Made by a program: the position numbers and the translations under genes. The notes beneath the pieces were generated by a model. The model made no database searches and had not been told where the DNA came from. It saw only the letters and a list, made by a program, of their open reading frames with translations. Positions 1 through 34,398 of a stretch of 34,398 nt of DNA are shown piece after piece (the stretch's first letter is position 1; every line of letters begins with the position of its first letter). Source of the stretch: Prevotella sp. (GTDB taxonomy: Bacteria; Bacteroidota; Bacteroidia; Bacteroidales; Bacteroidaceae); contig JAFTQG010000041.1 in assembly GCA_017462915.1 (NCBI GenBank), positions 1-34,398 on the forward strand. Reading direction: 5' to 3'.

Positions 1-1
1 A

Positions 2-97
2 GAGATTATTATAGCTGCATTCCAACGAAAGTATGGACTGAACATTAAGCCCATAATGGGGGCTTGGAATACCTATCTGGATATTAAACAGAAGTAA
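2..97 (+). CDS. C-terminal fragment of an unrecognised protein (starts before the window)
   Basis: An open frame enters from the left edge and ends at a TAA at 95-97, encoding about 31 residues that end in YLDIKQK. The next gene starts 6 bases later, so the two are probably co-transcribed. I do not recognise the family from this fragment. Calling it coding rests only on the open frame and the tight spacing. Confidence 0.45.
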   Translation, partial: EIIIAAFQRKYGLNIKPIMGAWNTYLDIKQK

Positions 98-103
98 CTT
101 TAA

Positions 104-616
104 ATGCTCACCTATATCTTCAACACCGCCCACTATAAAGAGGTTCTTTCTCGTGTGCCAAACGTGAAGTACAACCTTTGGATTGGAACGGCTGACATCA
201 AAGACCTCTATGTAGAGGAAGGCAAACAGAAGAAACCCTTTCTTGCTGTGCTTGCCTGTCTCATAAGGCGTGGCGTGGAGGTGAGACTCATTCACGCCAA
301 GGAACCTGGTTCAAAATTCAGAGAGGATTTTGACAAGTACCCTGTACTTTATGACCGACTGGAGCGTGTTCTATGTCCGCGTGTTCACTTTAAGATGATT
401 GTGTTCGATTGCAAGGAAGTTTATATCGGCAGTGCCAACCTCACGGGTGCTGGCATCGGTATGAAGACAGACCACAAACGAAACTTCGAAGCAGGCATTA
501 TGACAGATGAATCAGAAATTGTGGAACAGGCCATGAACCAGTTCGATGAGGTCTGGATTGGGAAACACTGCAAGGCTTGCAAACGAAGAGAGTATTGTTT
601 TGACCCAATAATATAA
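104..616 (+). CDS. Phospholipase D-like protein with a single HKD motif
   Basis: 170 aa. The sequence shows one HxKx4D motif (H95, K97, D102) followed by the typical IGSANLTGAG stretch (residues 108-117), which is the PLD-superfamily catalytic signature. Members hydrolyse phosphodiester bonds in lipids or nucleic acids. A protein with one HKD motif normally forms its active site as a dimer, as Nuc-type nucleases do. Near the C-terminus C156, C159 and C165 (with H155) could bind a metal, which hints at nucleic-acid work, but that is inference. No signal peptide is visible, so it is probably cytoplasmic. It lies 6 bases upstream of the HAD gene in a cluster that looks mobile-element derived. 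Substrate unknown. Confidence 0.75.
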   Translation: MLTYIFNTAHYKEVLSRVPNVKYNLWIGTADIKDLYVEEGKQKKPFLAVLACLIRRGVEVRLIHAKEPGSKFREDFDKYPVLYDRLERVLCPRVHFKMIVFDCKEVYIGSANLTGAGIGMKTDHKRNFEAGIMTDESEIVEQAMNQFDEVWIGKHCKACKRREYCFDPII

Positions 617-621
617 ACGAG

Positions 622-1137
622 ATGAATGATAAAATTATATTCCTTGATTTCGATGGTGTCCTGAACACGGAACACTATCAGAATTTTCTCTACCATGAAG
701 GACAAGTATGGCAGGATGAGCATGGTGCATTCTTCGACCCTGAAGCTATCGAGCAACTTCGCCGTATTATTAATGTCACTCATGCGGACATTGTTGTTGA
801 ATCATCATGGAAATATCTTGGCCTGGAAGCCATGCAAGAAATGTGGCAAGTCCGAAATCTACCAGGGCGAGTGATTGACATCACGCCTTCGACTGTAAGT
901 GATAGTTGGTTGCTCACAGCAAACCTTGATGGCCTTGACCCTGCGATGGGACATTGCAAGGGAATGGAAATCGCATCCTGGCTATCAGACAATGCTACTC
1001 AAGACATACAGTATGTCATCATTGATGATGAATACGTTATATTCGATTCTCAACTTCCGCATTTTATTCTTACAAATCCATATGATGGTATCACGGAAGA
1101 TGTCGCGAACAGGGCTATTTCCATCTTAATGAGCTAA
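622..1137 (+). CDS. HAD-superfamily protein of the Swiss-Army-Knife RNA-repair-associated type
   Basis: 171 aa. The N-terminus has the HAD nucleophile motif FLDFDGVLNT, with D9 and D11 as catalytic aspartates. Later come a motif-II-like S61 (VVESSW), K114 (HCKGMEI) and a motif-IV acidic pair D135-D136 (VIIDDE). This short cap-less layout matches the HAD domain found in 'Swiss Army Knife' RNA-repair proteins and in many phage and mobile-element proteins. The likely chemistry is phosphate removal, perhaps from nucleic-acid ends; the substrate is not shown by the sequence. It follows the PLD-like gene by 5 bases, so the pair probably form a small operon ending at the hairpin at 1246-1285. Confidence 0.7.
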   Translation: MNDKIIFLDFDGVLNTEHYQNFLYHEGQVWQDEHGAFFDPEAIEQLRRIINVTHADIVVESSWKYLGLEAMQEMWQVRNLPGRVIDITPSTVSDSWLLTANLDGLDPAMGHCKGMEIASWLSDNATQDIQYVIIDDEYVIFDSQLPHFILTNPYDGITEDVANRAISILMS

Positions 1138-1245
1138 TTCAACAAGATTTTTTGACTTCATCTTCCTCCGTCACGACTCGGCAAAGTTGAAGCAAGCTTC
1201 ACATTGCTCTCACTGCTCCATCGGTTCAAAAAACATTACTTTTTC

Positions 1246-1285
1246 AGACCTCTGCCACAAGTTGGCGGAGGTCTGTGTTTATTTT
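1246..1285 (+). terminator. Hairpin terminator after the PLD/HAD pair
   Basis: A 12-bp stem (1246-1257 with 1263-1274, one G-T pair, 5-base loop) is followed by a T-rich stretch. It lies 108 bases after the HAD stop codon. Nothing coding is seen between 1138 and 1245. Confidence 0.7.
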
Positions 1286-1313
1286 GCATCATAATTTGAA
1301 AAAAAGTAGTATT

Positions 1314-1664
1314 ATGGTTGACTTACACGACTATGACATTGAAATTATTGAAAAGGAGATTTTGTGGAAATACACCGACAATCGGTGTGACTATTAGCGA
1401 CTGACTCCGCTTTATGGTGATGGAGTTACGTTGCCGGCACTGGCCTTGCCATCGGATATAGACGAGAACTTTGACTCGTTTATCGGTATGGACTGTCTAC
1501 CGCCCGACAGGAATGAAGGGCTTGACCGAGGACTGACGAAGGACTTGCACCTTGTCAGTGCATTCCACAATCTCTTCGACCACACGAACTTCGCCATTAC
1601 GGATTTCATATATGTGCGGAAGTTTGAGACGGAAATCAATATTGATTCAACAAAAAAGTGTGAT
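1314..1664 (+). pseudogene. Remnant of an unrecognised protein, interrupted by an in-frame TAG
   Basis: An ATG at 1314 opens a frame of 27 codons that meets a TAG at 1395-1397. The same frame then stays open with protein-like composition (for example HNLFDHTNFAITDFIYVR) and runs without a stop into the next small gene at 1665. The simplest reading is a decayed gene whose first part is cut off by a nonsense codon. I do not recognise the family. It may be non-coding, since support is only continuity of frame and residue composition. Confidence 0.3.
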
Positions 1665-1847
1665 ATGACATACAAAGAACTTTTGGACAGCGTACAGTTT
1701 GAGGACGTGGGACCTCATATTGTTAGGATGTACCCAGACATGGCTTATTGTCTTGGCTGGTACAAAATCCATTTTGATATGCTACGTCAGATGCAACCTG
1801 TTTTCCACAAGAATACCAACGACATGGTATGCAGGATAACTGGATGA
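1665..1847 (+). CDS. Small unknown protein, 60 aa (possible remnant of a longer family)
   Basis: The ATG at 1665 gives a natural start (MTYKELLDSVQFEDVGPHI). The opening resembles the N-terminus of small Bacteroidales proteins that begin with a helical M-T-x-K-E-L-L segment, such as DUF6557-like proteins, but it is far shorter, so it may be truncated. Its TGA (1845-1847) overlaps the ATG of the next ORF (1844-1846) as ATGA, which suggests translational coupling. The frame is open upstream to 1398, so a longer product cannot be excluded. Function unknown. Confidence 0.4.
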   Translation: MTYKELLDSVQFEDVGPHIVRMYPDMAYCLGWYKIHFDMLRQMQPVFHKNTNDMVCRITG

Positions 1848-2143
1848 ATACCACAATCGAGCAATTAAGGAATCTCGTAATGGAAAGGAAAGAAACTATT
1901 CTCAATTTCGTGGTAAGGCCATTTTTTATCGTTCCGCGTCTTCAGGCATTCAAGGCACTTGACAGGCATGGCTACTGTCCTGCATTCAACAATATGCAGG
2001 AATGGGACGAGGCAATTCAGAAGATGATTGATGCCTTTGACTTGATGAAATATGCTGGAGGCACGCACACAGCCAATGAAGAGAAAACCATCGATGAAGG
2101 GTTGACACTCTTCTGCAAGTATTTCCGTAACCTTTGGGACTAA
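1844..2143 (+). CDS. Small unknown protein, phage-like, 99 aa
   Basis: The ATG at 1844 overlaps the previous stop as ATGA; an in-frame ATG at 1829 is also possible. The product is mostly helical with an aromatic C-terminus, LFCKYFRNLWD. A tail of the form LFxKYFxxLW after a helical stretch is something I associate with small phage proteins of unknown function, but that is recollection, not a search result. No signal peptide or membrane segment is seen. The polymerase-like gene follows 21 bases later in the same direction. Confidence 0.5.
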   Translation: MNTTIEQLRNLVMERKETILNFVVRPFFIVPRLQAFKALDRHGYCPAFNNMQEWDEAIQKMIDAFDLMKYAGGTHTANEEKTIDEGLTLFCKYFRNLWD

Positions 2144-2164
2144 CAACAGTACACTATACGAATT

Positions 2165-4593
2165 ATGAAGACCAAACAATTTGTACACCTGCATGTGCAT
2201 TCGCATTATTCCATTATGAACGGATGCAACACTGTTCAACAATTGGTGGATAGCGCCATAAAGAACCGAATGGAAGGCATGGCACTCACGGACACAGGGA
2301 ATATGTACGGCATCATGGAGTTCTTTGACTATGTGAGCAAAGTCAACTCAAAAAGGAAAGAGAGCAAGCAAAGACCATTTAAGCCTGTCATCGGTTGTGA
2401 ACTATACGTAGCAGAATACAGCACAAAAGAGCAAACGGAAGAGACAAGAGACCGAAAGGGTTACTGTTTGACAGTTCTTGCAAAGAATTTGACAGGTTAC
2501 AGAAATCTTGTGAAGTTAGTTAGCAATGCCCGGACAGACGGTTTTTATGCAAGTCCACGGACTGATCGAATAGAGTTAGAGAAGTATCGGGAGGGGCTGA
2601 TTGTCTGCTCGGGTGGTATTGAAAGCGAGGTTTCACCCATGCCATGAAGGAGGACATGAAGGCGTTAGAAGAAACAATCAAATGGTATAGGAATATCTTT
2701 GTCGATGACTACTATATAGAATTACAACGATATACCCATCAAGGAGTTAAAAATCATGATAACCTAACGAATGAACAGGAGAAGGTAAATCAGATTCTCT
2801 TATGGAAAGCTAAAGAACTTGGCGTTGAGGTCATAGGTACCAATGATGTACGATTTATAACCAAATTCTACGCAGAAGCAAATGAGTACCAAAATCGGAT
2901 AGCATTATGTGATTCTATGCCGCAAGTCTGGCAAGAAGCCAATAATTAGAAATGGTTGAAGAGTAGAAGCGACATGAATGAGTTGTTTGCCGACATCCCT
3001 GAAGCCATCGACAATACAGTGGAAATTCTGGAAAAGGTGGAATTCTATGATATTCATCATGCTCCCATTTATCCACAAATCGCCATGAAGGGTAATTCTG
3101 GCAATGTTCAAGAGCAGTCTGAGTATGGTAGCCTGTGTGAGTTGGTCTATGAGAAGGCCAAACAAATCTATGGCTGTCCACTACCTGAAGAAGTTGATGA
3201 ACGTCTGCGTTTTGAACTTGAGGTTATCAAAGAGAATAATGCATCCAGCTACTTCCTCTTCATACAGGAACTTGTTGTCGTTGCCACAGAACAACTTGAT
3301 GTGTTGGTCGGTCCTGGGCGCGGATCTACGGCTGGCTGTCTGGTGGCATACTGTCTGGGAATTACCAAGATAGATCCCTTAAAACACGACCTGCTATTTG
3401 AAAGGTTTCTCTGTCCCGGACATCCATCCATGCCAGATATTGACCTCGATTTTGATGAAGAAGGACGGACTCGGATAATAGACTGGCTGGAACAGAAATA
3501 CGGAAAGGAATGTTGTGCACATATCATCACTTTTGCAAGGATGTCTGCCAGAAAAGCTTTTATGTCTGTGGCTCAGGTGGAAGGACTTTCTCCATCACTC
3601 ACAAACAGTATTGGCGAAATTTTATATGGGGTCAATTGTGGATTGGCGAATCTAATCAAGACTTCTACAGCTTTGAAGAAAATGATGCGATCAGATGCAA
3701 CAATCCAAAAAGTGTTCCAAATTGCACAGATGCTGGAAGGAACAGTCTGTGATACAGGCCTCCATGCTTGTGGATATGTCATTAGCAATAACCCTGTTGA
3801 TGATTATGCTCCAACTTCGATGGTGACAGCATCCGATTGTAACAGGGGTATATGCCGTTGTGTACAGTACGATGGCTATCATGTGGAATCAACAGGATTG
3901 GTTAAGATGGATTTCCTGTGTTTTGACAAACTTACTCAGCAGAAGGCAATCTGCGAAAGAATAAAGGCTTCTCGGGGTATAGACATCAACCTTGACCTCA
4001 TCCCTACAGATGATGTCAAGACATTTGAACTATTCCAAAAAGGAGAAACACAAGGCGTATTTCTTTTCGAGACAGAGGGCATGAGGAAGTATCTTCGCAA
4101 ACTGCGACCCACTCAGTTTGGAGATTTGGTTTTTCTGAATGCCATCTACCGTCCAGGAATAATGAACAAGATTCCCACATTAATCGCTCAGAAGACAGGC
4201 CGGAAAGAAATCCGTTATGCCATCCCCTGTATGGAAAAGTACCTGCACGATACTTATGGCATTTTGGTTTACCAAGAACAGTTGATGCTACTATCCAGAC
4301 AGATTGCTGATTTTAGCAGAGAAGAAAGTTATAAATTGCGAAAGGCTTTGGGCAACAAGAAATTTAAGGAGTTGGAAGACCTGAAAATCAAATTCATTAC
4401 TGGTGGCCTGAAGAATGGGTACGCGAAGAGTGTTCTCATGAAGATTTGGAACGATTGGGAAAAGTCTGGAACATATCTCTTCAACAAAGCCCATGCCGTT
4501 TGCTACTCATGGATTGCCTACCAGACTGCCTACTTGAAAGCCAACTACCCAACAGAGTTTGCAGAAGTAATGTTAAGTGAAAAACAGATATAA
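2165..4593 (+). pseudogene. DNA polymerase III alpha subunit-like (DnaE family), broken by a frameshift and a nonsense codon
   Basis: Three adjacent pieces read as one DnaE-type protein of about 810 codons. The N-terminal PHP domain starts with HLHVHSHYSIMNGC. The frame is lost near 2630, where a T-run looks one base short: adding one T restores E-V-F-T-H-A-M-K. A second interruption is an in-frame TAG at 2947-2949, before KWLKSRSDMNELF. The palm retains GPGRGSTAGCLVAYCLGI and PDIDLDFDEE, with catalytic-type Asp codons at 3436, 3442 and 3448, plus VKMDFLCFDKLTQ. The protein ends soon after YQTAYLKANYPTEF, so the C-terminal duplex-binding and OB regions of a full DnaE (over 1000 aa) are absent. 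It is an accessory copy, not the replicative polymerase. Sequencing error could explain the frameshift but less easily both lesions. Confidence 0.8.
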
Positions 4594-4597
4594 CGGA

Positions 4598-5584
4598 ATG
4601 AAGATAGAAACCCAAATTAAATCCATGCTGACAGAGATGTCTGAAGGCATCTATGAAAAGGAGCATATTCTCGCCATGGCACTGTTGAACGCTATAGCAG
4701 GAGAGAGCGTCTTCCTTCTCGGCCCTCCTGGTACAGCCAAGAGTTTGGTGGCACGTCGGTTGAAACTGGCATTCAAAGATGGTAACGCCTTTGAATACCT
4801 GATGTCTCGTTTCTCTACGCCAGATGAAATCTTTGGCCCAGTATCTATATCTCTCCTAAAGAACGAGGACCGATACGAGCGTGTTGTGGACGGTTTCCTG
4901 CCCACGGCAGCTGTTGTATTCCTTGATGAAATATGGAAAGCCAGTCCTTCCATACAGAATGCCTTGCTGACGGCCATCAACGAGCGCGTCTTCCAAAACG
5001 GGCGAAACACTTTGTCGTTGCCTATGAAAGCTCTGATTGCAGCAAGTAACGAACTTCCTGCTGAGGACGAAGGGCTGGAGGCTCTTTGGGATAGATTCCT
5101 TGTGCGCATGGTGTCAAACTGCATCCAGACAGGAAACGTATTCTACAAGATGATTCGGCAGAAATCCATTAGTGCCATTGTCATCCCTACAGACTTGCAG
5201 ATAACGGATGAGGTCTATGAATCATGGCAACATGACATCAACCTCATTGCTATACCCGATGACGTATGTAAGGCAATATCAGCCATCAGGAAACGACTGA
5301 AGGAGGAAGTGACGCAGGAAGGACACAAGGACATGAACTACTATGTGTCTGACCGACGATGGAAAAAGTGTTTCCATCTCATGCAGACGGCATCATTCCT
5401 GAATGGGCGTAAAGCCATTGACATGACAGACATACCCATCCTTTTCCATTGCCTTTGGAATACGGCAGAAGTCATACCAACATCCTTCATGAGATGGCTC
5501 ATTACAAACACAAGCATCACCGAAAGTCCTTTTGGAAGTTCCTTTCACAGCTTCTTGGAGAGGATGCTGAAACACAGAAAATAG
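4598..5584 (+). CDS. MoxR/RavA-type AAA+ ATPase, with a 3' end that appears rearranged
   Basis: 328 aa from the ATG at 4598, five bases after the polymerase stop. An upstream in-frame GTG at 4577 would overlap that gene and looks less likely. The sequence has Walker A (GPPGTAKS), Walker B (VVFLDEIWKAS), sensor-1 (AASNELP) and an arginine-finger region (ALWDRFLVR), in RavA/MoxR order. These ATPases remodel partner proteins, usually with a VWA-domain partner encoded next door; none is present here. E. coli RavA is about 500 aa, so the C-terminal part is missing. Family-like sequence ends near 5460 (LFHCLWNTAEVIP). The remaining residues look like an out-of-frame reading of a different gene fragment. 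Confidence 0.7.
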   Translation: MKIETQIKSMLTEMSEGIYEKEHILAMALLNAIAGESVFLLGPPGTAKSLVARRLKLAFKDGNAFEYLMSRFSTPDEIFGPVSISLLKNEDRYERVVDGFLPTAAVVFLDEIWKASPSIQNALLTAINERVFQNGRNTLSLPMKALIAASNELPAEDEGLEALWDRFLVRMVSNCIQTGNVFYKMIRQKSISAIVIPTDLQITDEVYESWQHDINLIAIPDDVCKAISAIRKRLKEEVTQEGHKDMNYYVSDRRWKKCFHLMQTASFLNGRKAIDMTDIPILFHCLWNTAEVIPTSFMRWLITNTSITESPFGSSFHSFLERMLKHRK

Positions 5585-5640
5585 ATATGGACATGGTACT
5601 TTCAAAATACTGGCAACAAATAAAATACCTAATGAAGTGA
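5470..5640 (+). pseudogene. Fragment of a YgjP/SprT-like zinc metallopeptidase
   Basis: In a different frame from the ATPase, bases 5470-5640 encode ILHEMAHYKHKHHRKSFWKF and about 30 further residues up to a TGA. HExxH followed by a basic stretch and H-x2-[KS]-FW is the core of YgjP/DUF45- and SprT-like zinc metallopeptidases. Only the end of such a domain is present, with no start codon of its own, so it is a remnant fused by deletion to the ATPase gene. An alternative is one ancestral gene with a single frameshift, but the two parts belong to different families. Confidence 0.5.
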
Positions 5641-5736
5641 TTTAAAATATAACTATGTATATTTGCCATAACAGGGATGAAAAAAGGAGAATATATACGT
5701 TTTTTCAGAAAGAATGTCATTTTCCATATAAAAATA

Positions 5737-5768
5737 TTTGGTGATAAATAGAAAAAACTATATCTTTG
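5737..5768 (+). promoter_or_regulatory. Bacteroidetes-type promoter of the thiamine operon
   Basis: TTTG at 5737-5740 and TATCTTTG at 5761-5768 are separated by 20 bases. This is the exact -33/-7 arrangement (TTTG, TAnnTTTG) used by the Bacteroidetes primary sigma factor. Transcription would start a few bases before the TPP riboswitch. Confidence 0.85.
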
Positions 5769-5783
5769 CAACGAAAAGAAATA

Positions 5784-5870
5784 CTCGGGGTGCTTCCGAT
5801 ACTTGATATTCATGTATGGAGGCTGAGATTATACCCATTGACCTGATGCAGATAATGCTGCCGTAGGAAA
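5784..5870 (+). promoter_or_regulatory. TPP riboswitch (THI element)
   Basis: The conserved aptamer parts occur in order: CTCGGGGTGC (5784-5793), GGCTGAGATTATACCC (5821-5836), ACCTGATGCAGATAATGC (5841-5858) and CCGTAGGAAA (5861-5870). They match the GGGGUGC, GGCUGAGA-AUACCC, ACCUGAUCUGGAUAAUGC and GCGUAGGGAA blocks of the family. It binds thiamine pyrophosphate and represses the biosynthesis genes downstream. Confidence 0.95.
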
Positions 5871-5910
5871 AATGAGAATGATTCTATCATTTATCACAAA
5901 AAGAACTTAC

Positions 5911-5953
5911 CCGGGTGATGACCAGACGATGTCATTATCCGGATATTTTTTTA
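5911..5953 (+). terminator. Terminator hairpin of the TPP riboswitch expression platform
   Basis: A 12-bp stem, CCGGGTGATGAC (5911-5922) with GTCATTATCCGG (5931-5942), has two G-T pairs and an 8-base loop. It is followed by ATATTTTTTTA. It lies between the aptamer and thiS, so the simplest model is premature termination when TPP is bound. About 50 bases remain before the thiS start. Confidence 0.8.
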
Positions 5954-6003
5954 TAATGGCATAATCCCCTAAGTAGTGTTTTCTGAAATTAAACTTAAGG
6001 ATT

Positions 6004-6201
6004 ATGCAAATCAAAATCAACAACAAAGACGTTTGCACGGAAGCAAGCAACATGCTTGAACTGGCACAGGAACTGAATTTACCTGAGCGTGGTATTGCCA
6101 TGGCATTGGGAACAAATATGGTATCGAGGGATGTATGGAGCACTACAGAGTTGCAGGAAGGCGACAGCGTGATTGTGATAAAAGCCGCATGTGGAGGATA
6201 A
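6004..6201 (+). CDS. thiS: Sulfur carrier protein ThiS
   Basis: 65 aa, the normal ThiS size, with a ubiquitin-like pattern and the essential C-terminal Gly-Gly (ends KAACGG). The terminal glycine is adenylated by the ThiF-type enzyme and converted to a thiocarboxylate, which ThiG uses as sulfur donor for the thiazole ring. It is the first gene after the TPP riboswitch, and thiE starts 6 bases after its stop, so it is translated from the riboswitch-controlled message. The start at 6004 is the only suitable ATG. Confidence 0.93.
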   Translation: MQIKINNKDVCTEASNMLELAQELNLPERGIAMALGTNMVSRDVWSTTELQEGDSVIVIKAACGG

Positions 6202-6207
6202 TGCCCA

Positions 6208-6831
6208 ATGATACAGTTTATTTCACATTATACTGAAAGATATTCCTACCTTGACTCCATACGTTTAGCCCTTAGAGGAGGATGCCGATGGGTGCAACTG
6301 CGTATGAAAGAAGCATCCTATGATGAGATCAAGTCTGTGGCGATTGAGGCACAACAGTTGTGTCATGATGCAGGAGCCACGTTTATCATTGACGACCATG
6401 TGGAACTGGTAAAGGAGCTTCATGCCGATGGTGTACATCTTGGCATGAAAGATATGCCTATAGCTGATGCCAGAAGACTGTTAGGTCTGGATTTTATCAT
6501 AGGCGGCACTGCCAATACCATCGATGATGTGAGGCTACATTATACTGCCGGTGCAAGCTATATTGGGTGTGGCCCGTTCCGTTTTACAACGACAAAGAAA
6601 GGACTGGCACCTGTACTTGGACTGGAAGGTTATCATGATATCATGCAAGCCATGACAGCAGAAGGCATAAGACTTCCTGTAGTGGCTATAGGAGGCATTA
6701 CAGCAGAAGATATTCCAGACATCATACGCACTGGTATAGATGGAGTTGCTGTCAGTGGTACAGTGTTGCGAGCCAGCGACCCTGTAGCGGAGATGCAGAG
6801 ACTCATTGCCTTTACAGAAGAAAAGTTTTAA
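6208..6831 (+). CDS. thiE: Thiamine phosphate synthase ThiE
   Basis: 207 aa, standard length for ThiE. It joins HMP-pyrophosphate and thiazole phosphate to make thiamine phosphate. Visible family motifs are WVQLRMKEA (pyrophosphate/substrate binding), DDHVELVKELHADGVHLG, the loop CGPFRFTTTKKG (the GPxxxTxTK-type motif of true ThiE) and the phosphate-binding VVAIGGI near the C-terminus. This copy keeps the full catalytic set, unlike the second family member at 11472-12044, so it is the likely true synthase of the operon. Confidence 0.93.
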   Translation: MIQFISHYTERYSYLDSIRLALRGGCRWVQLRMKEASYDEIKSVAIEAQQLCHDAGATFIIDDHVELVKELHADGVHLGMKDMPIADARRLLGLDFIIGGTANTIDDVRLHYTAGASYIGCGPFRFTTTKKGLAPVLGLEGYHDIMQAMTAEGIRLPVVAIGGITAEDIPDIIRTGIDGVAVSGTVLRASDPVAEMQRLIAFTEEKF

Positions 6832-6849
6832 CACCATACATATATTACT

Positions 6850-7632
6850 ATGAGTAAATTGATTATTGCGGGAAGAGAATTCAATTCCCGTCTGTTTCTT
6901 GGAACAGGAAAGTTCAACAACAACAATCTTATGGCAGAGGCCATAAAGGCCAGCGAAACGGAAATGGTCACTGTAGCTATGAAACGTGTGGAACTGGAGG
7001 ACAGCAATGATGACCTGCTGACTCACATCACACAGAACCAGAATATACAGCTGTTACCGAACACATCCGGTGTGCGTAATGCTGAGGAGGCTGTATTTGC
7101 AGCCCAGATGGCGCGTGAGGCATTTGGCACGAATTGGCTGAAACTGGAGATTCATCCTGACCCACGTTATCTTCTGCCAGACTCTGTAGAGACACTGAAA
7201 GCCACAGAGCAACTTGTGAAACTTGGTTTTGTGGTGTTGCCATATTGTCAAGCAGACCCTACACTGTGTAAACATCTTGAAGAGGCAGGGGCTGCCACTG
7301 TCATGCCGTTGGCTGCACCTATCGGTACCAACAAGGGGCTGCGTATGAAAGATTTTCTGCAGATCATCATCGAACAGGCTACTGTTCCTGTAGTCGTTGA
7401 TGCTGGTATCGGTGCACCGAGCCATGCGGCAGAAGCCATGGAGATGGGTGCCGACTGTTGTCTGGTGAATACCGCCATAGCCGTGGCTGGCGATCCTGTT
7501 CAGATGGCCATGGCTTTCAGGGAAGCCGTAATAGCCGGTCGTCGCGCTTACGAGGCCGGTCTTGGAGCCGTAAGCGACTCAGCAGAGGCAAGTTCGCCAC
7601 TGACTGCTTTTCTTGATTCAACAACACTTTGA
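6850..7632 (+). CDS. thiG: Thiazole synthase ThiG
   Basis: 260 aa, close to the usual length. ThiG builds thiazole phosphate from deoxyxylulose 5-phosphate, dehydroglycine and ThiS thiocarboxylate. The Schiff-base lysine lies in WLKLE (K98). [23 protein letters not shown] and GVNTAIA-type phosphate-binding segments (here [13 protein letters not shown]) are intact. Dehydroglycine would come from the ThiH of the same operon, the anaerobic route, which suits a gut- or rumen-type Bacteroidales. Spacing to thiC is 15 bases. Confidence 0.94.
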
Positions 7633-9336
<1,704 letters not shown>

Positions 9337-9340
9337 GCTT

Positions 9341-10033
9341 ATGGAATCAAGATACGCCAGGCAAATTGCGTTGCCGGAAATCGGCGAAGAAGGCCAGCGT
9401 CTGCTGGAGGAAGCACGTATACTCATAGTGGGCGTAGGCGGTCTTGGATCGCCTGTTGCCCTGTATCTTGCCGGTGCAGGGGTAGGTACTATAGGTCTTG
9501 TGGACGACGATACCGTAAACATCAGTAATCTGCAACGTCAAGTGCTTTACGAGGAGCAACAGACAGGCTTGCCAAAAGTTCAGTGCGCAAGGGAGAGGTT
9601 ACTGTCTATCAACAGTGGCATCACGGTCACCCCCTATGTCGAACAGCTCACCGTGCAGAATGCCGAACGGATTATCAGTGACTATGACATCATCATAGAC
9701 GGTACAGACAACTTCTCCGCTCGCTATCTCATGAGCGATGTATGCCACGCACTCGGAAAGCCTATGATATACGGTGCAATATGTGCCTTTGACGGTCAGG
9801 TCAGCGTCTTGTGCAAAGGTCATGCCACTTACCGCACTCTTTATCCCGATGAGGCTGGCACTCTTGCCATGCCACATCCCGGGAAAGAGGTGGTAGGAGT
9901 GACACCAGCCGTCGTGGGTAGTGTACAGGCCAATCAGGCATTACAGCTTATATGCGGATACGGCGAACCGCTCATAGACCGTCTGTGGACCATAGACCTG
10001 CGCACCATGCAGACGTTTATAGTCAATATTTGA
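9341..10033 (+). CDS. thiF: ThiF/MoeB-type adenylyltransferase for ThiS
   Basis: 230 aa. The nucleotide-binding motif GVGGLGSP (31-38), NISNLQRQ (60-67) and DGTDNFSARY are typical of the E1-like HesA/MoeB/ThiF family. By position between thiC and thiH it should adenylate the ThiS C-terminus. The five cysteines (82, 133, 147, 157, 204) form no CxxC pair, so the zinc site of E. coli ThiF is absent, as is a cysteine at the crossover-loop position that follows the zinc-binding region. The protein also ends early. The adenylation core is intact, so this looks like a zinc-less subtype rather than a broken gene, but that is inference. Confidence 0.88.
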   Translation: MESRYARQIALPEIGEEGQRLLEEARILIVGVGGLGSPVALYLAGAGVGTIGLVDDDTVNISNLQRQVLYEEQQTGLPKVQCARERLLSINSGITVTPYVEQLTVQNAERIISDYDIIIDGTDNFSARYLMSDVCHALGKPMIYGAICAFDGQVSVLCKGHATYRTLYPDEAGTLAMPHPGKEVVGVTPAVVGSVQANQALQLICGYGEPLIDRLWTIDLRTMQTFIVNI

Positions 10034-10182
10034 TAACGCAAAAAACGGTTGAGTACAGTTAGGCGGTTTTGCGGTTATACGGAGATTACTCCTCCTGTAA
10101 CTCACAACTTATAACTTATAACTCACAACTTATAACTCATAACCGTACTCAACCAAACCACTAAACAACTAAACCACCAAAC
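10034..10182 (+). repeat. Intra-operon inverted oligomer repeat between thiF and thiH
   Basis: A GT-rich arm is followed by GGAGATTAC (10081-10089) and an AC/AT-rich arm of reiterated units such as AACTCAC and AACTTAT. The outer ends GGTTGAGTAC (10047-10056) and GTACTCAACC (10145-10154) are perfectly complementary. It occupies the whole gap before thiH. Confidence 0.75.
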
Positions 10183-11337
10183 ATGTTTTCAGACGAATTA
10201 CTCAATATAAGCTGGGACGAGACTACAGAGCGCATATCCCGTATGAGCGACAGTGATGTAAGACGTGCACTTGCCAAGGAGCACTGTGACGTGAACGACT
10301 TCATGGCTCTTGTCTCTCCTGCTGCAACTCCTTATCTGGAGCAGATGGCACGGCTGTCACGCAAATATACCGAGGAGCGCTTCGGCAGGACGATGTCCAT
10401 GTTTATACCGCTGTATATAACAAACTCATGCTCCAACTCCTGCGTCTACTGCGGCTTCCACCGCTCCAATCCGATGCCACGCACGATACTTACATACGAA
10501 CAGATAGAAGATGAATACAAGGCCATAAAACGACTCGCGCCGTTTGAGAATATCCTCCTTGTCACAGGCGAGAATCCAGCAAAAGCCGGTGTGCCATATC
10601 TTGCCAAAGCCATTGATATAGCGAAGAAATACTTTTCAAATATCAAGATTGAGGTGATGCCTCTGAAGACCGAGGAATACCGTGAACTCACACAGCACGG
10701 ACTCAACGGCGTGATATGCTTTCAGGAGACATACCATCGTGAGAACTACAAGCTGTACCATCCCACAGGCATGAAGTCCAATTTCGAGTGGCGTGTCAAC
10801 GGCTTTGACCGCATGGGGCAGGCTGGGGTACACTCCATCGGCATGGGTGCTCTGCTTGGTCTTGAGAAGGAATGGCGCACGGATGTTGTCATGATGGCAT
10901 ACCATCTGCGCTATCTGCAAAAACATTATTGGAAGACGAAATACTCAGTGAATTTCCCGCGTATGCGCCCTGCACAGAACGAGGGATTCCAGCCCAACTG
11001 CTTTGTCAATGACAGGGAACTGGCACAGGTGACATTTGCCATGCGCATATTCGACCATGATGTAGACATATCATACTCCACACGCGAACCGCAGTTTATC
11101 CGTGACAATATGTGCACACTCGGCGTGACCACAATGTCGGCAGAGTCAAAGGTGAATCCAGGAGGATACCATACCTATCCGCAGGCCTTGGAACAGTTTA
11201 TTGTATCCGACGACCGTACAGCCATGGAGATAAACCGCCGTCTGAAGGAGTTGGGACGCGAGCCGGTATGGAAAGACTGGGATGCTTCCTTTGACCTCTT
11301 CGGTAGTCTGTCTACGGAAAAGAGGGCAAAAGCCTGA
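10183..11337 (+). CDS. thiH: 2-iminoacetate synthase ThiH
   Basis: 384 aa, the usual ThiH length. A radical-SAM protein that cleaves tyrosine to dehydroglycine (2-iminoacetate) and p-cresol for thiazole formation. The cluster motif is C83-x3-C87-x2-C90 in SNSCVYCGFHRSNP. VTGENP, GMGALLGLE and the C-terminal VNPGGYHTYP stretch are family-like. It is preceded and followed by repeat-filled gaps, unlike the tightly packed first five genes, so the operon is still co-directional but loosened here. Confidence 0.93.
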   Translation: MFSDELLNISWDETTERISRMSDSDVRRALAKEHCDVNDFMALVSPAATPYLEQMARLSRKYTEERFGRTMSMFIPLYITNSCSNSCVYCGFHRSNPMPRTILTYEQIEDEYKAIKRLAPFENILLVTGENPAKAGVPYLAKAIDIAKKYFSNIKIEVMPLKTEEYRELTQHGLNGVICFQETYHRENYKLYHPTGMKSNFEWRVNGFDRMGQAGVHSIGMGALLGLEKEWRTDVVMMAYHLRYLQKHYWKTKYSVNFPRMRPAQNEGFQPNCFVNDRELAQVTFAMRIFDHDVDISYSTREPQFIRDNMCTLGVTTMSAESKVNPGGYHTYPQALEQFIVSDDRTAMEINRRLKELGREPVWKDWDASFDLFGSLSTEKRAKA

Positions 11338-11339
11338 AA

Positions 11340-11468
11340 TACGGTTTTACGGTTGCTTGCGGTTATACGGTTGTCTGGTGGTTTGGTAGTTTAGTTGTAT
11401 GTCTATTCAACCAAAGCCAGCCACCAAACAGCCAAATGACCAAACCACTAAACCACCAAACGACCAAG
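11340..11468 (+). repeat. Intra-operon inverted oligomer repeat between thiH and tenI
   Basis: A GT-rich arm (CGGTTTTACGGTTG, then GGTGGTTTGGTAGTTTAG) is opposed by an AC-rich arm (CCAAACCACTAAACCACC), about 40 bases apart. It is the same composition and orientation as the element at 10034-10182 but lacks the GGAGATTAC core. Confidence 0.65.
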
Positions 11469-11471
11469 ACA

Positions 11472-12044
11472 ATGTTTACAACTATAGTCATAACACGCCC
11501 TACATTCTCATGTGACGAAGTCGAGCAAGCCGCCAGACTTCTAAGGCATGAGGATGTGGGGCTTTTGCATATACGTAAACCGCACTCCAGTGAGGAAGAG
11601 ACAGAAGAGCTTGTGCGCCAGTTGGCAGAAGAATGGCATGACCGCCTTGTGCTGCACGACCATTTTCATCTTGCACAGCGTTATGCCCTGCACGGCGTGC
11701 ACCTCAATTCGCGCAACCCTCTGCCTCCCGAAGGATGGCATGGGACTGTCAGCCGCAGCTGCCATAGCTTGGAAGAGGTGAAGGCGTTCAAGGAGAGATG
11801 CGACTATGTGTCTCTGTCTCCGATATTCGACTCAGTCTCCAAACAGGGCTATCATTCCGCTTTCAGCAGGGATGTGATAGCCGAAGCCGTTGCCGACGGC
11901 ATCATAGACAGCAAGGTATACGCCCTTGGAGGAGTGAGGTTCTCCATGCTCGCCACCGTCAAGGAAATGGGATTCGGCGGAGCGATGATACTTGGAGATG
12001 CGTGGAATACATACGGTCATACGGCTGTGAGTTATCAGTTATGA
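11472..12044 (+). CDS. TenI/ThiE-like protein, probable thiazole tautomerase
   Basis: 190 aa from the ATG at 11472 (MFTTIVITRP). An upstream in-frame ATG at 11436 falls inside the repeat and would add an unlikely peptide. The fold is ThiE-like: LLHIRKP, VLHDHFHLA, LHGVHLNS, SLSPIFDSVSKQGY and VYALGGV. The ThiE loop GPxxxTxTK is replaced, and H98 in SRSCHS is in the region of the TenI catalytic histidine. TenI proteins aromatise the thiazole product of ThiG, which fits this operon. The final residues (VSYQL and the stop) are encoded by the beginning of the next repeat element. A second ThiE is possible but less likely. Confidence 0.78.
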   Translation: MFTTIVITRPTFSCDEVEQAARLLRHEDVGLLHIRKPHSSEEETEELVRQLAEEWHDRLVLHDHFHLAQRYALHGVHLNSRNPLPPEGWHGTVSRSCHSLEEVKAFKERCDYVSLSPIFDSVSKQGYHSAFSRDVIAEAVADGIIDSKVYALGGVRFSMLATVKEMGFGGAMILGDAWNTYGHTAVSYQL

Positions 12045-12165
12045 GTTGTCGGTTGTGAGTTATCAGTATGTGGAGATTACCATACCTCATAACTTATAAC
12101 TCACAACTGACAACTCATAACCTACAACCTACAACCAATAACCGTAAAACCTTATAACCGTATTC
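12020..12165 (+). repeat. Intra-operon inverted oligomer repeat between tenI and thiD
   Basis: The GT-rich arm (units like GTGAGTTATCAG and GAGTTGTCGG) begins inside the last codons of the TenI-like gene. GGAGATTAC lies at 12072-12080. The AC-rich arm has units such as AACTTATAACTCAC and AACCTACAACC. Order and orientation match the element at 10034-10182. Confidence 0.75.
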
Positions 12166-12172
12166 ATACATC

Positions 12173-12943
12173 ATGAAGACAATACTAACAATAGCAGGGA
12201 GTGACACCTGCGCCGGTGCCGGGATACAGCAGGATCTGAAGACCATCACGTCCTTGGGCCACTACGCCGTGACGGTCCCCACGGCACTCACGGCACAGAA
12301 TACAGTAGGAGTTCAGAGGGTAATGCCCGTACCTGTAGAAATGTTGCAGGCACAGCTTGACTCTATACTGAGCGACATCGATATAGCTGCGGTAAAAACA
12401 GGAATGATACCCGACGCACTGTCGGCACGGATTATCGTCACTGCTCTGAGGCAGCTTGATGTCCCTATCGTGTGCGACCCCGTGATGATTTCCACAAGTG
12501 GCACACAACTTATGAACGATGAGTGCATCGAGACTGTCAAGAACGAACTGTTCCCCATCTGCACCCTTGTGACACCGAATATCCCCGAGGCCATACGGCT
12601 GGCAGGAGAGGCTACAGCAGACAGCCGTGATATAGGGAACATGTTGGTGGAGCGCTACGGCACTGCGTTCCTGCTGAAAGGAGGACACGCCGATAGCACG
12701 ATGATGACAGACCGTCTTTATACCACAGACGGCGCTGTCCATGAATACACATCACCGCGCATAGCAACGACAAACCTGCATGGGACAGGGTGCACCCTGT
12801 CAAGTGCCGTGGCGACACTGCTGGCAGAAGGACAAAACCTCGCTGATTCCGTCCGTGGAGCAAAGGCCTTGATAGACAAGGGTATAAAGCAGGGCCGTCA
12901 CCTCCACATAGGAAAAGGCAACGGTCCACTGTGGCTGTTCTGA
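12173..12943 (+). CDS. thiD: Hydroxymethylpyrimidine (phosphate) kinase ThiD
   Basis: 256 aa. A ribokinase-fold enzyme that phosphorylates HMP and HMP phosphate to the pyrophosphate used by ThiE. It begins with TIAGSDTCAGAGIQQDLK, the substrate-binding signature. VCDPVMISTSG and the anion-hole/catalytic segment LHGTGCTLSSAVA follow the family pattern. As last gene of the set it completes the pathway: ThiC and ThiD supply HMP-PP, ThiS/F/G/H and TenI supply thiazole phosphate, ThiE joins them. A T-run follows the stop, but no convincing terminator stem is seen beside it. Confidence 0.94.
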   Translation: MKTILTIAGSDTCAGAGIQQDLKTITSLGHYAVTVPTALTAQNTVGVQRVMPVPVEMLQAQLDSILSDIDIAAVKTGMIPDALSARIIVTALRQLDVPIVCDPVMISTSGTQLMNDECIETVKNELFPICTLVTPNIPEAIRLAGEATADSRDIGNMLVERYGTAFLLKGGHADSTMMTDRLYTTDGAVHEYTSPRIATTNLHGTGCTLSSAVATLLAEGQNLADSVRGAKALIDKGIKQGRHLHIGKGNGPLWLF

Positions 12944-13067
12944 GTTTTTTTAGACTGTATCCGTTAATTATTTTTCTGCAATACCATGCTCTGAAATTCC
13001 ATGATGCGTAGCATGATTCATGATATCCGCCACACACGTTAAATCAATTGTTCCGCAAAGACAAAAC

Positions 13068-13148
13068 AGAGGGTAACCTTTTACCACGAGAACCGTGACC
13101 TTTTGACAAGCAATTCGTCACTTTTCATATGGTAAAAGGTTACCCTCT
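13068..13148. repeat. Four GTNAC sites at 22-nt spacing inside a 19-bp perfect inverted repeat
   Basis: GTAAC, GTGAC, GTCAC and GTTAC start at 13073, 13095, 13117 and 13139, exactly 22 bases apart; the first three are followed by CTTTT or TTTT. The ends, AGAGGGTAACCTTTTACCA (13068-13086) and its perfect complement (13130-13148), form an inverted repeat. It sits in the 12944-13236 gap between convergent genes. Nothing else is recognised in that gap. Confidence 0.8.
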
Positions 13149-13236
13149 GAGGTATAGAGATTAATACATTGAATTTAATAGTATTAGTTGCGGATTTGAT
13201 GCTAATTTATTTTGTATTACTGGGCTGCTATGTAAT

Positions 13237-14406
13237 TTATATATCACCTACAATTATCGAAGACTCAGAAAAGTCAGGAATTGTTTTACCATATTGTTTG
13301 TCTATATCAGCTCCAGTCGTAAACAGTGTAGTTTCAAGTCTGCTTTTCGTAAGCCAATTAGCAAAACGACCTATACCAATTATATATTTAACATACAAAT
13401 TTGCGTTTATAGATGAATAAGACCTAAAATCAGGGTATGTAGAATATGTTATAAAATATTTATACTTGCGAGGAGAATTGCTTGTATTGTATTCAACACA
13501 TTGTCCTTTTTCTACATCTTGAAATGGAACTTGATAATACTCTGCCTCTGATATTTTTTCCCATTTATTCCACTTGTATTTCTTATACTTATGTTCTGAT
13601 ATATAGGCTGAAGAATGTGGAGGTATTGCCAATATACGTTGCTGGGTGTAGGTCGTTGAAACAGAAGATGATGTGCCGCTTCCTACTGATACGCCACCTG
13701 CGATATCACCAACGACACCGCCAACTCCCAATGCACCAGCAATAGCACCAAGCCCGACACTTGCACCAGAGCCGGAACCTTTTGAAACACTGATTTGTTT
13801 ATTATCATAAAAAGCTGTTGCAGCATTATCTATAGTCCTAAAACTATTACCTCTATCTATGTATATGATATTATGTGTTTTATTTGTTATTTCAATATAA
13901 TATCGGAGGACAATAACATCATGTGATGAACTTACAGTCTTCCTTACAAAACTCATCTCTATATCCTCATTAGAAAGTATAGATGAATCTTCTATTGCTA
14001 ATACAGGCAATTGGCGATGAGCCTTTCCTCCTCCTTCCAAAGTAAACTCAATATGAGGATTATATTTGCTTATAAGCGCAGCATTATTGGCCGCAGGTTG
14101 CTTCTCTACATATCCTGTCGCAGCATTATCGTTGGCAGCACCGGAGGAAGATGCTATCTTGTTGCCGGAAGCTGTACCGCCAAACACATCCTTCTCGCCA
14201 TTCATGTATTTTATCATGAATATCTTGTCCGTGCCTATGGTATATGTCGGCCCTGTCTTGTTAGACCATTTTTTGTAAGTGACCTTGCTCTCTTCTACAT
14301 TGATAACCTTGGCCTTGATTTCGTCTCCATTGCTTTTCACTATCAAGTCCTGGGCGTGCACTCCAGCTGAAACAAGCAGGAGCATCGGGATAAATAATGT
14401 TTTCAT
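13237..14406 (-). CDS. Exported protein of unknown function with a Gly-rich central segment
   Basis: 389 aa. A clear signal peptide (MKTLFIPMLLLVSAGVHAQ, cleavage after about residue 18) predicts export to the periplasm or outer envelope. Residues 20-75 (VKSNGDEIKAKV ... IKYMNGEKDVF) form a small beta-rich domain that I have seen at the start of many Bacteroidales exported proteins, with no defined function. Residues 210-245 are rich in Gly, Ala, Val and Ser (GSGASVGLGAIAGALGVGG) and could insert in or lie on a membrane. It starts 21 bases after the stop of the upstream leftward gene at 14428-16314, so the two are probably one operon. Confidence 0.75.
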   Translation of the reverse strand: MKTLFIPMLLLVSAGVHAQDLIVKSNGDEIKAKVINVEESKVTYKKWSNKTGPTYTIGTDKIFMIKYMNGEKDVFGGTASGNKIASSSGAANDNAATGYVEKQPAANNAALISKYNPHIEFTLEGGGKAHRQLPVLAIEDSSILSNEDIEMSFVRKTVSSSHDVIVLRYYIEITNKTHNIIYIDRGNSFRTIDNAATAFYDNKQISVSKGSGSGASVGLGAIAGALGVGGVVGDIAGGVSVGSGTSSSVSTTYTQQRILAIPPHSSAYISEHKYKKYKWNKWEKISEAEYYQVPFQDVEKGQCVEYNTSNSPRKYKYFITYSTYPDFRSYSSINANLYVKYIIGIGRFANWLTKSRLETTLFTTGADIDKQYGKTIPDFSESSIIVGDI

Positions 14407-14427
14407 AACTTTATCTATATAAATATG

Positions 14428-16314
14428 TTAACGATTCCATGACGCAACTTTTGTTCCATGACATTGCGGACAGACACCACGGTTGTTTTTGCAAGTTTCG
14501 CATATTTTTGTTATTCCCATATTGTTGGAAATGCCATTGCCATGACAATTGAAACACTTTCCATCACCATGGCAGAGTAAACATTCTCCACCGCCGTTAC
14601 TATTCAGGATATCTCGTGATGTCGTTGTTCCTGTGCTATTGCCTGGACTATTTCCTGAATATGTAGTCATATCATACGAATCAACGCTCTGGCTATCTAT
14701 ATTGTTCCAATTTACATTATTCCAATCTATATTATTCCAATTTACATTAAGCTGAGGGACAACAGTATTAAATCCGTTTATCAAACCCTGCTGATACTCC
14801 TCAAAAGTGATATTAGTTCCCATTTTTTGAAAAAAGCTCTGGGCATTCTGATACTCATTCCATTGCTGTTGCTGTGCTTGAGACATAGTCTGCTGTATCA
14901 TTTGGTTATATACATCATTGAAATAACCTGGCTGACTCATTTGGGCCGCGATAGTTCCACTATAAGACGGAACACTATAAGTTTGTGGCGTCATTGCATA
15001 GCCACCACCATACATCTGATTCATTGTGGCCGTAGCAGCCTGTGCAACTCCTGCCAATATATTGCCCCACATACGTCTCCGCCTTTCTCTTTTCGCCTCT
15101 TTTTCCGCAAGTTTGCGCTCTTGTTCTCGTCGTTTTCTTTTTTCAAGATTTTCTGAAGCAATGTTATAATTCTCATCAAATGTCTGATAATATTGGTCAA
15201 TCAATGGAATAATTGCTTTGTATTCGTCCATTTCTTTCATTATTAAACAAAGGTCCTTTGCACGATTCCAAAAACGTTTCGCTATGAAATCAGTCTTTTC
15301 TGAATTACATTCATTAAAACAGAACTTAAACAGTTCCATTGTCGCATCCAAATTTCCCCATAGAGAACTTCTTGCTAACAAGAATAATCGATATTCATCA
15401 TCTTCGTTTGCCTTCTGAGCCATTTCATAAAGTTCTTTTGCAGATTTACCCAATGCATCTTTCTGGTACACTTTACTTTTAGGACTCATCATTGTAAGAT
15501 ATGGAAGTGCATATTTATAATTTCGAATGGTTTTGAATCCTTCCAGTAGAGCCGATAATTTATCTTTATAAGTGAATAAGTCTATATAACTTGAATATTC
15601 AGAATGAAATACACAGAAAAGGCTAAATGATGGTTCTTCTGAACTATAATATCTACTTCCTGAATTTAATTCTACGTTATTTCCACCCTTAGGGAATGTC
15701 CTGCTTAACATCAGATGCTTAAAATTGTCTTTATCACAGACACAGTATGCTTCATTTTGGGGACTAAAATATTTAACAACATTTCCTGGTCTATAATATT
15801 CTTTTCCATATGCAGAACTTAACATTAAATATGTAAGGTCATCATATTCATAATTTTCGATATAACGAGCATTATCACTGTTCAATAATTTTGTTGGTAC
15901 CCCCTCATAATAAGGATCAAACTTGTTGAAATTATGATAATACAGTAATTGATAATTAACATAGCTTCTCAATATAGGTAACGCATTGTGTTTGTATTTC
16001 TTATATTTGTTTTTTCTATCAATCTCATTTTTTATTTTTGCAAAATATTTATAGGCTTTATCTGTCTTTCCTTTTATATAAAGTTTTATACCCTTTTCAT
16101 TTACAGGATGCAAATCTGTCGGGATTTTATTAGTTGGAGCCAAGAAGTCTTCTAAAGTTAGATTTTTGCCTTCCTTTGATTTTATAATACTGTCAACCCA
16201 TTCCCTTTGACGTTTATAATCTGTATATTTTTGAGCCATACAGATATCAGAGAAAGCCACACAGCAGATAAGGAGAGTGACGTAAAATAAATATTTTCGA
16301 ATAAATTGTTGCAT
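14428..16314 (-). CDS. Large exported protein with helical repeats and a C-terminal DnaJ-like zinc-finger region
   Basis: 628 aa. The N-terminus has a signal peptide ending near residue 28 (CMAQ). Residues about 60-390 look helical with TPR/Sel1-like features (AYKYFAKIKNEI, AKELYEMAQKAN). A strongly basic helix follows (RKRREQERKLAEKEAKRERR), then a Met/Gln/Tyr-rich linker. Near residue 525 there are tandem pentapeptides of the type NWNNI/NWNNV separated by D or N. The last 50 residues hold CLLCHGDGKCFNCHGNG, CETCKNNRGVC and CPQCHGT, resembling the CxxCxGxG zinc repeats of DnaJ. A zinc-finger domain on an exported protein is unusual. The upstream ncRNA unit reads toward this gene. Function unknown. 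Confidence 0.75.
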   Translation of the reverse strand: MQQFIRKYLFYVTLLICCVAFSDICMAQKYTDYKRQREWVDSIIKSKEGKNLTLEDFLAPTNKIPTDLHPVNEKGIKLYIKGKTDKAYKYFAKIKNEIDRKNKYKKYKHNALPILRSYVNYQLLYYHNFNKFDPYYEGVPTKLLNSDNARYIENYEYDDLTYLMLSSAYGKEYYRPGNVVKYFSPQNEAYCVCDKDNFKHLMLSRTFPKGGNNVELNSGSRYYSSEEPSFSLFCVFHSEYSSYIDLFTYKDKLSALLEGFKTIRNYKYALPYLTMMSPKSKVYQKDALGKSAKELYEMAQKANEDDEYRLFLLARSSLWGNLDATMELFKFCFNECNSEKTDFIAKRFWNRAKDLCLIMKEMDEYKAIIPLIDQYYQTFDENYNIASENLEKRKRREQERKLAEKEAKRERRRRMWGNILAGVAQAATATMNQMYGGGYAMTPQTYSVPSYSGTIAAQMSQPGYFNDVYNQMIQQTMSQAQQQQWNEYQNAQSFFQKMGTNITFEEYQQGLINGFNTVVPQLNVNWNNIDWNNVNWNNIDSQSVDSYDMTTYSGNSPGNSTGTTTSRDILNSNGGGECLLCHGDGKCFNCHGNGISNNMGITKICETCKNNRGVCPQCHGTKVASWNR

Positions 16315-16391
16315 AGTTATACAATTCTAATAATATAAGGCCTAATATAATAAATAATGTTTCAGTCCAAAAAAGCAGAGATTGAGACAAT

Positions 16392-16421
16392 AAAAAAACG
16401 TGGACTCAAACTTCGTCTACG
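16392..16421 (-). terminator. Rho-independent terminator of the ncRNA unit
   Basis: On the minus strand a 7-bp stem (16421-16415 with 16405-16399, one G-T pair, 9-base loop) is followed directly by seven Ts (complement of 16392-16398). Confidence 0.75.
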
Positions 16422-16613
16422 CTTTCTAAGGTATCGGCAAACACCATGCACACATATACGAGTAAAAGCCCACGCCAAAGGCGTGAGCATCAACTTTTAC
16501 TCTTGTGTGCTTCTTCAAATTTGCCGATTTTCAGAAAGCAAGAATAAAGCTAACGCTTTTTTATATTATATGTCTTTTGTCTGTTTTGTTACATAGGCAT
16601 CTTCTTTTCGTTT
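16392..16613 (-). ncRNA. Candidate structured small RNA, about 220 nt, with its own promoter and terminator
   Basis: Between a perfect promoter (16620-16651) and a terminator (16392-16421) lies a rod-like fold on the minus strand. Paired segments from outside in are 16533-16539/16421-16427, 16520-16527/16434-16441, 16504-16510/16448-16454, 16494-16502/16460-16468 and 16480-16485/16471-16476, with a 3-base apical loop. All stems are perfect over 6-9 bp, with internal loops between them. No ORF fits. A rod with internal loops recalls 6S RNA or the Bacteroidales-1 class, but I cannot assign it. It could also be a leader with an attenuator for the gene ending at 14428. Confidence 0.65.
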
Positions 16614-16619
16614 GCCCTG

Positions 16620-16651
16620 CAAAGTTAGCAATAAATTATTGTTTCACCAAA
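16620..16651 (-). promoter_or_regulatory. Bacteroidetes-type promoter reading leftward
   Basis: On the minus strand TTTG (complement of 16648-16651) and TAACTTTG (complement of 16620-16627) are 20 bases apart, an exact match to the consensus. It drives the candidate ncRNA at 16392-16613. Confidence 0.8.
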
Positions 16652-16728
16652 TTAATATCCGCATTTTTATTTCCCTCTCCTTTATATTTCTTTAAAAACT
16701 GACAACCGACTTTGATATAACCATACAG

Positions 16729-16771
16729 AAAAAGGGAATGATATGATTCTATATGTCATATCATTCCCTTT
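16729..16771 (-). terminator. Terminator after glyA
   Basis: A perfect 16-bp inverted repeat (16731-16746 with 16756-16771, 9-base loop) is followed on the minus strand by TTTTT (complement of 16729-16733). It lies 56 bases after the glyA stop. Confidence 0.85.
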
Positions 16772-16826
16772 CATATTTACGCTTTCCTGAAAGCTTACAG
16801 GGAAATGCGATATGTGTTATCTGCGT

Positions 16827-18107
16827 TTACCATGCAAACATCGGATAGTCTGCCATGACATCGTTGACGCGCTTGCGTACAGATGCGATGACCTCCGGAT
16901 TCTCAGGGTCATTGAGCACGGTCTCGATAAGCTCTGCGATAAGAACCATCATATCCTCTTTTGCGCCACGTGTTGTCATGGCTGGTGTGCCGAGACGGAT
17001 GCCTGATGTCTGGAATGCGGAGCGTGTGTCAAACGGAACCATATTCTTGTTTACAGTGATGTCCGCTGCCACGAGAGCGTTCTCTGCCACCTTACCTGTC
17101 AGTTCAGGATATTTTGAGCGGAAGTCGACGAGCATGGAATGGTTGTCTGTTCATCCGGAAACGATGGTGAAGCCACGCTTCATGAGTTCGTCCGCTAATA
17201 CCTGTGCGTTCTTCTGCACCTGCTTTGCCCACTCCTTGAACTCAGGCTTGAGGGCTTCTCCAAATGCCACGGCCTTTGCTGCTATGACATGCTCCAGCGG
17301 ACCGCCCTGCTGTCCTGGGAACACGGCAGAGTTGAGGAGCTGTGACATCTTCTTCACTACGCCCTTCGGTGTGGTGTATCCCCAAGGATTGTCGAAGTCT
17401 TTGCCCATGAGGATGATGCCGCCGCGAGGGCCGCGCAGGGTCTTGTGTGTTGTGGATGTCACGATGTGTGCGTACTTCACAGGATTGTCAAGCAGTCCGG
17501 CGGCGATGAGTCCGGCAGGGTGTGCCATGTCGATCATGAGGAGTGCGCCGACCTTGTCGGCAATCTCGCGCATACGCTTGTAGTCCCACTCGCGTGAGTA
17601 GGCGGAGCCTCCGCCGATGATGAGTTTCGGCTTGTTCTCGACGGCAAGTTTCTCCATGTTGTCGTAATCCACGCGTCCTGTCTCCTTGTTGAGCTTATAG
17701 CCTACAGGGCGGTAGAGGATGCCTGAGGTGTTTACGAGCGATCCGTGGGAGAGATGGCCGCCGTGGTCGAGGTCCATACCCATGAAACAGTCTCCAGGCT
17801 TCAGCACGGCGAGGAGTACCGCGGCATTGGCCTGCGCGCCTGAGTGAGGCTGTACATTGGCATACTCTGCTCCGAAGAGTTCGCATACGCGGTCAATGGC
17901 AAGCTGCTCTACCTTGTCCACGACCTGGCAACCGCCGTAGTAGCGCTTGCCGGGATAGCCCTCGGCATACTTGTTGGTAAGGCAAGAGCCCATGGCCTGC
18001 ATTACCTGGTCACTTACAAAGTTCTCACTTGCGATGAGCTCCATACCCTTGTGCTGGCGCTGGTGCTCCTGTTCGATTAAATCGAAGATTGCTTGGTCTT
18101 TTACCAT
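16827..18107 (-). pseudogene. glyA: Serine hydroxymethyltransferase, interrupted by an in-frame TGA
   Basis: The frame covers 426 codons, the normal GlyA length, from an ATG at 18107 ([18 protein letters not shown]). An earlier in-frame ATG at 18146 is less like the family. SHMT converts serine and tetrahydrofolate to glycine and methylene-THF. Visible blocks are [32 protein letters not shown] and [15 protein letters not shown], whose lysine holds PLP. At 17151-17153 a TGA replaces the second Gly of the expected [13 protein letters not shown]; the downstream part continues in the same frame to a normal end. A single GGA-to-TGA change explains it. The gene would normally be essential or nearly so, so sequencing error, a second glyA copy, or a real nonsense mutation must be told apart. 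Confidence 0.88.
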
Positions 18108-18203
18108 TGTCGTCTTTTTACCTATGTTTGGGTTAATTGTTTTCATGCTTGCTCGGTGTGGAAGTATTTGCTTCCATGGAGCAGGGGATGGGGTAGGTGA
18201 AGG

Positions 18204-18668
18204 TTATTTGCAGAGCTCCACCTTGTCGATATCCTGCACCTTGTCGCAGTAGCGGCAGCGCAGCTCAGGATGTGGGGAGAGCTTGTCTACTACGGTGAAG
18301 TATGTCGACATCGGTTCGTTGTTTGTTATGCATTTAGGGTTGTTGCATTTCACGATGCCGACGAGCTTGTCGGGTAGCGTGACAGTCTTCTTCTCGACTA
18401 CCTCGTAGTCCTGTATTATATTCAGCACGACACGGTGTGCCACAACGGAGAGCTGTGATATCTCTGCGTCGCTGAAATACTTGTCTTCAACCTTTATGAT
18501 GCCTTTCTTGCCGAGCTTCTTGGATATATAGTTTGAGCCGATAGTCACTGGAGTGTCCAGCTCGTGCACCTTCAGCAGATTGGCTACCTCGTATGTCTTC
18601 TCGGAAGGGATATGGTCTATGACGGTGCCGTTCTCGATAGCCGCCACAATGCGTTCTTTCTTGGACAT
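18204..18668 (-). CDS. pyrI: Aspartate carbamoyltransferase regulatory chain PyrI
   Basis: 154 aa, the usual length. PyrI binds nucleotide effectors and tunes the PyrB catalytic trimers in the pyrimidine pathway. The N-terminal nucleotide-binding region is recognisable ([34 protein letters not shown]). The C-terminal zinc site has all four cysteines: C108 and C113 in CNNPKC, C138 and C141 in CRYC. It follows pyrB in the same direction but is separated by a 138-base repeat element, much looser than in enteric bacteria. Confidence 0.94.
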
Positions 18669-18806
18669 GGATTGTCTTTTTTTTTTACGGTTATGCGGTG
18701 TTACGGTTATGCGGTTGCTTGCGGTTGTATGATATTGAGGTCAATGTTATAAGAAAAGTAATCTCCGTACAACCGTCAAACCATACAACCGTCAAACCTC
18801 ATACAC
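18669..18806 (-). repeat. Intra-operon inverted oligomer repeat between pyrB and pyrI
   Basis: Read on the minus strand, the direction of transcription, a GT-rich arm (TTTGACGGTTGTATGG units) is followed by GGAGATTAC (complement of 18758-18766) and an AC-rich arm (ACAACCGC, ATAACCGTAA units) ending just before the pyrI start. It has the same order as the elements in the thi operon. Confidence 0.75.
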
Positions 18807-19751
18807 TTAGATTATAGTCTTGTCATTACGGACATCCTCGAGCGTTATGCCCAGAGTGTGGCAGAATATTGCCTCTCGCGCGAAGAGGCCGTTGCCAGCC
18901 TGCTGGATATAGTATGCGTGCGGGTTGTCATCGACATCATAAGCTATCTCGTTGACGCGTGGCAGAGGATGGAGGATGCGCATATTGTCTTTGGCCTTGC
19001 ACAGCATGTCGCGTTTCAGGATATAGACATTCTTGACACGCTCGTACTCCATGAGGTCAGAGAAACGCTCTTTCTGCACGCGGGTCATGTAGAGAATATC
19101 GGCATCTTTTATGACATCCTCGTTGAAGTCTGTGTGTTCCACAAACTTGATGCCATGGTCTTTACAGTAAGCCTTGTATTCATCTGGCATGGCAAGCTCT
19201 TTCGGAGCGACAAAATGAAATGTGGGATTGAAATGTCTCATTGCGGTAATGAGGCTATGGACAGTGCGTCCATATTTCAGGTCACCTACAAGATAGATGT
19301 TAAGGTTGTCGAGCGTTCCCTGTGTCTTGTAGATGGAATAAAGGTCCAAGAGACATTGCGACGGGTGCATGTGTGCGCCGTCGCCGGCATTGACGATAGG
19401 TACCGGCGCTATCTCCGAGGCATATTGTGCCGCGCCCTCTATGTGATGTCGCATGACGATGACATCGGCATAGTTGGAGACCATAAGGATAGTGTCTTTA
19501 AGGGTCTCGCCTTTTGTCGCACTGGTGACCTTTGCGTCAGAGAACCCGATGACGCGTGCGCCAAGACGATTAGCGGCTGTTTCAAAACTCAATCGTGTGC
19601 GTGTAGAAGGCTCGAAGAAAAGAGTTGCGACAACCCGGCCTTTAAGAATTTCACGATTAGGATGGAGCTCAAACTCCTTTGCCATTTCCAGAAGATACAT
19701 GATCTCCTCTTTTGACAAGTCGGCAATAGTGACAAAATCTTGTTTTTCCAT
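18807..19751 (-). CDS. pyrB: Aspartate carbamoyltransferase catalytic chain PyrB
   Basis: 314 aa from the ATG at 19751 ([16 protein letters not shown]); the frame is open further upstream but that part does not fit the family and overlaps the promoter region. PyrB condenses carbamoyl phosphate and aspartate. The carbamoyl-phosphate motif FEPSTRTR (46-53), SATKGE with the mobile-loop lysine, RHH (101-103), HPSQ (129-132) and the [14 protein letters not shown] segment are all present. With PyrI it forms the allosteric holoenzyme. Confidence 0.95.
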
Positions 19752-19784
19752 TCTTGAAAAATGTGCCTTTTTGACGATTTGATG

Positions 19785-19792
19785 CAAAGTTA
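19785..19792 (-). promoter_or_regulatory. Probable -7 element for pyrB
   Basis: The minus strand reads TAACTTTG here, matching TAnnTTTG, 33 bases before the pyrB start. The nearest TTTG upstream is 24 bases away rather than 20, so the -33 part is weak. Confidence 0.5.
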
Positions 19793-19836
19793 CGCATTTT
19801 TTCCCGAAATTTCTCTCAAATGTCAAAATATTATTG

Positions 19837-19844
19837 TATTTTTG
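19837..19844 (+). promoter_or_regulatory. Probable -7 element for the penicillin-binding protein gene
   Basis: TATTTTTG matches TAnnTTTG, 27 bases before the start codon. No good TTTG is seen 20 bases upstream. With the leftward element at 19785-19792 it makes a compact divergent promoter region. Confidence 0.5.
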
Positions 19845-19871
19845 CAAAAATATTTATCTCTGATAATTATT

Positions 19872-22181
19872 ATGAGACGTACATTCATACATACCCTATG
19901 GGTTCTGCTCGTGCTGGGTATTGTCTTGTTTCTGTCGCTTGGCGCAGCCATCTGGCATGGCTGGATAGGCTACATGCCTCCTGTGGAGGATCTGCAGAAT
20001 CCTATCGACAAGTATGCGACACAGATATATTCTTCAGACGGAAAAGTCATTGGCACTTGGAATCACAACAAGGATAACCGCATCCGTGTGCCTTATGACA
20101 GCATATCGCCACATGTCGTCAAGGCTCTGATTGCTACTGAGGATATCCGTTTTCACGAGCATTCCGGCATTGACTTCTGGGCTATAGGGCGTGCTGTCAT
20201 CAAGCGCGGACTGCTCGGGCAGACAAGTGCCGGCGGCGGATCTACCATTACCCAGCAGTTGGCAAAGCAGCTGTACAGTGACCATGCCGAGTCGAAGTTT
20301 GAGCGCATCATGCAGAAGCCCATCGAATGGGTCATTGCGTTGAAGCTGGAACGGTATTATACGAAGGAAGAAATCATTGCCATGTATCTCAACTATTTTG
20401 ATTTCCTGCATAACGCTGTAGGTATCAAGATGGCTGCCAATACTTATTTCAGCAAGGAGCCAAAGGACCTCAGTGTCAGTGAGGCGGCAACACTTGTCGG
20501 GCTGTGCAAGAATCCTTCATATTTCAATCCCGTACGTTACAGAGAACGTTCGGAGGACCGTCGCAATGTAGTCCTCGGACAGATGCTCAAGGCGAAATAT
20601 ATCTCACAGTCTGAATATGATACATTTGTATCGGAACCTTTGCAACTGCATTTCAAGACTATAGACCATAAGGATGGCAGTGCGACATATTTCCGTGAAT
20701 TCCTGCGCAAATACATGACAGCGACAAAGCCTTACCGTGATGAATATCCGTCATGGGCAGGTACGCAATATTACATCGACTCGATAGCTTGGGAGAATGA
20801 CCCGCTGTATGGATGGTGTAATAAAAACAAGAAGAAAGACGGGACACCTTATAATATATATACAGACGGGCTCAAGATCCGCACAAGTATAAATTCGCGT
20901 ATGCAGAAATATGCAGAGGAATCCGTGTATTATCATGTCGCGAAATATCTCCAGCCGAAATTCAATAAGGGAAAGGCGACAAAACCTAATTTCCCGTACA
21001 CAGACGATCTGACAAGCAAGCAGGTGGCTGATATATTTGCACGTGCCATGCGCCAGAGCGAGAGGTGGCGTACAATGCATGAGGCTGGATACAGTGATGA
21101 GGAGATAAAGCAGTCGTTCCGCCAGAAGACGGAAATGAATATCTTCACATATCACGGTGATATCGACACGATTATGACCCCGATGGACTCCATACGCTAC
21201 TACAAGTCGTTCCTGCGTGCGGGATTCATGAGTATAGACCCGCATACAGGTGCTGTAAAGGCGTATGTCGGAGGCCTTGACTACTCTCATTTCCAGTATG
21301 ACATGGTGATGCTGGGACGGCGCCAGGTGGGCTCTACAATCAAGCCGTTCCTCTATTCCCTTGCCATGGAGAACGGATATACTCCGTGCGATATGGCTCC
21401 TAATGTGCAGCAGACGTATATGGTAGCCGGCAGACCTTGGACGCCGCGCAACGGTTCACGTGCGCGATACGGTTCAATGGTGACGCTGAAATGGGGACTG
21501 CAACAGTCCAATAACTGGATTTCCGCTTACCTGATGTCAAGGCTTAATCCGCAGCAGTTCGTGGCATTGTTGCAGAAATATGGAATAGACAGCCCAGACA
21601 TCCATCCTTCGATGTCCCTCTGCCTCGGTCCTTGTGAAGTAAGCGTAGGCGAGATGGTAAGTGCCTATACTGCCTTTGCCAACAACGGCATACGCTGCGC
21701 TCCAATGTTCGTTACACGAATAGAGGACAATATGGGCAATGTACTGGCTGAGTTCCAGCCACGCATGATAGAGGTACTGTCACAGGAAGGATGTAACAAG
21801 ATGATAGATATGCTCCGTGCTGTAGCCGATGGCGGTACAGCCTCACGCCTGCGTTACATGTTTGACCTTCAGGGAGACATTGGCGCAAAGACAGGAACGA
21901 CAAACAGGAATTCCGATGCATGGTTTATGGGCATAACGCCAGATCTTGTCAGCGGATGCTGGGTAGGCGGCGAAGACCGTGATATCCATTTCAATTCAAT
22001 GACTCTTGGACAGGGCGCAGCAATGGCTCTGCCTATCTGGGGCTATTACATGAAGAAGGTTTATCGCGACAAGACTCTCGGCTACGACCCGAAGGCGGTA
22101 TTTGATATACCGAGGGACTATGACTCCTGTTACAAGGACAGCATAGACAGCGGAGTATCCATAGAGGATATCTTCGAATGA
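19872..22181 (+). CDS. Class A penicillin-binding protein (PBP1A-like transglycosylase/transpeptidase)
   Basis: 769 aa from the ATG at 19872 (MRRTFIHTLWVLLVLG); the longer open frame upstream covers the promoter. Residues 5-28 form a single N-terminal membrane anchor. The GT51 glycosyltransferase domain has ATEDIRFHEHSGID (catalytic E90) and GGGSTITQQLAKQL. The transpeptidase domain has S488-T-I-K491 (SxxK), S546-N-N548 (SxN) and K673-T-G. It polymerises and cross-links peptidoglycan on the periplasmic side. All catalytic motifs are intact. DUF1015 and YigZ-like genes follow closely and may share its transcript. Confidence 0.93.
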   Translation: MRRTFIHTLWVLLVLGIVLFLSLGAAIWHGWIGYMPPVEDLQNPIDKYATQIYSSDGKVIGTWNHNKDNRIRVPYDSISPHVVKALIATEDIRFHEHSGIDFWAIGRAVIKRGLLGQTSAGGGSTITQQLAKQLYSDHAESKFERIMQKPIEWVIALKLERYYTKEEIIAMYLNYFDFLHNAVGIKMAANTYFSKEPKDLSVSEAATLVGLCKNPSYFNPVRYRERSEDRRNVVLGQMLKAKYISQSEYDTFVSEPLQLHFKTIDHKDGSATYFREFLRKYMTATKPYRDEYPSWAGTQYYIDSIAWENDPLYGWCNKNKKKDGTPYNIYTDGLKIRTSINSRMQKYAEESVYYHVAKYLQPKFNKGKATKPNFPYTDDLTSKQVADIFARAMRQSERWRTMHEAGYSDEEIKQSFRQKTEMNIFTYHGDIDTIMTPMDSIRYYKSFLRAGFMSIDPHTGAVKAYVGGLDYSHFQYDMVMLGRRQVGSTIKPFLYSLAMENGYTPCDMAPNVQQTYMVAGRPWTPRNGSRARYGSMVTLKWGLQQSNNWISAYLMSRLNPQQFVALLQKYGIDSPDIHPSMSLCLGPCEVSVGEMVSAYTAFANNGIRCAPMFVTRIEDNMGNVLAEFQPRMIEVLSQEGCNKMIDMLRAVADGGTASRLRYMFDLQGDIGAKTGTTNRNSDAWFMGITPDLVSGCWVGGEDRDIHFNSMTLGQGAAMALPIWGYYMKKVYRDKTLGYDPKAVFDIPRDYDSCYKDSIDSGVSIEDIFE

Positions 22182-22216
22182 CATATACGAAAAATAACTA
22201 TAAATAGAATAGAATT

Positions 22217-23485
22217 ATGGCAATAGTGAAACCATTCAAGGGCATCCGCCCACCGAAAGAGCTTGTTGAGCAAGTTGAGTCCCGGCCTTATGATGTGCTT
22301 GACTCGGAAGAGGCACGTGCAGAAGCCGGTGACAACGAGAAGTCTTTATATCATATCATCAAGCCGGAAATAAACTTTGAGCCTGGAACAAGCGAATATG
22401 ACCCGAAGGTCTACGAAGAGGCAGCCCGTCAGTTTCAGATGTTTCAGGATAAGGGATGGCTTGTGCAGGACAGCAAAGAGCAGTATTATATCTACGCTCA
22501 GACATCCTGTCTACCTGCCAATGGCGGTAAGGAGAAGACACAGTATGGTCTTGTTGTCGGAGCATATTCCGGTGATTATGAGAGCGGTGTAATCAAGAAG
22601 CATGAGCTTACACGCCGCGACAAGGAAGAGGATCGCATGAAACATGTGCGTGTGAACAACGCAAACATCGAGCCTGTCTTCTTCGCATATCCTGATAATG
22701 AGGTTCTTGATTCGCTGATTATGAAGTATGCGAAAACCGAACCGGAATATGATTTCATTGCACCGATTGACGGTTTCGGACATAAGCTGTGGATTGTATC
22801 CGACGATAATGACATAAAGACCATTACGGAAGAGTTTGCAAAGATGCCGGCTTTATACATTGCCGATGGTCACCACCGTTCTGCTGCCGCGGCACTTGTC
22901 GGTACAGAGAAGGCAAAGAACAATCCGGCTCACAAGGGAGACGAAGAGTATAATTATTTCATGGCCGTAGCTTTCCAGGCCTCCCAGCTCACTGTATTGG
23001 ACTATAACCGTGTGGTAAAGGACCTTAATGGCAACACAAGCGAGCAGTTCCTTGAAAAGCTGTCGCACAATTTCATCGTGGAGAATAAGGGAACAGAGGA
23101 GTACCGTCCGCAGAAGCCTCATGAGTTCGCTCTGTATCTTGATGGGGAGTGGTATGCCCTTAATGCCAAACCTGGCACATTTGATGAAAACGACCCTATC
23201 GGTGTACTGGATGTGGACATATCATCACGCCTTATCCTGCAGGATATCCTTGAGATGGGTGATCTTCGCTCGTCACAGCGCATAGATTTTGTAGGAGGAC
23301 TTCGTGGCCTCGGCGAACTGAAACGTCGTGTAGACAGCGGAGAGATGCGTGCTGCTCTCGCATTGTATCCTGTCTCCATGAAGCAGATCATGGATATTGC
23401 AGACTCTGGTAACATCATGCCTCCAAAGGCGACTTGGTTTGAACCGAAACTACGTTCAGGATTGGTTATTCATAAACTCTCTTGA
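22217..23485 (+). CDS. DUF1015 family protein
   Basis: 422 aa. The start MAIVKPFKGIRPPKELVEQV, then SRPYDVLDSEEARA and ADGHHRSAAA, are hallmarks of DUF1015, a widespread family once called putative HTH proteins and still without a firm biochemical role. In many Bacteroidetes this gene lies directly after serC-serA; here it is about 6 kb upstream of them. The stop overlaps the next start by one base (TGATG), which suggests coupled translation with the YigZ-like gene. Confidence 0.9.
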   Translation: MAIVKPFKGIRPPKELVEQVESRPYDVLDSEEARAEAGDNEKSLYHIIKPEINFEPGTSEYDPKVYEEAARQFQMFQDKGWLVQDSKEQYYIYAQTSCLPANGGKEKTQYGLVVGAYSGDYESGVIKKHELTRRDKEEDRMKHVRVNNANIEPVFFAYPDNEVLDSLIMKYAKTEPEYDFIAPIDGFGHKLWIVSDDNDIKTITEEFAKMPALYIADGHHRSAAAALVGTEKAKNNPAHKGDEEYNYFMAVAFQASQLTVLDYNRVVKDLNGNTSEQFLEKLSHNFIVENKGTEEYRPQKPHEFALYLDGEWYALNAKPGTFDENDPIGVLDVDISSRLILQDILEMGDLRSSQRIDFVGGLRGLGELKRRVDSGEMRAALALYPVSMKQIMDIADSGNIMPPKATWFEPKLRSGLVIHKLS

Positions 23486-24081
23486 TGGAAGACAGTTTTA
23501 AGACAATAGGCAAGGAAGGTGAGGGATTCTATTCCGAGAAAAGGAGTAAGTTCCTCGCTTTCTCTCATCATGTGGAAACGGAAGCCCAGGTAAAGGAAAT
23601 TGTTGCCGGATACAAAAAGAAGTATTATGATGCACGGCATGTATGCTATGCCTATGTTCTTGGAGTAGATGGTGTCGGCGATGGCGTGAGCTTCCGCATG
23701 AATGATGACGGTGAACCCTCTTCTACAGCTGGCAAACCTATTTACGGGCAACTGGTTAAGGCAGAACTGACGGATACGCTGATTGTTGTAGTAAGATATT
23801 ATGGCGGAGTAAACTTAGGCACGTCCGGGCTTATTGTTGCATATCGTGAAGCGGCACTTGACTGCATAACGAACTCAGTAATAGAAGAGCGCATCATTGA
23901 GGAAAAAATCGAGTATTCGTTTGTATATCCTGCAATGAATGATGTCATGAAAATAGTCAAGGACCTGCAACCTCGTATTGTATCACAGCAATTTGACAAC
24001 ACCTGCTCCATAACATTGGCAATCCGCCAGTCTATGGCTCCACAACTACGCGCCCGCCTCGAACAGCTTGCATTCAAATGA
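23485..24081 (+). CDS. YigZ/IMPACT family protein
   Basis: 198 aa from the ATG at 23485, which overlaps the DUF1015 stop. Family features are RSKFLAFSHHV, the central YYDARHVCYAYVLG, NDDGEPSSTAGKPI and VVRYYGGVNLG (the N-terminal IMPACT domain), followed by a C-terminal ferredoxin-like domain with a conserved VYPAMNDVMK segment. The eukaryotic homologue IMPACT/YIH1 regulates translation through GCN1; the bacterial role is unclear and may involve ribosome or RNA binding. Intact and of normal length. Confidence 0.9.
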   Translation: MEDSFKTIGKEGEGFYSEKRSKFLAFSHHVETEAQVKEIVAGYKKKYYDARHVCYAYVLGVDGVGDGVSFRMNDDGEPSSTAGKPIYGQLVKAELTDTLIVVVRYYGGVNLGTSGLIVAYREAALDCITNSVIEERIIEEKIEYSFVYPAMNDVMKIVKDLQPRIVSQQFDNTCSITLAIRQSMAPQLRARLEQLAFK

Positions 24082-24382
24082 TATGCAGCAATATTTTTTC
24101 ATGCAGTGATTTCTGGATTCTCGATTCTGAAGGATGCGGTTCTGTAAACAAGAACTGCATTCTCCGAATATCTTACAGAAAAAAAACATCTTTGGCAAAA
24201 TGACAGCTGCCAGTAGGCAGGAACAATGATGCACAAAGGTAAAGTATTTTGGTAAAAAAGCCTAAAAAACGCGTTTTTTTTCGATTTGACGGGTTCTATG
24301 TCTGAAAAAAGCACTAAATTTGTACCTTAATATTAACAAGCAAAACTCGTTAGAACGAAAATAAACTACTAAATACGTAAAA
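24082..24382. other. Non-coding gap before gyrA with hairpins
   Basis: No gene is recognised in these 301 bases. They hold a 12-bp hairpin (24132-24143 with 24151-24162, one G-T pair), an alternative 8-bp pairing of TTCTGTAA with TTACAGAA, a small hairpin CTGCC-agta-GGCAG, and a minus-strand TACCTTTG (-7-like) at 24234-24241. None forms a clear terminator. Confidence 0.5.
24315..24322 (+). promoter_or_regulatory. Probable -7 element for gyrA
   Basis: TAAATTTG matches TAnnTTTG and lies 60 bases before the gyrA start. The closest TTTG upstream (24285-24288) is 26 bases away, longer than the usual 20. Confidence 0.55.
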
Positions 24383-26941
24383 ATGGATATAACACAAACT
24401 GTCGATAATGACAGAATACTTCAGATTGACATAGAACAGGAGATGAAGTCAAGCTATATTGACTATTCCATGTCAGTCATTGTTGCACGTGCTCTTCCTG
24501 ACGTACGAGACGGATTCAAGCCTGTCCATCGCCGTATCCTGTATGGTATGATGGGCATAAACAATGTAAGCACTCAGCCATATAAGAAATGTGCTCGTAT
24601 TGTCGGTGAGGTACTTGGTAAATATCATCCACACGGAGACAGTTCTGTATATGGTGCATTGGTTCGTCTGGCACAAGACTGGAACATGCGTTATACACTT
24701 GTTGATGGACAGGGAAACTTCGGCTCTATTGACGGTGATTCTGCTGCCGCGATGCGATATACCGAGTGTCGTCTGTCGAAGATGGGTGAGCACATAATGG
24801 ATGACTTGGAGAAAGATACCGTCGATATGGCTAACAACTTCGACGATACCCTCCAAGAGCCGACTGTCATGCCGACAAAGGTGCCAAACCTTCTTGTCAA
24901 TGGTGGCAATGGTATTGCTGTGGGCATGGCTACGAATATGCCTACGCATAACCTCGGCGAGGTGATAGACGGTTGCTGTGCATACATCGATAATCCAGAG
25001 ATAGATACAGATGGTCTGATGCAATACATAAAGGCTCCAGATTTCCCTACAGGGGCATATATCTATGGCATACAGGGCGTAAAGGATGCATACGAGACTG
25101 GTCGCGGACGTATCATAATACGTGCAAAAGCTGAGATAGAAAGCGATGAGCAGCATGACAAGATTGTCATAACGGAAATACCTTATGGAGTCAATAAGGC
25201 ACAGCTCATAGAATATATCGCCGAACTTGTAAAGGAAGGAAAGATTGACGGCATCTCGAATGTGAATGACGAGACAGGTCGCCAGGGAATGCGCATCGTT
25301 GTTGACTGCAAGAAGGATGCAAATGCCAATGTCATCTTGAACAAGCTCTTCAAGATGACAGCGTTGCAGAGTTCTTTCTCTGTGAACAACATCGCTCTTG
25401 TGAAAGGCCGTCCACGTCTTCTGACATTGAAGGAGTGCGTCAAATATTTCGTTGAGCACCGACATGATGTCACCATTCGCCGTACAAAATTTGATCTTAA
25501 GAAGGCTCAGGAGCGTGCACACTTGCTGGAAGCCCTCATCGTTGCCTGTGACAATATTGACGAAGTCGTACATATCATACGTGGCTCAAAGACTCCGGCA
25601 ATAGCTGTGCAGAATTTGATGGAGCGATTCCAATTTGATGAGGTGCAGGCTAAATATGTCGTTGACATGCGTCTGTCCCAGCTTACCGGTCTCCGCATGG
25701 ATCAGTTGCACAACGATTACGATGAACTGATGAAGACTATAGACTACTTGCAGTCCATCCTTAATGATCCAGAGCTCTGCAAGAAAGTAATGAAGGATGA
25801 ACTTCAAGAGGTCAAAGGTAAATATGGTGATGAGCGTCGTACGGAAATCAAATACTCTTCAGAAGAATTCAACCCAGAGGATTTCTATCCAAACGATCCT
25901 GTCGTAGTCACGGTATCTCATCTTGGATACATCAAGCGCACATCTCTTTCCGAATTCCGCGAGCAGGCTCGTGGTGGTGTTGGTTCAAAAGGAGTTTCAC
26001 ACCGCAACCAGGACTTCACAGAGTTCATCTATCCTGCTACACTCCATAATACAATGCTCTTCTTTACCAAGAAAGGACGTTGCTATTGGCTCAAGTGCTA
26101 TGAACTGCCAGAGGGTGGAAAGGATTCAAAGGGACGCGCCATACAGAATATGCTTAACATCGACGCTGATGACACAATCCAGTCGATACTTCGCCTGCGT
26201 GGTTTGAATGACGAGGAGTTTATACGCAATCATTATGTTGTCTTCTGCACAAAGAATGGTACTGTAAAGAAAACATGCCTTGAGCAGTACTCCCGTCCAC
26301 GCGCTAATGGTGTGATAGCCATTAACCTTGTAGACGGAGATGACCTCGTGGATGTACGTCTTACCAACGGTTCTAATGAGCTCATCATCGCCTCCCGTAA
26401 TGGTCGTGCCTGCCGCTTCAACGAGAATGATATACGTACAATGGGACGTGTGTCTACCGGTGTACGAGGTATGCGTCTTGATGGTGAAGACGACGAAGTC
26501 ATAGGCATGGTTGTCGTCAACAAACCACTTGAAGAGTCTATCCTTGTCGTTTCTGAAAAGGGCTATGGCAAACGCACTCCTATTGACATGGAAAACCAAG
26601 AGGCAGAAGAAGGCGTTGACCATGTTTACCGAATCACGGCACGTGGCGGCAAGGGTGTCAAGACATTGGACATTACACAAAAGACAGGAAAACTCGTTGC
26701 TATCAAGAATGTCAAGGATGAGAATGACCTTATGATCATAAACAAGTCCGGCATCACTATCCGTCTTTCCGTTCAAGAATGCCGTCTGCAGGGACGTGCC
26801 ACACAAGGCGTGCGTCTCATCAACCTTGAAAAGAAGAATGATGTCATCGCATCAGTCTGCAAGGTTCTTGGGCAGGCTTCCGTTGAGCAGTTCAACCGTA
26901 CTTACAATGACGGTGAAACTTCAGAACAACATGAAAACTAA
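24383..26941 (+). CDS. gyrA: DNA gyrase subunit A
   Basis: 852 aa. GyrA cuts and rejoins DNA to introduce negative supercoils with GyrB. The start includes SMSVIVARALPDVRDGFKP, and the active-site tyrosine is Y126 in AMRYTECRLS. The quinolone-resistance region reads HPHGDSSVYGALVRLA: S87 matches E. coli S83 and G91 takes the place of D87, which I believe is usual in Bacteroidetes. The GyrA-box is QARGGVGSKG rather than QRRGGKG, and the C-terminal beta-pinwheel blades follow. The protein ends in an acidic tail. A TPR gene starts 28 bases downstream. Confidence 0.95.
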   Translation: MDITQTVDNDRILQIDIEQEMKSSYIDYSMSVIVARALPDVRDGFKPVHRRILYGMMGINNVSTQPYKKCARIVGEVLGKYHPHGDSSVYGALVRLAQDWNMRYTLVDGQGNFGSIDGDSAAAMRYTECRLSKMGEHIMDDLEKDTVDMANNFDDTLQEPTVMPTKVPNLLVNGGNGIAVGMATNMPTHNLGEVIDGCCAYIDNPEIDTDGLMQYIKAPDFPTGAYIYGIQGVKDAYETGRGRIIIRAKAEIESDEQHDKIVITEIPYGVNKAQLIEYIAELVKEGKIDGISNVNDETGRQGMRIVVDCKKDANANVILNKLFKMTALQSSFSVNNIALVKGRPRLLTLKECVKYFVEHRHDVTIRRTKFDLKKAQERAHLLEALIVACDNIDEVVHIIRGSKTPAIAVQNLMERFQFDEVQAKYVVDMRLSQLTGLRMDQLHNDYDELMKTIDYLQSILNDPELCKKVMKDELQEVKGKYGDERRTEIKYSSEEFNPEDFYPNDPVVVTVSHLGYIKRTSLSEFREQARGGVGSKGVSHRNQDFTEFIYPATLHNTMLFFTKKGRCYWLKCYELPEGGKDSKGRAIQNMLNIDADDTIQSILRLRGLNDEEFIRNHYVVFCTKNGTVKKTCLEQYSRPRANGVIAINLVDGDDLVDVRLTNGSNELIIASRNGRACRFNENDIRTMGRVSTGVRGMRLDGEDDEVIGMVVVNKPLEESILVVSEKGYGKRTPIDMENQEAEEGVDHVYRITARGGKGVKTLDITQKTGKLVAIKNVKDENDLMIINKSGITIRLSVQECRLQGRATQGVRLINLEKKNDVIASVCKVLGQASVEQFNRTYNDGETSEQHEN

Positions 26942-26969
26942 CATAATAATTAACTAAACACATTCAACT

Positions 26970-28184
26970 ATGAAAAAAATTATGTTGATGGCTGCAACTG
27001 TGATGATGTCACTTGCAGCAAACGCGCAAAATCCTGACGGTCTCAAGCAGGTAATGTCAGCCTCAAAGTATAGCGAGGCAAACAATCTGCTGAAAACCGC
27101 TTCAGAAACTATGCTTAGCACAGAAAAGGCAAAAGCATACAACAAGCTTGTCGACCTTGCTGTTGCCGAGTGTACAAAAGCTGAAGAGGCTGCTGTAAAG
27201 GCACAGCTCTCAAAGGACGATGCGGAGATGAACAAGCAGAATGCAAAGAAGGCAAAGGCCGCTTACAATGCAGTAAAGAGCGCTATGCTTTGTAATGATG
27301 CCGACAACGAGCCAAACGAGAAGGGACAGGTTAAGCCAAAATTCCAGTCTAAGAATGCCAGCCGTATTCTCCCTATCCGCAATACCCTTATCAACTGCGG
27401 TCTGGAAGCATATAACTCAAAGGACTATGCTTCTGCCCAGAAGTATTTCGGACTGTTTGCTGAGTCTCGCCAGAATGCACTCTTCTCAAAGACAGATTTC
27501 TCAGCAGAGACCAATTATGGCCAGATTTGTTATTATGCAGCACTTGCAGCTTATTTCAACAAAGATGGCAAGAAATGTTCTAAATATGCAGATTACGCTC
27601 TGCAGTCTGGTGACAAGGAGATTGTGAATGATGTCATCACCGTGAAACTCGGTGCACTTGAAGAGCAGGCTAAGGCCGCACAGATTGACACATTGAAGTA
27701 TATCAGCAGTGTAAAGAAACTTGCGAAAGAATACCCTGACAATGAAGGCGTTTTCGGCAAGCTCGTTGCCCTCTATGATGAGTCTGGCGATAAAGCGGGT
27801 GCACAGAAGGCACTCAACGCCCGTCTCAAGGAAAATCCTAATGACGCAATGGCAAACGCTTATGTTGGTCAGAACGCACAGGCAGAGAACAAATACGACG
27901 AGGCTATTGCCGCTTACGAGAAGGCTCTCCAGACAAAGCCGGATTTCCTTGCAGCCAAACTTAACGTAGGTATCTGCTATCTCAGTAAGGCAGCCGCAGC
28001 TATTGATGCGAATTCTGATACACGTGGCAATGTAAAACCAGAGGTCAAGGCTGGAATCGTTGCAGATCTCAACAAGGCAAAGACCACGATTGAGGAAGTC
28101 AAAGCTGCAGATCCTGACAAGGCTCAGGTAAACTGGGCATACCCATTGGAGCGTGTAAACTACATTCTTGAGAACCTCAAGTAA
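26970..28184 (+). CDS. Exported TPR-repeat protein
   Basis: 404 aa. A signal peptide (MKKIMLMAATVMMSLAANAQ) predicts export. The rest is helical, and the C-terminal half has clear TPR motifs (DAMANAYVGQNAQAENKYDE, AIAAYEKALQTKPDFLAAKL). Lysine- and alanine-rich helices fill the first half. It is 28 bases after gyrA and ends at the terminator at 28248-28310, so it may be co-transcribed with gyrA. It is a paralogue of the gene at 28516-29733: both share a block that starts SKNASRILPIRNTLINCG here and KKNAEYLNPFRQNLIRGA there. TPR proteins scaffold other proteins; the partner is unknown. Confidence 0.85.
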   Translation: MKKIMLMAATVMMSLAANAQNPDGLKQVMSASKYSEANNLLKTASETMLSTEKAKAYNKLVDLAVAECTKAEEAAVKAQLSKDDAEMNKQNAKKAKAAYNAVKSAMLCNDADNEPNEKGQVKPKFQSKNASRILPIRNTLINCGLEAYNSKDYASAQKYFGLFAESRQNALFSKTDFSAETNYGQICYYAALAAYFNKDGKKCSKYADYALQSGDKEIVNDVITVKLGALEEQAKAAQIDTLKYISSVKKLAKEYPDNEGVFGKLVALYDESGDKAGAQKALNARLKENPNDAMANAYVGQNAQAENKYDEAIAAYEKALQTKPDFLAAKLNVGICYLSKAAAAIDANSDTRGNVKPEVKAGIVADLNKAKTTIEEVKAADPDKAQVNWAYPLERVNYILENLK

Positions 28185-28247
28185 ATGACATCTCATATTC
28201 CATGCGAGGACACCCAAGTCCCAACATGAAATATATACATACACATA

Positions 28248-28310
28248 TTTTCGTCTGTTACAATAGCCTTTCACATTTTCAAGGCGACTGTAGCAGACGA
28301 AAATTTTATA
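28248..28310 (+). terminator. Terminator after the first TPR gene
   Basis: TTTTCGTCTG (28248-28257) pairs perfectly with CAGACGAAAA (28294-28303), with an inner CCTT/AAGG pairing, and is followed by TTTTATAT. It is 63 bases after the stop codon. Confidence 0.75.
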
Positions 28311-28456
28311 TATATAATCTTTGTTGAAACCTTTAAGTCTCTCAGATAAAACAGTTTGCGTATGACATGTCAATATAACATACGTCCTGTATTTTAATCT
28401 GTTTTTCCATGCCTTTTTCCCGTTTTATTGTTTTGTATCAAATAAACGTATTATCA

Positions 28457-28488
28457 TTTGGAAATTTGGGAAAAATGATATAATTTTG
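28457..28488 (+). promoter_or_regulatory. Bacteroidetes-type promoter of the second TPR gene
   Basis: TTTG (28457-28460) and TAATTTTG (28481-28488) are exactly 20 bases apart, 27 bases before the start codon. Confidence 0.85.
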
Positions 28489-28515
28489 CATTGCAAATGC
28501 AGGAATCACAGGAAA

Positions 28516-29733
28516 ATGGTAAATAAGATAATAACATTGTTATTCAGCATATCAGTAAGCACTTGTTGTCTTGCTCAAAAAACGGAAATCTTTGAGGCAA
28601 AGAAAAGCCTTAAAGAGAATAAAGATCTTGACAAGGCTGAGCTCACGATGAGGAAAGTCGTGGCTATGCCGGAACAAAAGGAGAAAGACAGACTCAGCAA
28701 CTATGCTCTTCTTGCGGATATCGTCAAGAAAAGATATGAAAACTATAATGAAAGTCTTTATCTAAAACAGTTGAAAGACACATCAGCCATGTTCTCGTCT
28801 TTGTGCAACATGATTGATACCTTCGAATCTTTAGACTCCATTGACGCCATGCCAGACAAGAAGGGTAGGGTACAGTTGCGTTTCAGGAAAAAGAATGCAG
28901 AGTATCTGAATCCATTCCGCCAGAATCTGATACGTGGCGCGCAGTATTATATTGCAGGAAAGAAATACGGCGAGGCATACAAATGTCTCGATACCTATCT
29001 TGACTGTCACAAGCAGCCATTGTTCGCAAGTTTTGACCTTGAGAAGACCGATACTGTAGCACCCAAGGCGGCATACCTCGCAATATACTGTGCATATAAG
29101 GAGAAAAACTATGCCGATGTAGCAAAGTACGAAACCAAGGCTCTGACCTGCAAGGAAAAAGCATCATACGCATTGATGATACTTTATAAATGCTATTCCG
29201 AGCAGAACAATATGGAGCAAGCTGTGGAATATCTGAAGAAAGGATTCAACAGCCACTCTGAAAATACATTCTTCTTCCCTCGCCTGATAGACTATTATGC
29301 AACGATAAACCAACTTGATACTGTGCAGGTTGTCGTTGAGAAAGCCTTGGAGATGGAACCTGGCAATCTATTCTACAGACTTGCAAAAAACACACTTCAG
29401 CTAAATCTGGGCGAATATGACGACTGCATAGCCTTAGGCGACTCTATCATCCACAGCAATGACAAGATAGCCGAAGCCTATTTCAATGCCGGTTCTTCTT
29501 ATTTCAACAAGGCTCTGTTAAGAAGCAAGCAAGGCAAGGAATCAAGGGAAAAGCGCAATGAGGTCAATGCGTACTATAAGCAGGCTTTGCCGTATGTCGA
29601 GAAATTCCGTCAGCTCAGACCAAGACAGCAGAAGAAATGGATACCGCTCCTATACACCATTTATTTCAATCTGAATATGGGAGAAAAGTTTGAGGAGATA
29701 GACAACTTGGCGAAAAGTGCAGGAATAAAATAA
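28516..29733 (+). CDS. Exported TPR-repeat protein, paralogue of its neighbour
   Basis: 405 aa from the ATG at 28516 (MVNKIITLLFSISVSTCCLA), which gives a proper signal peptide; the frame is open 10 codons further up but that would bury the signal. The cysteines before AQ could make it a lipoprotein, though the lipobox is poor. TPR motifs occur in the second half (YALMILYKCYSEQNNMEQAV, IAEAYFNAGSSYFNKALLR). It shares organisation and local sequence with the gene at 26970-28184, so it probably arose by tandem duplication. It has its own promoter and is separated from its sister by a terminator. Confidence 0.85.
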   Translation: MVNKIITLLFSISVSTCCLAQKTEIFEAKKSLKENKDLDKAELTMRKVVAMPEQKEKDRLSNYALLADIVKKRYENYNESLYLKQLKDTSAMFSSLCNMIDTFESLDSIDAMPDKKGRVQLRFRKKNAEYLNPFRQNLIRGAQYYIAGKKYGEAYKCLDTYLDCHKQPLFASFDLEKTDTVAPKAAYLAIYCAYKEKNYADVAKYETKALTCKEKASYALMILYKCYSEQNNMEQAVEYLKKGFNSHSENTFFFPRLIDYYATINQLDTVQVVVEKALEMEPGNLFYRLAKNTLQLNLGEYDDCIALGDSIIHSNDKIAEAYFNAGSSYFNKALLRSKQGKESREKRNEVNAYYKQALPYVEKFRQLRPRQQKKWIPLLYTIYFNLNMGEKFEEIDNLAKSAGIK

Positions 29734-29782
29734 TAAAAAGCAACAATAATACGCACAGATAAGCAATAATGTGCATGGAATA

Positions 29783-29814
29783 TTTGTTTATATCGACAAA
29801 AAATTGTAATTTTG
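29783..29814 (+). promoter_or_regulatory. Bacteroidetes-type promoter of serC
   Basis: TTTG (29783-29786) and TAATTTTG (29807-29814) are 20 bases apart. This leaves a 5' leader of about 45 bases before serC. Confidence 0.85.
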
Positions 29815-29867
29815 TAACGAAATAAAGACAAAGATAAGATTACAAACTTATATAAAACTCATTAAAA

Positions 29868-30935
29868 ATGAAGAAGTACAACTTTAATGCTGGTCCTTCA
29901 ATTCTTCCACGTGAGGTGATTGAGCAGACTGCGGCAGCTTGTCTTGATTTTGAAAACTCAGGACTTTCACTTATGACAATCAGCCACCGTGCTAAGAATT
30001 TCCAACCCGTAGTAGACGAGGCTGAAGCACTTTTCAAGGAACTTCTTGATATTCCTGAGGGTTATAAGGTGCTGTTCCTTGGTGGCGGCGCCTCACTGGA
30101 ATTCTGCATGATTCCTTACAACTTCCTTGAGAAGAAGGCTGCTTATCTCAATACTGGTGTCTGGGCAACCAAGGCCATGAAAGAGGCGAAACTTTTCGGT
30201 GAAGTAGTTGAGGTCGCAAGTTCAGCAGACAAGAACTTCACATATATCCCAAAGGACTTTGAAATACCGACAGATGCTGATTATCTTCATATCACATCCA
30301 ACAATACCATATACGGCACAGAGCTGCGCAAGGACATCGACTCTCCTATACCATTGATAGCCGACATGTCTTCCGATATATTCTCACGTCCTCTTGACGT
30401 GAGCAAATACGCCCTCATTTACGGTGGTGCACAGAAGAACCTTGCCATGGCAGGCGTGACATTTGTCATTGTAAAGGAAGACGCTCTCGGAAAGGTATCC
30501 CGCCAGATACCTACAATGCTTGACTACCGTACACATGTCAAGAAAGGCTCAATGTTCAATACCCCTCCTGTCGTACCAATCTATTCTGCCCTCATGAATC
30601 TCCGCTATATCAAGGCTCATGGTGGCGTGAAAGCTATGGAACAGCTGGCGCAGGAGCGCGCAAAGATTGTCTATGGCGAGATTGACCGCAACAAGCTCTT
30701 TGTAGGCACGGCAGAGGAAGAGAGTCGCTCTCTGATGAACCTTACATTCGTACTGAAGCCTGAGTATCAGGAGCTTCAGGATGAGTTCATGGCATTCGCC
30801 ACATCAAAGGGCATGGTCGGCATCAAGGGACACCGTGATGTAGGTGGCTTCCGTGCTTCCTGCTACAATGCCATGAGCATTGAAGGTTGCGAGGCTCTTG
30901 TAGCGTGCATGAAGGAATTTGAATCTAACCATTAA
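29868..30935 (+). CDS. serC: Phosphoserine aminotransferase SerC
   Basis: 355 aa, the usual length. A PLP enzyme that converts 3-phosphohydroxypyruvate and glutamate to phosphoserine, and also acts in pyridoxal phosphate synthesis. It starts with the signature [25 protein letters not shown] and [12 protein letters not shown] bind cofactor and substrate, and the PLP lysine is K190 in [12 protein letters not shown]. The C-terminal [18 protein letters not shown] is typical. serA follows after 91 bases, completing two consecutive steps of serine synthesis. Confidence 0.95.
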
Positions 30936-30950
30936 TAACTTGATATTCAT

Positions 30951-30995
30951 GTGTCCTGAATATTCTGGAGGCTTTATCCGGATTATTCAGGACAC
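30951..30995 (+). promoter_or_regulatory. Strong hairpin between serC and serA
   Basis: GTGTCCTGAATA (30951-30962) pairs perfectly with TATTCAGGACAC (30984-30995), and an inner CTGGA/TCCGG stem stacks on it. Only TATTGTTT follows, so it is a weak terminator, a processing site or an attenuator. Confidence 0.6.
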
Positions 30996-31026
30996 TATTG
31001 TTTAACATCCATATAAATATATTCCT

Positions 31027-31947
31027 ATGGCAAAGGTTTTAGTTGCAACAGAGAAGCCATTCGCTGCTACTGCTGTTGCTGGCATAAGAAACGTGATTGA
31101 AGGTGCAGGCAATGAACTTGTACTGCTTGAGAAATACACAGAGAAGGCACAGCTTCTTGCCGCTGTGGCTGATGTTGATGCAATCATCATCCGCTCTGAC
31201 AAGATTGACTCCGAGGTTATGGACTGCGCGAAGAACTTGAAGATTGTTGTACGTGCAGGTGCCGGTTACGACAATGTCGACCTCGCCGCAGCAACCGCCC
31301 ACAATATCATCGTCGAGAACACCCCTGGACAGAATGCAAATGCTGTCGCAGAACTCGTACTCGGTCTCCTTGTCTTCACTGTCCGCAATTTCTATAATGG
31401 CAAGGCCGGTTCTGAACTTATGGGCAAGACCATCGGCATCCTTGCTTTCGGCAATGTCGGACGTAATGTTGCACGTGTGGCAAAGGGCTTCGGCATGAAT
31501 GTCATAGCATACGATGCTTTCTGTCCGGCAGAAGCCATCGAGGCTGCCGGTGTGAAGGCATGTGCATCGCAGGCTGAGCTTTTCAAGGAAGCAGATATTG
31601 TCTCTCTCCATATTCCTGCAACAAACGAGACCAAGTTGTCCATCAATTATGACCTCTGCAACACAATGAAGAAGGGTGCCATACTCATCAATACAGCCCG
31701 CAAGGAAGTCATTGACGAGGCTGGACTCCTCAAGCTCATGGCAGACCGCGAGGATTTGAAATATATTACAGACATCAAACCTGACGCTGATGCTGAATTT
31801 GCAAAGTTTGAGGGTCGCTACTTCTCCACTCTGAAGAAGATGGGCGCACAGACAGCCGAGGCAAATACAAATGCCGGAATCGCTGCAGCCAACCAGATAA
31901 ACGCATATTTCGCTGAGGGATGTACAAAGTTCCAGGTGAATAAATAA
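31027..31947 (+). CDS. serA: D-3-phosphoglycerate dehydrogenase, short form without ACT domain
   Basis: 306 aa. It oxidises 3-phosphoglycerate to 3-phosphohydroxypyruvate, the first step of serine synthesis and the substrate for SerC upstream. The family features are VRAGAGYDNVDLAAA, the Rossmann motif GILAFGNVGRNVARVA, LHIPATNETK and INTARKEVIDEAGL. The C-terminal regulatory ACT domain of longer SerA proteins is missing, as I recall for Bacteroidetes serA next to serC, so feedback control by serine is unlikely at the protein level. The ending KKMGAQTAEANTNAG replaces the usual TPHIG region. Confidence 0.9.
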   Translation: MAKVLVATEKPFAATAVAGIRNVIEGAGNELVLLEKYTEKAQLLAAVADVDAIIIRSDKIDSEVMDCAKNLKIVVRAGAGYDNVDLAAATAHNIIVENTPGQNANAVAELVLGLLVFTVRNFYNGKAGSELMGKTIGILAFGNVGRNVARVAKGFGMNVIAYDAFCPAEAIEAAGVKACASQAELFKEADIVSLHIPATNETKLSINYDLCNTMKKGAILINTARKEVIDEAGLLKLMADREDLKYITDIKPDADAEFAKFEGRYFSTLKKMGAQTAEANTNAGIAAANQINAYFAEGCTKFQVNK

Positions 31948-31969
31948 TTGTGTACAAGAAACATTCTTG

Positions 31970-32806
31970 ATGAGAAATATCTTATTCGGACTTGCAGCCA
32001 TTGCATTGGCGACCATCTGTTCATGCAACGGCAAAAAGTCTGCCGATACAGAAACATCCGCCGTCACAGAAGAGAAAGACTCCATGCTCTATGGTCTTTC
32101 CTGTGACGGCACGAATGATTCTGTCATAGTCTTCCTGCCTTTTGAGAATGGTGTAGACCCGATAACATATAATATCGAGACAGCAAAAAGGATGGGCAGA
32201 ATCATCGGACAGCCACAGATAGGAGATTGGGTAGGTGTCAAAATCAATCCGGAAGACAGCACCGAGGCAACAATGGTCGTCGACCTTGACCAACTGAAAG
32301 GCACTTGGACTTACGAAGTGCGCCCGACATGGAAAGATGCAACGAAGATGTCCCGACGTGCCTTGCGCAGAAAGCTGAATGAAATACCTGATTCACTGAA
32401 AGAAGCGTATCTTGTACCGAGAGAATACGGTTTCACTCTGAAGCGTTCAAGTGTAGCTTCCCCTGTCGGTTATGTCATGCAGAATTCAAGTCTGGAAGAC
32501 GACAGTCCTGTAGAATACCCGAAAGTAAAACACTACACGGGCTGGAAATGCCGTAATGGACGTCTCATATTGACCAGTTTGACGGACAGAATGAGAGGCG
32601 TAAAGGCCACAGACGGTGAGAAGCAACCACAGAAGTCTGCGGAGATACACGACACTCTTGACTTTGTCTTCATGACCAACGACTCGCTCGTACTCCTGAA
32701 CAGTAAAGGACAGCGTATAGCTTTCCACCGCAAAGCCAGTGCCATGGCTGCAAATGCCAATGCACAGAAGGCAGCAGAAGTAACAGAGAAAAAGGTTGCG
32801 AAATGA
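31970..32806 (+). CDS. Lipoprotein of unknown function
   Basis: 278 aa from the ATG at 31970; a TTG just before it is less likely. MRNILFGLAAIALATICSC is a lipoprotein signal with C19 as probable lipidation site and S18 before it. The acidic tether (SADTETSAVTEEKDS) suits a surface or periplasmic lipoprotein. The body is beta-rich with no family I recognise. The tail is Ala/Lys-rich. It starts 22 bases after serA and ends at a good terminator, so it is the last gene of the serC-serA transcript. Confidence 0.8.
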   Translation: MRNILFGLAAIALATICSCNGKKSADTETSAVTEEKDSMLYGLSCDGTNDSVIVFLPFENGVDPITYNIETAKRMGRIIGQPQIGDWVGVKINPEDSTEATMVVDLDQLKGTWTYEVRPTWKDATKMSRRALRRKLNEIPDSLKEAYLVPREYGFTLKRSSVASPVGYVMQNSSLEDDSPVEYPKVKHYTGWKCRNGRLILTSLTDRMRGVKATDGEKQPQKSAEIHDTLDFVFMTNDSLVLLNSKGQRIAFHRKASAMAANANAQKAAEVTEKKVAK

Positions 32807-32813
32807 CGGTTTG

Positions 32814-32857
32814 ACTTCAATGCTGTACCAGTGGTAGCATTCCTGAAGTGTTTTTTT
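32814..32857 (+). terminator. Rho-independent terminator after the lipoprotein gene
   Basis: ACTTCA (32814-32819) pairs with TGAAGT (32844-32849), and AATGC/GCATT and TACCA/TGGTA pair inside. The stem is followed by GTTTTTTT. Confidence 0.85.
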
Positions 32858-32933
32858 GCTTTTATGCTATACTATACTGTCAGTCATACAGTTAACACGC
32901 TCACAGGCAGAAGCTAAAAGAAACTGTTTCTAA

Positions 32934-33030
32934 GGGTGACAGTTCATTGCGCGAAAAATGACGGTTGAGTATACGAAAGGTGACCTGCCGCATGATAGAA
33001 GGTGACCTTTGCAAAATATCATCATGACAG
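32934..33030. repeat. Five GGTNACC-like sites at exact 22-nt spacing upstream of the HD gene
   Basis: GTGAC, ATGAC, GTGAC, GTGAC and ATGAC start at 32936, 32958, 32980, 33002 and 33024, each 22 bases apart. Most have A-rich bases on the left; the fourth is a near-palindrome, GAAGGTGACCTTTG. A degenerate TGAC at 33045 is two bases out of step. The array lies between the terminator and the HD gene start. Confidence 0.8.
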
Positions 33031-33071
33031 TCATAATATTATTCTGACGTGTCTGAAAAAACAACTGATTT

Positions 33072-33629
33072 ATGTTGGACTTTGATAAAATCATAGATAT
33101 GTACTATCCCGGGGCCAGTAAGCTTCGGGATATACTTTATGTACATAGTCGTAACGTCGCGGACTATGCTATGCAAATCCTCGACAGACACCCCGAGATA
33201 GCCGTAGACCGAGAGTTTGTATATGCCGCAGCAATGCTTCATGATATTGGCATAATACGCTGTGATGCAGAGGGTATCAAGTGTTTTGGCTCCGAGCCGT
33301 ATATATGTCATGGCACCATTGGAGCACGTATGCTGAGAGAAGAGTCAGGCTTGCCTTTAGACAAAATCGAGCGCTATGCACGAGTGTGCGAGAGACATAC
33401 GGGCACAGGATTGACAAAAGAACAGATTATACGCCAAAACCTCCCGCTTCCGCATATAGACCTTATACCGGAGACATTGGAAGAGCAGATTATATGTTAT
33501 GCAGACAAATTCTTTTCCAAGACCCGTCCGGACTGTATGAAGCCATACGACCGTGCGGAGCACTCGCTTATGAAATTCGGTGAAGATGGCGTCCGAAAGT
33601 TTCAGGCGTGGCACAGACAGTTTAGGTAA
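33072..33629 (+). CDS. HD-domain phosphohydrolase-like protein
   Basis: 185 aa. The metal-binding HD pattern is visible as H25 (YVHSRNVADYA), H57-D58 (AAMLHDIGI), H80 (ICHGTIGARML) and H109 (CERHTG). The HDIG form suggests a phosphohydrolase acting on nucleotides or cyclic nucleotides; the substrate is not known. The N-terminal part (GASKLRDIL) and the C-terminal YADKFFSKTRP are also family-like. No membrane segment. The gene lies immediately after the 22-nt array, which may control it. A 60-aa gene follows 22 bases later. Confidence 0.85.
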   Translation: MLDFDKIIDMYYPGASKLRDILYVHSRNVADYAMQILDRHPEIAVDREFVYAAAMLHDIGIIRCDAEGIKCFGSEPYICHGTIGARMLREESGLPLDKIERYARVCERHTGTGLTKEQIIRQNLPLPHIDLIPETLEEQIICYADKFFSKTRPDCMKPYDRAEHSLMKFGEDGVRKFQAWHRQFR

Positions 33630-33651
33630 TGCTATACACTTGTTTTGCAAA

Positions 33652-33834
33652 ATGAAACATCCATACAAAGAATATGAAGCATCAGAATTGTGGATGCTCG
33701 TAAAATCTTCCGTAGAAGAATTAGTTGAAAACAATGATATTGAGTTGTCGACTCCGATAGAGTATGTCGTAGGTTATATCTGCAAGAATATATCTTCTAT
33801 TAATAGTAGTGATGAAGGCTCGCCTAATATATGA
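33652..33834 (+). CDS. Small unknown protein, 60 aa
   Basis: It starts at the ATG at 33652 (MKHPYKEYEASELWMLVKSS). The frame is open upstream into the HD gene but that part is a shadow. The sequence is helical and acidic in the middle (VEELVENNDIELSTPIEYVVGYICK) and reads like the small conserved Bacteroidales proteins found next to variable accessory genes. No cysteine motif or signal. Function unknown. The stop is 51 bases before the next possible start. Confidence 0.55.
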   Translation: MKHPYKEYEASELWMLVKSSVEELVENNDIELSTPIEYVVGYICKNISSINSSDEGSPNI

Positions 33835-33885
33835 GGTTCGTCAGCCGTTGAACCAGAAACCTATGGATAAAAACAATCATATTTT

Positions 33886-34119
33886 ATGAAAGCAGCAGAA
33901 ATACCGAAATTGTATCGCACACCAAAAGACTTCTTACCCAATGTAAGAAAGGAGGCAAGCGATGAAAAAGTCAATAAGAAAAAAAGCACATTTCAAGACT
34001 TTTCCTATAAAGATGTCAGTAGGACAAGTATATTTCAGCTTCTGTCTATGTGTTTTAATATACGCTTTATCGGTACCAATCTTAACAGCTGTTCTAAAGT
34101 ATCATGGAAGCAGATGTAA
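33886..34119 (+). CDS. Doubtful small ORF overlapping the next gene
   Basis: 77 codons starting MKAAEIPKLYRTPKDFLPNV. The first 26 codons precede and the rest overlap the better-supported membrane-protein gene in another frame. The first part reads like protein, but the second part looks like a shadow. It may be a short real peptide gene that has lost its stop, or not coding at all. No family recognised. Confidence 0.25.
   Translation: MKAAEIPKLYRTPKDFLPNVRKEASDEKVNKKKSTFQDFSYKDVSRTSIFQLLSMCFNIRFIGTNLNSCSKVSWKQM
33947..33954 (+). promoter_or_regulatory. Strong Shine-Dalgarno sequence
   Basis: GAAAGGAGG lies about 7 bases before the ATG at 33962. Such a strong site is rare elsewhere in this window and suggests this gene came from another background. 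Confidence 0.6.
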
Positions 34120-34249
34120 AGCAATAATAACAGCAAATGAATCATCATTGGTTCATAGATGGACTTCCAATAATTATCTATATGAATTTAGTCTGAAAAA
34201 TAAGACTTATACTGGTAATTCATTAATAAAAGTCACTAGTGTCCACTAA
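33962..34249 (+). CDS. Small membrane protein, truncated by an insertion sequence
   Basis: 95 codons. A basic N-terminus (MKKSIRKKAHFKTF) is followed by one hydrophobic helix (residues about 22-45, VYFSFCLCVLIYALSVPILT) and a beta-rich part (NNYLYEFSLKNKTYTGNSL) that would face the periplasm. The pattern of a membrane helix followed by a Y-x-Y/F-x-[FL]-x2-K-x-K-x-Y-x-G segment recalls small DUF3592-like proteins. The last codons and the stop fall in the end of the insertion sequence that begins near 34238, so the native C-terminus is lost. Function unknown. Confidence 0.55.
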   Translation: MKKSIRKKAHFKTFPIKMSVGQVYFSFCLCVLIYALSVPILTAVLKYHGSRCKAIITANESSLVHRWTSNNYLYEFSLKNKTYTGNSLIKVTSVH

Positions 34250-34398
34250 AAATGGACGAGTTTAAAAATTAAATAAATTAGGTTCACTTGAACCGCTTCG
34301 GTCTTTGTCATTTTTGAATATAGTTTTGTCGAAGAGATCTCTGAGATGCGTTGTGTCAGTGAGTGACATGCTAAGGATTTGCAGTACCTCATAGGTGC
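34238..34398 (-). mobile_element. End of an IS4-like insertion sequence (runs off the window)
   Basis: The boundary is placed near 34238, where GTGTCCACTAAAAATGGAC (containing a GTCCA/TGGAC pairing) begins and the upstream gene loses its frame. The transposase gene on the minus strand ends 24 bases inside. The other end lies outside the window, so the terminal repeat and target duplication cannot be verified. Confidence 0.6.
34262..34398 (-). CDS. C-terminal end of an IS4-family transposase
   Basis: The minus strand encodes about 45 residues up to a TAA at 34262-34264: TYEVLQILSMSLTDTTHLRD, then LFDKTIFKN, ending SSEPNLFNF. The form EVLQILSxSLTDxTxLRDLF is the C-terminal signature I know from IS4-family transposases of Bacteroidales. 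The catalytic part lies beyond the right edge of the window. Confidence 0.7.
   Translation of the reverse strand, partial: TYEVLQILSMSLTDTTHLRDLFDKTIFKNDKDRSGSSEPNLFNF

Follow-up and report, generated by a model that had tools for sequence, protein, structure and literature searches.

An array of four sites at 22-nt pitch upstream of an HD-domain gene in Prevotella sp. is one copy of a genome-wide family and very probably not an operator of that gene. Judging from sequence, and with confidence somewhat short of even, we read the family as a dispersed four-site element at which cooperating protein dimers would form a complex of about 88 bp, by which the chromosome would be marked or organised at intervals. 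The window, that is, the whole stretch of 34,398 nucleotides analysed, is contig C20 of a genome of 2.93 Mb in 59 contigs (G000). Its relevant features are as follows.

13066 to 13150, no strand assigned: second four-core array, with GTAAC at 13073, GTGAC at 13095, GTCAC at 13117 and GTTAC at 13139; profile score 37.5.
31967 to 32806, plus strand: upstream neighbour ORF of 279 aa, with no Pfam match at E<=0.001.
32932 to 33012, plus strand: four-core phased array, with GTGAC, ATGAC, GTGAC and GTGAC at 32936, 32958, 32980 and 33002; pitch 22 nt; in place in the sister species G084.
33008 to 33037, plus strand: weak site resembling a promoter, which overlaps the last unit and matches the consensus at 9 of 12 positions.
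33024 to 33028, plus strand: fifth RTGAC, probably outside the array.
33072 to 33629, plus strand: HD-domain gene of 185 aa (Pfam HD, E=2.6e-12), 3' of the array; a neighbour with no specific link to it.

The initial annotation described five cores phased at 22 nt in non-coding DNA before the HD gene. All five RTGAC positions are real (32936, 32958, 32980, 33002 and 33024), and they do lie between the upstream ORF and the HD gene. Only four belong together: in the G084 counterpart cores 1 to 4 keep the 22-nt pitch and the distance from core 4 to the ATGAC equivalent to core 5 is 23 nt, so the array is counted as four cores, which is also the usual number in the family. That the phasing exceeds chance was confirmed. 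Within the window, the pattern RTGAC-N17-RTGAC-N17-RTGAC matched only at this array (three overlapping matches) and it was absent from 100 dinucleotide shuffles of the window; across the whole genome it gave 54 matches, corresponding to 41 arrays, against 0 for a reversed control. The promoter-like site at 33008 to 33037 is not evidence of function: 501 bases contain three such sites, where shuffles average 1.0.

The second array of the window (13073-13143), found by profile, has adjacent cores each 22 nt apart and ends, GAGGGTAACC and GGTTACCCTC, that are inverted relative to one another. It lies 19.9 kb from the first, between convergent ORFs at 12173-12943 (plus strand) and 13237-14406 (minus strand). 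The window also holds a TPP riboswitch at 5776-5887 on the plus strand (RF00059, 59.5 bits) and runs of imperfect 7-8-nt tandem repeats of the types TAACTCA, CCACCAAA, AACCGTCA and AACCGCAT at 10098-10183, 11340-11372, 11421-11467, 12028-12163, 18685-18716 and 18768-18798. Such runs sit mostly between ORFs and sometimes adjoin 22-nt arrays; those of locus L204 (about 2645-2790 and 4990-5070) match many places in G084.

The family is large. Requiring only two cores and leaving the second central base free raised the G000 count to 316 matches against 0 in controls, self-complementary matches being counted on both strands. A profile trained on loci from other contigs detected 13 arrays in C30 (237 kb) and 11 in C38 (160 kb), with scores of 33.6 to 76.0; five shuffles yielded none at score 10. 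The density in these contiguous stretches, one array per 16.5 kb, extrapolates to about 175 arrays in G000, well over a hundred per genome. Exactly four cores were present in 22 of 26 G000 arrays (those of C30 and C38 and the window's two, at a cut of 6), the other four having three. The arrays of loci L051-L088 had four cores in 29 of 40 cases and three in 7, with single arrays reaching 6 and 11, and four was again the number in 18/20 G084 loci; in the related genome G016, 39 of 53 arrays had four or five (cut 6). The 11-core array, in L059 from position 3728, consists of near-identical units (GTGACGGTTGACACGATR) and is a recent tandem expansion; some copying or expansion does therefore occur, which counts against our reading. 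Any base can occupy the core centre (48 G, 41 C, 7 A and 4 T among 100 cores); the core is therefore GTNAC, and on this account an early notion of a consistently inverted last core was given up. One array of the G000 type was found on an IMG/VR contig of 42.9 kb (L320, 2324-2374), which is perhaps host DNA beside a prophage.

In the comparisons made with the sister species the arrays stayed in place and their cores were conserved. Two C30 arrays picked blind to G084 were both present there, and none of their eight cores had changed; the arrays were identical at 81/87 and 79/87 positions and the flanks at 517/593 and 478/540. In 19 aligned pairs, core positions were 96-100% identical, the spacer middle 83-92% and the flanks 86%, for a biased sample: the G084 loci, 20 in all, had been selected by eye because their arrays looked similar, and both sides had been found with the core pattern. 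Among these, L164 and L160 aligned poorly (70% and 73%), L164 being very likely not orthologous, and L165 had no partner.

Beyond the sister pair, the letters of the 22-nt unit vary by species within the genus; the G016 core, for instance, is TTG[AC][CG][GT]CAA instead of GGTNACC. A search free of any motif looked for the period itself. Ten same-genus genomes (400 kb) yielded 21 period-22 segments, with at least one in 8/10; every other period from 17 to 32 gave 0-3 segments, and periods 14-16 gave more. Seven further same-genus genomes (200 kb) yielded six, with at least one in 3/7, and 0-2 at periods 17-21 and 23-32. By eye, some of the period-22 segments are not clean arrays. Four genomes of other families (200 kb) gave 0, or 1 at a lower threshold. 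The bare RTGAC pattern matched in 28/72 same-genus genomes, G000 included, and in 6/47 genomes from other families, one of these having an 11-nt repeat; in some genomes the only matches were to the reversed control. A match in Propionigenium (L195) was judged by eye to be unrelated, having direct repeats with uneven spacing. It is likely that the arrays are concentrated in the genus, and presence outside it is compatible with the data. The G000-type array has three named carriers: Palleniella muris and P. intestinalis, which are cultured and each have an array of the GGTGACC type, and the MAG Prevotella sp. SC0317_S2_2. The motif TTRCNNNGYAA was tried and rejected as a spacer motif common to all species: strict 22-nt pairs of it were found only in G001 and the 400-kb stretch of G016, and none in the other stretches examined, including G000.

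The unit of G000, RAAGGTGACCYTTYRYNNKRYRAA, has two axes of symmetry separated by 11 nt, one at the centre of the core and one midway between cores. The near-palindromic character noticed in the initial annotation was borne out by permuted-column tests on units copied from the listings: dyad symmetry about the best axis was significant in five of seven species families (P<=0.0023 in G000, G093, G017, G070 and G030). In the other two it fell short of significance (P 0.066 in G066a, P 0.073 in G032), which counts against our reading. The symmetry is not accompanied by significant covariation. No significant pairing excess was found at mirrored positions of 115 G000 units (smallest P on the axis 0.25); for 158 cores and 105 spacers of G016, the smallest of 18 P values was 0.04, at ±7 of the core, and mutual information reached nominal significance at ±4 and ±5 of the core, where pairs fell below expectation. 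Symmetry without significant covariation is more easily explained by dimers on double-stranded DNA than by hairpins. In G016, self-complementarity is avoided beside each dyad axis (paired 0.23 against 0.50 expected, and 0.20 against 0.42); its sites may each have a direction. A pitch of 22 bp slightly exceeds two relaxed helical turns, so the placement of all sites on one face of the DNA, as first proposed, holds only approximately.

With respect to genes, none of 39 classified G000 arrays was flagged as lying inside a called gene; the total is 41, L084 and the window array having no called gene on one side. The 39 occupy 26 tandem, 7 convergent and 6 divergent gaps, against 107, 15 and 29 in a background of 151 gaps. 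Four of the 41 (L051, L065, L077 and L084) lie inside small ORFs of 78-106 aa, and with an ORF-length caller overlap with an ORF of at least 80 aa was seen for 1/13 arrays in C30, 3/11 in C38 and 3/53 in G016. Convergent gaps hold 6/13 arrays in C30, 0/11 in C38 and 19/53 in G016. Convergent gaps are mildly favoured in three of the four sets, and divergent and tandem gaps are used too; with all gap orientations in use, the arrays cannot be identified by their position as terminators or as promoter elements.

Arrays keep apart from one another. Along the chromosome they typically recur every 8 to 20 kb, and in contiguous stretches of G000 a distance of about 7-8 kb or more separates neighbours. 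Among listed arrays, 74 within-contig G000 intervals ranged from 7.9 to 45.9 kb, and none was below 7 kb against 24.5 expected, a deficit not reached in 20,000 simulations of uniform placement. The test covered 101 listed arrays on 27 contigs whose length is known (2.08 Mb in total), leaving out 14 contigs of unknown length with listed arrays and those without a listed array; one of the contigs left out, C26, has a single interval of 6.9 kb, below the 7.9-kb minimum of the tested set. Strict patterns overlook weaker arrays, such as the second one of the window, and the list used for this test is therefore incomplete. The profile scan of C30 and C38 gave 22 intervals, of 9.0 to 40.9 kb. When arrays were placed at random among gaps of at least 120 bp, with genes defined by the ORF-length caller, the lack of intervals below 7 kb persisted (C30 0/12, mean 4.1, P=0.001; C38 0/10, mean 3.4, P=0.008). 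An initial gene caller of lower quality gave a weaker deficit, measured below 5 kb (P=0.068 in C30, P=0.023 in C38), which counts against the spacing argument. G016 is the densest of the three genomes scanned contiguously, with 53 arrays in 400 kb, or one per 7.5 kb, as counted with a profile trained on the same 400 kb. Its intervals below 4.5 kb numbered 7/52 against 20.3 expected, which was not reached in 3,000 intergenic-matched placements, and those below 3 kb 6/52 against 12.3 (P=0.004); that such short intervals exist at all again counts against our reading. In G024, 10 arrays were detected in 400 kb, taking three unit types together, and their spacing was even compared with uniform placement (CV 0.33, P=0.0008); counting the intervals shorter than 2, 3 and 4.5 kb gave no information, there being only 9 in all. 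The three different 22-nt unit types of this genome lie between 1.0 and 1.4 Mb (L268-L287), two types being found side by side at two places. Even spacing could also come from target immunity or biased uptake.

We propose that each core binds one dimer of a putative oligomerising DNA-binding protein, a general idea already present in the initial annotation and supported here. Four adjacent dimers, on nearly the same face, would build the 88-bp complex, with the DNA perhaps wrapped, and such complexes would act chromosome-wide, as domain or loop anchors, in compaction or in supercoil control, instead of on one gene. Action at the level of the chromosome is the proposed reason why the distance between arrays matters more than their neighbours. 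The DNA specificity of the reader would have shifted between species, so that the letters changed and the pitch and symmetry stayed. Array intervals are about 7.5 kb in G016, 16 kb in G000 and about 40 kb among the detected arrays of G024. A broader form of the proposal is possible, though we hold it with less assurance: a chromosome punctuation throughout Prevotella sensu lato, made of four- or five-dimer arrays of 22-bp pitch at species-set intergenic intervals, which would anchor or delimit domains and in which the dialect of the reader would change and the geometry stay fixed.

Several proteins were considered as the reader. EbfC of Borrelia binds GTnAC (PMC9610160). This nucleoid-associated EbfC/YbaB protein resembles the reader we postulate in both core and role; in several other species, however, the core is not GTnAC. 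The candidate was rejected, as the YbaB_DNA_bd domain (PF02575) was found in 0/9 genomes searched, including G000 (control positive in 8/14). Lrp octamers consist of four dimers, and Lrp/AsnC octamers would thus suit four 22-bp sites. Despite this attractive geometry, the candidate was set aside because the recognition helices of the two Lrp proteins of G000 do not follow the species motif. That of paralog 1 is nearly identical in G000, G003, G010, G016, G017, G024, G093 and G054, and that of paralog 2 in G000, G017, G024 and G070, in a comparison that drew protein from 17/30 loci, one of them (L255) in the wrong frame. RemA forms an octameric ring with a LytTR-related domain and is suggested to wrap DNA at poorly conserved repeats (PMC8481266). 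The likeness lies in a multi-subunit ring reading a repeat array and the difference in that RemA activates particular Bacillus genes. By analogy, a ring-forming reader of the arrays is possible.

Among other explanations, the one that survives best is a miniature interspersed repeat, MITE or REP/BIME-like, with inverted ends, moved by an enzyme with target immunity that keeps copies apart; we regard it as rather unlikely. In its favour, inverted core pairs GTGAC..GTCAC occur at 92 sites, and by eye the array ends are inverted in many listed copies. The families are lineage-specific, with several per genome in some species. Related copies exist in G016, where the top pair among 53 elements shares 78/91 positions against a shuffled maximum of 70; G000 shows a slight excess (63 elements, top pair 72/91 against a mean of 66.3 and a maximum of 71 in 60 shuffles). 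There is also a published precedent in BrickBuilt of Porphyromonas gingivalis, the nearest published repeat found. According to PMC4596501, this is an intergenic minisatellite-MITE with a 23-nt tandem unit in 1 to 22.8 copies, a leader and a tail and IS-like TIRs, present in 19 copies in one genome. It shares with the Prevotella arrays an intergenic, dispersed tandem-repeat organisation, near-equal unit length, inverted-repeat ends and a related host genus. The arrays differ in having a 22-nt unit, mostly four cores, about 175 copies by extrapolation, even spacing and species-specific letters, and by eye no leader or tail was noticed on those listed.

REP/BIME elements of enterobacteria are intergenic palindromic elements numbering in the hundreds, with proposed roles in supercoiling and nucleoid structure; REPs form hairpins, sit at gene 3' ends and accompany RAYT transposases. 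The Prevotella arrays, in contrast, show no significant covariation and use divergent gaps too, and Y1_Tnp (PF01797), the RAYT transposase, had 0 matches in G000 (control positive in 5/14 genomes), on which ground identity with RAYT/REP systems was rejected. Against mobility in general, the remaining G000 copies behave as near independent draws from one profile, and the two arrays chosen blind are both in place in G084. That clear recent copies are lacking in G000, and that the number of cores is mostly four there and in G084, argues against a mobile element, though G016 has related copies.

A species-specific self-recognition sequence for uptake or transfer, spread by biased recombination, seems improbable to us. 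Uptake sequences are short single motifs present in thousands of copies and often lie inside genes. The arrays are phased, about 80 bp long with four cores and almost confined to intergenic DNA, and this size and mostly intergenic position argue against biased uptake. What recalls uptake sequences is the combination of species dialects, described for the DNA uptake sequences of Neisseriaceae (PMC3630211), with many dispersed copies and the even spacing discussed in PMC1939737. In the latter paper Karlin is cited as taking even spacing for a sign of replication, repair or compaction; its authors doubt this for uptake sequences. Karlin's view, as given there, is a precedent for reading the arrays at the level of the chromosome. 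The arrays fit none of the known families compared.

That the array is a LytTR-type or other promoter-specific operator controlling the HD gene, as first suggested, is highly improbable. LytTR sites are direct repeats of an asymmetric motif of about 9 bp, 21-22 bp apart, and the 22-nt pitch resembles this spacing; the LytTR consensus is fitted exactly, by eye, by unit 1 alone (ACAGTTCAT). The HD start is about 65-136 bp downstream of the four cores, and G000 has four LytTR (PF04397) matches. The unit is dyad-symmetric, however, and the family occurs genome-wide in all gene contexts. Nor was the expected presence at orthologous HD loci found outside the sister species: only about 2/29 relatives (28 with 1.5 kb of upstream sequence, one with 344 bp) have a 22-nt array within 300 bp upstream, and with other letters, so the position of the array at this locus is not kept across the genus. 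Finally, LytTR number does not track array presence in the few genomes compared: there is one match in G016, which has arrays, and there are three in G054 and two in G056, where sampling of 40 and 60 kb, respectively, gave none. Identity between the LytTR proteins of G016 and G000 (C30) is low, at 0.29, in a comparison where several proteins were missing or, as for L309 and L315, read in a wrong frame.

A transcribed hairpin array (terminator, attenuator or structured RNA) is likewise highly improbable, for although each spacer can be drawn as a hairpin and many canonical copies as three hairpins closed by a stem, and although the mild convergent-gap lean of some sets is joined in G016 by 12/61 gene 3' ends against 4/45 gene 5' ends within 100 bp, mirrored positions have no significant pairing excess in two species, tandem and divergent gaps are used too, and Rfam at gathering thresholds placed no family at the arrays of the window and 10 loci; a hairpin of RNA or single-stranded DNA was rejected on the same pairing result.

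No account of such arrays was found in the open-access literature searched; most subscription journals and bioRxiv lay outside that scope, and a prior description is possible. To our knowledge, descriptions of bacterial chromosome domains of some 10 kb do not usually give them fixed borders in the sequence. If our reading of a dispersed site for cooperating dimers is true, an evenly recurring element with fixed geometry and species-specific letters would be a concrete handle on domain structure in Bacteroidales. It would also show a DNA-binding protein co-evolving with its sites, more than a hundred in number, and provide a species marker readable from sequence.
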